In this document: positions 1 through 58,368 of the stretch, in pieces
Layout of the letters: the number at the start of each line of letters is the position of its first letter
Position numbering within the stretch: the stretch's first letter is position 1
NCBI GenBank assembly: GCA_017743475.1
Contig: JAGHYV010000022.1
Location: 1 to 58,368 of the forward strand
From: Roseiflexus sp.
GTDB lineage: Bacteria > Chloroflexota > Chloroflexia > Chloroflexales > Roseiflexaceae
Direction: 5' to 3'
Length of the DNA: 58,368 nucleotides
The notes under the pieces: generated by a model
What the model saw: only the letters and a program-made list of their open reading frames with translations
Told to the model about the DNA's origin: nothing
The model's database searches: none
Program-made: the position numbers and the translations under genes

Positions 1-222
1 CTTGCCGCACCGCAGCGATCATCGACGGATGCGGCAGAGGCGCCGATCAGAGAAGCCGGGCAGCGCGATGGATTTTTTGAGCGTCTCATTGCTCGCGCGC
101 TCGAAGAAGAACGGCGCAAATCCGAGCCGCGCCAGTCCGAGCCGCGCCAGTCCGAGCCGCGCCAGTCCGAACCGCGCCAATCCGAGCCGCGGCAGTCGAG
201 AGGGCGTCATACGAAGGGATAA
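1..222 (+). CDS. C-terminal end of a protein with SEPRQ repeats (partial)
   Basis: Frame 1 is open from the window edge to a TAA at 220-222, giving 73 residues with no start codon needed inside the window. The segment begins with a charged, probably helical stretch (EAGQRDGFFERLIARALEEE) and then runs into five consecutive copies of the pentapeptide SEPRQ, coded by a 15-bp tandem DNA repeat at about 120-195. It ends in a basic RGRHTKG tail. The repeat looks like a disordered, charged linker or tail. The rest of the gene lies outside the window, so its function cannot be told. The competing ATG-started frame at 2-274 gives an Arg/Ser repeat and I consider it a shadow. Confidence 0.6.
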   Translation, partial: LAAPQRSSTDAAEAPIREAGQRDGFFERLIARALEEERRKSEPRQSEPRQSEPRQSEPRQSEPRQSRGRHTKG

Positions 223-501
223 ATCGAAGAGGACAAAAGGCAAGATTATGTTCAAGATTTCCTTTTACTCATAAAACGAGCGATACAAGTAATTGCATGC
301 CTGAAACGATGAAAGATATCATTGCCTTCACCAAAAGACCATGATCCGGTAAACAAACTTTCTTTAATGCCAAAAACCTGGCGGTAATCGACTCTACTCC
401 AGTGTTGAGAGTTTTCTAATCGCCTTTCTGCGACAAAACCCCACCATATCCAGTTTTTATTGGGTAGAACCCCTTCAACAAATTATGATACAGGCAATGC
501 C

Positions 502-2355
502 ATGGAATCCATGACTGGAGTCGTGTTTATCACTTTCACTACGCTGATTCTTCCCGGGCTGGCGCTGCTGTTGCAGATTGCACCAATCATGGGGATCTCG
601 GCGCTCGAACGATTGACGCTGGCTGTTGGGCTGAGTCTGAGCCTGATACCAGTCCTGTACCTGTGGGGCGCGTGGTTGGGGATCGTTATCGGCGCTTTTC
701 ACATTCGTGCACTTCTTTTCATCTGCCTGCTCACGGTAATCCTTTTGCACCATCGTGTGTCTGTGACCGTTCCATCCTGGAAACGCGACAGCGTGATCTG
801 GCATCTCGTCATCGCCGGTGGTACGGCGCTGACCTTCTGGCTCCGCTTTGAGCAGATCCGCGACCTTGCATTGCCCACCTGGGTCGACTCCGTCCACCAT
901 GCGCTGTTGATTCGCGTGAGCATAGAGCAAGGCGCAGCGCCTCTTTCTCTCCGTCCATACCTGCCAGTCGACGAGTTGACGTACCACTGGGGGTATCACG
1001 TCACCATGGCAACGCTGGCGCAGACGGCGGGCATGGATAGACCGGAGAAACTGCCAGCACTGATGCTCTGGAGCGGTCAAACGATGAGTGCGTTGATGGT
1101 TCCGGCATATGCTGCGCTGGCGTTACGCCTCTGGCAACGCCCGATTGCCGGCGCTGCGGCAGGTCTGGTGGTTGGTCTGGCGTCAGTGATGCCAGCATAC
1201 TACGTCAGTTGGGGACGATACACCCTGCTGACCGGCATGCTCATGCTGCCTGCCGCGCTCATTGCCCTGGATACGGTGCGACGCAACCCCGGACCGGCAT
1301 CAGCGGCGCTGCTGGCGGTCCTGCTCGCAGGACTCAGTCTGGTCCACTTTGTGGTTTTTGCGCTGACGCTGGCGGCATGCGCCGCATTTCTGCTCACCAC
1401 GACACACGGATCGTTCTGGCGACGCGCTGCCATCTGGATGGGAGTGGCGCTTGCCGGGTCGCTGACGATCGCCGCGCCCTGGATCGTCCTGCTGGCGAGT
1501 CGCGCATTGCCGGGGACCGGAAGTTCCGCTATGCACGTCGCTGGCAATGCCGGGTATAACGCATTACCGCTGGAGTTGCTCCGGGCAGGGACGAATCAAA
1601 TCCTGCTGGCACTCGGCGGTATTGGTGCGCTGCTGACGCTCTGGCAGCGACGGCATACTGCGGCGTGGCTGCTGATCTGGTGCGCAATAGCAATAGTGCT
1701 GGCAAACCCGGTTGTCATCGGACTGCCATACCTCTCCTTTATTACCAACGAAATGCTGACCATCACCATGTTCGCGCCGCTGGCGTTGCTGATCGCAGGC
1801 GGGGCGGCAGCCATCGATGCGCGCGCGCCGCGTGGCGGTTGGTGCAGGTTCGCCTGGCGTCTGGGCGCCGTTGTGCTTGCAGCAGGCGTCATGCTGTGGG
1901 GCGTGAATCAGTGGCGCACCATCGTCCGCCCGGACACTGTGCTTGCCGGGCGCGCCGATCTGGAAGCCATCACGTGGGCGGCGCGCGCTACCCCGCCCGA
2001 CGCACGTTTCGTTGTCGGCACACGTGGCTGGCTCTACGATGTTGATCGGGGCACCGATGGGGGATGGTGGCTCTTGCCGCTGGCAGGGCGGCAGGTCAGC
2101 ACGCCGCCGGTCATCTACAACTACGGTGCGCCAGCGGATGTCGCCGCCATCAAGCGCGACACATCGTGGTTGCGCGACCGCAGCGCATCCGCAAGCGCGG
2201 AAGAACTTGCCGCCTTCATGCGCGAACGGGGGTATACCTATGTATATGCTAGCGAACGCCCCGGCGCCATTTGTGCGGATGCACTGCGCACTGCACCAAT
2301 GTTCGAGCACGTGTACGAGCATGAAGGCATCGTCATTTTTCACCTGCGTGAATGA
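502..2355 (+). CDS. Multi-pass membrane protein, GT-C glycosyltransferase-like
   Basis: About 617 residues when started at ATG 502; the frame is open further back to TTG 460, but those extra residues are polar and precede the first membrane helix. Roughly a dozen hydrophobic helices fill the first 470 residues, followed by a soluble C-terminal domain of about 140 residues. The loop at about residues 123-133 (LPTWVDSVHH) carries an acidic residue and histidines after the third helix, like the first extracytoplasmic loop of lipid-linked-sugar glycosyltransferases (GT-C fold: PMT, ArnT). I infer transfer of a sugar from a polyprenyl carrier on the outer face of the membrane. No family-specific motif is decisive; it could be another large membrane protein of unknown function. 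It stands alone on this strand before the kelch protein gene. Confidence 0.55.
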   Translation: MESMTGVVFITFTTLILPGLALLLQIAPIMGISALERLTLAVGLSLSLIPVLYLWGAWLGIVIGAFHIRALLFICLLTVILLHHRVSVTVPSWKRDSVIWHLVIAGGTALTFWLRFEQIRDLALPTWVDSVHHALLIRVSIEQGAAPLSLRPYLPVDELTYHWGYHVTMATLAQTAGMDRPEKLPALMLWSGQTMSALMVPAYAALALRLWQRPIAGAAAGLVVGLASVMPAYYVSWGRYTLLTGMLMLPAALIALDTVRRNPGPASAALLAVLLAGLSLVHFVVFALTLAACAAFLLTTTHGSFWRRAAIWMGVALAGSLTIAAPWIVLLASRALPGTGSSAMHVAGNAGYNALPLELLRAGTNQILLALGGIGALLTLWQRRHTAAWLLIWCAIAIVLANPVVIGLPYLSFITNEMLTITMFAPLALLIAGGAAAIDARAPRGGWCRFAWRLGAVVLAAGVMLWGVNQWRTIVRPDTVLAGRADLEAITWAARATPPDARFVVGTRGWLYDVDRGTDGGWWLLPLAGRQVSTPPVIYNYGAPADVAAIKRDTSWLRDRSASASAEELAAFMRERGYTYVYASERPGAICADALRTAPMFEHVYEHEGIVIFHLRE

Positions 2356-2455
2356 ACCCGACAACATAGACACAGGCGTGCCTTTCATCTCCCGGCAACC
2401 GAAATATTGCATCTTGTTCAACGATTCGATCATCCTATGAACAGTAAGCATCGGC

Positions 2456-2461
2456 TATAAT
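2456..2461 (+). promoter_or_regulatory. Possible -10 element upstream of the LuxR/kelch gene
   Basis: A perfect TATAAT lies 45 nt before the ATG at 2507. No good -35 stands at the expected distance. A GGCAGGAG stretch follows, but too far from the start codon to be its ribosome site. Confidence 0.35.
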
Positions 2462-2506
2462 AATGGCAGGAGAAATCCATCGACGCAGTATTCAGAAGCA
2501 GACGAT

Positions 2507-3922
2507 ATGTCGAATGACACCCTGCCACAACTGAGCGAACGTGAGCGCGAGATTCTACGTCTGGTCGCTACCGGCGCCACCAATCAACAGATCGCCGCCC
2601 AACTCAACATCAGTGCCAACACGGTTAAGGTGCATCTACGCAACATCTTCGGCAAGATAGGCGTCGCATCGCGGACTGAGGCAACGATGTATGCGGTGAG
2701 GAATGGATTACTCGATATTGACATCGAAAAAGAACCTTCCCTTGTCGCATCATCACCTCCGGCATCGCAGTCCGATACATCCCAGGAAACAACTTCTGAA
2801 CAGGCGGTTGCAGCGAATGGTATTTCCACATCGTTTTCCAGTCCAGAACCAACGCGGGACATCCGCCATTCTCTACCGGGTGCGCTCCTCAGAGGAGGAG
2901 TGGTTGGGTTCATTATCATTGTTGCGATTCTTGCAACCTTCATCGCAATCGAACGCAACAATCGTCCTGAACCAACATCTATTGTCCAACCATCAGGCAT
3001 TGCACCCCCTCCGATCGAATCACGATGGCGATTACTCGCGCCTCTACCATCGCCACAGGCTGGATTTGCACTGGTTACCTACAGTTATGAGGGACGACAA
3101 TATCTGTACGCCATCGGTGGGGAGACTCCGGCAGGAGTGAGCAATGCAGTTTTGCGTTTCGATATACAAACAAACACCTGGGTGCGCCTGAGCAGCAAGC
3201 CGGTGGCTGTAACTGATGTCCATGCCGTTGTTGTTGGTGATCGGCTCTATGTGCCAGGCGGGAGAACAGCATCTGGCACAATCAGCAATCAACTGGATGT
3301 ATACGAACCCTGGCGCGACCGCTGGATCACACTGGCGCCGTTACCCGCACCACGCAGCGGCTATGCACTTGCCACAGTCGAAGGGAAGATCTACCTGTTT
3401 GGCGGATGGGATGGTCAGTCATACCGTGCAGACGTATGGCAGTACAATCCCGATAATGATACCTGGACAGAACGGACGCCTCTGACAAAACCTCGCGCAT
3501 TTGCAAGTGCAGCAACCGTTGAGGATCGCATTTACATCATCGGTGGCGAAGACGAGAGTGGACCGCTAACACTCAACGAAATCTACACGGCATCAGACGA
3601 TGTCCAGCAAAGTGATCCCTGGTCCACCCGATCACCATTGCCGGAGGCGCGCCGCCATCTGGCAGCAGTTGCCGCGAGCGGTTTCATCTTTGTCGTGGGA
3701 GGATCGGACATCGAAAGTTCCGCCCTGATATACAACGTCAATCTGGACGCATGGGAGCCCCTCCTCCTTCCTATTGCCCCCCGTTTGCGCGATGCACGCG
3801 TTCAGGCGCTCAACAACTATATCTACATCACAGGGGGAAGCGACCAGAACGGCGCTGTGGATCACGTATACGCATATCAGGCGTTCTACAGCGTATTCCT
3901 GCCGCTGGTACCGAACGACTAG
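2507..3922 (+). CDS. LuxR-type HTH, membrane helix and kelch-repeat fusion protein
   Basis: 471 residues in three parts. Residues 5-70 are a LuxR/GerE DNA-binding domain (LSEREREILRLVATGATNQQ, then IAAQLNISANTVKVHLRNIF). Residues about 129-148 form one membrane helix (GGVVGFIIIVAILATFIAI) after a Ser/Thr/Pro-rich linker. Residues about 170-460 hold kelch repeats with typical GG pairs (YAIGGE, YVPGGRT, YLFGGWDG, YIIGGEDE, FVVGGSD, YITGGSDQ), predicted to fold as a beta-propeller outside the cell. The C-terminus ends FLPLVPND, like many exported proteins of this group. The topology suggests a one-component membrane-bound regulator that senses a ligand with its propeller and binds DNA at the cytoplasmic face, analogous to ToxR/CadC, though those use a different HTH. 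There is no receiver domain. Confidence 0.8.
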   Translation: MSNDTLPQLSEREREILRLVATGATNQQIAAQLNISANTVKVHLRNIFGKIGVASRTEATMYAVRNGLLDIDIEKEPSLVASSPPASQSDTSQETTSEQAVAANGISTSFSSPEPTRDIRHSLPGALLRGGVVGFIIIVAILATFIAIERNNRPEPTSIVQPSGIAPPPIESRWRLLAPLPSPQAGFALVTYSYEGRQYLYAIGGETPAGVSNAVLRFDIQTNTWVRLSSKPVAVTDVHAVVVGDRLYVPGGRTASGTISNQLDVYEPWRDRWITLAPLPAPRSGYALATVEGKIYLFGGWDGQSYRADVWQYNPDNDTWTERTPLTKPRAFASAATVEDRIYIIGGEDESGPLTLNEIYTASDDVQQSDPWSTRSPLPEARRHLAAVAASGFIFVVGGSDIESSALIYNVNLDAWEPLLLPIAPRLRDARVQALNNYIYITGGSDQNGAVDHVYAYQAFYSVFLPLVPND

Positions 3923-4202
3923 AATCTTGCCTTCCTCCTGTGCAAATTCCGCAGATAGCGCTTGTTGGGCTCTCTGCATACCTTCGCCCTTTTCTTTGCA
4001 AGGGCAGCGCTGGGCTATGGTATCGCCTGAAGCACGTTCGTAGACTGATTGTCCAGGCAAGATTTCATAGAATGTACAGTAGGTGCAGGGTTGAACTTAA
4101 TAAGATAAACCTGAACACACGCGGAGTCTCGTACTGATAGGTGCGTTTGCCTCGACAGAAGCCGAACGAACTATGATAAAGTCGGCGGCGCACTATGCAC
4201 TC
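3923..4202. other. Intergenic, no gene seen
   Basis: Between the converging kelch gene and secreted-protein gene. Short open frames here have no ribosome site or recognisable product. The right end leads into the hairpin terminator of the minus-strand gene. Confidence 0.5.
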
Positions 4203-4247
4203 AAAACAAAAACCCACCAGTGCAAAGTTCACATTTTGCACTGGTGG
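4203..4247 (-). terminator. Rho-independent terminator of the secreted-protein gene
   Basis: A perfect 13-bp inverted repeat, CCACCAGTGCAAA (4214-4226) with TTTGCACTGGTGG (4235-4247), loop of 8 nt. Read on the minus strand it is followed by GTTTTTGTTTTGA. It lies 25 nt past the stop codon of the minus-strand gene. Confidence 0.9.
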
Positions 4248-4272
4248 ATCTACCTGACAATAATTGGTTCAG

Positions 4273-5772
4273 TTATTGGATCGGGATGCCATTGTAATCC
4301 TCACCAACCTCTCCGGCAGGAGTATTTGAAAATACACGCGCCAGAGCGACAAGCTGGCTTCCTGGAGGTCCTTCAATCACAGCGCTTCCGCCATACGTGT
4401 CATCGGCATAATACCCAAACTCATTACCTGCCGGTCCAATATTCGTCGGATTAGAGTTGACCTTAGCGTTCGCCGGGATAGCAGGCAAGGAGTGGGATCC
4501 AACCAGATTGCCGTTCTTGTCGTAGTACTTCACCGTCACTGCACCTGCCGCAAGATCAGTAGAACCGATATTCTGAATAGCGATTGATGTTCTCTGGCGA
4601 ACACCCGTACTGTATTGAGTTTGTGACCAGCGAACATACGGAAGCGCCAGCTTGCTTGCACCACTTGTCAGTCCTGGTGATGCTGAAGTGAATGCAGGAC
4701 CTGTCACCTTGCCGATCGCCACGATTTTCGCTCCTGTGCTGCTAATCACAGCAGAACCGCTGTGCCCCGACGGCACATTCGATGTGCAGCCAGCGATACT
4801 TGCCTTTGCACCCGGCGGGATAGAGACAGTAAACGTGTTTGTCTGGAGAGGAGCAGTCGGGTTGTTAGCATCCCGTGTCAGATATGTGACCGTCACTGAC
4901 GCATTCTGCGAGCCTGGTTGACCAGGAGGATCAACATTCTGAACAGCATACGCTGTCTGCTGACCGCCAAAGGCATTGCAGATGGCCGAAGGCATATAGA
5001 CCGTATTCGATCCGCCTCCGACTCCGCCTGCAATCCCTTCAAATCCATTGGCATTAAGACCCCTGATAGAAAGCTCAAGCGCAGCAGCGACAACCTTGCC
5101 CGGATTGGATGTACCGGTCTTCTTTGCACTAATCTGCGCCGATCCGTTGAATGATGATCCGAGTTGTTGTTCCAGCTGACCGGCATCAATATAGACTGCC
5201 GCGTTCGGTGGAACATTGGTAAAATTCTGGGTATGAACGACCTGACCCAGATTGCCGCTCTCAGCACTGACGAACTTCACTTCGATATCCGCACCTACCG
5301 TGTCAACGTTCTGGATAGAGAAGCGAGTATGCGTGTCAAAAGCGTTCCTCAAAACCGTAGGAATTAGAAAGTCGGCCGCTCCCTCATCTGATCTAAACCC
5401 GTTTGAGAGAGGACGGTTCTTTACAGGTGAATTTACAGGCACCTGAACAAGTGTCGATGCGACAGGCTGATCAGATTGAATGACCGCCGTTCCTTGAAAG
5501 CCCGATGAAATCCCACTCACGTTTCCAACTGCCAGTGAAGCGCCAGCGTTGGGCTGCAGAGTTGCCACGGAATATGGTATTGCTGTGCTTGAATTCTGGG
5601 CATAAAAGTTGAAGCTCAGGGTAGCAACGCCAGAGCCGATGTTCTGGTAAGTAATTGAGGTGACGAACTGTGTTGTATACGCGGTCTGCGCCAACACAGG
5701 AGTCTGGGTCGCGAATACCAACCCGACAAGTGCAATGATTCCGACAAACATACCGTAAAGTGGACGTCTCAT
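4273..5772 (-). CDS. Secreted repeat protein, probable surface/adhesion protein
   Basis: 499 residues with a clear signal peptide (about residues 1-28: basic start, hydrophobic core, VLA-Q cleavage). The mature part has four similar segments near residues 40, 150, 285 and 405, each with a motif like IQNvgs...VTVxYxD (SITYQNIGSG, FSIQNVDTVG, YAVQNVDPPG, IAIQNIGSTD). This pattern fits repeated beta-sandwich modules of extracellular proteins. There are no cysteine clusters, no catalytic motif and no anchor. It is a single gene, transcribed away from the lipoprotein gene, with its own terminator. A pair of direct repeats lies 84-117 nt upstream. The product is probably an abundant exported or sheath protein; its exact role is unknown. 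Confidence 0.75.
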   Translation of the reverse strand: MRRPLYGMFVGIIALVGLVFATQTPVLAQTAYTTQFVTSITYQNIGSGVATLSFNFYAQNSSTAIPYSVATLQPNAGASLAVGNVSGISSGFQGTAVIQSDQPVASTLVQVPVNSPVKNRPLSNGFRSDEGAADFLIPTVLRNAFDTHTRFSIQNVDTVGADIEVKFVSAESGNLGQVVHTQNFTNVPPNAAVYIDAGQLEQQLGSSFNGSAQISAKKTGTSNPGKVVAAALELSIRGLNANGFEGIAGGVGGGSNTVYMPSAICNAFGGQQTAYAVQNVDPPGQPGSQNASVTVTYLTRDANNPTAPLQTNTFTVSIPPGAKASIAGCTSNVPSGHSGSAVISSTGAKIVAIGKVTGPAFTSASPGLTSGASKLALPYVRWSQTQYSTGVRQRTSIAIQNIGSTDLAAGAVTVKYYDKNGNLVGSHSLPAIPANAKVNSNPTNIGPAGNEFGYYADDTYGGSAVIEGPPGSQLVALARVFSNTPAGEVGEDYNGIPIQ

Positions 5773-5855
5773 AACCGTTACCTCCTCAGAATTGATGTTC
5801 GACCAAACTCACGCAATGCAGTGTACCTGGAAAACGTAAGAAGGGCAATACTTCT

Positions 5856-5889
5856 TTCTGGTTAAACAGGGGCATGCTTCTGGTTAAAC
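5856..5889 (-). promoter_or_regulatory. Two direct repeats upstream of the secreted-protein gene
   Basis: TTCTGGTTAAAC occurs at 5856-5867 and again at 5878-5889, exactly 22 bp apart (two helical turns). That spacing suits tandem binding by a response regulator. The site is 84-117 nt upstream of the start codon at 5772. Assignment as an operator is inference. Confidence 0.4.
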
Positions 5890-6333
5890 GGAGCAGGGAC
5901 GCACACATTGTCAGTGTTCCCCGAGTATGGGTGTAAGCAGGTCTGCACTGCCAGACTCATCGAACCCTGCGCTGAACAGCGCATCTCGACCGCAAAAATC
6001 GGATACGCGGCGACGTCTCTCTTTCAGGCCAGTCCTTACCAGGCTGTCGTCAGGCTTGAGCAAGACGTGCGCCATCTGTATCTTGCGGGTCCGGTGCTAT
6101 GCCAGGTGCAACAATTTGCCGGGATTGGAAACGTTCTCCTCCGGTCAGTTGCACACTGCGTGGGCGGTTGATAGCCGCTCACTACCGTAGGACGAAATGT
6201 TACGAAATCCCGGTATTAAGATTGCAAGTTGTTTCAAACGCTAATATGTTGTATTATGGCAGGCGAGTCGACTGTCATAAAGTTTGTTCTCATGAGTTTT
6301 TGCAGGAGAGTCAACAACACCGAGGTTCGCTCA
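5890..6333. other. Divergent intergenic region, no gene seen
   Basis: Lies between the diverging secreted-protein and lipoprotein genes. Open frames of 60-90 codons exist on both strands, but none has a ribosome site or a familiar sequence. It may hold a decayed gene. Confidence 0.4.
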
Positions 6334-6774
6334 ATGAAGCAGGTACTGCTACTGATAGGGGCCTGGGCACTCCTTGTGATGGCATCGTGCGGCAATCTTC
6401 AACAACGTTCATCATCGCAGGAGGCAGGCATACCTACGCCAGACGCCGGGAATGTTACCATTACAGGTCAGGTCATCTCATCATCCACAGGCAAACCAAT
6501 TGGCAATACCATACTTCGCCTGGCAGAAGTCGTTCGTTTCGGTGGTGAGGCTGCGTTCATCCTGGACGAAACCCATGGATCGGCTACAAGGACAGACGAG
6601 AGCGGCAGATTCGCATTTGTTAATGTTCCAGCTCGTGAGTACGTACTCTTTCTGAGTGCTGGAGAAAATGCGAACTTTGCGGTAACAGAAGCGCCCGATA
6701 GAGCCAAAGTATGGGATGCCCGCAGCGGCGGCGTGCTTGACATAGGTATCGTGCGCGTTCAGTGGACACAATAG
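6334..6774 (+). CDS. Lipoprotein with a carboxypeptidase-regulatory-like (CnaB-type) domain
   Basis: 146 residues from ATG 6334; the frame is open upstream, but this start places a signal peptide at the N-terminus. Residues 1-20 form a lipoprotein signal with lipobox VMASC, so the cysteine would be lipidated. The remainder has the pattern of a CarboxypepD_reg/CnaB beta-sandwich: ITGQVISSSTGKPIGNTILR, then TRTDESGRFAFVNVPAREYV. Such domains serve as scaffolds or binding modules on the outside of the cell. The 3' end overlaps the convergent pyruvyltransferase gene by 16 bp. Confidence 0.75.
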   Translation: MKQVLLLIGAWALLVMASCGNLQQRSSSQEAGIPTPDAGNVTITGQVISSSTGKPIGNTILRLAEVVRFGGEAAFILDETHGSATRTDESGRFAFVNVPAREYVLFLSAGENANFAVTEAPDRAKVWDARSGGVLDIGIVRVQWTQ

Positions 6775-8084
6775 GCGCGTCTCTCAATAACGAGTTGTAG
6801 CAAAACGACGAGCGCTTTTTTAGATCGCACAGCAAACGCGACGTATTTCTGCGCCTGATCTTGGACGGTCAACAGGCGTAACCTGTGGAAGCCCCGTACA
6901 AGTTCGCCGGGAGTAACCGTTCCAATATCGAAACACCATTCAGCCAGGTTTGCCTCTCGCATGATTCCACGTGACTTATGCAAATAACCGATGGTTATAA
7001 CCGGTACGCCAGCATTCATTGCGAGGATAGCAGAGTGCATTCGAGTTGCAACAAAATAGTTCATCAGTCCGTAAAGCGATTGAAGTTGTTCCGGTTCCGG
7101 TAAGTCTTCAACAAGATATACATGCTGAGGATCACGAGCGGCAGCCTTTAGTCGGCGGTTAACAATGCGATCATTCCAAGCCGGTAATAATGTTGCACAC
7201 TGCGCGAACAAAACAACAGCACCTCCTTGACAGGTGATTTCGTCAATACAAGCGACGAGAGACTGTTCATACATCGCTTGTCGATAGAAGCCGCGTTGTT
7301 GAGCGCTCCAATCAATGGCAGTCATCCCAACGCAAAAAGAATAGCGTGCTCGATCAAAACCTGCACGTTTCAGCAGTATTTCGGCAAGTTCTCGATCACC
7401 TTCAGGTAATCCGAACGCCAAATCTGGCATGTACATTGCTCGCTGACTGCATCCAAGTTTTTGCAAAAGATAGAGAGATTCGCGCTCTCTCACGAACGTC
7501 AAGTTCGCTTTGCGAACAATCCAGGAAATAATATGCTTTTTCAGCCGTGTACGAAGTGGTCCGATAGACTGAGGTAGTAAGACTAGTGGTTTACCTATTG
7601 CAAGTGGAACCAGCATTTCTCCGAGTACAAACATATCCCAAGCAAAAAGCCGAATCAACTCACTAAAAACACTCTGTGGTGAATCATATTCATCATAAAG
7701 GTAACCACCTCCACAGCCAAGAACAAAATCGGCAGATGCGCAGGCATCTAAAAAAGCTTGTTTCTTATAATCAAAAAAACACCGTATCTTCCGTCCACTC
7801 ATGCGATAATAGATCACAAAGAACATCAAGCGAATGATATCTACTATTCTCTGTAGAGGAGAAGTAAATTTTTCTTGACCCGACGAATCTACTGATACCA
7901 CCCAAGATTCAAGAGAATTGATAATAGTACAATCAGGAAAAGAATTCTCTTCTTCTCGGCCACGAAGTGTCATTACTATACAACTTTCAGGAAAAGAACG
8001 CCTCAATAAACGCAGTGTCTCATTATAGATAGCCATATCACCACGGTTCAGGGATGTTTTTTGATTGACGAGAAGAATTTTCAT
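6759..8084 (-). CDS. Polysaccharide pyruvyl transferase family protein
   Basis: 441 residues. Features of the pyruvyl transferase family (PF04230, CsaB/WcaK type) are visible: NQKTSLNRGDMAIYNETLRL near the N-terminus, FVLGCGGGYLYDE in the middle, VLLPQSIGPL, and near the C-terminus TRMHSAILAMNAGVPVITIG, the usual signature of this GT-B-like fold. The enzyme would transfer pyruvate from phosphoenolpyruvate to sugar residues of a cell-surface glycan. It is the last gene of the minus-strand glycan operon and starts directly after the stop codon of the flippase gene, which suggests coupled translation. Base composition is clearly richer in A and T than in the surrounding core genes. Confidence 0.85.
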   Translation of the reverse strand: MKILLVNQKTSLNRGDMAIYNETLRLLRRSFPESCIVMTLRGREEENSFPDCTIINSLESWVVSVDSSGQEKFTSPLQRIVDIIRLMFFVIYYRMSGRKIRCFFDYKKQAFLDACASADFVLGCGGGYLYDEYDSPQSVFSELIRLFAWDMFVLGEMLVPLAIGKPLVLLPQSIGPLRTRLKKHIISWIVRKANLTFVRERESLYLLQKLGCSQRAMYMPDLAFGLPEGDRELAEILLKRAGFDRARYSFCVGMTAIDWSAQQRGFYRQAMYEQSLVACIDEITCQGGAVVLFAQCATLLPAWNDRIVNRRLKAAARDPQHVYLVEDLPEPEQLQSLYGLMNYFVATRMHSAILAMNAGVPVITIGYLHKSRGIMREANLAEWCFDIGTVTPGELVRGFHRLRLLTVQDQAQKYVAFAVRSKKALVVLLQLVIERRAYCVH

Positions 8085-9377
8085 TTACACATCCAGAAGC
8101 GACTTAAGAGCAAAGAAGCCGTAACCAAACAATAATATACATTCGATAGCGATAGTCAAAAATATAGCAGCATCTACTCCATAGGTTGGTATAAGCGCTG
8201 TGCCTGCTAAAACACTAAACACAACAACCACAAATTGAACTGCCACACGATACTTGATACGGTTAGTCACTATTAGTATAGCAGCAGAAATCATGTTAAT
8301 GCTCTTGAGTAAAACTACAATACTCATCGAATGAATAAGATGGAGAACCATAGCATGGAAACTTCCATAAATAATGTCGATAAACGTGGATCCAAACATC
8401 ATGGAAAGTAAAATGAAACATAATCCATAAGAAACTGCAAAAATAAGCAAAAAAATCGCAAAACGACGAAAATCTTCTTTACAAGTTATACGACCCAACA
8501 CTGGCAATCCAACGGCAAAGATGAGGCTAGGAACAATAAATGAATATACAATAATGTTTAATGCCGATCGGAAAATTCCCACCTCTTCATATCCGAAACT
8601 CGCGCTAAGTATAACAACAACAATCTGACCATAAATCAACGCAAGCGTGTCACTAGACACCATTAACCAGGATTCACGAATGACATGCACTATTTGTATG
8701 TTTCGCTCGAACTTTATCCTAAATAGCTTTCTTATGTACCAGAAAAGTGTGACAAAAGTAAAGAAACTCGTAAAAGTATGTATTCCAAAAATAAAAAATA
8801 CATTTAGTATTGATTGGGTATTACCGAACCAAAGAACGACCAACTGCACCGCAGCACTTGTTATTTGAAACAGAGCAACAGCACCATTCCGTTTGACTGC
8901 ACGAAGTACACTATAACCGGTTGTAGTGAATGATTCGAAGATGACACCAAACACACCGACCATGAATACTGATGCATTCGAAATGCGTGCTGACCATATG
9001 ACCATTACTACTACAAGCAATACGGTAGCGCCAATGCTCTTCAGTACCAGTACATCACGAACTGCTGCACCTGACCCGTCCGGATAACGACTGATATAAT
9101 GCAAAACCCACGTATCAAGACCTAATCCTAGAGCGATGGACACCAGGCTCAGGATTGCGGTAATAGTAGCATACTCACCGTAAAGAATGACATTAAGAGA
9201 TCGAACGATCAAAATTTGTGCGATTGCAGCCAAAACCATCGAAAAAAACGTCCCCGAAATAGCCGCAATAATACCATGCAGAAACGTTCTTAGGGACAAA
9301 TACAGAGCAGATCGCAGGTATAGCGTCTTCAGATGATACCAACGGGCTAACTTTGCGCGTAGTAAAAAAGTCCTCAA
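8085..9377 (-). CDS. Oligosaccharide flippase (Wzx-like, MOP superfamily)
   Basis: 430 residues with about 12 predicted membrane helices and few charged residues, as in Wzx/MurJ-type polysaccharide exporters. The N-terminal half matches the family pattern (FFSMVLAAIAQILIVRSLNV, then YGEYATITAILSLVSIALGL). It probably moves polyprenyl-linked glycan units across the cytoplasmic membrane. Its start overlaps the end of the GT2 gene by 4 nt (ATGA), and its stop abuts the pyruvyltransferase ATG. This is the most AT-rich gene in the window and carries many codons rare in its neighbours, a sign of transfer. Confidence 0.85.
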   Translation of the reverse strand: MRTFLLRAKLARWYHLKTLYLRSALYLSLRTFLHGIIAAISGTFFSMVLAAIAQILIVRSLNVILYGEYATITAILSLVSIALGLGLDTWVLHYISRYPDGSGAAVRDVLVLKSIGATVLLVVVMVIWSARISNASVFMVGVFGVIFESFTTTGYSVLRAVKRNGAVALFQITSAAVQLVVLWFGNTQSILNVFFIFGIHTFTSFFTFVTLFWYIRKLFRIKFERNIQIVHVIRESWLMVSSDTLALIYGQIVVVILSASFGYEEVGIFRSALNIIVYSFIVPSLIFAVGLPVLGRITCKEDFRRFAIFLLIFAVSYGLCFILLSMMFGSTFIDIIYGSFHAMVLHLIHSMSIVVLLKSINMISAAILIVTNRIKYRVAVQFVVVVFSVLAGTALIPTYGVDAAIFLTIAIECILLFGYGFFALKSLLDV

Positions 9378-10363
9378 TTCAGTTTGGGTATCAGATAGTG
9401 ATAACAGATTGCCAGTAGTATACCTCCTAACAATCCTTTCAAAAGTGATTGGATGCGTCTTGCGTAATAACTGTGCAATTTTGGCTTATCGAGATTCTTA
9501 CCGCTCAGAACCGATATTGAAAGCAATTCATAAAATGACGCTTTACAACGAAACCAAAGATACCTCCATGCAAGTAAATCACGCTTAATGGCCAGTGCAA
9601 TACTCACAGCAATCACTCCCTTTGCATATTCGTGATGAAGACTTGAATTCTGATCTGGAGACAACCAGTTGTTGTGGTAAACGAGCATAGATGGATTGTA
9701 AAGTAAAACACCACCTCTACGCAAAAGACGCCAGTGAAACTCAAGATCTTCACCCGAACCCAAAAAAGTTCCTGTTCCCAGGATCTCAATAAATAAACCA
9801 TGTCTCTTAAATGCTTCTCTTCGAAATGCCATATTGTTACCTGAACCTACATTCTCTATCGGCATGACTGGACTATTGAATATTGAAGATTTATTTTTTG
9901 TAATTAATGCGTTACAGATAAATCCATCCGATCGAAACGCATAGTCTATTTCGCCAAAATCTGTTTTCCAGACCTGATAAGTTACTGGAAGAGAACCATC
10001 ATCATATGCGCAGACACGCCCGAGGACACCATCAATACGTGGGTTAAGCATAAACGCCTGCTCGATTTTTTGCGCCCAGTCTTCTGTTACCAGACAATCA
10101 TCATCAGTAAATGCAAGAATATCACCTCGTGCCAGATAAATCGCCTGATTTCTGGCTTTCGCTAATCCTCGACCCCGAAACCAATAGTAGCGGATAAGAG
10201 AGTGATTTATCAGAGGTGTTGTTGAGGGATCTAGCGGCCTATCTGATTGATCGACAACAACAATTTCGCGCACTGGTTCAAGATTCATCCTCAACAAAGC
10301 AGTCAGACACTGCTGGAGACGATCCGAACGATTGCGTGTACAAACAAGAACACTGATGGTCAT
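9374..10363 (-). CDS. Glycosyltransferase family 2
   Basis: 329 residues. The N-terminus TISVLVCTRNRSDRLQQCL and the metal/nucleotide-binding DDD motif (AFTDDDCL, about residue 90) define a GT-A fold, family 2. GSGEDLEFHWRLLRRG near residue 210 is the typical ED acceptor-side motif. Hydrophobic C-terminal residues (LLGGILLAICYHYLIPK) suggest membrane attachment. It probably adds a sugar from an NDP donor to the lipid-linked glycan exported by the flippase, with whose gene it overlaps by 4 nt. Confidence 0.88.
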   Translation of the reverse strand: MTISVLVCTRNRSDRLQQCLTALLRMNLEPVREIVVVDQSDRPLDPSTTPLINHSLIRYYWFRGRGLAKARNQAIYLARGDILAFTDDDCLVTEDWAQKIEQAFMLNPRIDGVLGRVCAYDDGSLPVTYQVWKTDFGEIDYAFRSDGFICNALITKNKSSIFNSPVMPIENVGSGNNMAFRREAFKRHGLFIEILGTGTFLGSGEDLEFHWRLLRRGGVLLYNPSMLVYHNNWLSPDQNSSLHHEYAKGVIAVSIALAIKRDLLAWRYLWFRCKASFYELLSISVLSGKNLDKPKLHSYYARRIQSLLKGLLGGILLAICYHYLIPKLN

Positions 10364-10398
10364 AGAGCGACTCTTCGTACATCTACCCTGTTTTCACA

Positions 10399-11262
10399 TC
10401 ACAATATCTCTACCCCCTCCGCCACTCCCCAGTACCACGCTGTGCGCGCCCAGATCAGTCCGGGCAACAAGCGCGGCATGCGATGCGCCAGGAGGGTCAC
10501 ATCACGCACTGCCAGCATCGGAGCAGCAGCCCGCAGCGCTGGCGACAAACTGTGTAACCGTTCGAGCGGCAGCGGCGGCGGCATCAATTGCGTATGGAGT
10601 CGCCAGATCGTCGCCTGCACCCGACCGAACGCCCGTAGATGTTCCCACACGGCGCGTGGCGTCGCCCGTCGGTGACGGTGGATGACGCGCGCACGCGGCT
10701 CGAAAGCCAGGGTGATCCCGGTTGCACGCAGACGTAAACTCAGATCGGTATCCTCACCCGCAGCGCCGGAGAACCGTTCGTCGAACCCTCCAACCTCCCA
10801 GAACAGCGACCGTTGGATGCAGAGATTCAGACTTGGCACATACGCACGCTCCCCTGCAGGCGATGTGTCGAGATAATCGGCGAAGACCAGCAGATCGTCA
10901 CACATGCTCCAGTACTCGCCAGTCTTGATCGTTACTCCGCCACATACGACTGCTGTCCCCGCCTGAAGCCATGGGGTGAGGCGCTCGATCAATCCTGGCA
11001 CTGCAACACAGTCAGCGTCGATGAACAACAGGTAATCACCCTGCGCCGCAGCTGCGCCCAGGTTGCGCGCACGCGCCGCCGAGACCGGACGGGGCGTCTC
11101 GATATGTCGCGCTGGCGGCTTTACCAACCCATACCGGTCCTGCCCGACAACCAGAATCTCACCGATCAATCGTCTACCGGTCTGCCCGGCGATGGCAGCG
11201 ATCACATCGCCAATCAGCGGCGAATGCAGGTTTGGAATGATGACCGATATGCTCAAACTCAC
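10399..11262 (-). CDS. Glycosyltransferase family 2
   Basis: 287 residues. SISVIIPNLHSP at the start, LLFIDADCVAVPG (the metal-binding DxD-like motif, about residue 83) and AGEDTDLSLRLRATG (about residue 175) place it in glycosyltransferase family 2. GC content is back to the window's norm, unlike the next gene, so the AT-rich block begins after this gene. It is the first gene of the minus-strand glycan operon, 35 bp before the second GT2 gene, and is divergent from the TrmB gene. Confidence 0.88.
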   Translation of the reverse strand: MSLSISVIIPNLHSPLIGDVIAAIAGQTGRRLIGEILVVGQDRYGLVKPPARHIETPRPVSAARARNLGAAAAQGDYLLFIDADCVAVPGLIERLTPWLQAGTAVVCGGVTIKTGEYWSMCDDLLVFADYLDTSPAGERAYVPSLNLCIQRSLFWEVGGFDERFSGAAGEDTDLSLRLRATGITLAFEPRARVIHRHRRATPRAVWEHLRAFGRVQATIWRLHTQLMPPPLPLERLHSLSPALRAAAPMLAVRDVTLLAHRMPRLLPGLIWARTAWYWGVAEGVEIL

Positions 11263-11308
11263 AGCGCAGCGAGTATAGCGATCTTGCTGTCGTCTGTCAA
11301 CTTCCTCC

Positions 11309-11349
11309 TTGACATCCCTCTATAGTGGTTTATAATCTAACTACTAGTA
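11309..11349 (+). promoter_or_regulatory. Near-consensus sigma70 promoter with palindrome for the trmB-ATPase operon
   Basis: TTGACA (11309-11314), a 16-nt spacer, then TATAAT (11331-11336) form an almost perfect housekeeping promoter. The palindrome TACTAGTA (11342-11349) sits at the expected transcription start and could be the operator of the TrmB-type repressor. A ribosome site AAGGAAG follows before ATG 11365. Confidence 0.85.
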
Positions 11350-11364
11350 AGGAAGCAAACGACT

Positions 11365-12150
11365 ATGGACGTGATCGAGCAATTGACGGCGCTTGGTTTC
11401 ACCGAGTACGAGGCGAAGGTCTACCTGGCGCTGCTCCACGAACATCCGGCCACCGGCTATCAGGTCGGGAAACTGGCCGGCGTGCCGCGTTCGATGGTCT
11501 ATGAGGCGCTGGGACGCCTCGAGGCGCGCGGCGCGGTGCTGAAGAGTTTCGATGAGAAAGCTACACTCTATCGCCCGGTGTCGCCCGACATGCTGCTCGA
11601 CCGGTATGAGCAGGGGCTGCGTCAGCGCGTCGCCGAACTGCGCGCCAGCCTGGCGCCGCTCTACCGCCCGCGCGACGAAGGCAGGCTGTGGAATTTTAGC
11701 GGTCGCCGGGAGGCGTTGCACTACGCTCGCGAAATGATCGAACGCGCGCAGGTGGAGCTGATGCTGGTGCTGACCGACGACGACGTTACTGAACTGCGCA
11801 TGGCGCTGACCGATGCGCACGCGCGCGGGGTGCGACTTGGCGTGATCCTGACCGGAAACGCGGCTTTCGATCTCGGTCAGGTCGTGCGGCATCCGCACCT
11901 CGAAACCACGCTGCATCAGATGGAAGAAACACTGATTATTGTGGCGGATGACCGCGAGTGCCTGATTGCCAGCGGTCATGCCACGACGTCGGCAACGGTC
12001 ACGACCAACCCGAATATGGTCTCGCTTGCCCATCAGTTCGTCTGGATGGAACTGTTCGCTCAACGGATTTTTGCGCGCCTGGGAGATGACCTGCTGGCGC
12101 GCCTGGACCCTGAAGATCGTCGTGTCCTTCAACAGGAGGGGGATGCATAG
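11365..12150 (+). CDS. TrmB-family transcriptional regulator
   Basis: 261 residues. Residues 1-75 form the TrmB winged helix (LTALGFTEYEAKVYLALLHE, then GVPRSMVYEALGRLEARGAV). A short coiled coil follows (about 80-105), and residues 110-250 resemble the phospholipase-D-like C-terminal ligand domain of this family, without a catalytic HKD motif. It probably regulates its own operon through the palindrome at the promoter. The ATPase gene starts immediately after its stop codon (TAG then ATG). TrmB proteins are best known as sugar-responsive regulators in archaea; the ATPase context suggests a metal or stress signal here, which is inference. Cysteines are scarce, so a classic thiolate metal site is unlikely. 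Confidence 0.87.
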   Translation: MDVIEQLTALGFTEYEAKVYLALLHEHPATGYQVGKLAGVPRSMVYEALGRLEARGAVLKSFDEKATLYRPVSPDMLLDRYEQGLRQRVAELRASLAPLYRPRDEGRLWNFSGRREALHYAREMIERAQVELMLVLTDDDVTELRMALTDAHARGVRLGVILTGNAAFDLGQVVRHPHLETTLHQMEETLIIVADDRECLIASGHATTSATVTTNPNMVSLAHQFVWMELFAQRIFARLGDDLLARLDPEDRRVLQQEGDA

Positions 12151-14316
12151 ATGTCAACCCAAGAACTCATCACCCAACTTCGTACCCGTCCTGGGGTGCT
12201 TGCCGTTCATTACGACGAGCAGGAACGTGTGTTGACCTTGCGGTATGACGGCGGTCGCGTCAATGTGGCGGACATTGAAGCGCTTGCCCGCAGCGCCGGT
12301 GCGACGCTGCGCATGTTGCCTGCCGAAACCCGCCCGTTGACGCCGGAAGAGGCGGAACTGGCAGCGTTACCCTGGATGATCCGCCTGACCACGCTGACCC
12401 TGGTGATGGTCATTGTCGGCTGGGTCGTCGAGGATTTCACGACGCTGCCGCGATGGGTCGCCTGGCTGTCGTATGCCGTTGCGTATGCCAGCGGCGGGTT
12501 CTACAGCATCCAGGAGGCCTGGGAAACGCTTCGCAAGCGTCAGTTCGATGTCAACTTTTTGATGATTGTTGCAGCGGTTGGCGCCGCGATTGTCGGGCAA
12601 CCCCGCGAGGGCGCTATTTTGATGTTCCTGTTTTCGCTCTCCGGTACGCTCGAAACGTATGCGATGGGGCGCACTCACGCTTCCATCCGCGCGCTGCTCG
12701 ATATGACGCCGAAGGAAGCTGAGGTGTACCGCAATGGAACACTCATCCGCGTTCCGGTCGAGGCGGTGCAGGTCGGCGAGATTGTGCTGGTGCGCCCCGG
12801 CGCGCAGGTCCCCGCCGATGGCGTGGTTGTGCGCGGCGAGTCGGCGCTGAACGAAGCGTCGATCACCGGCGAGTCGATGCCGGTCGAGAAACGACCCGGC
12901 GCGAAGGTGTTCGCCGGGACGATCAACGGGCAGGGTGCGCTTGAGGTGCGCGTGACGACCTCCGTCGAAAACTCGACGCTGGCGCGGATTGTGCAGGTGG
13001 TGCGCGAGGCGCGCGAACAGAAGGCGAAGAGTCAGGATTTCACCGACCGGGTGATCGGTCAGTACTATGCCTATGCAGTGGTCGGGCTGACGCTGCTGGC
13101 GATCATTGTTCCGCTGCTGTTCCTGGGGTGGGATCTGAAGACGACCCTCTACCGTGCGATGACGTTGATGGTCGTGGCGTCGCCATGCGCCCTGGTCATT
13201 TCGATCCCGGCGGCGCTCCTCTCGGCGCTTGCTTCCGCAGCCCGCGGCGGCGTTCTGTTCAAAGGCGGGCGGTACCTGGAAGCAGCAGCGCAGGTGCGGG
13301 TCGTGGCGTTCGACAAAACCGGCACCCTCACCACCGGGCGCCCCGGCGTCGTGGCGGTCATTCCGGTCGATGGCGCCCCTGTCAGCCTGAAAGAGACGTT
13401 TATCGACACCGATGCGCCAGAACATCCGGCGCAACCGATCCCCGATGACCAGATCGGACCGTTATCACCCGAACAACGATGGTTGCTGGCGCTGGCAGCC
13501 GCCATCGAACGCCCGTCGGAGCACCCGCTGGCGCGGGCTATCGTGCGCGGCGCCGATGAGCGCGGTCTGCCGGTGATCCAGGCATCCGGCTTCGAGGCGT
13601 TGACCGGCGTCGGCGCAACGGCAACGATCCGGGGGCAGCGCTTGACGATTGGACGCCCGATGCTGTTCGACCTGTCGCCAGACCTGATGGAGCAGATCGC
13701 TGCGCAGCAGGAACTGGGGCGAACGGTCGTGGCGTTGGGAAGCGGGCGCACAGTGTGGGGCATCATTGCCATTGCCGACACAGTGCGCCCCGAAGCAGCG
13801 GCGGCAGTCGCCCGGTTGAAGCGCACCGGCATCGAGCGGGTGGTGCTGCTGACCGGCGACAATCATCAGGTGGCGCAGGCGATCGGGCAGGCGCTCGGTG
13901 TGGACGAGGTGCACGCTGAGTTGCTCCCGGAGCAGAAAGTCGCCGTGCTGCGCGAACTTGAGCAACGCTACGGACCGGTCGCCATGATCGGCGATGGCGT
14001 CAACGATGCGCCTGCGCTGGCAAGCGCGACGCTCGGCGTGGCTATGGGCGCTGCCGGGACCGATGTGGCGCTGGAGAGCGCCGATATGCTGTTGATGAGC
14101 GACGATCTGAGTCGTCTGCCGGGCGCGTTGCGGCTGGCGCGACGTGCACGAGCTATCGTGCGACAGAACCTGGCATTCGCTTTTACTGTCATGGCAGTGC
14201 TGATGGTCTTCGCTATGTTCGGCGCCATACCCCTGCCGCTTGGCGTTCTCGGACATGAGGGGAGCACATTGATCGTCGTGGCGAATGGTCTGCGGTTGCT
14301 GACAGAACGAATGTAA
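12151..14316 (+). CDS. P1B-4-type heavy-metal ATPase (Co/Fe/Zn exporter-like)
   Basis: 721 residues. The core motifs of a P-type ATPase are present: TGES in the actuator domain, phosphorylation motif DKTGT (D388), TGDN and GDGVNDAPAL. The membrane metal site is SPC (S344-P-C346) in helix 6 and HEGST (about 702-706) in the last helix region, the combination that defines subgroup P1B-4 (CoaT/CtpD/PfeT), which exports Co2+, Fe2+ or Zn2+ from the cytoplasm. The N-terminal 80 residues look like a ferredoxin-like HMA fold but lack CXXC. It is translated directly after the TrmB regulator, with ribosome site AGGAGGGG inside the end of trmB. It is not a CPC-type copper pump. Confidence 0.92.
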   Translation: MSTQELITQLRTRPGVLAVHYDEQERVLTLRYDGGRVNVADIEALARSAGATLRMLPAETRPLTPEEAELAALPWMIRLTTLTLVMVIVGWVVEDFTTLPRWVAWLSYAVAYASGGFYSIQEAWETLRKRQFDVNFLMIVAAVGAAIVGQPREGAILMFLFSLSGTLETYAMGRTHASIRALLDMTPKEAEVYRNGTLIRVPVEAVQVGEIVLVRPGAQVPADGVVVRGESALNEASITGESMPVEKRPGAKVFAGTINGQGALEVRVTTSVENSTLARIVQVVREAREQKAKSQDFTDRVIGQYYAYAVVGLTLLAIIVPLLFLGWDLKTTLYRAMTLMVVASPCALVISIPAALLSALASAARGGVLFKGGRYLEAAAQVRVVAFDKTGTLTTGRPGVVAVIPVDGAPVSLKETFIDTDAPEHPAQPIPDDQIGPLSPEQRWLLALAAAIERPSEHPLARAIVRGADERGLPVIQASGFEALTGVGATATIRGQRLTIGRPMLFDLSPDLMEQIAAQQELGRTVVALGSGRTVWGIIAIADTVRPEAAAAVARLKRTGIERVVLLTGDNHQVAQAIGQALGVDEVHAELLPEQKVAVLRELEQRYGPVAMIGDGVNDAPALASATLGVAMGAAGTDVALESADMLLMSDDLSRLPGALRLARRARAIVRQNLAFAFTVMAVLMVFAMFGAIPLPLGVLGHEGSTLIVVANGLRLLTERM

Positions 14317-14338
14317 TTCAACTACTGATGAAATAGAA

Positions 14339-14428
14339 CACGGATTGGCACGGATGCGACGGATCAGCACGGATTTTTTCTGCCGATATCCGTGGCAATC
14401 CGTTCCATTCCATCCGTCCTGATCCGTG
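14339..14428. repeat. Hairpin repeat element, copy 1 (left of MNT/HEPN)
   Basis: A long imperfect palindrome built of CACGGAT units on the left and ATCCGTG units on the right, starting and ending with this 7-bp inverted repeat. Its core 14367-14408 (42 bp) is identical to 15291-15332 except for one C/T change. Copy 2 lies on the other side of the MNT/HEPN pair in the same orientation. Confidence 0.85.
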
Positions 14429-14471
14429 ATTGCTTCCCACGAATTGCCGCGGATGTTGGAGTATTCAATGT

Positions 14472-14480
14472 GCTACAATC
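14472..14480 (+). promoter_or_regulatory. Extended -10 promoter for the MNT/HEPN pair
   Basis: TGCTACAAT (TGn plus TACAAT) stands about 50 nt before the MNT start codon. No convincing -35 is seen, as is usual for extended -10 promoters. Confidence 0.45.
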
Positions 14481-14528
14481 TCCAACCAGGATAGACGATT
14501 ATCGCCCTGGCTTCTTTGTGGTGAGAAG

Positions 14529-14849
14529 ATGAACCCTGCCGACTGGCTTCCAGAAATCGTGCAGCGGATTGTTCAGGCGAGCGATCCCGACAAAATCGTG
14601 CTGTTCGGTTCGTATGCGCAGGACGCTGCCGGTCCGGACAGCGATCTGGATTTGCTCGTTGTGCTATCGCATTCTGATCGCCTGCGACAGGATAGCTGGA
14701 GGATACGACGCGCTCTGCGCGGTTTGCTGATCCCTGTCGATATTGTGGTCGCCACCTCCGAGCAGGTGAAACGACTCGGTCAGACGCCGGGATTGATCTA
14801 CCGGACGGCGCTCCAGGAAGGAAGGGTGCTGTATGAGCGTGCCGGGTGA
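14529..14849 (+). CDS. mntA: MNT-type nucleotidyltransferase, antitoxin partner of HEPN
   Basis: 106 residues from ATG 14529; the frame is open upstream, but this start directly precedes the conserved domain. The minimal nucleotidyltransferase signature is complete: IVLFGSYAQ, then SDLDLLVV with both metal-binding aspartates, and a later VDIVVAT supplying the third. In MNT/HEPN modules this protein AMPylates and so silences the HEPN RNase. Its 3' end overlaps the HEPN gene by 17 bp, the usual operon layout. Confidence 0.88.
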   Translation: MNPADWLPEIVQRIVQASDPDKIVLFGSYAQDAAGPDSDLDLLVVLSHSDRLRQDSWRIRRALRGLLIPVDIVVATSEQVKRLGQTPGLIYRTALQEGRVLYERAG

Positions 14850-15228
14850 CGTGGTGCAGGCATGGCTGCGTCGCGCGCGCTCCGACCTGGAACTGGCCAG
14901 GCTTGCTCTCCAGGCAAGCGGCGTGTTACCCGAAGATGCCTGTTTCCACGCGCAGCAGTGCGCAGAGAAGGCCTTAAAAGCGTTGCTGCTACAGGCAGGC
15001 GATGATCCACCGAGAACGCATGCGATCGATGTGTTGCTTGATCGGCTGAAAGTACGCGGCATGCACATTCCTGACAGTGTGGACAGCGCCTTTACCCTGA
15101 CTGAATATGCAGTGCAAACCCGTTATCCTGGCGAGTGGGAGCCGGTGACCTCCGAAGAGGCGCATCAGGCTATAGACCAGGCAGCCCGTGTTCTCGAGTG
15201 GGTAGAAGGCCGGGTTGTTTCCGGATAG
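14833..15228 (+). CDS. hepT: HEPN-domain protein, toxin-type RNase
   Basis: 131 residues. An all-helical HEPN domain: WLRRARSDLELARLAL at the start, then FHAQQCAEKALKALLLQAG. The classic RX4-6H ribonuclease motif is not obvious, and this subgroup (substrate-binding-like HEPN with the HAQQxxEKxLKA signature) may act differently. ATG 14833 is preceded by GGAAGG. Partner of the upstream MNT gene; together they form a TA or defence-type module, here bracketed by two copies of a hairpin repeat. Confidence 0.85.
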   Translation: MSVPGDVVQAWLRRARSDLELARLALQASGVLPEDACFHAQQCAEKALKALLLQAGDDPPRTHAIDVLLDRLKVRGMHIPDSVDSAFTLTEYAVQTRYPGEWEPVTSEEAHQAIDQAARVLEWVEGRVVSG

Positions 15229-15281
15229 CCGACATATTTTCGCGTCCATTCGTTCGATCCGTGGTTTCTTTTTGAAGAGCT

Positions 15282-15347
15282 CACGGATCGGCACGGATTT
15301 TTTCTGTCGATATCCGTGGCAATCCGTTCCATCCGTCTCCATCCGTG
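15282..15347. repeat. Hairpin repeat element, copy 2 (right of MNT/HEPN)
   Basis: Second copy of the CACGGAT/ATCCGTG palindrome, sharing a 42-bp core (15291-15332, one mismatch) with 14367-14408. The outer arms differ in length. It lies upstream of the Uma2 gene. Confidence 0.85.
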
Positions 15348-15450
15348 GTTTATTATGAACGCGCACGGTGCGGCACGACGGCGCAGGGCGCTTGACGTTC
15401 TCTTATTGCTAGCCGTACCATGGGCACAGAATCATTCACGGGAGAGAACA

Positions 15451-16062
15451 ATGGCTGATACTGTAGCTCTTCCAACGATAACGCTCCGATCACTGGACGC
15501 AGGTTGGAACTATGAGCGTTGGGAGCGCGAACTTCCCGATGACGGCAATCGCTACGAGGTGATCGAGGGCATTCTGTACATGACCACGGCACCAAGTTAT
15601 TTCCACCAGTGGATCGTGCGGCGTCTGGACCAATACATCGGCGTGCCGCTGGAACAACAAGGACTGGCATATGCCGCCACTGCGCCGATTGGCGTGCTGA
15701 TGCCCGGTTGTGACCCGGTACAGCCGGATTTTGTGCTGGTACGCCGTGATCGCGCGGGCATCATTAGCGAACGCCGCATTCGCGGCGCACCTGATCTGAT
15801 CGCGGAAGTGCTGTCACCGTCAAACCCTGAGCAGGACACGATCATCAAACGGCGCGTCTACGCCCGCGCAGGCGTGCCCGAATACTGGATCATTCGCCCG
15901 GAGACGCGCGATGTGCTGGTGTGTCGCAACCCCGACGCCGCGCTCGGCGATTATACATTCACGCTGCTGGTCGGCGCTGCCGAAACCCTGTCGGCGCACA
16001 CGTTCCCGATCACCGTGCCGGTCGCCGAACTCTTCGCAGGCGCGCCGGATACAACGGCGTGA
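15451..16062 (+). CDS. Uma2 family protein (DUF820, PD-(D/E)XK-like nuclease)
   Basis: 203 residues from ATG 15451, with GGGAGAG as ribosome site. The DUF820/Uma2 pattern is clear: YEVIEGILYMTTAPSYFHQW, then QPDFVLVRRD, LIAEVLSPSN and a later KRRVYARAGVPEYWIIRPE. Asp of PDFVLV, Glu of AEVLSPS and the following lysine give the PD-(D/E)XK nuclease arrangement. Members are numerous in Chloroflexota and cyanobacteria and are often linked to mobile DNA, but their substrates are unknown. The end of this gene abuts the remnant of a vapC gene on the other strand. Confidence 0.88.
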   Translation: MADTVALPTITLRSLDAGWNYERWERELPDDGNRYEVIEGILYMTTAPSYFHQWIVRRLDQYIGVPLEQQGLAYAATAPIGVLMPGCDPVQPDFVLVRRDRAGIISERRIRGAPDLIAEVLSPSNPEQDTIIKRRVYARAGVPEYWIIRPETRDVLVCRNPDAALGDYTFTLLVGAAETLSAHTFPITVPVAELFAGAPDTTA

Positions 16063-16077
16063 TCATCGACCGGTGAG

Positions 16078-16145
16078 CATGGTTCGGCTGTTTGACGGGC
16101 TGCATCAATCAGAATGTCAGTATCAACGATGATCAGCCCGCTCAT
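16078..16145 (-). pseudogene. VapC PIN-domain toxin, N-terminal fragment only
   Basis: The first 20 or so residues of a PIN toxin are intact (MSGLIIVDTDILIDAARQTA, with the first catalytic aspartate in VDTD). The match then ends and the rest of the roughly 130-residue toxin is missing; the DNA runs straight into the 3' end of the Uma2 gene. The start codon overlaps the antitoxin stop as ATGA, the normal vapBC layout, so the fragment is genuine. Confidence 0.75.
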
Positions 16146-16339
16146 GCTCCATGATCCCATTCGCGCTGACGCAGACTGCGTAGCCACGCAGTGCTATCCT
16201 GCATGTCATCACGATCTCGCCACATCCCGATGAACGGCTCATCGGACAGCCTGGTTCGCCGCGTTTTCCTGACAGGCTGTGCGACAGGATAACGAGTTTT
16301 CAAAAAAGCTATAAAGTCGATAACCTGCTTCTTGCGCAC
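16142..16339 (-). CDS. VapB-type antitoxin, now without a complete toxin
   Basis: 65 residues from GTG 16339. It matches the short antitoxins that pair with PIN toxins: N-terminal helix (KKQVIDFIAFLKTRYP), then a C-terminal toxin-binding tail of the form FIGMWRDRDDMQDSTAWLRS. The stop overlaps the start of the truncated vapC as ATGA. With the toxin destroyed this is an orphan antitoxin; it could still neutralise related toxins elsewhere, which is inference. Confidence 0.75.
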   Translation of the reverse strand: MRKKQVIDFIAFLKTRYPVAQPVRKTRRTRLSDEPFIGMWRDRDDMQDSTAWLRSLRQREWDHGA

Positions 16340-16431
16340 CTTCGCCCGCTTGACAAATTTCGCTCTCTGTCACTATCCTGATAGTGATACTGTTTTGATT
16401 GCTCTCACGTGGCTACCGGACATCTCTCCGT

Positions 16432-17163
16432 ATGTCGAACACCCTCTACGACGACGCCAGACGCATCGTCGCTGCGGCGGAAGGCGCTGGTCTCAGCCTG
16501 CGTTTGCTTGGCGGCATCGCAGTGTTCCATCTCTGCCCGACGGCGCGTCATCCCGATCTCAGTCGTTCGTATAAAGACATCGACATGATCGGGCGCACGG
16601 GAGAACGCACTGCGCTCCAGCGCCTGTTCAGCGAACAGGGGTACGAGCCAGACCGCGAATTCAACCTGCTGCACGGTGCGCAACGCCTGATCTTCCGTCA
16701 CCCGACTGACGAACGTCACATCGATGTGTTTCTCGACCGGTTTCAGATGTGCCACACGTTCGACCTGCGTGAACGATTGATCCTGCATCCCGTTACACTG
16801 ACGCCGTCCGATCTGTTGCTGACCAAGTTGCAGGTGGTCGAGGCGACGGAGAATGATCTGCGCGACCTGTTCGCCGTTCTCTCCGACCTTCCGCTCGGTG
16901 ATGCGCCCAACGCCATCGATGCTTCCTATATCGCACAACTGGCATCGCGCGATTGGGGCGTCTACCGGACGCTGATGCTCAGTCTGGAGCGACTCGAACA
17001 GTGGTCTGCCGGACGACCGACATATGGCGTCTACCGGGTTTCGGCGCAGATCGCTGCGTTGCGTGCAGCAATCGAGGCGCATCCGAAGACCGTGGCGTGG
17101 AAGATGCGCGCACGGATCGGCGACCGTGTGCGCTGGTACGACATTCCCGACGAAGGCGGCTAG
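16432..17163 (+). CDS. Nucleotidyltransferase-fold protein (AbiEii-like)
   Basis: 243 residues from ATG 16432. The segment LRLLGGIAVFHL followed by YKDIDMIG matches the GG...D.D core of the nucleotidyltransferase fold in AbiEii-like and MNT-like proteins, and HIDVFLDRF supplies a further acidic pair. LTPSDLLLTKLQVVEATEND then matches the helical region typical of this group. Such proteins are either toxin-like enzymes or house-keeping nucleotidyltransferases. No antitoxin-type partner (AbiEi) is adjacent; the metallophosphoesterase gene follows 2 bp later, so the two form an operon. Confidence 0.7.
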   Translation: MSNTLYDDARRIVAAAEGAGLSLRLLGGIAVFHLCPTARHPDLSRSYKDIDMIGRTGERTALQRLFSEQGYEPDREFNLLHGAQRLIFRHPTDERHIDVFLDRFQMCHTFDLRERLILHPVTLTPSDLLLTKLQVVEATENDLRDLFAVLSDLPLGDAPNAIDASYIAQLASRDWGVYRTLMLSLERLEQWSAGRPTYGVYRVSAQIAALRAAIEAHPKTVAWKMRARIGDRVRWYDIPDEGG

Positions 17164-17165
17164 CA

Positions 17166-18149
17166 ATGTGGATCTTTGGACGCAAGCAACGATCAACCGA
17201 CAGCGCGCAGGTGCGCCTGTTCTACAGCAGTGACATTCACGGCTCGGAACGCTGCTGGCTCAAGTTTTTGAACGCAGCGCAGTTCTACAACGCACAGGCG
17301 ATTATCATGGGCGGCGATCTGACAGGTAAAATGCTCGTGCCGCTGGTGGAGGAGCCGGAAGGCTATCGAGCAACATTTCTGGGGCAGGAGACGCTTGCCC
17401 GCGATGACGCCGAGCTGGCGGCGCTGGAAAAGAATATCCGCTTCAACGGGTTTTATCCGTACCGCTGCGCGCCGTCCGAGTATCGGCGGCTCGAAGAGGA
17501 ACCTGCCTACCTGGATCAGGTGTTCCGCCGCGTTATGATCGACGCAGTACGGCGCTGGGTTGCGCTTGCCGAAGAACGCCTGGCGGGAAGCGGCATCGCC
17601 TGCTTTGTGATGGCTGGCAACGACGATGAACCGGCGCTGGATGAGGTGCTACGCAATAGCGCTATTGTGCGCAACCCGGATGGGTGCATGCTGGAATGGG
17701 GACAGTACCAGATCATCGGCGAGTCATGGGTGCCGCCAACACCCTGGCATAGCCCCCGTGAGATGAGTGAAGAAGAACTGGAGCGCAAAATCCGCACCGT
17801 CGCCGACTGCCTTACGCATGATCGTCCGGCAATCTTCGTGCTGCACAGTCCGCCGTACCGCAGCACACTCGACGATGCGCCGCAGGTGCGCGATGACCTG
17901 ACGGTTGTCACCGAGGGTGGTCAGGTCGTGATGACGCCGGTGGGAAGTATCGCCGTGCGACGGGTGATTGAAGCGTTCCAACCGGTGCTTGCGTTGCACG
18001 GACATATTCACGAGTCGCGCGGCGCCGTGCGTATCGGGCGCACCCTCTGCATCAACCCCGGCAGTGCATATGGCGAAGGAGTGCTGCATGGCGCACTGAT
18101 CACTCTAGAAGGAGATCGCATTCGGGCGCATCAACTGGTGAGCGGATAG
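17166..18149 (+). CDS. Metallophosphoesterase
   Basis: 327 residues from ATG 17166, two bases after the previous stop. Calcineurin-like metallophosphoesterase motifs are seen in order: YSSDIHGSERC (DxH), GGDLTGK (GD), MAGNDDEP (GND instead of GNH), VLHSPPY and LALHGHIHES (GHxH). Long insertions between motifs point to a distinct subfamily of cytoplasmic phosphoesterases. The substrate is unknown. Co-transcription with the nucleotidyltransferase-like gene may link it to nucleotide or RNA metabolism, which is only inference. Confidence 0.87.
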   Translation: MWIFGRKQRSTDSAQVRLFYSSDIHGSERCWLKFLNAAQFYNAQAIIMGGDLTGKMLVPLVEEPEGYRATFLGQETLARDDAELAALEKNIRFNGFYPYRCAPSEYRRLEEEPAYLDQVFRRVMIDAVRRWVALAEERLAGSGIACFVMAGNDDEPALDEVLRNSAIVRNPDGCMLEWGQYQIIGESWVPPTPWHSPREMSEEELERKIRTVADCLTHDRPAIFVLHSPPYRSTLDDAPQVRDDLTVVTEGGQVVMTPVGSIAVRRVIEAFQPVLALHGHIHESRGAVRIGRTLCINPGSAYGEGVLHGALITLEGDRIRAHQLVSG

Positions 18150-18205
18150 CGCACATTGCGCACTCTGGCAAGGGTTGGAAGCACATTGGATAAGGCGAGG
18201 ACGTT

Positions 18206-18859
18206 GTGATCTACGATCTGACACGAACGCTCGCAGAAGGAATGACAGTCTATCCGGGAGATCCGCAGGTGCGCATCAATGTGATTGCCACCCCACCATG
18301 GCAGGTCAGCGCCCTGCATCTGGGGAGTCACAGCGGCACCCACATCGATGCCCCGTCACACTACATCGCTGGCGGGCGCAGCATCGATACATTTCCGCCT
18401 GATCGCTTCATCGCACCGGGAATGGTCGTCGATGCCCGCGGATATGCGGCAGACGCGCCGATTGGCGCCGCCATTCTCGACGGCTACGATCTTCAGCCAG
18501 GAATGATCGTCGTTATCCGAACCGGTTGGGAGGCATTCTGGCAGGATGCACGCTACTTCCAGCACCCCTATCTGAGCGTCGATCTGGCGCACGCTCTGGT
18601 CGAACGGCGTGTGTCGCTGGTGGCAATCGATGCACTGAATGTCGATTCAACCCCCGGCGGCGGCGAATCGGCGCATGCCGTGCTGCTCGGCGCCGATCTG
18701 CTCATCGCTGAGAATCTCTGCAATCTCGATACGCTGATATGCGGGCAGGCGTACATGTTCGCCATCACGCCGCTGTTGCTCCACGCTGCCGATGGCGCAC
18801 CCGCACGCGCCCTGGCATGGGATATCGATCATCGCTTTGGAACCTTCCTTCGTCATTGA
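18206..18859 (+). CDS. Cyclase family protein (kynurenine formamidase-like)
   Basis: 217 residues from GTG 18206, with AAGGCGAGG upstream. The family's metal-binding motif HSGTHIDAPSHYI (HxGTHxDxPxH) is at about residue 47, and SVDLAHALVER with IDALNVD follow further on. Relatives hydrolyse formylkynurenine or cyclic imides/amides and use Zn or Mn. The product is cytoplasmic. The permease gene begins 13 bp downstream, so the enzyme may process a compound that the permease imports. Confidence 0.85.
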   Translation: MIYDLTRTLAEGMTVYPGDPQVRINVIATPPWQVSALHLGSHSGTHIDAPSHYIAGGRSIDTFPPDRFIAPGMVVDARGYAADAPIGAAILDGYDLQPGMIVVIRTGWEAFWQDARYFQHPYLSVDLAHALVERRVSLVAIDALNVDSTPGGGESAHAVLLGADLLIAENLCNLDTLICGQAYMFAITPLLLHAADGAPARALAWDIDHRFGTFLRH

Positions 18860-18872
18860 CAGGAGGCGCAAC

Positions 18873-20513
18873 GTGGCAGGACGTTCACAATCAATCACCG
18901 CGCCGCGCACCTTCACCCGCAAAGCGACCGGTCTGGTGCGTCAGGCAGGCATCTTCGACGTGCTGGTGTACAACGTCAACTTTATCAGCGTCGGGTTGAT
19001 GGTCGCACTGATGTTGCTGATCATCCCATCGTATGCTGGCGGCAACATCTACCTTTCGCTCCTCTTCTGCGCACTGCTGGCGCTGCCAACCGCCTGCGTC
19101 TATGCCTTTCTCTCAGCAGCAATGCCGCGCAGCGGCGGCGACTATGTCTATGTGAGCCGTGTGCTCGGTCCGGCGGCGGGCATGATGGGCAGCTGGAACA
19201 TGACGATCTGGTGGATCCTGTACGGCGGCGTGCCGTCGGCGTTCCTGGCGACATACGGTGTTGCGCCGTTCTGCCGCGTGCTCGCAGCAATGACGGGCAA
19301 TACCGCTCTGATCGCTGTCGCGGATTGGACGGTCACCCCGACCGGGCAATTCGTCATCGGAACGATCCTCATTCTGCTGCTGACCACCCTGTTCACCATC
19401 GGGCTGAAATCGTTCTTTCGCGTCCAGAACGTGCTCTTCCTGCTGGCAACGCTGAGCGCCGCCATTGCGTTACTCGTCGGATTAACGTCCGACGCTGCAA
19501 CATTCCCCGCCATCTTTAACCAGTATGTCGGTGCGCTCAATGGTCAAACCAACACCTACCAGCAGATCGTCAGCGCCAGCGGGTACGCACCCGCTCCCTT
19601 CGACTGGATGAACACGCTGCTGCCCATGACGTGGATCTACCTGACCATGGGGTTCAGTTTTTCGTCAGCGTATATCGGTGGTGAAGTCAAACAGGCGGCG
19701 CGACTGCAAACTTGGGCGATCCCCGGCACAGTGATCTATGCCGCAGTCTGGGGACTCCTGCTCGTCTGGGCGACGACGCGGACGGTTGGCGCCGATTTTC
19801 TTGGCGCAGTCAGCACCCTCAGCGATCTTGGAGCGGAAACCGTCGGGTTGAGTGCCATGCCGCGCTTCCACGAATTGATCGCCTACGCGAGCCAGAATGC
19901 GCTGATCGCCTTTCTGATCTGCTTCGGCTTCATCTTCTGGTCCTACGCCTGGCTGCCGGGACAGATCCTGAACGCATCGCGCAATCTGCTGGCATATGCC
20001 GTGGATGGCTTGATGCCAGCGCAACTGGCAACGGTCAGTGAACGTTTCCACACACCAGTTGTCAGCCTGTGGATCATAGGAATCCTGTCAATCGCATCAC
20101 TGGCGATCTATGTCTTCACGCCATATTTTGCGACCCTCTCCGGAATCTTCGGGTTCATCCTGACCTTCATGCTGGTCTCACTGGCAGCAATCCTGCTCCC
20201 CTACCGGCGTCCTGATGTCTTCGAAGGTTCGCCGGTCAAGTGGCGGGTGGGAGGCATTCCGGTGATCAGCATCGTCGGCGTGCTGTCACTCGTCGCATGC
20301 GCGGTCATGGAATGGGCGTATCTGAACGACCCCTTCTCCGGTATCAGCCTCGATCCATCGACCCTGAGCGAAGGAGTGCTGGGCTTCGGCATGTTCCTGA
20401 TCAATATCGGCATTTTCCTGTCGGGTCTGATCGTCTATTTCATTGCACAGGCCATCCGGCGACGCGCAGGGATCGATGTGTCGCTCAACTATAAGGAGAT
20501 ACCGGTCGAGTGA
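18873..20513 (+). CDS. APC-superfamily amino acid/amine permease
   Basis: 546 residues from GTG 18873, preceded by ACAGGAGG; a longer open frame upstream is ruled out by this site. About 12 to 14 membrane helices. SAAMPRSGGDYVYVSRVLGP is the conserved helix-1b/3 region of APC amino acid transporters, and FSSAYIGGEVKQAARLQTWA is the equivalent of the later GEvknP motif. It is a proton- or sodium-coupled importer in the cytoplasmic membrane. Genomic pairing with the cyclase-family gene suggests an amide or aromatic amine substrate. Confidence 0.87.
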   Translation: MAGRSQSITAPRTFTRKATGLVRQAGIFDVLVYNVNFISVGLMVALMLLIIPSYAGGNIYLSLLFCALLALPTACVYAFLSAAMPRSGGDYVYVSRVLGPAAGMMGSWNMTIWWILYGGVPSAFLATYGVAPFCRVLAAMTGNTALIAVADWTVTPTGQFVIGTILILLLTTLFTIGLKSFFRVQNVLFLLATLSAAIALLVGLTSDAATFPAIFNQYVGALNGQTNTYQQIVSASGYAPAPFDWMNTLLPMTWIYLTMGFSFSSAYIGGEVKQAARLQTWAIPGTVIYAAVWGLLLVWATTRTVGADFLGAVSTLSDLGAETVGLSAMPRFHELIAYASQNALIAFLICFGFIFWSYAWLPGQILNASRNLLAYAVDGLMPAQLATVSERFHTPVVSLWIIGILSIASLAIYVFTPYFATLSGIFGFILTFMLVSLAAILLPYRRPDVFEGSPVKWRVGGIPVISIVGVLSLVACAVMEWAYLNDPFSGISLDPSTLSEGVLGFGMFLINIGIFLSGLIVYFIAQAIRRRAGIDVSLNYKEIPVE

Positions 20514-20633
20514 GGGAAGGCGATTTGAGATGTTCTCCCGGCGATGAACCGTCGGGTTGGTAGATTCCAGGGCAGGTTTTCTGCCGCATCCCTGGAATTC
20601 GTTTATCCACCGACACCGGAGACGAGGCTTCTC

Positions 20634-21938
20634 ATGAGTATTGAATCGACTGCTGGCGATGCTGCGCTGACACGGCGCATCGCCGAACTCGAAGCGGAAC
20701 TGGAAGCAGCGCATCGCCGCATCAGCGAACTTGAGCGGATCGTCGAGCGTGGGTATGGCATGGTCGATGCCATCCCCGCGATGGTCTATTTCAAGGATCG
20801 GCAGCATCGCTATCTGTACGGCAACCGCGCATTCGTCGAACGCATCAACGTGCGCCCCGAAGAGATGGTGGGCAAAACCGATCACGAGCTTTTCCCTCCC
20901 GAAGTGGCGGAAGCGTACATTGCCGACGACGAGCGCGTGATGGCAACCGGCGAACCGAGCATGGGCGTCGAGTTGCCAGTCACCCGTCCAGACGGCACGA
21001 TTGGCTGGGTGTCGAACTCATCCGTGCCATACCGCGACAAGACCGGATCAATCACCGGGATGGTCGGCATTGCCATTGATATTACCAGGCGGAAGCGCGC
21101 CGAAGAAGAACTGCGGCGCAGCCAGGAAGTGCAACGTGCATTACTCGACACGATCCCTGCAATGATTTACTTCAAAGATCGCCAGCATCGATACATTCTG
21201 GGCAATCGCATTTTCGCCGCTGCCGCTGGCATTTCGGTCGATGAAGTCGCAGGAAAGACCGATCACGACCTGTTTCTTCCTGAAGATGCGGAAGCCTACA
21301 TTGCCGACGATGAACAGGTGATGGCGACGGGAGAGCCGCATCTCGGCATCGAAGAGAAGATCACCGAAGCCAACGGTCGCGTGACATGGCTGATGGTCTA
21401 CAAGGCGCCCTTCCGCGACAACCAGGGCGCAGTAACCGGTATGGTCGGCATTGCATTCGACGTTACAGCGCGCAAAGCAATGGAAGAGGAGCTCCATCGT
21501 ACTCAGGCGGAACAGCGGGCGCTGATCGACCATCAGGCGCACCTGCTGGCAATGATCCGTCAACTTTCGACCCCGGTGCTGCCCGTGACCGATGATACCC
21601 TGGTGATGCCGCTGATTGGCGACATCGATACTGCCCGCTGTCAACAGATCACCGAAGCGTTGCTAAAGAGCGTGCAGCGCTACCGGGCAAGATGGGTGAT
21701 AATTGACATTACCGGTGTGCCGTTGATCGACACCGCAGTCGCCAACCATCTGATCCTGGCGACACAGGGGATCGCACTCCTGGGGGCGCGCACGATCCTG
21801 GTTGGCGTGTCTCCTGAACTGGCTCAGACGATTGTTGGGTTGGGGATCGACCTGAAGAAATTGATAACCCATAGCGATCTGCGCTCGGCGATTGCATTCG
21901 TGATGAAGCGGCAGCAAACATCTTCGCCCACGCGATGA
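20634..21938 (+). CDS. PAS-PAS-STAS sensor protein (RsbR-like)
   Basis: 434 residues from ATG 20634. Order: coiled coil (about 8-40), PAS 1 (about 45-150), PAS 2 (about 165-275), short coiled coil, C-terminal STAS domain (about 310-425). The PAS domains are near-duplicates: both contain PAMvYFKDRQHRY, GKTDHxLF and AYIADDE. The STAS domain carries DITGVPLIDTAVA, where RsbR-type stressosome proteins are phosphorylated on the Thr. No kinase, phosphatase or sigma factor gene is adjacent. It probably relays a small-ligand or redox signal into a partner-switching cascade. Confidence 0.87.
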   Translation: MSIESTAGDAALTRRIAELEAELEAAHRRISELERIVERGYGMVDAIPAMVYFKDRQHRYLYGNRAFVERINVRPEEMVGKTDHELFPPEVAEAYIADDERVMATGEPSMGVELPVTRPDGTIGWVSNSSVPYRDKTGSITGMVGIAIDITRRKRAEEELRRSQEVQRALLDTIPAMIYFKDRQHRYILGNRIFAAAAGISVDEVAGKTDHDLFLPEDAEAYIADDEQVMATGEPHLGIEEKITEANGRVTWLMVYKAPFRDNQGAVTGMVGIAFDVTARKAMEEELHRTQAEQRALIDHQAHLLAMIRQLSTPVLPVTDDTLVMPLIGDIDTARCQQITEALLKSVQRYRARWVIIDITGVPLIDTAVANHLILATQGIALLGARTILVGVSPELAQTIVGLGIDLKKLITHSDLRSAIAFVMKRQQTSSPTR

Positions 21939-22019
21939 GAGACCTTCCGCATATCACATGCCGGACATCAGTGCAGGCACAGCAATCGCGCACGCTCAAC
22001 GGTACGAGTACGTCGATGA

Positions 22020-22048
22020 TTGACGTTCCTTCGCGCGCCGGGTATACT
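22020..22048 (+). promoter_or_regulatory. Sigma70 promoter upstream of the ThuA gene
   Basis: TTGACG (22020-22025), a 17-nt spacer and TATACT (22043-22048). It is followed by a GC-rich leader of about 35-60 nt before the start codon. Confidence 0.7.
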
Positions 22049-22085
22049 GGCGCGCGCCGAAGAACCGTTCGGCGGAATCGTTGCA

Positions 22086-22832
22086 ATGAAGCAGAAGGAC
22101 ACAGGTGTGAGCACAATTCGAGTCACTGTCTGGAATGAGTTCCGCCACGAGCAGGACAGTCGCCATCCGGCGAGCAGCATATATGGCGCGCAGGGTATTC
22201 ACGGCGCAATCGCCGAAGGACTCCGCGAACATGGCGGATTCGCGGTGCGCACTGCCACGCTCGACGAACCGGAACACGGATTGACCGACGAGGTGCTGGC
22301 GGCAACCGACGTGTTGATCTGGTGGGGGCACATGGCGCACCATCTGGTGCAGGACGCAATTGTCGAGAAAGTGCACGCCCGCGTGCTTGACGGCATGGGG
22401 CTGATTGTGCTGCACTCCGGGCATTTCTCGAAGATTTTCCGCAAACTGATGGGCACGACCTGCGATCTGAAATGGCGCGAGGCGGACGACATCGAGCGGA
22501 TCTGGGTCGTCGAGCCGGGGCACCCGATCGCTGCCGGTCTGGATGAGTGCTTTGAGTTGCCGGAGGAGATGTACGGCGAGCGGTTCGATATTCCGGCGCC
22601 GGAGCAACTGGTGTTCATCAGCTGGTTCACCGGCGGCGAGGTGTTCCGCAGTGGTTGCTGCTACACCCGCGGGCGGGGCAAGATCTTCTACTTCCGCCCC
22701 GGTCACGAGTCCTACCCGACCTACCGCGATCCGAATGTGCGCCGGGTGATTGCTAACGCCGCACGCTGGGCAGCGCCGTCGGGTGGTCCAAAACCGGTGT
22801 TCGGCAATGCAAAGCCGAGGAATCAGGCGTGA
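22086..22832 (+). CDS. ThuA-domain protein (trehalose-utilisation family)
   Basis: 248 residues from ATG 22086; GTG 22107 (241 residues) is an equally likely start because the conserved domain begins there ([14 protein letters not shown]). Signature parts of ThuA are visible: [34 protein letters not shown] and [16 protein letters not shown]. ThuA has a class-I glutamine-amidotransferase-like fold; in rhizobia it is tied to trehalose or trehalulose catabolism through ThuB. No thuB partner is near. The gene has its own promoter. Confidence 0.85.
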
Positions 22833-23042
22833 GGCGAGAGGGGTTGAAGGTTGAACGTTGCACGTTGAACGTGGGACGACCACGTGTAGGGGGCAGCGCG
22901 GCTGCGCCCGGACCGGCAGCGGGGGCAATGGCGCGGCAGCGGCGGAACGGTCTCCGCCTGTGTCGGGGATGCCGCCCGACCCCAAAAGGTCTTGGGGAAA
23001 TAGAACGCGCTTTCTAACGCCTATGCGAGGACGAGGGAGACG
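22833..23042. other. Intergenic with short repeats and a hairpin
   Basis: Contains GTTGAACGTTGCACGTTGAA-type short repeats (about 22845-22875) and a CCCCAA/TTGGGG inverted repeat near 22980-23000 that may terminate ThuA transcription. No T-run follows. No gene is seen. Confidence 0.4.
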
Positions 23043-24563
23043 GTGTCTACACTTGTGGATATTCTGCAAATTGGTGAACCTAATGCGCTCGCGCTCCTGG
23101 CGCCGGACACCCAACCGCTCACGTTTGGGCGCTTGCGTGAGCATGTGGTGGAACTGGCGGAACGTCTGGCGGCATATGGTGTCGGGCGCGGTGAACGAGT
23201 GGCGATTGTGCTCGGCAATGGTCCGGCAATGGCGTTGAGTTTCCTGGCTGCGGCGACGTGTGCCACTGCAGCGCCGCTCAACCCGAAGTACCGCCAGGAC
23301 GAATTTGCCTTCTATTTCGAGGATACGCGCGCAACAACGCTGATTGTGCCGCCAGACGGCATGGAAGCGGCGCGCGCCGCTGCCCCACCCGGTATGACTA
23401 TCGTGGTCGCCACTCCGCGCGCTGATGGGACGCTCGACCTGTCGCTCGAACGCGGCGCGCGCCTGGCGCAACCGTTGACGCCGCCACAACCGGAAGATGT
23501 GGCGCTGATCCTGCATACCAGCGGCACGACCAGTCGCCCCAAGCGGGTACCGCTGCGCCAGCGCAACCTGACCGCCTCGGCGCGCAATATTATCGACGCA
23601 TATCGGTTGAACCCCGATGATCGGGCATTGTGCGTGATGCCGCTCTTCCACATTCATGGCATTGTCGCCACGCTGCTGGCACCGCTCGCTTCCGGCGGTT
23701 CGGTCGTTCTTCCTCCAGGTTTCGATGCCATGCGCTTCTGGGGATGGTTGATCGCCTTCCGACCGACCTGGTTCTCGGCGGTGCCAACCATGCACCAGAT
23801 GCTGCTGGCGCGCGCCGAACGCCAGATTGCAGCGATTCGCGCCGCGCCGCTGCGCTTCATCCGCTCCAGCAGCGCACCGCTACCGCCGGTCGTGCTCGAA
23901 CGACTGGAAGCGATATTCCAGGCGCCGGTGCTTGAGTCGTATGGCATGACCGAAGCGAGCCATCAGATGACGACCAATCCGCTGCCGCCGTTGCCGCACT
24001 ACGCCGGTTCCGTCGGGTACGGTTTCGGCGTCGAGGTGACCATCCTTGATGAGCAGGGAGCGGAAAAATCCCGTGGGGAGCATGGCGAAGTCGCCGTGCG
24101 CGGTCCGAATGTGTTCGACGGCTACGAAAATAATTCAGAAGCCACCGCCGCTGCCTTCACAAACGGCTGGTTTCGCACTGGCGACCAGGGGCGGATCGAC
24201 GGCAATGGCTATCTATGGCTTACTGGGCGCCTCAAGGAACTGATCAATCGGGGCGGTGAAAAGATCTCGCCGTTGGAAATCGATGATGTGTTACTCCGGC
24301 ATCCGGCGGTCGCGGAAGCGGTAGCGTTCGCTGTACCGCACCGGACGCTCGGTGAAGAAGTGCACGCCGCCGTCGTGCTGCGAGCCGCAGCGACTGAGCG
24401 CGAATTGCGCGACCATTGTGCGGCATTCCTGGCAGATTTCAAGGTTCCGCGCGTCATCCACATTCTCCCGGAAATTCCGCGCGGCGCGACCGGCAAGGTG
24501 CAGCGGATCGGGATGGCGAAATTGCTGGGGCTGATTAACGAATCTTCGGGGGACGCACCATGA
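23043..24563 (+). CDS. AMP-dependent acyl-CoA synthetase/ligase
   Basis: 506 residues from GTG 23043. ANL-superfamily motifs are all present: LHTSGTTSRPKRVPL (A3 phosphate loop, about 155), MTEASHQM (A5), WFRTGDQG (A7), GRLKELINRGGEKISPLE (hinge, A8) and GATGKVQR with the catalytic lysine (A10). It activates a carboxylic acid as acyl-AMP and transfers it to CoA. The sequence is like the oxalyl-CoA synthetase/fatty-acyl ligase branch, but the substrate cannot be read from sequence. It overlaps the following reductase gene by 4 nt (ATGA). Confidence 0.88.
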   Translation: MSTLVDILQIGEPNALALLAPDTQPLTFGRLREHVVELAERLAAYGVGRGERVAIVLGNGPAMALSFLAAATCATAAPLNPKYRQDEFAFYFEDTRATTLIVPPDGMEAARAAAPPGMTIVVATPRADGTLDLSLERGARLAQPLTPPQPEDVALILHTSGTTSRPKRVPLRQRNLTASARNIIDAYRLNPDDRALCVMPLFHIHGIVATLLAPLASGGSVVLPPGFDAMRFWGWLIAFRPTWFSAVPTMHQMLLARAERQIAAIRAAPLRFIRSSSAPLPPVVLERLEAIFQAPVLESYGMTEASHQMTTNPLPPLPHYAGSVGYGFGVEVTILDEQGAEKSRGEHGEVAVRGPNVFDGYENNSEATAAAFTNGWFRTGDQGRIDGNGYLWLTGRLKELINRGGEKISPLEIDDVLLRHPAVAEAVAFAVPHRTLGEEVHAAVVLRAAATERELRDHCAAFLADFKVPRVIHILPEIPRGATGKVQRIGMAKLLGLINESSGDAP

Positions 24564-25558
24564 AGATCTGCATTGTTGGCGCCGGTTCAATCGGCGGTTA
24601 CCTGGGTGCGCGGTTGATCCATGCTGGCGAACAGGTGACGCTGATTGCGCGCGGCGCCAATCTGGCTGCTATTCGCGAACGCGGCGTGACTCTGATCGAG
24701 ACCGATGGCGCAGTGATAACGGCGCGACCGGCGCTTGCAACCGACGACCCATCAGTCGCCGGACCGCACGATGTCGTCATCATTGCCGTGAAGGCGCATC
24801 AGTTGCCCGCGGTCGCACCACTGCTGCGCCCACTGTTTCACGACACCACGATCGTCGTGCCAGCGCAGAACGGCATCCCCTGGTGGTACTTCCAGCGGCA
24901 CGGTGGTCCCTTCGAGGGACGTCGCATCGAATCGGTCGATCCCGACGGAATCATTGCAGCCAATATCGAAACCGAACGGATCATTGGCTGTGTCGTCTAC
25001 CCGGCAACCGAACTGGAAGCACCGGGGATTGTGCGCCACATCGAGGGGGATCGGTTGACGCTTGGCGAACTTGACGGTTCGCGCAGCGAGCGCGTGCATC
25101 TTCTCTCTCAGACACTGACGCGTGCCGGAATCAAAGCGCCGGTGCGCTCCCGCATCCGCACCGACATCTGGATCAAACTGTGGGGAAACCTGGCATTCAA
25201 CCCGGTCAGCGCACTGACCCGCGCCACGCTGATCGACATCTGCCGTCATCCACAAGCGCGCGCCCTGATCGTGGCAATGATGGCGGAAGGGCAAGCAGTC
25301 GCCACGCGCCTGGGTATCACGTTCGACATGACTATCGATCAGCGCATTGCTGGCGCCGAACGAGTTGGCGCGCATAAAACCTCAATGCTCCAGGATATCG
25401 AAGCGCGCAGAGCAACAGAAGTGGACGCACTAGTGGGAGCAGTCGCCGAACTTGGCAGGCTAACAGACGTGCCGACGCCGCACATCAACGCGATATACGC
25501 CGCCGTCAAACTGCTGGAGCAGACCGTAACGCGCGTCACACCGGCTCATTCCGCTTGA
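24560..25558 (+). CDS. Ketopantoate reductase family enzyme (ApbA/PanE)
   Basis: 332 residues. N-terminal Rossmann fold (MKICIVGAGSIGGYLGARLI), then HDVVIIAVKAHQ, and VPAQNGIPWWYF with the conserved asparagine. KLWGNLAFNPVSALTRATL carries the conserved catalytic lysine/asparagine region, and IDQRIAGAERVGAHKTSMLQ matches the substrate-binding SMxxD segment of PanE. It would use NADPH to reduce a 2-keto acid, classically ketopantoate for CoA synthesis. Because it is translationally coupled to an acyl-CoA ligase, it may act in another pathway. The 3' end overlaps the convergent regulator gene by 23 bp. Confidence 0.85.
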   Translation: MKICIVGAGSIGGYLGARLIHAGEQVTLIARGANLAAIRERGVTLIETDGAVITARPALATDDPSVAGPHDVVIIAVKAHQLPAVAPLLRPLFHDTTIVVPAQNGIPWWYFQRHGGPFEGRRIESVDPDGIIAANIETERIIGCVVYPATELEAPGIVRHIEGDRLTLGELDGSRSERVHLLSQTLTRAGIKAPVRSRIRTDIWIKLWGNLAFNPVSALTRATLIDICRHPQARALIVAMMAEGQAVATRLGITFDMTIDQRIAGAERVGAHKTSMLQDIEARRATEVDALVGAVAELGRLTDVPTPHINAIYAAVKLLEQTVTRVTPAHSA

Positions 25559-28500
25559 TCCGCTCACAGAGTTCGGTCGTCTCCGGCAGCGGCTCCATCC
25601 CCAGTTCGTCCTGCATTGCCTGGACACAGCGCGCATAGGCGCGCAACGCCTGGGAGCGACTGCCAGAGCGCGCATAGGCGCGCATCAGCATCTGGTACGC
25701 TTCCTCATAGCCACGGTCGCGGCGGATGATGTGCTCGCACAGATCAATCGCTTCATCGAACTCTCCGCGATCGATCAACAACCGGGCAAGTGTCGCCGTC
25801 GATGCCAGATGACGCGCCAGGAGACGCTCACGCTCTTCGAGCGTCCAGGGATCGTACAGGGCTTCGGCGAGATAATCGCCGCGGTACAGCTGGAAAGCCG
25901 TGCGGCGATTGCGGATTTCCACTTCGGGATCACGTCCTGGTGCACCAGCAGTACGCAGTTCAAACTCATCCACATCGATCCAGCAGCCATACGAAGGTGC
26001 AAAACTGTACGCCAGCCCCTGCCGTCGAATAAAGAACGGCGCCACTCGTGGCGGACGACGCGGCTCCAGCACATTATTGAGCGCATTGAGCGTCACCTTA
26101 AACTGGCGCTCGGCAGCCGACGGCTCACTGTCGGGCCAGAGCCAGGCGCAGATCTGCTCACGCTGCAACCACGTGCCGCGATACGTCAGCAACAACTGGA
26201 GCAGCTGGCGCGCCTTCTCACGCTGCCACTCACGTGCCTGTATCTCGTGCGAGCCGCGGAAGATGCGGAAACGACCCAGCATGTAGACCCGCAGCGTATA
26301 GCCGGGATGATAGGTGTCAACCGCATCATCGGCGGCAATCGAGGGGAAACCCTGGCGCAGCAGACGCTGCGCCACTGCTGCCTGCGCCGATGCAGCGCCG
26401 CGCAGCGCCCGACCGCGGAGCAGAAGCGGAACCAGAACTGCAAGATCGTGCGGACCGAAGAGCGTGCGCGTTGTCAGGACGCCATCAAAGCCGCATGCAT
26501 CGGTCAATTTAAGAAGGCGCGCCAGAGCGCGATCAGCTTCTGCTTCCTTCCCAGATTGCAGCAGGATGTACGCTTCCCAGATCAGCGCAACCGTCTGCCC
26601 ATACTGATCATCACCCCGCACAAAGCGTTGCTGCGCTTCGTGGAGCCATTGCGCTGCGCGCGGATCGCCAGCAGTGGCAGCAACGCTTCCGAGCGCAAGC
26701 CAGATCAACGCCGCCATCCAGTCGTCACCCGCTTCCAGCGAGCGGTCAAGACCCTCACGGGCATACGCTTCAGCAGCGGCGAGGTTGCCCGCGTGCCCTT
26801 CGAGCAACGTCAGACCCATCATCACCTCGGCGCGCAAGCGGGGAATACCGCTCGACTCAATCATATCGAGCGCGATGCGGTAGTGACGATACGCCACCTC
26901 GTTGCTCGATGCTGTCACGAGATAGGCATGGCCAAGGCGCATATGAGCAATAGCCTCGGTCAGTGGCGAGTCGCCGCGTTGCGCCTCAAGCAAGCCGCGC
27001 TGCGCAAGCGCCAGCGCGCGCACCCCGTTGCCCAGCATGCACTCGATCAACGCCAGGAGCAGAAGCGGATCGCGGTGCAACATATGCTCACCGCGCACCC
27101 TGCCCGTATCGAGACCGAGTTCCTCTTCGAGCAAACGTCGCGCTTCGACAAGCCGGCCGCTCCGCAGTAGCAGGCGGGGCGATAGAACGGCAGAGCGACG
27201 GAGAGCGCCACTGCCCGGATCGCCGCGCGACGTTCTCCCATACGCTTCGCGATGGGCGGCAGCAATGATGAAGATCGCCACATCAGCGCGACCCCGGTTG
27301 ATCCAGTTCTCAGCTTGCAGACTCAGAATAGTCGCCCGTTCAGTGCGACGATGGCGCGGCAGGAGTTTCATCGCGCGCTTCAACAGCACTGCTGCTGGTG
27401 CTGGCTGCACCGTATCGATGTACACCTCTGCCTGACCGCGCAATGCCCGCACCTGACCATCTATATCTCCCTGCGCCCGGTAGCGATCCTCCGCCAGGCG
27501 GTACGACTCCAGCGCCTGTGCATAGCGACCGAGGCGACGTTCAGCAATTGCCCGCGTCTCGAGCAGTGCGGCATTGTTCCGGTGGTCGTCAGGCGGGATC
27601 TGTTCGATCCACGACAGAAGCTCAGCCGCCTGCGCGCCAGAAACGCCAGCGAGCGCCATACGACTCAATGCCGCCGACGCTTCCTCCCAGTTCGCCGCGG
27701 CAAGAAAATGGTGCGCCGCACCGTGATCATCGCCCTTCGTTGCATAGTACTGACCCAACTGTGCGTGGATGCGCCGCCAGTTCGGCAATTCACGTTCCGC
27801 AAGACGCGCAAAGCTGGCAGCTGGCAACGGCTGGTAGACCGATCGACCATCGGGTAGGGTCTCGATGAACAACTCATATCGGTCGATCATCTTGAGATCG
27901 ATATGGAGATCGGACAGTTCAGCAACGGCAGCACATGCCGATTCATCGATCCAGCGCATCAACGCTGTACCCAGCAACCAGGTGCGCAGATTAATTGGCA
28001 AGTCACCCAGGACTTCGTGCGCCAGGTACGCATCGAGTTGAGGCGCAATGCGCTCCAGCAACCGCTCCGGAGGGATTGGTTCGTGTTGCGCGGCACCAGA
28101 GTCAATACGAGCGGTTGCGAAGAAACGAAGCGCCAGTGGCCAACCGCGCGCCAGCGCATTGAGTTCATCATCGTGAGGACTCGGCGGCAACCCGCAGGCA
28201 GCGAAGAATTCACGCGCCTCTTCATTAGTGAACGCCAGTTGCGCCCGGTTCAGGCGATAGAGTTCACCACGCGCTGCAACCGTCAGCAGTGGCGCCAGTG
28301 AAGGCATCTCGCGACTCGCCAGCACCAGATGGAGACGCGGCGGCAGACGATCAATCAGATGCTCAATCAGGACGCGCAGTTCGGGACGTCTGTCGGCGCA
28401 GTGGACGTCATCAAGCACCAGGAGCATCTCATCACCCAGCGCAGTCAACGCATTGATCAGCCGGTCCAGCACATCGACCGGGTGCAGGGTGACAAAGCGA

Positions 28501-28826
28501 GAGGGATCAAAACCAGTGATCGGACGAAAGGCCGTCGCCAGATGGAGCGCCAGCGAAATCGGCGTATCCGCAGCATCAAGACGACACCAGGCAACCGGCC
28601 AGCCGCCGTGACGCGCAAAGCTGGTGAGCGCGACTGTCTTACCGCCACCAGCTGGCGCAGTCACCAGCGTCACCGGATAATCGGCGACCGCAGCAAGCAA
28701 CCCATCGATCCGTGGACGTTCGATGAGTCGGGCTGGCTGCGGCGGCGGTTCCAGACGCGGAAGCAGTACCGTAGATGCGAGAGACACAGTAGCGCCGAAC
28801 TCGCTCGTAACTCGTGAACTTAGCAT
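25536..28826 (-). CDS. Large AAA/TPR/BTAD transcriptional regulator
   Basis: 1096 residues from ATG 28826; the frame is open 38 codons further up, but that stretch runs through the divergent promoter region. N-terminal STAND-type ATPase with Walker A APAGGGKT (57-64) and Walker B MLLVLDDVH. A middle section of about 450 residues is made of TPR-like helix pairs. Near the C-terminus there is an OmpR-like winged helix (MLGRFRIFRGSHEI, then QREKARQLLQLLLTYRG) followed by a BTAD domain with TPR-like helices. This is the MalT/SARP-like design: ATP-dependent oligomerisation after signal binding, then DNA binding. It diverges from the phasin-like gene over an 80-bp gap holding an inverted repeat, so it may regulate the PHA genes. 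Confidence 0.88.
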   Translation of the reverse strand: MLSSRVTSEFGATVSLASTVLLPRLEPPPQPARLIERPRIDGLLAAVADYPVTLVTAPAGGGKTVALTSFARHGGWPVAWCRLDAADTPISLALHLATAFRPITGFDPSRFVTLHPVDVLDRLINALTALGDEMLLVLDDVHCADRRPELRVLIEHLIDRLPPRLHLVLASREMPSLAPLLTVAARGELYRLNRAQLAFTNEEAREFFAACGLPPSPHDDELNALARGWPLALRFFATARIDSGAAQHEPIPPERLLERIAPQLDAYLAHEVLGDLPINLRTWLLGTALMRWIDESACAAVAELSDLHIDLKMIDRYELFIETLPDGRSVYQPLPAASFARLAERELPNWRRIHAQLGQYYATKGDDHGAAHHFLAAANWEEASAALSRMALAGVSGAQAAELLSWIEQIPPDDHRNNAALLETRAIAERRLGRYAQALESYRLAEDRYRAQGDIDGQVRALRGQAEVYIDTVQPAPAAVLLKRAMKLLPRHRRTERATILSLQAENWINRGRADVAIFIIAAAHREAYGRTSRGDPGSGALRRSAVLSPRLLLRSGRLVEARRLLEEELGLDTGRVRGEHMLHRDPLLLLALIECMLGNGVRALALAQRGLLEAQRGDSPLTEAIAHMRLGHAYLVTASSNEVAYRHYRIALDMIESSGIPRLRAEVMMGLTLLEGHAGNLAAAEAYAREGLDRSLEAGDDWMAALIWLALGSVAATAGDPRAAQWLHEAQQRFVRGDDQYGQTVALIWEAYILLQSGKEAEADRALARLLKLTDACGFDGVLTTRTLFGPHDLAVLVPLLLRGRALRGAASAQAAVAQRLLRQGFPSIAADDAVDTYHPGYTLRVYMLGRFRIFRGSHEIQAREWQREKARQLLQLLLTYRGTWLQREQICAWLWPDSEPSAAERQFKVTLNALNNVLEPRRPPRVAPFFIRRQGLAYSFAPSYGCWIDVDEFELRTAGAPGRDPEVEIRNRRTAFQLYRGDYLAEALYDPWTLEERERLLARHLASTATLARLLIDRGEFDEAIDLCEHIIRRDRGYEEAYQMLMRAYARSGSRSQALRAYARCVQAMQDELGMEPLPETTELCERIKRNEPV

Positions 28827-28845
28827 GTCTCGGCAAGATACGATT

Positions 28846-28861
28846 GTATTATACTTAATAC
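28846..28861. promoter_or_regulatory. Inverted repeat in the divergent regulator/phasin promoter region
   Basis: GTATTATACTTAATAC is a perfect 6-bp inverted repeat (GTATTA/TAATAC) with a 4-nt centre. It lies 20 nt from the regulator start and 45 nt from the phasin start, in an AT-rich spot of a GC-rich region. Candidate operator; also overlaps possible -10 sequences for both genes. Confidence 0.5.
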
Positions 28862-28905
28862 TACCATCTTTTGACGAAAAGCGCTGTCTCGGAAAGGAGC
28901 ACCCT

Positions 28906-29199
28906 GTGGCCATCAGAAACATTGAAGAGACTGCATACAAAACCTACAGCAGCGCTCAGGAAATGGTAGGAAAAGCGGTCAAAGCCTGGACTGAACTTAT
29001 TGCCGTCAGTACCGATATGGCATACGAGATGGTGCTAAAGAACTGGAACTACAGTCGTAGTATTCGGAGTTCTGCCGAGCAAGCCATCGAAGACGCGCTC
29101 AACACCCAGGCGCGTTTTGCCCGCGAAATGATGGGGGTCTGGAAAGACTACGCTGAGAGCGTCTCCGACATCATTGGTCGGACCGCCCGGAAAGAATGA
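28906..29199 (+). CDS. Phasin-like protein
   Basis: 97 residues from GTG 28906, directly after the strong ribosome site GGAAAGGAG. The protein is almost entirely amphipathic helix, without cysteine: AYKTYSSAQEMVGKAVKAWT, FAREMMGVWKDYAESVSDII. Size and composition match short phasins, which coat PHA granules. I do not see a diagnostic motif; the assignment leans on the neighbours phaB and phaA, which are on the opposite strand just downstream. The PHA synthase gene is not in the window. Confidence 0.65.
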   Translation: MAIRNIEETAYKTYSSAQEMVGKAVKAWTELIAVSTDMAYEMVLKNWNYSRSIRSSAEQAIEDALNTQARFAREMMGVWKDYAESVSDIIGRTARKE

Positions 29200-29250
29200 T
29201 GCCGGAGACGCACCATGGTAGAGACGTTGCGCCATCAACGTCTCTACTTA

Positions 29251-29994
29251 TCACATATATGCCCCGCCATTAATGTTGATCTGCTGCCCGGTAATGTAAT
29301 CTCCGTCCGCTGCAAGGAAGACGACTGCCTTAGCCATCTCCTCCGGCAAGCCAAACCGCCCCAGCGGGATACGCGCTTTGATCTGGTTCTGAACCTCCTC
29401 CGGCACCTTCGCAAGCATATCAGTCAGGGTAAATCCTGGCGCTACAACGTTCACTGTAATGCCATGCTTCGCCAGTTCGAGCGCAGCAGTCTTGGTGAAG
29501 GCAATGATCCCACCCTTGCTTGCGCCATAGTTCGCCTGACCAAATGCCGCAGTCTGCCCATTCATCGAACTGATGTTAATGATTCGGCCGTACTTTTGCT
29601 CAATCATCGGCTGCATGGCTGCAGTGGTGCAGAAGAAGACAGCATTCAGATTCGTCTGGATGACCTGGAGCCAATCCTCGTCGGTCATCTTACGGAGCGA
29701 CCGGTCACGGGTAATTCCCGCATTGTTGACCATGATATCGAGTCGTCCATAAGCATCCAGGAATCGGCGCACCATGGCGCGTGCCTCGGTCGGATCGGCA
29801 ACATTTGCCTGGAGCAGCATACATTCGCGTCCCATAGACTTGATTTCGGCAGCCACCTCTTCCGCCAATGCCTGATTATGCTGGTAATTGACGCCGACCG
29901 TGCACCCCTCGCGCGCCAGTTCCAGCGCAATTGCACGACCGATCCCACGCGAAGCTCCTGTCACGATCGCATACTTTCCTTCGAGACGACCCAT
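29251..29994 (-). CDS. phaB: Acetoacetyl-CoA reductase / 3-oxoacyl-ACP reductase (SDR)
   Basis: 247 residues. Classical short-chain dehydrogenase: cofactor motif TGASRGIGRAIALELA, NNAG at about residue 88, serine of ISSMNGQTAAFGQ and catalytic YGASKGG (YxxxK). The sequence INISSMNGQTAAFGQANYGA is typical of PhaB rather than FabG. It reduces acetoacetyl-CoA to (R)-3-hydroxybutyryl-CoA with NADPH, the second step of polyhydroxybutyrate synthesis. The thiolase gene lies upstream on the same strand, 281 bp away with a dispersed repeat between them, so the two may be transcribed separately. Confidence 0.85.
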   Translation of the reverse strand: MGRLEGKYAIVTGASRGIGRAIALELAREGCTVGVNYQHNQALAEEVAAEIKSMGRECMLLQANVADPTEARAMVRRFLDAYGRLDIMVNNAGITRDRSLRKMTDEDWLQVIQTNLNAVFFCTTAAMQPMIEQKYGRIINISSMNGQTAAFGQANYGASKGGIIAFTKTAALELAKHGITVNVVAPGFTLTDMLAKVPEEVQNQIKARIPLGRFGLPEEMAKAVVFLAADGDYITGQQININGGAYM

Positions 29995-30174
29995 CCCTTT
30001 ACCTCCTTACGTGTGTCTATGAACCGAGAACTGAGAACCCAACACCAGAGAGAACGAAGCGCGGTATGAGACAAACGACAGACCTGACACCCTGTTGGGA
30101 CAGATAGCTGCGTTCCCGTATCCTGCGCCTCCCCTCGTTCCGTAACTCTTCACACCAGGGGTAGTACTCTCATG

Positions 30175-30249
30175 CCTGGAAGCAAGGGCGTCCCGCCCTC
30201 GTCGCGTCTATGAGAGCAAGTGCCCTCACTCCCAGGAAGGATGTGAACA
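30175..30249. repeat. Dispersed palindromic element, copy 1
   Basis: 75-bp element starting CCTGGAAGC and ending ATGTGAACA, related to 39929-40004 and 56496-56571. Its middle CGTCGCGTCTAYGAG is shared by all three, and the CTGGGAGYRAGGGC/GCCCTYRCTCCCAG type arms fold back on each other. The left arm here is slightly degenerate. Confidence 0.8.
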
Positions 30250-30275
30250 TTTACCCTATCCCGTCTATCCTCGTC

Positions 30276-31466
30276 TTACAACCGTTCAAAGATCGCAGCA
30301 ATACCCTGACCACCGCCGATGCACATTGTGACGCAGGCGTAGCGACCGCCAGTGCGTTGCAGTTCGTAGAGCGCCTTCACCGTCAATATCGCGCCAGTTG
30401 CACCAATTGGGTGACCGAGCGAAATGCCGCTACCGTTCGGATTGACCTTCTCCATGGGCAGATCAAGATCGCGGATGACGGCGAGCGCCTGTGCCGCGAA
30501 CGCTTCGTTCAGTTCGAACAGATCGATGTCATTGATGCTCAGTCCGGTGCGCTCCAGCACCTTGCGCACCGCCGGAACCGGACCAATGCCCATATATTTC
30601 GGATCAACGCCGACAACGCTATACCCCACCAGACGACCCATCGGTTTGTAGCCGCGCTGTTCGGCAACTCTGCGCTCCATCAACACCACCGCAGCCGCAG
30701 CATCATTGATACTCGATGCATTGCCAGCGGTCACGGTTCCCTCCTTGTCGAATACCGGACGCAGTTTGGCGAGCTTCTCAAGGCTTGTGTCAGGACGCAC
30801 GCTTTCATCAGTATCAAACATCTGAACTCCGCCCTTGACCTTGATCTCAATGGGCAGAATTTGATCCTTGAAACGCCCTTCCGCGATGGCAGCGGCAGCG
30901 CGTTTATGACTTTCAACAGCCAGCGCATCCTGATCTTCGCGAGAGATCTCCCACTTCCGGGCGATATTCTCAGCCGTTATGCCCATATGCACATTATCGA
31001 ACGGATCACTGAGCGCTGCCACCATCACATCAACCATCGTAACATCGTTCATCCGTGCGCCCCAGCGCATCGCGTGCGCCCAATACGGGCTGCGACTCAT
31101 CGACTCAGCGCCTCCAGCAACGGCAGCATCGGCATCGCCGAGCATGATTGTCTGGGCTGCCGAAATGATCGCCTGCAATCCGCTGCCGCACAGACGATTC
31201 AATGTCAGCGCCGGAACGTCCACTGGTAAGCCGCCCTTTACCCCCGCAACCCGCGCTAAATAGTGGTCGTGCCCATCAGTGTGGATGATATTGCCAAACA
31301 CAACCTGCCCGATTTCTGTCGGCTCGACACCCGCACGCCTGACAGCTTCACGCACGACCTGCGCCGCCAGTTCGCTCGGTGGATGATCCTTGAGGCTGCC
31401 GCCAAAACTGCCGATCGCGGTGCGGACACCACTCAGCACCACTACCTCGCGTCCATTCGCCGTCAT
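30276..31466 (-). CDS. phaA: Acetyl-CoA acetyltransferase (thiolase)
   Basis: 396 residues. All three thiolase signatures are present: NRLCGSGLQAI with the acyl-accepting cysteine (about residue 90), SLGHPIGATGA with the catalytic histidine (about 350) and CVTMCIGGGQG with the second cysteine (about 380). It condenses two acetyl-CoA to acetoacetyl-CoA. With the phaB and phasin-like genes this supplies the first step of PHB synthesis. A TACAAT on the minus strand at 31675-31670, within TGGTACAAT, is a candidate -10 about 200 nt upstream. Confidence 0.9.
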   Translation of the reverse strand: MTANGREVVVLSGVRTAIGSFGGSLKDHPPSELAAQVVREAVRRAGVEPTEIGQVVFGNIIHTDGHDHYLARVAGVKGGLPVDVPALTLNRLCGSGLQAIISAAQTIMLGDADAAVAGGAESMSRSPYWAHAMRWGARMNDVTMVDVMVAALSDPFDNVHMGITAENIARKWEISREDQDALAVESHKRAAAAIAEGRFKDQILPIEIKVKGGVQMFDTDESVRPDTSLEKLAKLRPVFDKEGTVTAGNASSINDAAAAVVLMERRVAEQRGYKPMGRLVGYSVVGVDPKYMGIGPVPAVRKVLERTGLSINDIDLFELNEAFAAQALAVIRDLDLPMEKVNPNGSGISLGHPIGATGAILTVKALYELQRTGGRYACVTMCIGGGQGIAAIFERL

Positions 31467-31897
31467 TGCTGCCTCCTTTGACTGATTGCATGCGTCCGCA
31501 AGAGCGAAAATGCATGCCTTCGTTATTGAGATCGTCTGGCTATGGGATACTGCATGTGCATACCTGACCGCCTGCGCCCGACCGTTCGAAGTTGCGGAGC
31601 AACGGTCGCACCCAGGTCAGCCCTCGCCTCATTCGTTGCAGCAGATACGCAGGGTGAGTTACGATTTCTATTGTACCATTGTAATGGAAAGGCTACCAGT
31701 CTGGCGTTAGCATGTTTTTGTAAGGAGTAACCGTTTCTTCACCAGATGTAGCGAAGATGCTCATGCGCAACCGGATATGATATGGTAAAGTCATGCTACT
31801 CCAAGTTTCTGGCGCAGACTGTCGGCAGGCAACGACGAAACTGGAAGATGCCGAAAGGCGATCATAAGCCCTAGCATCGTGAGAGGAGGTATGTATT
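31467..31897. other. Divergent intergenic region between phaA and the GNAT gene
   Basis: 431 bp without a convincing gene. It holds an extended -10 for phaA (minus, TACAAT at 31675-31670) and an AT-rich stretch near 31770-31790 (TATGAT) that may serve the GNAT gene. Small open frames lack ribosome sites. Confidence 0.4.
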
Positions 31898-32461
31898 ATG
31901 ATTGAGCGCGCCGAAGCGCCAGTTGCGGCAACGTTGCGCGACGGCCGAACTGTGATGATTCGACCGCTTGCCGAGCAGGATCGCGAAGCGCTACTCCGTT
32001 TTGGTCGTTCGCTGCCGGACGATGACTGGCTCTACCTGGAAACCGATCTTCACAACCCTGAGATCATCGACCGCCTCGTTAATGCGTATGCTGCTGAAAA
32101 CTGGCGCCAGATTGTTGCAGTGACGGAGGACGGCGAGATTGTTGGCTACAGCGCGGTGCGGCGGTTGCCGGGATGGTCGAACCACGTGGGGGATATTCTT
32201 CTGATCGTGGGTAAAGACTATCGCCGCTGTGGTCTGGGAACCACGCTGGCGCGGGCGATTGTCGATGCGGCGCGCGATTTAGGGGTAGAGAAGGTGATTG
32301 TCGAAGTATTGCAGGAACAGACGGGCGGCATTGCAATCTTCGAGCGCCTGGGCTTCCAGATTGAGGGAACCTTCAGCGATCACGCCCGCGACCATATCGG
32401 TCGTCGTCATACGCTTCACGTGCTGGCATACCACATGAATGGTGCAAATACGAACATTTGA
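31898..32461 (+). CDS. GNAT-family N-acetyltransferase
   Basis: 187 residues from ATG 31898 with a strong GAGGAGGT ribosome site. The acetyl-CoA binding motif A is seen as DILLIVGKDYRRCGLGTTLA (R/QxxGxG/A), and LGVEKVIVEVLQEQTGGIAI is motif B. The N-terminal part (RDGRTVMIRPLAEQDREALL) matches the Rim/AAC-like subgroup fused in larger acyltransferases. The substrate is unknown. A terminator follows. Confidence 0.85.
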   Translation: MIERAEAPVAATLRDGRTVMIRPLAEQDREALLRFGRSLPDDDWLYLETDLHNPEIIDRLVNAYAAENWRQIVAVTEDGEIVGYSAVRRLPGWSNHVGDILLIVGKDYRRCGLGTTLARAIVDAARDLGVEKVIVEVLQEQTGGIAIFERLGFQIEGTFSDHARDHIGRRHTLHVLAYHMNGANTNI

Positions 32462-32518
32462 ACGTCGGCGAGCTGCGACACTGCCCGATCCGCCTGAGAA
32501 GGTAGCCTTTCTGTGCAG

Positions 32519-32543
32519 CCCCGCGTATTGCGGGGTTGTTTGT
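32519..32543 (+). terminator. Rho-independent terminator of the GNAT gene
   Basis: CCCCGC (32519-32524), loop GTATT, GCGGGG (32530-32535), followed by TTGTTTGT. About 58 nt beyond the GNAT stop codon. Confidence 0.85.
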
Positions 32544-32617
32544 TGCCAGTCCAGCATAGATTTCTGATTGTTGCGATGGATTGTGATTGACGTCCCGGTG
32601 CCTGACCATGCGGATTC

Positions 32618-32626
32618 TGGTACAAT
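32618..32626 (+). promoter_or_regulatory. Extended -10 promoter of comB, near-leaderless
   Basis: TGGTACAAT ends only 9 nt before the ATG at 32636. The expected start of transcription is 2 or 3 nt before the start codon. No ribosome site is present. Confidence 0.6.
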
Positions 32627-32635
32627 GCAGCCGAT

Positions 32636-33331
32636 ATGGAGATAATTCTCGCCGATCTGCGAACGTATCGCGGTGCTGCGCCCGATGATGCAGTCGTTGT
32701 GATTGATGTATTACGCTCATTCACGACCGCAGCGTACGTGTTGCACGCTGGCGCACGCGAAATCATGCTTGTAGCGACCCCTGAAGAGGCTCGCACTCTG
32801 GTTCATCGTTCCCCTGCGGCACTGACAATTGGCGCCGTTCCGGGTGGCTTTCCTATCGAAGGATTCGACTTCGGCAACTCACCGGCTGCGCTCTGCAATG
32901 TCGATCTGACGGGGTATGACGTGGCGCTCTGCACTGCTGGCGGTGTGCGCGGTGTCATCGCTGCACATCAGGCTGCCGTGCTACTCGGCGGATCGCTGGT
33001 GTGCGCCGCAGCCACGGCGCATGTTCTGCGTCGCATTGCCCCGCCGCGCGTGACGCTCCTTATCACCGGCGTTTATGCCGATCGCGACGGTGATGAGGAT
33101 ATTGCCTGCGCCGAATATCTTGCAGCCCGACTGCGCGGTGAAACGCCCAACCCGGCGCCCTTTGAGCGTCGGGTGCGTGAATCGAGCTTCGGCAGACGCT
33201 TCGGCAACCCGGCGCATCCCCATCTCTCAGAAGCAGACCTGGACCTCTGCGCACGCGCCGATGTGTTCGATTTTGCGATGCCGATTGCACGACGCGCAGG
33301 GAGGACTTTTATCGAAAGGCTCACGCTGTGA
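32636..33331 (+). CDS. comB: 2-phosphosulfolactate phosphatase family protein (ComB-like)
   Basis: 231 residues. It matches the ComB family throughout: VVVIDVLRSFTTAAYVLHAG near the N-terminus, GFPIEGFDFGNSPAA, CTAGGVRGVIAA, and LLITGVYADRDGDEDIACAEY. In methanogens ComB is a Mg-dependent acid phosphatase of coenzyme M synthesis. In bacteria without coenzyme M it has an unassigned role, perhaps in sulfolactate metabolism. The last codons overlap the next gene by 4 nt. The start is unusually close to its promoter, so the mRNA may be leaderless. Confidence 0.85.
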   Translation: MEIILADLRTYRGAAPDDAVVVIDVLRSFTTAAYVLHAGAREIMLVATPEEARTLVHRSPAALTIGAVPGGFPIEGFDFGNSPAALCNVDLTGYDVALCTAGGVRGVIAAHQAAVLLGGSLVCAAATAHVLRRIAPPRVTLLITGVYADRDGDEDIACAEYLAARLRGETPNPAPFERRVRESSFGRRFGNPAHPHLSEADLDLCARADVFDFAMPIARRAGRTFIERLTL

Positions 33332-34467
33332 AACTTCTCTTGCCAATCGTTCTCATCGTCGCCATGCTGATTATTCCTGCCACACCGGTGGCTGCGGCGC
33401 CGATGATCCCCGATGGATTTGCGGATCCAGCGTTTGCAACTCTATGGATGCGCGCCGATTGGGCGGTTGCCACGGGAAGTGCGCGTCGCTCCTGGACGTA
33501 TGGCGCATCCCCCAGCGAGATGCGCTATGAGCGCTTCACTGGCGCGCTGGGCGATGCGCGCCTGGTGCAGTACTTCGACAAGGCGCGGATGGAGGTGAAC
33601 AATCCGGGTGGCGACCGACAATCTCTCTGGTTTGTCACCGGTGGACGGTTGGTGGTTGAGTTGATCACTGGCAGAATGCAAACTGGCTTCAACGATGTCA
33701 AACAACGCGCGCCCGCCGCCATTCCGGTCGCTGGCGATCTGATCAACAATCCACAGGCGCCAACCTATGCGCAACTAGCAGCGTACGTGTCACTCGACGG
33801 CGGCGGGCGCGCGCCCGACCGCATCGGGGCGCGAGTGAGCGCGTTGCTCGGTCCCGACGGACTGCGTGAGCGACCCGACCTGGCGCTGCCAGCGCCAGTG
33901 ATTGTGCATTACGAATCAGTGACCGGGCATAACGTGCCGCGCGCATTCTGCGACTTTATGGCAGCATCGCCGGTCGATGCGCTGTTCGTCTTCGGGTATC
34001 CGATCAGCGAACCATACTGGGCCCTCGTTCGCGTTGGCGGAAAAGAACTTCCCATTCTTTTTCAGGCATTCGAGCGTCGCCTGCTGACGTTCAACCCCGC
34101 CAACCCGCCGCGCTGGCAGGTCGAAATGGGAAACGTCGGACAGCACTACTTCCTCTGGCGCTACGGGCGACCGCTGCGCTACGCGGTTCCCCCTTTCTCT
34201 AGAGTGACTGCTCGCGAAACGACCCTAACCCTTCCAACATACGATTACAGCGGTGCGCTTGTGCCGACCACCCCCGGCGACCCGATCTATCCCTACCCGC
34301 GGCTCGATCTGGCGCGCGTCGGTTCGCTGCAACTTGCGACGTCATGCGACGTATTTCGCCGTTCCAAACGACCTATCCCTACCCGCGGCTCGATCTGGCG
34401 CGCGTCGGTTCGCTGCAACCACGCACCTATTGCGCCCTCGTGGTCGAAAATCGTTTCCTGGAACTGA
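33328..34467 (+). pseudogene. Secreted protein, N-terminal part of a disrupted longer gene
   Basis: Signal peptide at residues 1-24 (AMLIIPATPVAAA-P), then a secreted module of about 270 residues of a kind common in Chloroflexota: ARLVQYFDKARMEVNNPGGD, WFVTGGRLVVELITGRMQ, ESVTGHNVPRAFCDFM and FNPANPPRWQVEMGNVGQHY. The reading is good up to about 34333 (PYPRLDLARVGSLQ). After that an 86-bp insertion shifts the frame, so the last 45 residues (after GSLQ) are nonsense (Arg/Ser-rich). The same PYPRLDLARVGSLQ peptide begins the next frame, so this gene was once continuous with the DUF5107 part downstream. GTG/ATG overlap with comB suggests co-transcription. Confidence 0.75.
34287..34419 (+). repeat. 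47-bp direct repeat splitting the secreted/DUF5107 gene
   Basis: 34287-34333 and 34373-34419 are identical over 47 bp, offset 86 bp. 86 is not a multiple of three, so the extra copy plus 39 bp of spacer breaks the frame. Removing one copy and the spacer restores one open frame. Confidence 0.92.
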
Positions 34468-35544
34468 CCTTCCTGCCCGAACTTGGCGGGCGACTGCACC
34501 GTGCGGTCATCAAATCCACTGGTCAAAACATCTTCTACCAAAACCCGGTGATCAAGCCTGCTCCGTTTGGACAACGCGACTGGTGGTTGAGAGTCGGCGG
34601 GCTGGAATGGGTGGCGCCAACTGAAGAACATGGCTACCTGGAAGCATTCCCTTGGAATCTCGCGCTCGAAACGCAGCGCGATGGGCTGGTTGTGCGCATG
34701 ACCACTGTTGAACAACAACGCGGGTTCGATGTGACCGCCACTGTCTGGCTGCGCGCCGACGAAGGACGCATTGCGACGATGCTGGTCACACAGAACCGCA
34801 CAGGTAGCGCTCAACCGTTGCAAATGTGGATGAACGCTGCGCTTGCTCCCGCTGCCAATCGTGTGGGATCTGCCACACATTTTGTTGTGCCCGACGATCA
34901 GATGATCGTTCACGCGACCGAAGATCGGGCGTTACCGCCACCACGCGCCAGGGTGGGATGGACGCTTCATCAGAATCGTGATCTCTCGCACCCGTCAGCC
35001 TGGAACGGGTATGTGGGGTTGTTCGCCGCACGTCCGACGCCCTTCATCGGATTGTACGACCCGCAGGCGGACGCGGGAGTTGCTGCTGTGTCCAGTACAG
35101 GTCTCGCTGGAGCGAAAGTATTCGCATTCAGTTCAAATTTCGACCGCCGCCTGTTCACCAACGATGGGAGCGACTATGCCGAACTCTGGTGCGGCGCACA
35201 ACCGACGTTCTGGGACGATCCGCCGCTGGACGCTGGCGAGCAGCGCGTCATCGCCGCCGACTGGATTCCGCTCCAGGGGCTGGGCGATCTGGCAACCGCA
35301 AGCGATCATGGGGCACTGGCGTGTAACGTCGGGCAGACGGGGGCTTAACTATCGGTATCGTTTCCGTACGCATCCTCCCGGCAACGCCGGTGCGCTTGAT
35401 CCATAACGGGCGTGAAATCTTTCGCAGCACAGCTGTGGTCCTGCGCCCCAATCTGCCGCTGGCAATCGAGTTGCCGCCGGGCATCGCTAGTGGTACACTG
35501 CGTGTCGAAACTGGTGGGTTCACCCTGGAAACAACACTTTCATA
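34344..35544 (+). pseudogene. DUF5107-type carbohydrate-binding-like module, two frames
   Basis: From 34373 the frame reads PYPRLDLARVGSLQPRTYCA and then the DUF5107 pattern (ENRFLELTFLPELGGRLHRA, NPVIKPAPFGQRDWWLRVGG, GGLEWVAPTEEHGY), a beta-sandwich/aldose-1-epimerase-like module. The ATG at 34344 has no ribosome site. The frame ends at TAA 35346 right after a run of five G (35338-35342). Reading on in the next frame gives a sensible C-terminus (LTIGIVSVRILPATPVRLIH, then TGGFTLETTLS) up to the TAA at about 35544. One extra G would join them. So the original gene, 33328-35544, has two lesions. Confidence 0.7.
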
Positions 35545-35952
35545 ATCTCTGTGTTCATTGGATAGGCTCACGCGGAGATGCGAAGGCGCAGAGATATGTC
35601 ATCCGCTCTCGTCTCACTCGCGCAGGTGGGCTTCGCTCTGGATAGCCGAGAGCTTCAGCCTCACGGCTAGTTCGGTATAGCGGATTTATAGCGGTTCTCA
35701 TAAAGATCGGTCTTGTTGGGCAGGGTTACACCCGCCAGCGAAAGCAGACGCCTTATGCGCTACCCCTCTGCGTGCTCCGCGTCTCCGCGTGCATCGAACC
35801 GGCTCACGCGGAGGCGCGGAGATGGGGAGCGCAGCGGAAGCAGGCACCTTGTGCGACACGACAGACCTGGACGAGAGTCAACGTATCTGAGAACTGCTAT
35901 ATATTCTCAATCTTCATCATTTCGGTCTCTGAGAGAAGTCAGAAAGACGACC
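35545..35952. repeat. Intergenic region made of dispersed repeats
   Basis: Contains a segment (about 35617-35670) similar to 57779-57830 (TCGCGCAGGYGGGCTTYGC...TAGCCGAGRG), several CTCACGCGGAGRYGCG units, and an 83-bp segment (35835-35917) similar to 57933-58015. The latter carries TGCTATATA, an extended -10-like sequence, just upstream of the DUF711 gene. No gene is seen; the open frame running through it is a by-product. Confidence 0.6.
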
Positions 35953-37113
35953 ATGCGCATTCGTACAATAACAGTCGGAGCTTGTGAAGCGGATGTACCG
36001 CACGCAGCGCGTGCAGCGCGTGCAGCGCGGCACTGCCTTGAAGATGCCGGATACACGGTACAAACGCTGCGCCTGGCGCTCGACACAACCGGCATAGACC
36101 AGCACGCCAATTTCACTGCCGTGCTGCGCGGCATTGAGGCGCTCGCGCTCGATGCTGGCTTCGACTATGTCTCCATTGGGCGAGTTGCGAATGACCGCCT
36201 GCCGCTGCTGGCGGAAGCACTCGCCGCAACTGATACAGTCTTCGCATCCGCGCGCATTGCTGGGCGTGATGGAAAGATGGATCCGGCAGCGGTCATCGCA
36301 GCGGCGCGAGTGATGACAACCCTGGCATCAGCGACGCCGGGTGGGTTTGGCAATCTGCGTTTCGCGGCGCTAGCGTGTGTTGCGCCCGGTTCGCCATTCT
36401 TCCCGGCAAGTTATCACAGCGGCGGCGAACCGTGGCTGGCGATTGGTCCCGAAGCAGCGGCGCTCGCAGTGGAAGCGGCGCAGGAAGCCGCTGGAGAGTA
36501 TGCCTCTCAATCTGTTGCTGCCAGGACTAGACGTTTTGTACAGCATCTGACAGCGCGTATTGAAGCACACGATATGCGCATTCGCGCTGCTCTCAAAGAG
36601 ATCGCCGACGACATCTATGTTGCGGGATGCGACTGGTCGCTTGCGCCGCATCCGGACACAACATGCAGCATCGGCGCTGCCATTGAGCGCGTTAGTGGAG
36701 TGCCGTTCGGCGAACCCGGCACGCTGGCAACCATTCGTTCCTGCACCGATGCGATCCGCGCAGCGCAGGTCATCCTGATCGGGTTCAGCGGCGTAATGCT
36801 GCCGGTACTGGAAGATGCAATCCTGGCGCAGCGCAACACGGAGGGACGTTACACATGGCGCGACCTGCTGGCATTCAGTGCAGTGTGCGGAATGGGACTC
36901 GACACCATTCCGCTGCCAGGTGATACGTTCACCGAGCAGATCGAAGGCATGCTGGCGGAAGTCGCAGCGCTTGCGGGCGCACTGCGCAAACCGCTCACTG
37001 CGCGCTTGATGCCCATTCCCGGCTTGCGCGCGGGCGATATGACGGCATTTGATTTCCCATACTTCGTCAATACGCGCGTAATGGCGGCTTGTGGAGTATC
37101 CCTTCAGGCTTGA
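35953..37113 (+). CDS. DUF711 family protein
   Basis: 386 residues from ATG 35953; the frame is open 80 codons further back through repeat DNA, which I discount. It matches DUF711/UPF0210 proteins: DAGFDYVSIGRV, GRDGKMDPAAVIAAARVM, FPASYHSGGEPWLAIGPEAA, and in the C-terminal half GFSGVMLPVLEDA and ITPLPGDT-like DTIPLPGDTFTEQ. Structures of the family show a fold related to glycyl-radical formate lyases, but without a radical glycine. The function is unknown. The dehydrogenase gene starts 64 bp later. Confidence 0.82.
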   Translation: MRIRTITVGACEADVPHAARAARAARHCLEDAGYTVQTLRLALDTTGIDQHANFTAVLRGIEALALDAGFDYVSIGRVANDRLPLLAEALAATDTVFASARIAGRDGKMDPAAVIAAARVMTTLASATPGGFGNLRFAALACVAPGSPFFPASYHSGGEPWLAIGPEAAALAVEAAQEAAGEYASQSVAARTRRFVQHLTARIEAHDMRIRAALKEIADDIYVAGCDWSLAPHPDTTCSIGAAIERVSGVPFGEPGTLATIRSCTDAIRAAQVILIGFSGVMLPVLEDAILAQRNTEGRYTWRDLLAFSAVCGMGLDTIPLPGDTFTEQIEGMLAEVAALAGALRKPLTARLMPIPGLRAGDMTAFDFPYFVNTRVMAACGVSLQA

Positions 37114-37177
37114 ACTCTCCATCCCGAATCTTTGGGAGGGATTACAGCAGGTTATTCAATCAAGGAGTATCACACCT

Positions 37178-38173
37178 ATGGATGTTCTCGTTTACGACGC
37201 TCACTCATATGACCGCACATTTCTTGATGCCGCCAACCAGGGACGACATCGGCTCACCTACACCACTGCGCAGCTCGACCTGCAAACTGCCGCGCTTGCG
37301 CAGGGCTTCCCGGCGATCTGCTGTTTTGTAAACGATCAGGCAACAGCAGAAGTCATCGAACGGCTGGCAGCCAACGGCGTTCGTCTGATCGCTCAGCGCT
37401 CCACCGGGTACAACAACATCGATCTGGCAGCAGCCGAACGGCATGGCATCACTGCGATGCGCGTCAGTTACTACTCTCCCTATTCAGTGGCGGAGTTTGC
37501 CGTCGGTTTGCTGCAAACACTTAATCGGCGCATCCATCGCGCCTACAACCGCACCCGCGAGTTCAACTTCCGCCTTGCTGGCCTCCTTGGACGCGACATC
37601 CATGGCTCGGTAGTTGGCGTCGTCGGCACTGGCAAGATCGGTGCAGTCTTCGCGCGCATTATGCACGGCTTTGGGTGTTCGCTGCTCGGCTACGATGTTA
37701 TCCAAAATCCAGAGTGCCTGGCGCTGGGAATGCGCTACGTGACGCTCGAAGAACTGCTGCGTTCATCGGATATTGTCAGTCTGCATGTGCCACTGCTGCC
37801 GGAAACGTACCATCTCATCAATCGTGAGACGCTGGCGTTGATGAAGCCAGACGCATTCCTGATCAACACCAGTCGCGGCGGTCTTGTCGATACCGATGCG
37901 CTGATTGAAGTACTGCGCGCCGGGCGGATCGCCGGTGTCGGTCTCGATGTGTACGAGGAGGAAGAAGGGGTTTTCTTCCACGACCTTTCGGACAAAGTGA
38001 TTACTGATGACACCCTAGCACGGCTAATGACATTCCCCAATGTGCTGGTTACTGGTCACCAGGCATTTTTCACCCGCGAGGCAATGACGACAATTGCAGA
38101 GACGACCATTCGCAACATTACCGACTTTGAGGAAGGGCGCGAGAATGAGAATATCCTGCGACCGAGGAGGTAG
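37178..38173 (+). CDS. D-2-hydroxyacid dehydrogenase (D-lactate dehydrogenase-like)
   Basis: 331 residues from ATG 37178, with AAGGAG upstream. NAD-binding motif VVGVVGTGKIGAVFARIMHG (about 147-166). Catalytic residues are seen as Arg of INTSRGGLVD, Glu of GLDVYEEEEG and His of TGHQAFFT. YNNIDLAAAERHGI and the whole-protein resemblance are to fermentative D-lactate dehydrogenase LdhA, which reduces pyruvate with NADH. The gene stops 3 bp before pgi, so both are in one operon, linking the end and start of glycolysis. Confidence 0.88.
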   Translation: MDVLVYDAHSYDRTFLDAANQGRHRLTYTTAQLDLQTAALAQGFPAICCFVNDQATAEVIERLAANGVRLIAQRSTGYNNIDLAAAERHGITAMRVSYYSPYSVAEFAVGLLQTLNRRIHRAYNRTREFNFRLAGLLGRDIHGSVVGVVGTGKIGAVFARIMHGFGCSLLGYDVIQNPECLALGMRYVTLEELLRSSDIVSLHVPLLPETYHLINRETLALMKPDAFLINTSRGGLVDTDALIEVLRAGRIAGVGLDVYEEEEGVFFHDLSDKVITDDTLARLMTFPNVLVTGHQAFFTREAMTTIAETTIRNITDFEEGRENENILRPRR

Positions 38174-38176
38174 TGC

Positions 38177-39808
<1,632 letters not shown>

Positions 39809-39928
39809 TCCGCTTAGGAGGCAGTGCGACAGGCTCAGGTTCGACAGACGCTACGCACTAGGCGGGCGAAGGTGCTACTTTTGCTTCCCCGGTGCCGGGC
39901 ACGTATTACACGTGGGGTCACACATGCG

Positions 39929-40004
39929 CCTGGGAGCGAGCGCGTCCTGCCTCTGTCGCGTCTACGAGGGCAAGATACCCTTGCTCCCAGGAGAAATGTG
40001 AACA
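39929..40004. repeat. Dispersed palindromic element, copy 2
   Basis: 76-bp element CCTGGGAGCGAG...CTCCCAGGAGAAATGTGAACA, same orientation as the copies at 30175 and 56496. It lies 52 nt upstream of tsaE. Confidence 0.85.
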
Positions 40005-40040
40005 CACCATGCGCCTCAGTATATCGGTTCCGCAGGCATG

Positions 40041-40049
40041 TGCTACAAT
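40041..40049 (+). promoter_or_regulatory. Extended -10 promoter of tsaE, leaderless
   Basis: TGCTACAAT ends 7 nt before the ATG at 40057, so the predicted transcription start coincides with the start codon. No ribosome site is present. Confidence 0.6.
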
Positions 40050-40056
40050 GGGCGAT

Positions 40057-40578
40057 ATGAGTATACGAAACGTCCACACCGTTCGTTCGCCGCACATTCT
40101 GGATTTTGTGTCACACAGCGTTGCACAGACCATCCGTGTCGGGCAGCGCCTGGGGGAACTGTTGCAGCGCGGCGATGTCGTGGCGTTGCGCGGCGACCTG
40201 GGAACGGGAAAGACGCATCTGATTAAGGGGATCGTTCTTGGACTGGGATCGACCGATACGGTCAACAGCCCAAGTTTTGTCCTGATCAATCAGTATCGTG
40301 CCAGTGCCCAACGCAGCGGTTTGCCGATTTATCACGCCGATCTGTACCGTATTGAGCGACCGATAGAGTTGCAGGGCATCGGACTGGAGGAACTGCTCGA
40401 TGGCGATGGCGTGTGTCTGATCGAGTGGGCAGACCACGCGGAGCAGTTGCTTCCCGATGAGCGCCTCGACGTTCATCTCAGTCACCTGAGTGAAACAAAG
40501 CGAGTGGTGCGCTTCGCGCCACGGGGTCGGCGCTACGAAGAACTGGTCGATACGCTAAAGAAAACGGCGTTCAACTGA
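40057..40578 (+). CDS. tsaE: tRNA threonylcarbamoyladenosine biosynthesis protein TsaE
   Basis: 173 residues from ATG 40057; the upstream open frame crosses a repeat and the promoter and is not coding. Walker A is ALRGDLGTGKTHLIKGI (about 47-62). The family signature continues with VNSPSFVLINQY and IYHADLYRI, and EWADHAEQLLP is the usual late motif. TsaE is the ATPase that works with TsaB and TsaD to make t6A37 on ANN-decoding tRNAs. tsaB starts 5 bp after it. Confidence 0.93.
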   Translation: MSIRNVHTVRSPHILDFVSHSVAQTIRVGQRLGELLQRGDVVALRGDLGTGKTHLIKGIVLGLGSTDTVNSPSFVLINQYRASAQRSGLPIYHADLYRIERPIELQGIGLEELLDGDGVCLIEWADHAEQLLPDERLDVHLSHLSETKRVVRFAPRGRRYEELVDTLKKTAFN

Positions 40579-40583
40579 GGCCT

Positions 40584-41234
40584 ATGTTGCTTGCGATCGA
40601 CACCTCAACTGCCGACGCCGGTATCGCCTGCTATGACGGGGAGCGCGGCGTGATTGGCGAGTGCGTCTGGCACGCGGGACGCGATCACACGGCGCAACTC
40701 TTGCCGCAGATTGATCTACTGCTGCGTCACATCCGCTGTGCACGCAGCGATATTCGGGCAGTCGCCGTCGCGCTGGGACCGGGAAGCTGGAGTGGATTGC
40801 GGGTTGGAATGAGCGTCGCCAAAGGATTCGCGCTGGCACGCGACCTGCCGCTCCTTGGCATTAGCACATTACAGGCGCTGGCATATCAGCATCGCACATC
40901 ACCTCTGCGTGTCGCACCTATCATTAACCTGGGACGCGGCAGAGTGGCCACGCTTGCCGACGACATGCTGACGCCGCAGAATGTGACACTGGCTGAACTC
41001 GCCGCGTCTGTCAGTGAACCGACGCTCTTCTGCGGCGATATCGATGCTGAAACACAGGCAACCCTGCGCCGCCTGCTGCACGATCGCGCCCGATTTCCAT
41101 CACTGGCTGCGAATACGCGCCGCCCGGCGTATCTGGCAGAACTTGCGTGGCATCGTCTCTCCGCTGGCGAGCGCGATGCCATTGCCACGCTTGAACCGCT
41201 CTACCTGGGACAACCGACCAAAACCGCTGGTTGA
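40584..41234 (+). CDS. tsaB: tRNA threonylcarbamoyladenosine biosynthesis protein TsaB
   Basis: 216 residues. ASKHA-fold protein: MLLAIDTSTADAGIACYDGE at the start, AVALGPGSWSGLRVGMSVAKGFALA (the TsaB hallmark GPGSxTGLR, here W in place of T) and LLGISTLQALAY. It is a degenerate paralogue and partner of TsaD in t6A synthesis. It follows tsaE by 5 bp; tsaD is not in the window. Confidence 0.92.
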   Translation: MLLAIDTSTADAGIACYDGERGVIGECVWHAGRDHTAQLLPQIDLLLRHIRCARSDIRAVAVALGPGSWSGLRVGMSVAKGFALARDLPLLGISTLQALAYQHRTSPLRVAPIINLGRGRVATLADDMLTPQNVTLAELAASVSEPTLFCGDIDAETQATLRRLLHDRARFPSLAANTRRPAYLAELAWHRLSAGERDAIATLEPLYLGQPTKTAG

Positions 41235-41298
41235 GCCAGCACACCAGGTCATAGAACGCGGATGTTCGATCCTGAATGCGCGGATGGAGGGAGATGTC

Positions 41299-43089
41299 AT
41301 GCCGCTGCAAGCACTCCAGATTGTATTGACCGATCAGCGTGTGATGACAGAACAGTTGCCTGCCGATGTTGAGCACCACTTCCTGGGCGGGCGCGGCGCC
41401 GCTGCCTGGCTCCTTGCCCGGCGCGTCCCCGCAAAGATCGGTCCCCTGGCAGCTGCCAACCTGCTTATCTTCAGCGCCGGACCACTTGCTGGCGTGACCT
41501 TCAGCGGCATCACAGTGACAACACGCTCACCGATCACCAATTCCATTTCGCATGGCTGGGCGTCCGGGCGATGGGGCGCAAACCTCCGGCGCGCTGGTTA
41601 CGACCTGCTGATCCTGGAAGGGCAAAGCCCTGACTGGTGCTGGATCCGAATCGACGGCTCGCAGGTGGAGATTCGTCCGGCGACGCATCTGATTGGGCTT
41701 GATACGCAGGTGACCAATCAGATGCTGCGCAGAGAACTTGGTGACGAGTATGCTGTTGTGTGCGTCGGTCCAGCCGCTGAAGCGGGCGTGTCGTACAGTA
41801 CCATCATTGCTGAGGGCGCTTTTGCGGTTGAACCGGCGGGCGCAGGGGCAGTGATGGCACGCAAGCGCGTGAAAGCTATCGCGGTACGTGGCACGAACGC
41901 CTGCCCGGTTGCCGACCAGCAACGACTCGACACAGCCCTGGCAGGTATTGCCAGACGTATTGCTGCCAGTGATATTGCTGCTAGCTTCCGTCAGTATGGC
42001 AGTCTGTACTACGCTCAGCGCGCCGAAGAGCTGGGCGCATTCAGTGCGCGCAACGGTCAGGTACACACCGTGCCGCATGCGAGCGCGATCAGTCGCACTG
42101 CTCTGGCGCAGCGCGGTCGGCGGGAGCCGCGCGGGTGCGATGGATGCCCGCTCGCCTGTCATAGCGCCTATATTCGTAAGAACGGCGAACCAATTGCCTA
42201 CCCCGATCTCGAAGCGCTCGCCGGTTTTGGCTGGAGTTGCGGTCTGACCACACCCGACGCCATTATCCTGGTCAACGATCTCTGCCTGCGCCTGGGTCTC
42301 GATGTGACCGAAACCAGCGCGGCACTGGCATTCATGATGGAATGCCGCGAACGGGGCTTGAGCAATGCGAGCAATCTGACCTGGGGCGATCTCGATGCAG
42401 TGGTCGGCGCTATTCGCCGATTGGGGCAGCGTCAGGAGAAGCGCGATATTCTGTCGCTGGGTGTCGGCGAAATGCAGGAAGTCTACTACGGTAGCAGCGT
42501 CTTTGCCCCCCAGGCGCGGCAACTGGCGCTTCCAGCAATCGATCCGCGCGCTGTGCCAGAAATCGCTCTCGCTGATGCAACAGCGCCAATCGGTGGCGAC
42601 TATCGCTACGCAATGTTCTATGAGCCGCTCCTCACCGAACCACCCGTGTGGCTCCCCAACGACCCTAACAATCCGAATACTATTCATGGCAGGGTGCCGC
42701 GACTGATCTGGCACGAACGCTTTGCAGCGGCGGTCGATGCCGCCGGGTTGTGCCGGCGCCTGGCATTGCTGGCGTATCAGATCGCGCCAGCTGACCTTAA
42801 CGAACTCCTCTCGGCAACTCTGGGAAGAACGTTCACCAGCGTCGACGTGGCAAAGATCGGCGAACGGATCGTGACCCTCGAACGCGCACTGGCGATCCGA
42901 TATGGCGTCGGACGCGACACTCTGCCACATCGCTGGACAGAAGAACCTCTCGAAGAGGGACCAGCAGCAGGGAAATTGCCCATGCTGGAAGAGATGCTGC
43001 CGGAGTACTATCGCCGCCACGGTTGGGATGAGCACGGGCAGCCCTCACCGGTGCGCCTGGCAGAATTGGGCATCACCCTGCCCGACTGA
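41299..43089 (+). CDS. Aldehyde:ferredoxin oxidoreductase family (tungsten enzyme)
   Basis: 596 residues from ATG 41299, with GGAGGGAG upstream. N-terminal cofactor domain (FLGGRGAAAWLLARRVP, IFSAGPLAGVTFSGITVTTRSP, SGRWGANLRRAGYD). The [4Fe-4S] cysteines CDGCPLAC (CxxCxxxC, about residues 278-285) are intact, and the fourth is in DAAGLCRR (about 480). It would oxidise an aldehyde (or reduce an acid) with a tungsto- or molybdo-bispyranopterin, using ferredoxin in the cytoplasm. It is about as long as archaeal AORs (about 600). It starts 64 bp after tsaB. No ferredoxin gene is next to it. Confidence 0.9.
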   Translation: MPLQALQIVLTDQRVMTEQLPADVEHHFLGGRGAAAWLLARRVPAKIGPLAAANLLIFSAGPLAGVTFSGITVTTRSPITNSISHGWASGRWGANLRRAGYDLLILEGQSPDWCWIRIDGSQVEIRPATHLIGLDTQVTNQMLRRELGDEYAVVCVGPAAEAGVSYSTIIAEGAFAVEPAGAGAVMARKRVKAIAVRGTNACPVADQQRLDTALAGIARRIAASDIAASFRQYGSLYYAQRAEELGAFSARNGQVHTVPHASAISRTALAQRGRREPRGCDGCPLACHSAYIRKNGEPIAYPDLEALAGFGWSCGLTTPDAIILVNDLCLRLGLDVTETSAALAFMMECRERGLSNASNLTWGDLDAVVGAIRRLGQRQEKRDILSLGVGEMQEVYYGSSVFAPQARQLALPAIDPRAVPEIALADATAPIGGDYRYAMFYEPLLTEPPVWLPNDPNNPNTIHGRVPRLIWHERFAAAVDAAGLCRRLALLAYQIAPADLNELLSATLGRTFTSVDVAKIGERIVTLERALAIRYGVGRDTLPHRWTEEPLEEGPAAGKLPMLEEMLPEYYRRHGWDEHGQPSPVRLAELGITLPD

Positions 43090-43119
43090 TATAGGTCTAA
43101 GTCTAATGCACCTGAGAAC

Positions 43120-43128
43120 TGCTATAAT
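43120..43128 (+). promoter_or_regulatory. Extended -10 element inside a dispersed repeat
   Basis: TGCTATAAT in the context CTGAGAACTGCTATAATTCT. The same sequence block recurs near 35885-35905 and, changed, near 57984-58005. It could drive transcription through the 79-bp repeat array toward 43608. Confidence 0.4.
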
Positions 43129-43189
43129 TCTTCATCATTCTGTCGGAGTGCCACATGGTCGTTCTGGAATATTCCTGGCGCGACGGACT

Positions 43190-43470
43190 GCCTGGGTGCG
43201 CGGGCGTCTCGCCCGCACGTAGCGATGCGACTTCAAGGCTTCGGCGTCAGCCATACGAGCAAGGCGCTGCCTGGGAGTGCGGGCGTCTCGCCCGCAGGCA
43301 GCGATGCGACTTCAAGGCTTCGGCATTAGCCATACGAGCAAGGCGCTGCCTGGGTGCGCGGGCATCACGCCCGCATATAGCGATGCGACCTCAAGGCTTC
43401 AACGTTAGCCACACGAACAAGGCGCTGACCAGGTGCGCAGGGGTCTCGCCCGCACGCAGTGATGCAACCC
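43190..43470. repeat. 79-bp tandem repeat, about 3.5 units
   Basis: Units begin at 43190, 43269, 43348 and 43427 (the last is partial). Each starts GCCTGGGTGCGC-like, contains a GCGGGCG-TCT-CGCCCGC hairpin, then GATGCGACTTCAAGGCTTC and a CCATACGAGCAAGGCGCT segment. The period is 79 bp, not a multiple of three, so it is not protein coding. Confidence 0.92.
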
Positions 43471-43607
43471 AACAGGAGCAACGGTATCACGCGCTCAACC
43501 GCTTTGCGAGAGCGGCGCGCCTTCGTGCCATGACAATCGGCGCAGATTGTTCTACCAGATTTGATATCTGCAGCGGAAGATTATGCTGCACGCCGGAGCA
43601 CATTTCC

Positions 43608-44318
43608 ATGACGCTGCATGCTGATGACGTATTCGCGCCGCTCGACGATGACCATGTACTACAACGTCTGGCAGGCGGCAATGAGACAGAAGTATACAAA
43701 ACTGATGATCAGCGCTATGTCGTAAAAGTCAAATACGACCTGGGAGGTGCCCGTGATCAGGCGCTCAACCTAGCGCGGTGGATGCGCGATACTGCCGAAC
43801 GCTACACCGCATGCCTGGGAGAACGCTATACCATTCCCACGTACTTCGTTGTGGCGCGCGGCAGCGATGGGCGGGCGCATCCGCTGGCGATCCAGCCATT
43901 CCTGTCTAAGGCATGCCCCCTCGATGCCGTTGATTATCGTGCACTGCTCCCGGCGCAACGCGCAATGATTGCCGCACAACTCAGCGAGATCCTTCGCAGA
44001 GCGCACACTTTCTACCGGGCAACCGGCAGTATGCCCGATCTGTACGGACAATCCGCCAGAAACAGCGACGAACGCAGATCCAGGAAGTCGATCACTCGCC
44101 TGCCGCAACGCCTCTGGAGTTTCTTGGTCAAACGTACACTGCTACGATCACACAACCTGGTGCTTATCCGCGATCCAGAATATCGAATTGTCCTGATCGA
44201 CTACGATCCGGTGCGCAGAGGTCGCCTGTACCGACTAACGTATTTTGCCGTGCGTCGCCTCTTAATGTTGCGCGATCTCGCCGTTCTGGCATGGCTCCGT
44301 CTGGGATGGTTGAACTGA
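43608..44318 (+). CDS. Protein-kinase-fold protein, small
   Basis: 236 residues from ATG 43608; the open frame extends back through the tandem repeat, which is not coding. RLAGGNETEVYKTDDQRYVVKVKYDL resembles the glycine loop and the ATP-binding lysine of a kinase fold, and RDPEYRIVLIDYDPVRRG at the C-terminal side resembles the metal-binding DFD/DYD motif. A clear HRD catalytic loop is not visible (SHNLVLIRD may replace it). It may be a small kinase or phosphotransferase of the YrbL/choline-kinase type. The partner is unknown. Confidence 0.55.
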   Translation: MTLHADDVFAPLDDDHVLQRLAGGNETEVYKTDDQRYVVKVKYDLGGARDQALNLARWMRDTAERYTACLGERYTIPTYFVVARGSDGRAHPLAIQPFLSKACPLDAVDYRALLPAQRAMIAAQLSEILRRAHTFYRATGSMPDLYGQSARNSDERRSRKSITRLPQRLWSFLVKRTLLRSHNLVLIRDPEYRIVLIDYDPVRRGRLYRLTYFAVRRLLMLRDLAVLAWLRLGWLN

Positions 44319-44487
44319 CAGCGTCCTGCACCTCGTTGCCAGCGACAATACATCCACGCAGCGTCCTCATTCGTCATGCCTTGAAGTAGTGGTCGTCACA
44401 TGGCGATGCATCCCGGTCAACTGGCCACTGGATGATCGGCTGCAGTGCCAGACCGCACACAGATCGAAAAATTGTGATCTTGTTACA

Positions 44488-44516
44488 TTGTCGTGCGTGA
44501 AGGCGTCTGGTATAAT
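44488..44516 (+). promoter_or_regulatory. Promoter of the leader ORF and ftsH
   Basis: TTGTCG (44488-44493), 17-nt spacer, TGG-extended TATAAT (44511-44516). The first ATG follows after 7 nt. Confidence 0.7.
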
Positions 44517-44523
44517 ACCAGCA

Positions 44524-44604
44524 ATGAAGGTCGAAAGAGGCCGCCAGGGTATGATTGTGTTCGCTTTCTTGCTGCGCAAGATCAATCAGGAGCAGCGCTC
44601 CTAG
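44524..44604 (+). CDS. Possible 26-residue leader peptide upstream of ftsH
   Basis: ATG 44524 lies 7 nt after the -10 box, so it would be the first codon of a leaderless mRNA. The peptide is MKVERGRQGMIVFAFLLRKI plus NQEQRS, with a hydrophobic middle. Its stop codon overlaps the right arm of an AGGAGC-AGC-GCTCCT hairpin (44588-44602), and ftsH starts 13 nt later. The hairpin hides the only ribosome-site-like sequence, AGGAG, so reading the leader may be needed to free it. Whether the peptide is made is untested. Confidence 0.4.
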   Translation: MKVERGRQGMIVFAFLLRKINQEQRS

Positions 44605-44617
44605 AACGTGAACGATT

Positions 44618-46543
44618 ATGGGTGACAATCGCTGGCTGAAAAATAGTTTCGTCTACCTCATCATTCTTGTTGCTGCATTGGCGCTGTTCATCAATTACTT
44701 CAACAACGCACAGGGTCAGCAGGAAGAACGCGGTATCTATCAGGTGCTCGCCGATGCAAAAGCTGGCAGAATAGAGAAGATCGAAGCGCAATCGGGCAAC
44801 TCCGAAATCCTGGTGACGTACCGCGATACCAGGACCAAGGTGCGGTCACGCATCGAGTCGAATGATAGTATCACGATGCTGCTTGTACAGGCAGGTGTAC
44901 CGCTCGATGCAGTGAATGTCGAGGTACGCGCAGCGCCAGCATGGGGCGGTCTGCTGAATGTCTTCACGTTCCTGCTGCCAGTGCTGCTGATGATAGGCTT
45001 CTTCATCTTCTTTATGCGCCAGGCGCAGGGATCGAACAATCAGGCGCTCTCATTTGGCAAGAGCCGGGCACGGATGTTTTCCGGCGATAAGCCGACAGTG
45101 ACATTTGCCGATGTTGCCGGTCAGGAAGAAGCCAAGCAGGATTTGACAGAAGTCGTTGAGTTTCTTAAGTTTCCCGATAAGTTTGCTGCACTCGGAGCGC
45201 GCATTCCGCGCGGTGTGTTGATGGTGGGTCCGCCAGGAACCGGGAAGACCCTCCTGTCGCGCGCGGTCGCGGGTGAAGCTGGAGTTCCGTTCTTCTCGAT
45301 CTCTGGTTCAGAGTTTGTCGAGATGTTTGTCGGCGTCGGCGCTAGTCGCGTGCGCGACCTGTTCGATCAGGCGAAGCGTAATGCTCCCTGTATCGTCTTT
45401 ATCGACGAGATCGATGCTGTTGGTCGTCAGCGCGGTGCCGGGCTTGGCGGCTCCCATGATGAACGCGAGCAGACTCTTAACCAGATCCTGGTCGAAATGG
45501 ACGGCTTTGATACCAATACGAATGTCATTGTCATTGCAGCAACGAACCGCCCGGATGTGCTCGATCCGGCGCTGGTGCGCCCCGGTCGCTTTGACCGCCA
45601 GGTAGTGCTTGATGCGCCAGATGTGAAAGGGCGTATCGAGGTGCTCAAGGTGCATACCAAGGGCAAGCCGCTTGCCGATGATGTGCAACTCGATGTGATC
45701 GCGCGTCAGACTCCTGGCTTCTCCGGTGCGGACCTGGCAAATGCAGTGAATGAGGCAGCAATCCTGGCGGCGCGCCGCTCGAAAAAGAAGATCGGCATGG
45801 CAGAGTTGCAGGACGCGATTGAGCGTGTGGCGCTTGGCGGTCCGGAGCGCCGCAGCCGGGTACTGACCGAACGCGAAAAACTGCTGACCGCATACCACGA
45901 ATCGGGTCACGCTATCGCTTCCGCTGGCATGCCCAAAGCTTTCCCGGTGCAGAAAGTGACGATCGTGCCACGTGGACGCGCTGGCGGGTATACGCTCTAT
46001 CTGCCGGAAGAAGATAGCATTCGCTACACTACTGCATCGCAGTTCGCCGCGCAACTCGTGTCAGCGCTCGGCGGGCGCGTGGCAGAGGAGATCGTTTTCG
46101 GGCCTGACGAGGTTTCGACCGGCGCCGCTGGTGACATTCAGCAAGTGACGCGCATTGCTCGCGCGATGGTGACCCGCTATGGCATGAGTCCGAAGCTTGG
46201 TCCAATTGCGTTCGGTGAGCGTGAGGAGTTGATCTTCCTGGGGCGCGAAATCACCGAGCAACGCAACTATAGTGACGCTATCGCGCGCGAAATTGATAAT
46301 GAAGTGCACCGCATTATTTCGGAAGCGTATGAGCGTGCACGCCTGATCCTGACATATAACCGCGAGGTGCTGAACGACATGGCAAGCGCGCTGATCGAGT
46401 ACGAAACACTCGACGGCGAACGCCTAAGAGAATTGCTCAGTCGTGTGGTGAAGATCGATGAGATTGAGAAGAATCGGGTGAATGGTGGCAATGGTGTGCT
46501 GACCACACCATCAGGTGTGAACGTCCCATCTGCACAGGTATAA
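44618..46543 (+). CDS. ftsH: ATP-dependent zinc metalloprotease FtsH
   Basis: 641 residues. Membrane helices at about 10-26 and 111-133 enclose a short outside domain. AAA module: Walker A GPPGTGKT (204-211), Walker [11 protein letters not shown], and the second region of homology ending [20 protein letters not shown]. The protease domain has HESGH (HExxH, about 427) and a later conserved Asp for zinc. It degrades membrane and misfolded cytoplasmic proteins as a hexamer in the cytoplasmic membrane. It is preceded by a leader ORF and lacks a ribosome site of its own at normal spacing. Confidence 0.95.
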
Positions 46544-46561
46544 CCACTGCGCCAGGCAGCG

Positions 46562-46586
46562 ACAGGGGAGGCAATGCCTCCCCTGT
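46562..46586 (+). terminator. Hairpin after ftsH, possible terminator
   Basis: ACAGGGGAGGCA (46562-46573) and TGCCTCCCCTGT (46575-46586) form a perfect inverted repeat, 18 nt after the ftsH stop. No T-run follows, so it may act as an mRNA-stabilising or bidirectional end structure. Confidence 0.6.
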
Positions 46587-46766
46587 ACGACTCTATAAGC
46601 CATGTTACCGTCGGTGTTTGCCTGAAGAACAATTCACGCCCCGGCAGGAAACGTCTCGGTAGATTGGCAGGCGGAACGCAGCTACTATTCGCTCACAGTT
46701 GATCGCTTCGCTTGCCCAGCGTGCGGTTATGAATGGTCAAACGCGCGTTTGACGAGAAGTATTGGC

Positions 46767-46989
46767 ATGACGGTAACAGCACGTTTCTTTGCGATCATTA
46801 TCAAGATGATCTTCAGTCAGCGTGAACATGGTACCCTTCACTTTCATCTACGGCGAGTACAACGCAGTTTTCGATATTCAGACCATCGAAACGCTGGAAG
46901 GCGATCTGCCTGTGCAAGCCCAGCGACTAGTCACGGAGTGGGCTGCCCAATATCAACAAGAACTGTTACGGATGCCTGGATTGGAGTAG
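46767..46989 (+). pseudogene. DUF4160 protein gene with a frameshift
   Basis: The first part from ATG 46767 reads VTARFFAIIIKMIFSQREHG and LHFH, matching the start of DUF4160 proteins (usually ...GIIIxMYFxxHxPPHFHAxYGEY). After the HFH codons at about 46845 the match continues in another frame as IYGEYNAVFDIQTIETLEGD and QRLVTEWAAQYQQELLRMPG, up to TAG 46989. A small deletion, about 5 nt judged from the family pattern, explains the break. DUF4160 and DUF2442 genes are frequent neighbours and are thought to be TA-like; the DUF2442 gene follows after 4 bp. Confidence 0.8.
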
Positions 46990-46993
46990 CAAG

Positions 46994-47287
46994 ATGAGCA
47001 CTCTCAGAATCAAAGCGGTGACTCCTCTGGCAGGAAAACGCCTGCTTGTTACATTTGTCAATGGGGTTCAAAAGGTGTACGATTGTCAGCAAATCCTGCA
47101 ACTGGATCGATTTCAGTTGTTGAGAAACGAAGCCTTTTTCAAGGCGGTTACCGTTGATCCTGGCGGGTATGGGGTGTCCTGGAACGATCAAATGGACTTA
47201 AGCGAATACGAGTTATGGCACAACGGTGTTGAAGTTGAGCATGGGGTAGTAGAAGAGACAGAGATGCGACTGGTGGGGCACAGCTAA
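46994..47287 (+). CDS. DUF2442 family protein
   Basis: 97 residues from ATG 46994. It shows the DUF2442 pattern: IKAVTPLAGKRLLVTFVNGV, KVYDCQQIL, FFKAVTVDPGGYGVSWNDQM, DLSEYELWHNGVEV. DUF2442 is a small two-layer domain with some members carrying an extra HTH; this one has only the short domain. Usually next to DUF4160, as here, so this is the surviving half of a pair whose partner is frameshifted. The role is unknown. Confidence 0.85.
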   Translation: MSTLRIKAVTPLAGKRLLVTFVNGVQKVYDCQQILQLDRFQLLRNEAFFKAVTVDPGGYGVSWNDQMDLSEYELWHNGVEVEHGVVEETEMRLVGHS

Positions 47288-47393
47288 CCTGTGCGTTCAT
47301 CCGACGGGCTTCGTCTCGCTCCTCCTGAATGCCAGGTTGACACATCTTGATGGTCATCCGGCAGAAGGCAGCAAAAAGCACCCAGCCTTGCAG

Positions 47394-47415
47394 GCGGATG
47401 GCAGTCCGCTTTTTT
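47394..47415 (+). terminator. Rho-independent terminator before yebC
   Basis: GCGGA (47394-47398), loop TGGCAG, TCCGC (47405-47409), then TTTTTT (47410-47415). Confidence 0.85.
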
Positions 47416-47424
47416 GTTTCTGTA

Positions 47425-47433
47425 TGCTATAAT
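47425..47433 (+). promoter_or_regulatory. Extended -10 promoter of yebC-ruvC
   Basis: TGCTATAAT immediately after the terminator; a first ATG (47440) lies 6 nt downstream in another frame than yebC, and the yebC ATG at 47489 lies 55 nt downstream. Confidence 0.6.
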
Positions 47434-47488
47434 GCCAAAATGATGAAATGGCTGTTTCTGACACGCGGCAGTTCTGGAGAGTCTGGTT

Positions 47489-48256
47489 ATGTCTGGTCAC
47501 TCGAAATGGCACTCAATACGTCGCATGAAGAGCGTGCTCGACCAGCGGCGCGGGCAACTCTTCACCAAACTGGCGCGCGATATTACGATTGCAACGCGCG
47601 AGGGAGGCAGCGGCGACCCTGATGCGAATTTTCGTCTGCGCCTGGCAGTTGATAAGGCTCGCGCTGCCAATATGCCGATGGAAAACATCCAGCGTGCCAT
47701 TGATCGCGGCCTGGGCAAAGGCGGCAGTGATGCCGCTGCACTTGAAGAAATCTACTATGAGGGGTACGCTCCCGGCGGTGTGGCGCTCTTAATCGAAGCT
47801 GCCACCGATAATCGCAACCGCACTGCTTCTGACGTACGCGCAACGATGACCAAAAATGGCGGTAGCCCCGGCGAACCGGGTTCAGTAAGCTGGATGTTCG
47901 AAACCAAAGGGCTGATTACCCTCGATCTGTCGGTCAAACGCTTCGATCCAGACGAAGTGATGCTGATTGCCATCGATGCTGGCGCAGAAGACGTGCAGAT
48001 CGAGGACAATATCGTTGAGGTGTACACCGATTTCAAACAACTTGCCGCAGTGCGTCAGCACTTGATTGCCGCCGGGCTGCCGGTAACCGGCGCTGAAAAG
48101 ACCATGATTGCTAAAACGACAGTGCAACCCGATATCGCTGATGCGCTCAAAGCGATGAAACTGATCGAGAAACTGGAAGACCTCGACGATGTGCAGAAGG
48201 TCTACAGCAATCTGGATATCACCAGCGAACTGGCCGAACAGTTTGTACAGGGTTAA
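47489..48256 (+). CDS. yebC: YebC/PmpR family regulator or translation factor
   Basis: 255 residues, the usual length. [20 protein letters not shown] is the family start, followed by [38 protein letters not shown] and [20 protein letters not shown]. The family includes DNA-binding regulators, and recent work on relatives connects it to translation at difficult sequences. It is followed by ruvC after 3 bp, a common arrangement. The short open frame overlapping its start (47440) may be incidental. Confidence 0.93.
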
Positions 48257-48259
48257 TGT

Positions 48260-48766
48260 GTGACTGCCACGCGGACAATTGGGATCGATCCCGGAACAGC
48301 CCGGATGGGATGGGGCGTCGTCGAAGAAATGGATGGAGTGCTGCGTCTGGTCGATTGCGGCGTGTTGACCACCCCGGCGGAATTATCACAGGCGGAACGG
48401 TTGCTCCTGCTGTACAACGAACTTCACCTTTTGATTGAACAATACCGCCCTGCCGCCGCTGCTATCGAAGAACTCTTCTTCGGCAAGAATGTCAACACTG
48501 CGCTGACCGTTGGGCAGGCGCGCGGTGTTGTGCTCCTGACTCTCGCGCAGGCTGGCATTCCTGTGTACGAATACAAGCCGCTGCAAGTCAAACAGGCGCT
48601 GGCAGGGTACGGCGGCGCCGATAAGCGTCAGATGCAGGAGATGGTTCGGCTGACCCTCCGCCTTCCCGCCATCCCGCGCCCCGACGACGCCGCCGATGCC
48701 GTGGCGGTTGCGATCTGTCACACCTACGCTGCACCGATGATCCGACGCATCGAGGAGGGTCGGTAG
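48260..48766 (+). CDS. ruvC: Crossover junction endodeoxyribonuclease RuvC
   Basis: 168 residues from GTG 48260. Catalytic acidic residues are all in place: D in TIGIDPGTARMGWG (about residue 10), E in AAIEELFFGKN (about 70), and the pair in RPDDAADAVAVAICH (about 143-146). It resolves Holliday junctions by paired nicks, together with RuvAB, which are not in the window. Beyond its stop the character of the DNA changes to decayed TA genes. Confidence 0.94.
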   Translation: MTATRTIGIDPGTARMGWGVVEEMDGVLRLVDCGVLTTPAELSQAERLLLLYNELHLLIEQYRPAAAAIEELFFGKNVNTALTVGQARGVVLLTLAQAGIPVYEYKPLQVKQALAGYGGADKRQMQEMVRLTLRLPAIPRPDDAADAVAVAICHTYAAPMIRRIEEGR

Positions 48767-48823
48767 ATTGCTGCCGGGTGCCGATATGGCTCTTCTTTAC
48801 CCGGCCTGGCGCGACCCCTGTGC

Positions 48824-49074
48824 TCACCTTCTACCCCACCACTCTTTCCCAATCCCTACTGGCATCACAGTATCACCCTCAAGAATACCCAAAGCACGAT
48901 AGCCGCGTGTGACTCTCACAGACCAGACATTCTCTTCACGATTGATGCACTTAAAATGCAGAGAAGGATGAAAAGGACTCTGCGCCCACAAAAGACTTTC
49001 CTGGCGCTACGCTTGATGTCTTCCTCAAGGGACACATAGGCCGTCCAAAAAGATGGCGAGGTGGCCGATTTCAT
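48824..49074 (-). pseudogene. RelE/HigB-type toxin gene with a frameshift
   Basis: From ATG 49074 the reading is SATSPSFWTAYVSLEEDIKR and SARKVF, like the start of RelE/ParE-fold toxins. At about 48988-48995 the frame must change by one base to continue as WAQSPFHPSLHFKCINREEN, VWSVRVTRGYRALGILEGDT, the rest of the same toxin. The last residues (GIGKEWWGRR) have drifted from the usual WIGxHDEYERL end. One base has been lost before the Trp codon. The start codon overlaps the antitoxin stop as ATGA. Confidence 0.8.
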
Positions 49075-49300
49075 ACTTGATCATAATCCAGCGGTCGCGC
49101 GCGCCCTTCAGCAATTTCCTGCTTAGCGCGGCGTGCAACCGCCACGAGTTGCGGTTGTGTTCGCTTGAACAAGCTATCCCACTCCAGTTCGTCTTGTAGG
49201 TCTGCGAGATACTCGCGCAGATGTTCCACCACCTGGTCTACACCGTTTCGGGCAAGGAATCCAGCATTTTTATCACTGTCGCAATGGCTGTAGATGTCAT
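49071..49300 (-). pseudogene. Antitoxin gene with a frameshift, partner of the RelE-type toxin
   Basis: From ATG 49300 the frame reads STAIATVIKMLDSLPETV and hits a TAG. Shifting one base at about 49236-49242 gives DQVVEHLREYLADLQDELEW, then RRAKQEIAEGRARPLDYDQV and a stop overlapping the toxin start. So the antitoxin also has a one-base lesion. With both partners broken, the module is dead. The gene lies directly after the GTTAGCC core at 49379-49385. Confidence 0.75.
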
Positions 49301-49378
49301 CGTTAAAGCCTCTCTTTCAGTCCTTTCATATGTCCCACACGATTGATTATGCTTACCTGTGGTAGTTGAGACAAGGCG

Positions 49379-49506
49379 GGCTAACGGCCCGCGCGTCAGC
49401 CGCCAGCTGGGATGTACGACATTCATAGATCGGGAAAGCTGTTTTGCTGTTTCCTATTGCCAAAATCGCCCCGATCTAGCCGGTCGGCTGCACGCGCTTG
49501 TTAGCC
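49379..49506 (-). mobile_element. attC-like recombination site, 128 bp
   Basis: Read on the minus strand: GGCTAAC (49506-49500), then arm GCGCGTGCAGCCG (49497-49485), a variable middle, arm CGGCTGACGCGC (49402-49391), and GTTAGCC (49385-49379). The arms pair perfectly except for one unpaired G in the first arm, as in the L'' box of integron attC sites. The opening CTAACAA...GCCGACC resembles attC of the aadA type. It lies just past the 3' end of the minus-strand membrane protein gene, where a cassette's attC belongs. Confidence 0.75.
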
Positions 49507-49563
49507 CGCCGCGGCTCGTTGCAGATCGTAGTTTTGGCTACTTCCGTGTTTTTAGCTTGTATA

Positions 49564-50127
49564 TCAGAAGATTAGTAGAGAAATTATGCCAATTATCAGA
49601 CTAAAAGTAATTAAACCCCCGTATAAAAGTAGCATCTCTTTAAAGAAGAGAATCTTTCTGAAATTCACGAATTTCTTGTATTCCTTTGTGTTTTCGTATT
49701 GTTTTCCAGACGTATCGAGTGCCGTAAAGTTTACCAATCGTTGATGTCTGTATGATAGTTCTAAGTCGGGACTGTTTACGAACTCTTTTATTTTGCGAAA
49801 TCTGAAAGAGTCACCTCGATACAAATAGAACCACCAAGCATCCACTAACCAGAACATAACTGGCAGAATAGCGGTAATAATGACATATTTTCTCAGGTCA
49901 CCTTGTCCAATCATAACTGTTAGTGCTGCGCCCCAACTAACGATGGCAAAGTTCTTGATGCTCTGTGTAATTGTTTCCCTTCTTGATATGCTTCTTTCAA
50001 GAATATCTATCTCCATTTTCAGACACTCTACTTGAAAGGCAAAGCTCTGCTTTTGAGACTCCAAAATAGGTTTCTCATCATGGCCGAGTTCATTTTCTAG
50101 GAGCTTGTTCAGTAGAGGATCGCTCAC
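49564..50127 (-). CDS. Membrane protein of unknown function in a cassette-like context
   Basis: 187 residues. A long N-terminal helix with coiled-coil character (FAFQVECLKMEIDILERSIS), then two adjacent membrane helices at about 63-77 and 83-100 (IVSWGAALTVMIG, VIITAILPVMFWLVDAWWFY) and a third near the C-terminus (GGLITFSLIIGIISLLIF). ISRRETITQSIKNFAIVSWG recalls a family of small membrane proteins scattered in cyanobacteria and other mobile-gene contexts; the coiled coil plus 2TM layout is also like SLATT-type effectors, but I cannot assign it. Composition is markedly AT-rich. An attC-like site follows the stop codon, and a GTTAGCC core (50262-50256) lies 129 bp upstream of the start. Confidence 0.75.
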   Translation of the reverse strand: MSDPLLNKLLENELGHDEKPILESQKQSFAFQVECLKMEIDILERSISRRETITQSIKNFAIVSWGAALTVMIGQGDLRKYVIITAILPVMFWLVDAWWFYLYRGDSFRFRKIKEFVNSPDLELSYRHQRLVNFTALDTSGKQYENTKEYKKFVNFRKILFFKEMLLLYGGLITFSLIIGIISLLIF

Positions 50128-50255
50128 GGATAACTCTCCTGCGCAAGTCGTTTGAACAGAGACAGCAGCTCTACCACTATGTCACTTGATTGTAGCACAG
50201 GATGTCAGAAGAACATGCGTTCTGCTTATATTCGGAATGAGATGTGAAAGCGGCG

Positions 50256-50262
50256 GGCTAAC
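50256..50262 (-). mobile_element. attC R'-type core, upstream border of the cassette
   Basis: On the minus strand GTTAGCCCGCC begins here, matching for 11 bp the core and following bases at 49385-49375. No full attC arms can be seen to its right. Confidence 0.55.
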
Positions 50263-50266
50263 TATT

Positions 50267-50326
50267 GATTATACGGATTCCGCTTTTCTCCCCCTCCGGG
50301 GCGTCTTATACAGATTCCGTATAATC
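50267..50326. repeat. Inverted repeat beside the cassette border
   Basis: GATTATACGGA (50267-50277) and TCCGTATAATC (50316-50326) form a perfect 11-bp inverted repeat separated by 38 bp, 5 bp from the GGCTAAC core. Could be a terminator-like or recombinase-binding structure. Confidence 0.6.
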
Positions 50327-50413
50327 CGCCCCAATGCGCGGAGATGTATCATGACCCCCGGCAACCGCTATGCTCCTCTCTGCGCACAACCACCGCCTTA
50401 TTGTAACACGAGA

Positions 50414-50611
50414 GATGATCCTCGGCGGTGTGCGGCGAGTGCGCCGCCTGTCTGTTCTGAGCGCATTGTAGCACCCTAACCTCTGCAGAAGCCAACAGGG
50501 GTGCAGCACGGGTGCGGCGCACACAGCCCTGGCGCGCCTGCCCAATGTCCTGCGCTTCACCTGCGCTGCGAAGCGCAGCGGAGTGGCGTCGGGTGCAAGC
50601 GTGGGTTGGGC
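50414..50611 (+). pseudogene. Remnant of an MFS transporter 3' end plus its downstream site
   Basis: 198 bp closely similar to 54741-54938. It codes the last 18 residues of the MFS protein (MILGGVRRVRRLSVLSAL, stop at 50469-50471) and continues through the same 68-bp spacer and the attC-like site. To the left of GATGATCCTCGG the similarity stops abruptly. Confidence 0.85.
50540..50611. mobile_element. attC-like site, 72 bp, copy A
   Basis: GCCCAAT (50540-50546) ... GTTGGGC (50605-50611). Arm CGCTTCACC pairs with GGTGCAAGCG apart from one extra base, and the middle has a CTGCGCT/AGCGCAG hairpin. Copy B is at 54867-54938. The sequence right of GTTGGGC differs from that at copy B. Confidence 0.75.
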
Positions 50612-50749
50612 GACTTTACCCAATTCACATATTCCTATCATTTTCTGCAACGTTCTCGTATGGCGCAAGATAGCGAATCGGCTTGCCACGCAGAGGTTCT
50701 CGCCCAGCGCCTGCCGGGTGCTGATGCAATCTCAATGATCTCGACTTTT
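50612..50749 (-). other. Possible remnant of an antitoxin C-terminus
   Basis: On the minus strand a frame reads GREPLRGKPIRYLAPYENVA before a stop near 50620, resembling C-terminal tails of AbrB/Phd-like antitoxins of this group. The start of the gene is absent and the frame is broken near 50705. Weak evidence. Confidence 0.3.
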
Positions 50750-50792
50750 CCCCAGCTGCTTGTTGGGCGACACGGTCAGGTTAGCGCTGGGG
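50750..50792. repeat. Hairpin at the end of TA unit A
   Basis: CCCCAGC (50750-50756) pairs with GCTGGGG (50786-50792) around a GTTGGGC core. The equivalent in unit B, 51784-51826, has CTCCAGC/GCTGGAG, a compensating change in both arms. Confidence 0.7.
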
Positions 50793-50837
50793 GTCCTTGT
50801 GCGCCTCTGCATAGATGCGGAGAGCGGCCTGCATCCG

Positions 50838-51047
50838 TTATTCGTAGTCTTCACCCTGCGCTTTGAACCATGCCAGGACATCCGGGTCACCCTGGATCGT
50901 CACCGTGACCGTGTGCCTGGGGAGCCGCACCGTTGCTCGTTTGAAGAACTCCTCGGTTAACGGCGGAATATCCGAGGTGTCGATTTCATCGTCGGTCATC
51001 GCGTCGATGCGCGCCCAATCAGGTGTTGGTCTGGTTCTTCCGCTCAT
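50838..51047 (-). pseudogene. BrnA antitoxin, copy A, truncated at both ends
   Basis: Carries the BrnA core DWARIDAMTDDEIDTSDIPP and later [20 protein letters not shown] but its N-terminal dozen residues are replaced by codons from an out-of-frame brnT start. The C-terminus ends at TAA (50838-50840) where the intact copy has CAA, losing about 19 residues. The fusion comes from a deletion joining brnT codon 13 to brnA codon 13. Confidence 0.85.
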
Positions 51048-51063
51048 CCCACTCAAATCGCAC
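51019..51063 (-). pseudogene. BrnT toxin, copy A, first 14 codons only
   Basis: GTG 51063 starts VRFEWDERKNQTNT followed by TGA. The first 13 codons equal those of the intact brnT at 52331; the rest is deleted. Confidence 0.85.
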
Positions 51064-51144
51064 AGGTGCAGTATAGCCGGAGAAGGTGAGAAAGACAAGC
51101 CCGTTCACTGGGGGAAATCATCTGATGAGCCAGCACATATCTGG

Positions 51145-51498
51145 CTAGCTCCTGATCCTTACACGCGTCTCTTCAACAATCCATAGAAGGTGTTCAAGCG
51201 GCTCACTGGAAAGCAGTGGTATCAGATGCTCAATGACCTCAAGAACATGGCGTTTATCCTGCCGGTGCAAACGTAAAACTATCAAGCCAGGAAACTGTGG
51301 TGGCGGATATGCACGAATGTCAGCGAAATCCGTGTCCAGGGTGATCAGGACACGCCCCTCCTTCTGGCAAACAGAAGCAATATCGGCATCGAATGAACCT
51401 TCCAGGTGTTGATCAAACACTGTCATGGCATCATAGCCAGCCTGTTGCAACACATTGGCTGCCTCGACCGGCAGATTCTCGTCAATCTTGAACATCAT
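51145..51498 (-). CDS. DUF5615 PIN-like toxin
   Basis: 117 residues. The PIN-like DUF5615 pattern is complete: FKIDENLPVEAANVLQQAGY at the start (acidic DEN), HLEGSFDADIASVCQKEGRV, and LITLDTDFADIRAYPPP with the second acidic cluster. Such proteins are predicted RNases paired with DUF433 antitoxins. It starts 8 bp after the DUF433 stop. This is the intact copy; a C-terminal remnant of a second copy lies at 52386-52520. Confidence 0.87.
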   Translation of the reverse strand: MMFKIDENLPVEAANVLQQAGYDAMTVFDQHLEGSFDADIASVCQKEGRVLITLDTDFADIRAYPPPQFPGLIVLRLHRQDKRHVLEVIEHLIPLLSSEPLEHLLWIVEETRVRIRS

Positions 51499-51506
51499 CG
51501 CGTTGT

Positions 51507-52090
<584 letters not shown>

Positions 52091-52385
52091 GACTCAAGGC
52101 CTTTCGTAGTGAGATGATTCGGATCGTCTCGCTATCTGGTTCAGTGTACACGACCACGACGATTCGGGATCGTAACCGACCAATTCCAATCCAGCGATCT
52201 TCGCCATAGTCGAGTCGATCATCCAGATCGATGAGCATGGGCGCCTCAAAGATTTCCCAGGCATCGGCAAAACTGAAGCCATGCCTGCGAATGTTGGTCT
52301 GGTTCTTCCGCTCATCCCACTCAAATCGCACAGGTGCAGTATAGCCGGAGAAGGTGAGAAAGACAAGCCTGTTCGCTGGAGGAAA

Positions 52386-52551
52386 TCATCTGATGAGCCA
52401 GCGCATATCTGGCTGGCGCCTGATTCTTACCCGTGTCTCTTCAACAATCCATAGAAGGTGTTCAAGCGGCTTACCGGAAAGCAGTGGCATCAGATGCTCA
52501 ATGCCCTCAAGAACGCAGACTCTCGTTAATAATGTAATCTCGCCAGTTCAT
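52386..52551 (-). pseudogene. DUF433/DUF5615 remnant of TA unit B
   Basis: From 52551 the minus strand starts MNWRDYI like DUF433 and then jumps (near 52525) to the C-terminal codons of DUF5615 (EHLLWIVEETRVRIR), ending at 52386. A deletion of about 0.6 kb removed the rest of both genes. Confidence 0.85.
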
Positions 52552-52599
52552 AAGCAGTCTCCCTCATCGTTTCTTCAGATTATACCGTGTTTCTTCTGC

Positions 52600-53230
52600 C
52601 CCGCCCGACGGTGTCGGGCTTAGCCATGCCGCCGAAGGCGGAGTAACTATTCCAAAGACCATAAAGACGAGTAGTTGTCGGGCACAGCGGGAGACATACG
52701 TGGCGCGCCGCTTCCCAGTGCGATGGGCGATACGGGCTGCGGCGCACGGTTAGGGCCGGCGGAGGACTACACCGATTACCGGCAGAACCACGGAGTGCAA
52801 CAGGCGCTTCCCGGCGGCCCAACGGCAGGCATCAGCCGTGCGTGGAAGAGTGCCCGGCAACGCACGGGCGGTCGGCACACGCACAACGTTCCAGATCACC
52901 CTGAGACCGCGCGTCGGCTGCATGCGGTGTTGAGCGACCGGGCATGATGAGGGCCGACTAGAAGGGAGCGGAACGACTCCGGCGCATCGTGACACTTTGG
53001 CTTGTCAGTTCCGGGCGTGCCATGTTGGGAAGTGCATCCGTGGTTCCGGGTTCGTGCGGCGCCGGGCTGGGATGACCATTTGTGGTATGGTTGTCCCGTT
53101 ATGCGCACGTCCGGGGTGTGCAGAGGCTGGCGCCGTTCGCAGTTGCAACGTGCCGTGTTTGGGGCAATGTGCAGTGTCAGCCGACCAGCGCACCAGGAAA
53201 ATCTTCCCGTGAACTCAGGACCTTTCTCCC
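52600..53230. other. Long GC-rich stretch without a clear gene
   Basis: Open frames of 60-90 codons in several phases, none with ribosome site or known pattern. On the plus strand 53060-53200 there is a Cys-rich reading. It looks like decayed gene DNA. A CGCCGAAGGCGGAG hairpin-like spot is at 52630-52643. Confidence 0.4.
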
Positions 53231-53251
53231 TTGCTCCTGAATAATGGTTTG

Positions 53252-53503
53252 ATGTACTGTGTGGAGAATCTTCGTCATTGCCCTTACCAGCGTCTGTTGA
53301 ACGTCGTACTTCGATATCGAGCGTTTAGAGGTTATGCTCGCTTTGCAGAAACGTTCATCGCCGGGTTTGCCGAGCCAATCCGCATTCGCTGTATGCTGGA
53401 TGGAACGGAAGCATATGTGTGTGACAGATGCTGGAATGCTGTCTACCGCTTAGAGCTTGAGCGTCGACAGTTGAGGGAAGGCGCTCACAGGTCCGCCCTT
53501 TGA
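53252..53503 (+). CDS. Small hypothetical protein with a CxxC pair
   Basis: 83 residues from ATG 53252 (TTG 53231 is possible). RHCPYQRLLNVVLRYRAFRG and FAEPIRIRCMLDGTEAYVCD, followed by RCWNAVYRLELERRQLRE. The CDRC pair and an earlier Cys may bind zinc. I do not recognise a family. Its stop overlaps a perfect 11-bp hairpin, and the MFS gene starts 24 bp later. Could be a genuine small gene of the cassette or a decayed one. Confidence 0.4.
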   Translation: MYCVENLRHCPYQRLLNVVLRYRAFRGYARFAETFIAGFAEPIRIRCMLDGTEAYVCDRCWNAVYRLELERRQLREGAHRSAL

Positions 53504-53511
53504 GCGCCTTC
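53477..53511 (+). promoter_or_regulatory. Hairpin between the small gene and the MFS gene
   Basis: GAAGGCGCTCA (53477-53487) and TGAGCGCCTTC (53501-53511), perfect over 11 bp, 13-nt loop. It precedes the MFS ATG by 16 nt and could attenuate or protect the message. Confidence 0.55.
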
Positions 53512-53526
53512 TGCATTGTTGTGCTA

Positions 53527-54798
53527 ATGAAGCTTCTTTCCGACACAGTGCGGGAACGGTCGGTTTGGGCCAATCGTGATTTTTTGTATCTCTGGGGCGC
53601 CACTGTCATCAGCCAGCTTGGCACACAGATCACCTTCCTCGGTTTGCCGTTCCTCGCTGTCACAATGCTGAACGCCACGCCGCTCCAAACCAGTGTGCTG
53701 GCAATGCTCGGCTGGGTACCAGTGGTCGCGCTGGGGTTCGTCGCCGGGGCGATCATCGACCGCGGTCGCCGTCAGCCGGTGCTGATCTGGTGCGATGTGG
53801 CGCGGGCAGTGGTCATGCTAACCGTCCCAGTCGCCTACCTGTTTGGCGGGCTTTCGCTTTGGCAGCTCTATGCAGTGGTGCTGCTGATGGGCGTGTTCAG
53901 CACCTTTTTCGACACGGCATACCAGGCGCGCGTACCCTCTCTGGTACCCGACACGCAACTGGTTGCGGCCAATAGCGGGCTTGAGATCGCCCAGTCGGGC
54001 ACCCGCATCGTCGGTCCCGGGCTGGCGGGCGCGTTGATTGCGCTGCTCACCGCACCACTGGCGATCCTGCTCGACGCTCTGAGCTATCTCCTCTCGGCCC
54101 TGCTGCTTCTGGGCATCCGCGCGCCGGAATCCGTGTCCGATATGCCGCCGTCAGGGACACGCGCCGACCGACCCTTGCGCGTGGACATCAAAGAAGGGCT
54201 GGTGTTCTTCTGGCGCAAGCCATTGCTGCGCTCACTGGTAGGGTGTACGGTGCTAATGAGTGTTGGCTGGGCACTGGTCGAGGGCATTTTTCTGTTCTAC
54301 CTCATCCGCACGCTGGGACTTGACGCGGGGCTGACCGGTGTGATCTTCAGCGTCGGCAACGTAGGGTTGCTGGTCGCTGCCGCCGTGACCGGGCGCCTGG
54401 TTGGGCGCTGGGGGTTGGGACCGGTGGTGGGGAGCGCAGTGGTGCTGCACGCTGGTGGCATCCTGCTGATCGCGCTAGCGCCGCTGGCGCCGTTGCCCTT
54501 CCTGATCACAGGCTATCTGGTGCGGGCAGCGGCAGTGGTGGCCTACAACATCAGCCAGGTGACGATACGCCAGTGCGTCACGCCATCACAGATGCTCGGG
54601 CGCGTCACCGCGACGGCCCGGGTGATTAGCTGGTCGAGCATTCCCAGCGGGCTGATCATCGGCGGTCTGCTGGCGACAGCCATCGGGCTTCAAACAACAA
54701 TCTGGACAGGGGCGCTCCTCAGTTGCTGTGCTTGCATTCCGATGATCCTCGGCGGCGTGTGGCGAGTGCGCCGCCTGTCGGTTCCGAGCGCGTTGTAG
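53527..54798 (+). CDS. MFS transporter (drug/efflux type)
   Basis: 423 residues from ATG 53527 (TTG 53500 is in frame but within the hairpin). Twelve predicted membrane helices. LWGATVISQLGTQITFLGLP is the usual helix 1, and FVAGAIIDRGRRQPVLIWCD carries motif A (GxxxDRxGRRxxL). YQARVPSLVPDTQLVAANSG matches the DHA3/MefA-like macrolide efflux branch (EntS-type). Probably proton-driven efflux of a hydrophobic compound. Its 3' end and downstream site are duplicated as a remnant at 50414-50611. Confidence 0.88.
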   Translation: MKLLSDTVRERSVWANRDFLYLWGATVISQLGTQITFLGLPFLAVTMLNATPLQTSVLAMLGWVPVVALGFVAGAIIDRGRRQPVLIWCDVARAVVMLTVPVAYLFGGLSLWQLYAVVLLMGVFSTFFDTAYQARVPSLVPDTQLVAANSGLEIAQSGTRIVGPGLAGALIALLTAPLAILLDALSYLLSALLLLGIRAPESVSDMPPSGTRADRPLRVDIKEGLVFFWRKPLLRSLVGCTVLMSVGWALVEGIFLFYLIRTLGLDAGLTGVIFSVGNVGLLVAAAVTGRLVGRWGLGPVVGSAVVLHAGGILLIALAPLAPLPFLITGYLVRAAAVVAYNISQVTIRQCVTPSQMLGRVTATARVISWSSIPSGLIIGGLLATAIGLQTTIWTGALLSCCACIPMILGGVWRVRRLSVPSAL

Positions 54799-54938
54799 CG
54801 CCCCAACCTCTGCAGAAGCCAACAGAGGTGCAGCACGGGTGCGGCGCACGCAGCCCTGGCGCGCCTGCTCAACGTCCTGCGCTTCACCTGCGCTGCGGAG
54901 CGCAGCGGAGTGGCGTCGGGTGCAAGCGTGGGTTGGGC
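54741..54938 (+). repeat. 198-bp repeat, copy B
   Basis: End of the MFS gene, a 68-bp spacer and the attC-like site. Copy A is 50414-50611. Both copies are exactly 198 bp and both stop matching right after GTTGGGC. Confidence 0.9.
54867..54938. mobile_element. attC-like site, 72 bp, copy B
   Basis: GCTCAAC (54867-54873) and GTTGGGC (54932-54938) fit RYYYAAC and GTTRRRY exactly. Arm CGCTTCACC (54880-54888) pairs with GGTGCAAGCG (54919-54928) with one unpaired base; the centre is a CTGCGCT/AGCGCAG hairpin. It lies between the stop codons of the converging MFS and retropepsin-like genes, 8 nt from the latter, so it can be read as the attC of either. On the minus strand the unpaired base is in the L''-like arm. 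Confidence 0.78.
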
Positions 54939-54945
54939 AGCGATG

Positions 54946-55671
54946 TTACCCCGCGACAAATGCTTTGCCTGCAAGCTTGTCAAATAGCCATCTGAAACCG
55001 CTCTTGAGCATTGCATTTGCACCAAACACCATGTCAATGCGACACCCAAGAACCTTTTCGATCGCCTGTAAATCAGCGGAAAAGCAATCAAAAGGTGGCA
55101 GAGCTGCATCGGCAATACGCAGACCAGAACAAAGGGACACCGTCTGCGTCGTTTTTGCACCGACAGCATCACCAATCTCTAGCTCAAAGGCTGGTTGCAG
55201 GTCGAGACCAAGCTCTTCAATGTGAGCAGAGTTGATCACCGAAAGACCTGCTCCTGTATCAAACAAAGCGGAGACCGTAGCATTTTGCGAAGCCAGTTGG
55301 ATCAGACAAATACCAGTGTCTTCCACAAACTTTGTGGGCAGTTCAAGCCACAATTCGCCTGATACTTGTTTGGGGAGCAAAATGCCCAGGAGACGAAAGT
55401 CGAAAATCAATGTTTGAGCGAAGATGGTAGACGCATCAAGCGTTACGTCTGAGTTGAAGGGTAAGGCGCTATCTGAAATTGGTTTCACGCGAGCACCCAC
55501 GCGGCGATTATAACCGAGAAAGCCAATCTCGATGGCTTCTACAGCTTCAAAGACTCTCTGTTCAAATGCGCTACCAATGGTTACTGTTCCTGTGCGCGGT
55601 AAGCTCTCGGCGAGTTTTGGCGAAATGGTTATGAGATTAGCGCCAGTATCAAGGTAAGCAAGCGTATTCAC
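54946..55671 (-). CDS. Retropepsin-like aspartyl protease with two DTG lobes
   Basis: 241 residues from GTG 55671. Two retropepsin-like halves: LAYLDTGANLITISPKLA (D8) and SALFDTGAGLSVINSAHIEE (D138), each with DTGA and a following Leu/Ile. Each half ends with an LLG- or FGxN-type loop (FDFRLLGILLP, MVFGANAML). Retropepsins normally dimerise from one-DTG chains, so two in a chain would make one complete active site. In frame upstream, ATG 55752 leads through 26 codons (SIINPAELTPLTIHEFKLFA) to a TAG directly before GTG 55671; that stretch looks like the missing first strand. So the gene may be interrupted. Confidence 0.75.
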   Translation of the reverse strand: MNTLAYLDTGANLITISPKLAESLPRTGTVTIGSAFEQRVFEAVEAIEIGFLGYNRRVGARVKPISDSALPFNSDVTLDASTIFAQTLIFDFRLLGILLPKQVSGELWLELPTKFVEDTGICLIQLASQNATVSALFDTGAGLSVINSAHIEELGLDLQPAFELEIGDAVGAKTTQTVSLCSGLRIADAALPPFDCFSADLQAIEKVLGCRIDMVFGANAMLKSGFRWLFDKLAGKAFVAG

Positions 55672-55752
55672 CTAGTTCACGCGTGCTGGCGCAAATAGCT
55701 TGAACTCATGAATAGTCAGTGGTGTCAACTCAGCGGGATTGATGATGCTCAT
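55672..55752 (-). pseudogene. N-terminal part of the retropepsin-like gene, cut by an in-frame TAG
   Basis: 26 codons, ATG 55752 to TAG 55674-55672, in the same frame as the main part with no gap. TIHEFKLFAPARVN continues into VNTLAYLDTG, as expected for the strand preceding the active-site loop. One base change (CAG or GAG to TAG) would explain it. Readthrough or restart at GTG are alternatives. Confidence 0.6.
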
Positions 55753-55796
55753 GCGAATTACTTTCGTTCATGCTGATAGTTACAGAAACGATAGCC

Positions 55797-55803
55797 GCCC
55801 AAC
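55797..55803 (-). mobile_element. GTTGGGC core upstream of the retropepsin-like gene
   Basis: On the minus strand GTTGGGC precedes the gene start by 45 nt, as a cassette's 5' border would. Arms of a full attC are not convincing to its right. Confidence 0.4.
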
Positions 55804-56495
55804 TACATATTAGATCGACGCGGCTTTTTATCCCTCCGCAGAGAATCAGACCGCAGCAACCTGATCCGCCATGGTTGTCTTCTTCGAATAGCTGTGCTCC
55901 GTGCGATCAAGGAAACAATCAGGATGCTTTATATCACGACTGCAATTGGACTGTCAATGTCCTTTTGACTGTCTTCCTGACTCACTTGAATATCCGCCCC
56001 CTTTGCACTCTTAACCACCGCCAGGCGGTAGGTCGTCGGATAATGGCAGCAAAGGATTCTTGATGCTGAGAATGCGCCCGGAGCGGGTCGCCCTTGCTGG
56101 CAAATACCACATCCCCTGCCTCACCGACCGCTTTCTGGCGCTACAATTGCGGTGCAGGCAGACCCGACGACCAACCACCACAGAGAGCGCCCGGACCACC
56201 CTGCCCGAAGCGCGTCTGACTCCATGGTGCCCCAGTCAGAAAGTGACTCAGGCTCGCTACACTCCCGGTGCCGACGATGGTGCGGAACAGGTTGGTCGAC
56301 GTGCGCGGGCCGTGACCCGGCATCAACGCTGCGCACCCTGCCTGCCGAAGAGACGCGACAGGATGCATCTGGTATCATTGTTCGAGAAAGGTGGTGCGGG
56401 AGGTATCCCGCGCCCTGCGCCCAACCAGGGTCGCGCAGCCACGTGAACAATCCGAACATTCAGGGTAACTGTTCACACCTGAGGGAACACGCGCG
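55804..56495. other. Intergenic region, no gene seen
   Basis: About 690 bp. A 97-codon plus frame (55770-56063) and others on both strands lack ribosome sites and known patterns. TGTTCACA at 56469-56476 pairs with TGTGAACA at 56564-56571 as an outer arm of the following palindrome. Confidence 0.45.
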
Positions 56496-56571
56496 CCTGG
56501 GAGCGAGGGCGGGACGCCCTCGTCGCGTCTACGAGATCAAGATGCCCTCGCTCCCAGGGGACATGTGAACA
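56496..56571. repeat. Dispersed palindromic element, copy 3
   Basis: Most regular copy: CTGGGAGCGAGGGC (56497-56510) pairs with GCCCTCGCTCCCAG (56544-56557), a perfect 14-bp inverted repeat, with GTCGCGTCTACGAG in the loop. TGTGAACA follows. 38 nt upstream of the methyltransferase gene. Confidence 0.9.
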
Positions 56572-56609
56572 CCTGCCATTCAGGTCATCGTTACCACAGA
56601 GGAGATGTC

Positions 56610-57275
56610 GTGACTGCCGAAAACTGGTTCAATCCTTTCGACAACCCCGAACTGGTTGCCGGTTATGAAACCTGGTACGAGACCGACGGGCGCACTGCCG
56701 ACATCGCCGAGCGTCGCCTGATCCGATGGTTGCTGTCGGGGGTGCCGCAGGCGCAGAGTCTGCTGGAGGTCGGCGTCGGGACTGGTCACTTTGCACGCTG
56801 GCTGGCATCGGAAGGGTATCGCGTTGCAGGAGTGGACCTGTCCGCGCCGATGATCGCCGAGGCTGCCCGTCGTGGCGGCGTGCTCCTGGTACGCGCAGAT
56901 GCGGAAGCGCTGCCGTTCCCCGATAATGCCTTCGACGGGGTGCTGCTGATCACCGCGCTGGAGTTCCTGCCACACCCCGAACGCGCATTGCAGGAGGCGG
57001 CGCGTGTGGCGCGGCATGGGATCATCCTGGGTGTGCTCAACCGCTGGCATCCCCTGGCATGGCAACGAAAACGCAGCGGATTGCCGGTCTGGCAGATTGC
57101 GCGTTTCTACACCCCTGCCGAACTTGAGCGCCTGGTGCGCCGGGTGCTGCATCCGTTCAACCTTCAGATAACGTGGCGTACCACACTGCTGCCCGGGCTG
57201 TGGTGGTATTCTTCACGCCTGCCACTAGGCGCTTTTACCGGTATGCGTGTGCTTCTCCTGAAACAGAAGGGGTGA
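56610..57275 (+). CDS. SAM-dependent methyltransferase (class I)
   Basis: 221 residues from GTG 56610, with GAGGAG upstream. SLLEVGVGTGHFARWLASEG (motif I, about 51-70), VAGVDLSAPMIAEAARRG (motif post-I) and LPFPDNAFDGVLLITALEFL (motifs II/III) mark a Methyltransf_11/UbiE-like enzyme. The C-terminal YTPAELERLVRRV is typical of the group. It methylates a small molecule in the cytoplasm; the substrate is unknown. The thiamine-binding gene starts 4 bp later, so both are in one operon. Confidence 0.88.
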   Translation: MTAENWFNPFDNPELVAGYETWYETDGRTADIAERRLIRWLLSGVPQAQSLLEVGVGTGHFARWLASEGYRVAGVDLSAPMIAEAARRGGVLLVRADAEALPFPDNAFDGVLLITALEFLPHPERALQEAARVARHGIILGVLNRWHPLAWQRKRSGLPVWQIARFYTPAELERLVRRVLHPFNLQITWRTTLLPGLWWYSSRLPLGAFTGMRVLLLKQKG

Positions 57276-57279
57276 AATC

Positions 57280-57567
57280 ATGGCGAATGAAGAACTATCC
57301 TATCCGTCCGGTCTGACCGCGCAGGTCAGCATCTACCCGTTACGCCAGCAGCATCTCAGCCCGGCTATCGATGCGGCGCTGGCGATCTGGCGCGACCGTG
57401 GATTGGATGTGCAACCGGGCGCTATGAGCACCCTGATCGCCGGTGATGAAACGTCAGTATGGGAAGCGCTGCGCGCGGCATTTGCGGCCGCAACAGCACT
57501 GGGGGAAACGGTTATGGTGATCACGGTGTCGAATGCCTGTCCCTGGACCCTGCCTGCGCAGGGGTAG
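57280..57567 (+). CDS. Thiamine-binding-like protein (MTH1187/YkoF family)
   Basis: 95 residues, the size of one YkoF/MTH1187 domain. LTAQVSIYPLRQQHLSPAID at the start and GLDVQPGAMSTLIAGDETSV are the family pattern; the end has the usual AxxxGETVMVITVSNAC. In YkoF two such domains bind a thiamine precursor; short homologues form dimers or tetramers. Together with the methyltransferase gene it may serve thiamine or another cofactor. Confidence 0.85.
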   Translation: MANEELSYPSGLTAQVSIYPLRQQHLSPAIDAALAIWRDRGLDVQPGAMSTLIAGDETSVWEALRAAFAAATALGETVMVITVSNACPWTLPAQG

Positions 57568-57675
57568 CGTGTGCTCAGCAACCTGGATGGGGAGAGGAGG
57601 ACAACTCACAGGGGTAGATCTTTTGGAAAGCCCCTGCGTACCATCTCCCGTTTCAGGCATCAGGACGCCCAAACT

Positions 57676-57704
57676 CCCCCTTCTCCCCTTGTGGGAGAAG
57701 GGGG
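57676..57704. repeat. Perfect 12-bp hairpin downstream of the thiamine-binding gene
   Basis: CCCCCTTCTCCC (57676-57687), loop CTTGT, GGGAGAAGGGGG (57693-57704). No T-run follows. Part of an intergenic repeat type common in such genomes. Confidence 0.75.
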
Positions 57705-57769
57705 TTGGGGGGATGAGGGGGCAAAGGCGCACGGGAATGCCGAGGGCTTATGATCTCTGAATAAATAAT

Positions 57770-58075
57770 CCGTTATAGCTCGCGCAGGCGGGCTTTGCCT
57801 TGCCTAGCCGAGGGGTTCACCCCGACGGCAAGAGGCGCATATCGGACTTAATTCTCAATCTCCATCAGCCCCACAGCAAGGGCGCATACCGGATTTATTT
57901 CTCAATCTCCATAATTTCGGTCTGCACTCCACCGGAAGCGGGCGTCTCGTGCGACACGGGGGATCCGGACGACGGTCAACGTATCTGAGAAATGCTGTCA
58001 TTATCTTAATCTTTATCCCGTCCCCGCCTGCCCTACGAGGGCGGGACGCCCGCGCTCCGTAGCACACAGCGTAGA
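57770..58075. repeat. Dispersed repeats shared with 35.6-35.9 kb
   Basis: 57779-57830 is related to 35617-35670, and 57933-58015 to 35835-35917, in the same order and orientation. 57896-57930 resembles the sequence after 35903. No gene is seen from 57568 to 58133. Confidence 0.6.
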
Positions 58076-58133
58076 GAGGGAACGAACACCGGTGGAGTGC
58101 GCACCGTGTTCTCCCAGAGTCGATATGACGCCC

Positions 58134-58368
58134 TTACGACCCCTCGACGCCTTCCTGCCTTTGGGCGTCCATGCCCGACGACTGGTCGCCTGGATGCGCA
58201 GTTTCACGCTCAGGCGCCGCTGCCGGGATCGCCTCATCTCCGTGCAACTGATCGACTGGCAGATCAGGCGCCCCATCGGAGAGCGACACTGGCTCTTCGG
58301 GGGCGGCAGGCATGGCGACATCGGACGACTCTGATGCAATATCCGGTTGCTGCGACATGACCGGGATA
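58134..58368 (-). CDS. Acidic, Pro/Ala-rich protein, possibly partial at the window edge
   Basis: The minus frame is open from the right edge. With ATG 58358 it codes 74 residues (SQQPDIASESSDVAMPAAPE, then EPVSLSDGAPDLPVDQLHGD), with many Glu, Asp, Pro and Ala, a disordered acidic segment. No membrane helix, no cysteine. It could be a short gene or the C-terminal end of a longer one beginning outside; no ribosome site can be judged at the edge. Confidence 0.45.
   Translation of the reverse strand, partial: IPVMSQQPDIASESSDVAMPAAPEEPVSLSDGAPDLPVDQLHGDEAIPAAAPERETAHPGDQSSGMDAQRQEGVEGS

Follow-up and report, generated by a model that had tools for sequence, protein, structure and literature searches.

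Dispersed hairpin arrays around a Roseiflexus MNT/HEPN gene pair and their association with GxxExxY genes

An MNT/HEPN gene pair of Roseiflexus sp. stands between two near-identical hairpin arrays that belong to a large dispersed family, and arrays of the same class flank genes of the GxxExxY protein family in bacteria and archaea. We consider it probable that the arrays and the GxxExxY gene together form a two-part element resembling REPtrons, that the repeats analyzed here are dispersed copies of it, and that the MNT/HEPN pair is a bystander. The arrays are scattered through genomes and flank GxxExxY genes, their unit type varies together with the protein, and one locus occurs as a pair of alleles with and without the gene.

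The hairpin arrays and their dispersed relatives

We analyzed a stretch of 58,368 nt (contig JAGHYV010000022.1 of assembly GCA_017743475.1), hereafter the window. The features around the gene pair are as follows.

12151..14316, + strand: heavy-metal P-type ATPase gene (TIGR01525, E 1.3e-180), left flank of the MNT/HEPN pair
14332..14436: left hairpin array; four CACGGAT-type units (steps 10, 9, 10), a T-rich loop and four ATCCGTG-type units (steps 10, 14, 10)
14367..14408, + strand: 42-bp core, left copy; one mismatch to 15291-15332
14529..14849, + strand: MNT-type nucleotidyltransferase gene (PF01909, E 1.2e-12); GSx10DxD at residue 27
14833..15228, + strand: HEPN-domain gene (PF05168, E 6.2e-32); RX4-6H not conserved
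15254..15270: remnant, right end of another array; lone ATCCGTG (at 15257) and GTTTCTT
15282..15347: right hairpin array; two CACGGAT units, a loop and four ATCCGTG-type units (steps 10, 9, 10)
15291..15332, + strand: 42-bp core, right copy; one mismatch to 14367-14408
15451..16062, + strand: Uma2-family gene (PF05685, E 9e-30), right flank of the MNT/HEPN pair

An earlier note on this DNA had described a 42-bp core with one mismatch on both sides of an MNT/HEPN pair, in the same orientation and each inside a palindrome of CACGGAT/ATCCGTG units. All of this was confirmed: the two cores lie at 14367-14408 and 15291-15332, the unit coordinates and the folding agree with the palindromes, and the PF01909 and PF05168 matches occupy 14529..15228 between them. 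The note was silent on the stepping of the units, by 10, 9 and 10 bases, and on their dispersal. The units of the left array start at 14339, 14349, 14359 and 14368 and, past the loop, at 14388, 14398, 14412 and 14422, and those of the right array at 15282 and 15292 and, past the loop, at 15312, 15322, 15331 and 15341. The direct repeat extends to 50 nt at 96% identity in the same orientation (14359-14408 / 15283-15332). In single-strand folding, three stretches of the window each beat 200/200 dinucleotide shuffles (z -3.9, -3.9 and -3.7). Among the loci compared, the two arrays are mutual best matches at 85 bits, their best other copies scoring 63.5 and 64.4, and they share the loop TTTTTTCTGYCGAT, which is absent from every other locus compared. 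Their mutual match and private loop make a local duplication or conversion likely. At the place of the remnant at 15254..15270, another genome of the genus (G002) has a full array before Uma2. No known RNA family matched the window at gathering thresholds. PADLOC returned only weak matches, to PDC-S09 for the MNT gene and to PDC-S03 for Uma2, and no match for the HEPN or GxxExxY proteins. Elsewhere in the window, positions 50414-54938 hold three direct-repeat pairs of 198 to 277 nt at 94-96% identity, and positions 43188-43468 a 123-nt repeat in three overlapping copies with a 79-base step.

The arrays are members of a dispersed family. In the genome of the window (G000), blastn with the left array gave 59 matches, itself included, and a two-unit pattern with at most one mismatch gave 179; the reversed pattern gave 0, so that the repeat is not due to chance. 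The full arm, ACGGATNNNCACGGATNNNACGGATNNNCACGGAT, has steps of 10, 9 and 10 bases, and with up to 3 mismatches it matched 77, 74, 89, 1 and 75 times in G000, G002, G003, G004 and G005, all of the genus, and not at all in G006 and G009; every reversed control was 0. The arrays cluster locally in the genome, and 36 of the 38 array clusters of G000 lie outside genes called by a home-made gene finder. Beyond the genus, 11/400 genomes of a phylum sample matched the full arm (at most 2 mismatches), and a scan of GTDB contigs yielded at least 103 stretches with an array, those listed being assigned by record title to Chloroflexota, Planctomycetota, Gemmatimonadetes, Spirochaetia, Bacteroidales, Cloacimonadota and archaea such as Methanoperedens. 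At some loci of G000 (contigs C6, C10, C151 and C193), a second dispersed repeat, around GCCCGCGCAGGCGGGCTT, adjoins half arrays of the CACGGAT type. The same two genes and half arrays recur, oppositely oriented, on contigs C24 and C193, by duplication or assembly redundancy, and copy counts there may thus be doubled in part.

Phased arrays beside GxxExxY genes

A Pfam tally of genes next to arrays gave a hint and no more: PF13366 occurred in 2 of 115 neighbouring genes, in other phyla, the 115 being kept from 147 nearest genes as lying within 800 bp and measuring under 1500 bases. For 115 far genes, the 25 families shown did not include PF13366. G002 has a single PF13366 gene (296,618-296,938), which sits inside the densest array cluster of that genome (C1:293500-300700). 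When the flanks of 17 PF13366 genes were read, phased arrays were seen at nearly all of them, with units that differed from locus to locus (CACGGAT, CGCGGAT, CGCAGAT, CACAGAG, CACGAAG, CACCAAG and others).

We counted the arrays with detectors which, like the unit labels, had first been shaped on examples. The first and stricter one, requiring exact 6-mers that recur at 9-11 bases, found arrays at 14/30 PF13366 loci against 2/30 HEPN loci and 3/29 ATPase/Uma2 loci, with no excess at other spacings. A second set of 30 loci came from genomes selected because they bear the CACGGAT array; with no change to the detector, 16 of these loci had arrays, and other spacings gave 2/30, 0/30 and 0/30. A relaxed detector accepted steps of 8-10, the 8-base step having been added after examples had been seen. 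It was run on the flanks of 100 PF13366 genes, the weakest and edge-cut matches being left out; 4 loci with flanks under 150 bases were dropped (3 in an earlier run of 60 loci). Of the remaining 96 GxxExxY genes, 72 had a phased array no farther than 300 bp away, 37 of them on both sides; the 24 genes at which it found none count against the tie. Arrays were present in 109/194 segments within 300 bp and in 5/104 segments 800-1100 bp away at the same loci. With the same detector, shuffled flank segments gave 4/192 and HEPN control genes, the window locus being left out, 3/29 with none on both sides. In eight plasmid records found by protein similarity rather than chosen for arrays, an array stood on at least one side of the gene in five and on both sides in two.

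Of 29 cross-phylum genomes in which the CACGGAT array occurs, 24 have PF13366; the family was present in 28 of 41 Chloroflexota, a set selected in part for arrays, and in 3 of 14 control genomes. A search of phage records for GxxExxY gave no match, and IMG/VR held one locus, with CACGGAT units on both sides and the downstream array overlapping the end of the open frame. In Sphingomonas (NZ_CP155749.1), fabD and fabG have a GxxExxY gene between them, with a CGCGAAG array upstream of it, and in several Chloroflexota the gene stands between apparently the same two operon genes with differing unit types. Our literature search found no paper linking these hairpin repeats with GxxExxY, PF13366 or TIGR04256, and publications naming GxxExxY, including PMC8934634, make no mention of repeats in the portions available to us.

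The unit type follows the protein. Units were grouped by their last three letters into GAT, GAG, AAG and AAT types, and these labels were mapped onto a protein tree of 97 rows, after rows under 100 or over 190 residues had been dropped; 30 of the 100 loci had no unit label. With near-copies removed (85 non-redundant proteins), the label changed 13 times on the tree against a shuffled mean of 30.4, and 0/200 shuffles were as low. For 53 of 70 genes, the nearest labelled relative in another host group, the groups being set by hand from kinship codes and record titles, had the same unit type; shuffling unit types within hosts gave a mean of 23.7 and a maximum of 38, with 0/1000 as high as 53. Single genomes hold GxxExxY genes of different types, each beside matching arrays.

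The dispersed copies agree in part with the type of gene present. CACGGAT arms (at most 2 mismatches) numbered 67, 70, 18 and 76 in four genomes with GAT-type genes, G002, G003, G264 and G394, and 0 in G004, G163, G272 and G397. Exact CACAGAG triplets numbered 237, 45, 9, 8 and 7 in G397, G163, G272, G001 and G004, and 0 in G002 and G264. Some genomes speak against the tie. PF13366 was not found in G000 or G005 despite 72 and 66 arm matches, nor in G147, which has 25 CACAGAG triplets, and G300 and G224 carry GAG-type genes and no exact CACAGAG triplet. In G000, contig C74 ends 153 bp short of the place where G002 has its GxxExxY gene.

The GxxExxY family (TIGR04256; PF13366 PDDEXK_3) is known by its motif name only. 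All five of the proteins scanned from flanked genes matched the NCBIfam model TIGR04256, at 137-163 bits against a cut-off of 35. The residues G22, G24, E27, Y30, D66, E76, K78 and F108 are invariant in 76 aligned rows, the putative catalytic residues E27, D66, E76 and K78 among them, as expected of an active PD-(D/E)XK nuclease, which the family is predicted to be. An AlphaFold2 model from a five-sequence input reached a mean pLDDT of 94.6. The best Foldseek matches of this model were SSO0001 (E 8.8e-05; VIA-align Z 10.2) and the exonuclease LHK-Exo, followed closely by Hjc, a Holliday junction resolvase (E 1.7e-03); PDB sequences searched with the GxxExxY profile gave no match up to E 1. By its modelled fold and its D and ExK residues, GxxExxY is thus predicted to be a PD-(D/E)XK nuclease.

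A filled and an empty allele of one locus were found in the MAG G001. Contig C167 carries a GAG-type GxxExxY gene and contig C540 lacks it; the left flanks are identical over 140/140 positions and the right flanks are 97.5% identical over 402 bp. The filled allele is 560 bp longer, and the 26 bp that start the array are present there in two copies; the empty allele has one copy of them and retains one whole hairpin array against two. Since the duplicated 26 bp are the repeat itself, they demonstrate no target duplication. At the locus of G005 that matches C167 and C540, there is a single array and no gene. The allele pair fits gain at arrays and loss between arrays alike. The earlier note had envisaged homologous loss that leaves a solo repeat; the single-array allele of G001 is in line with this for the GxxExxY gene rather than for the MNT/HEPN pair.

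The MNT/HEPN pair and alternative explanations

In gene order and domains, the pair of the window is like the HEPN/MNT toxin-antitoxin system HepT/MntA (type VII). MntA has the active-site motif GSx10DxD, and its HEPN partner the conserved motif RX4-6H. The window MNT carries the former (GSYAQDAAGPDSDLD at residue 27). It differs from MntA in staying below the profile cut-off, with 40.5 bits against 60; the HEPN protein matches no NCBIfam model, and its single RX4-6H match, RLKVRGMH, is lost in both orthologues.

The earlier note took the repeats for possible ends of a mobile unit. We consider it very unlikely that they are the ends of a unit carrying MNT/HEPN, with arrays mobilising whatever they enclose. 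What speaks for this is that the pair is enclosed by two near-identical arrays and that the sister genomes G005 and G004 lack both the pair and CACGGAT arrays at the site: the ATPase gene adjoins Uma2 in G005, and the same adjacency is suggested for G004 by two contigs with overlapping ends. The orthologous MNT/HEPN pairs of these two genomes are located elsewhere and have no CACGGAT array next to them. G000 has 12 HEPN matches, and only that of the window is close to an array element among the elements listed; in five genomes, unit pairs occurred within 1.5 kb of HEPN genes at just 2 of 30 loci, the window being one. G002 has arrays beside its ATPase gene (588 kb) and beside Uma2 (5.45 Mb), two genes that have lost their adjacency there, and no MNT/HEPN pair among the matches listed. 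The other array-bracketed segments of G000 contain mostly ordinary genes, for example those for ribosome-silencing-factor-like, nucleotidase-like and aminotransferase-like proteins, as named from our reading of their sequences. On the 2/30 HEPN loci, the array-free orthologous pairs and the ordinary genes bracketed elsewhere, we rejected the view that the pair is cargo and the arrays are its ends; the pair is most probably a bystander enclosed by two local copies of the array. The idea of mobile-unit ends finds no support for MNT/HEPN, the family being dispersed, and fits GxxExxY, which is flanked by the same repeat class. A repeat scattered everywhere with no link to modules was named by the note as telling against its proposal; scattered it is, bracketing mostly ordinary genes, yet it is tied to another module, GxxExxY. 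Downstream of the MNT/HEPN relative in G004 (contig C154), there are CRISPR-like repeats and CACGAAG-type arrays.

Among the remaining alternatives, repeat-driven capture has the best claim, although we still think it unlikely. Here local array duplication and homologous recombination would move adjoining DNA, and arrays would be landing sites or breakpoints for any gene, MNT/HEPN included. The mutual best match of the window arrays with their private loop, the local clustering of arrays and the ATPase/Uma2 synteny of G002 broken at arrays all favour it, but it rests on one locus and leaves the tie to GxxExxY unexplained. Arrays might instead be passive hairpins, terminators or REP-like sites with no enzyme of their own, at which GxxExxY tends to insert. 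This is less probable again: the position of nearly all G000 clusters outside called genes and the solo array of the empty G001 allele, as for a pre-existing target, are in line with it, whereas the unit type tracks the protein across and within hosts, and copies of a type are mostly numerous, with exceptions, in genomes that hold a gene of the same type. It is barely credible that a RAYT/IS200-type (Y1) transposase has the arrays as its REP sequences. Like REPs, they are dispersed intergenic palindromes, but the Y1_Tnp genes of G002 (907,781 and 3,138,680) are more than 60 kb from the nearest element among those listed, and G004, with one element, likewise has two Y1 matches. The distance of the Y1 genes from arrays in G002 led us to reject this link.

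A proposed two-part element and its likeness to known systems

The two-part element that we favour would consist of arrays of a 7-base unit and a GxxExxY gene, normally between two arrays, most copies being solo arrays without the gene. We infer that each putative nuclease is specific for its own unit and cuts the DNA at arrays or close to them, and that repair or annealing between arrays then copies the gene with its arrays to other sites. Recombination between the flanking arrays would delete the gene and leave one array. The MNT/HEPN pair would have come to stand between two locally duplicated arrays. On a broader scale, the chances seem to us evenly balanced that GxxExxY and phased arrays make up a homing-like mobile class of bacteria and archaea, with a unit type (GAT, GAG, AAG or AAT) particular to each nuclease lineage, and that the arrays scattered in environmental genomes are solo relics and non-autonomous copies.

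If this is true, a very widespread intergenic hairpin repeat would gain a candidate enzyme, a protein family named just for its motif would gain a function, and a second pairing of nuclease and repeat, with archaea among its hosts, would stand beside REPtrons. The match of enzyme to unit would be directly testable. The case also advises caution, as a small gene pair may be enclosed by two identical repeats without being a mobile unit.

In a REPtron, an enzyme gene is flanked by its REP repeats. The arrays resemble this system in having many dispersed palindromic copies (77, 74, 89 and 75 arm matches in G000, G002, G003 and G005, with 0 for the reversed arm) and in flanking an enzyme gene (on at least one side in 72/96 GxxExxY genes, on both in 37). 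PMC8266576 describes REPtrons as dispersed intergenic hairpins in many copies with an associated enzyme, TnpA_REP (RAYT), enzyme and repeat co-evolving, a likeness that extends to the arrays and GxxExxY; REPIN populations are a further source of comparison (PMC8049555). The enzyme differs, being an HUH Y1 transposase in REPtrons and a predicted PD-(D/E)XK nuclease (PF13366) here. The repeat described here is a phased array of 7-base units, and its hosts are bacteria of several phyla and archaea.

The allele pair also invites comparison with solo LTRs and homing cassettes. Unlike these, the element showed no reverse transcriptase, intron or known homing enzyme, and a short hairpin array stands in the place of the LTR. 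The likeness lies in the alleles, of which the filled and the empty differ by the gene and one copy of the flanking repeat.
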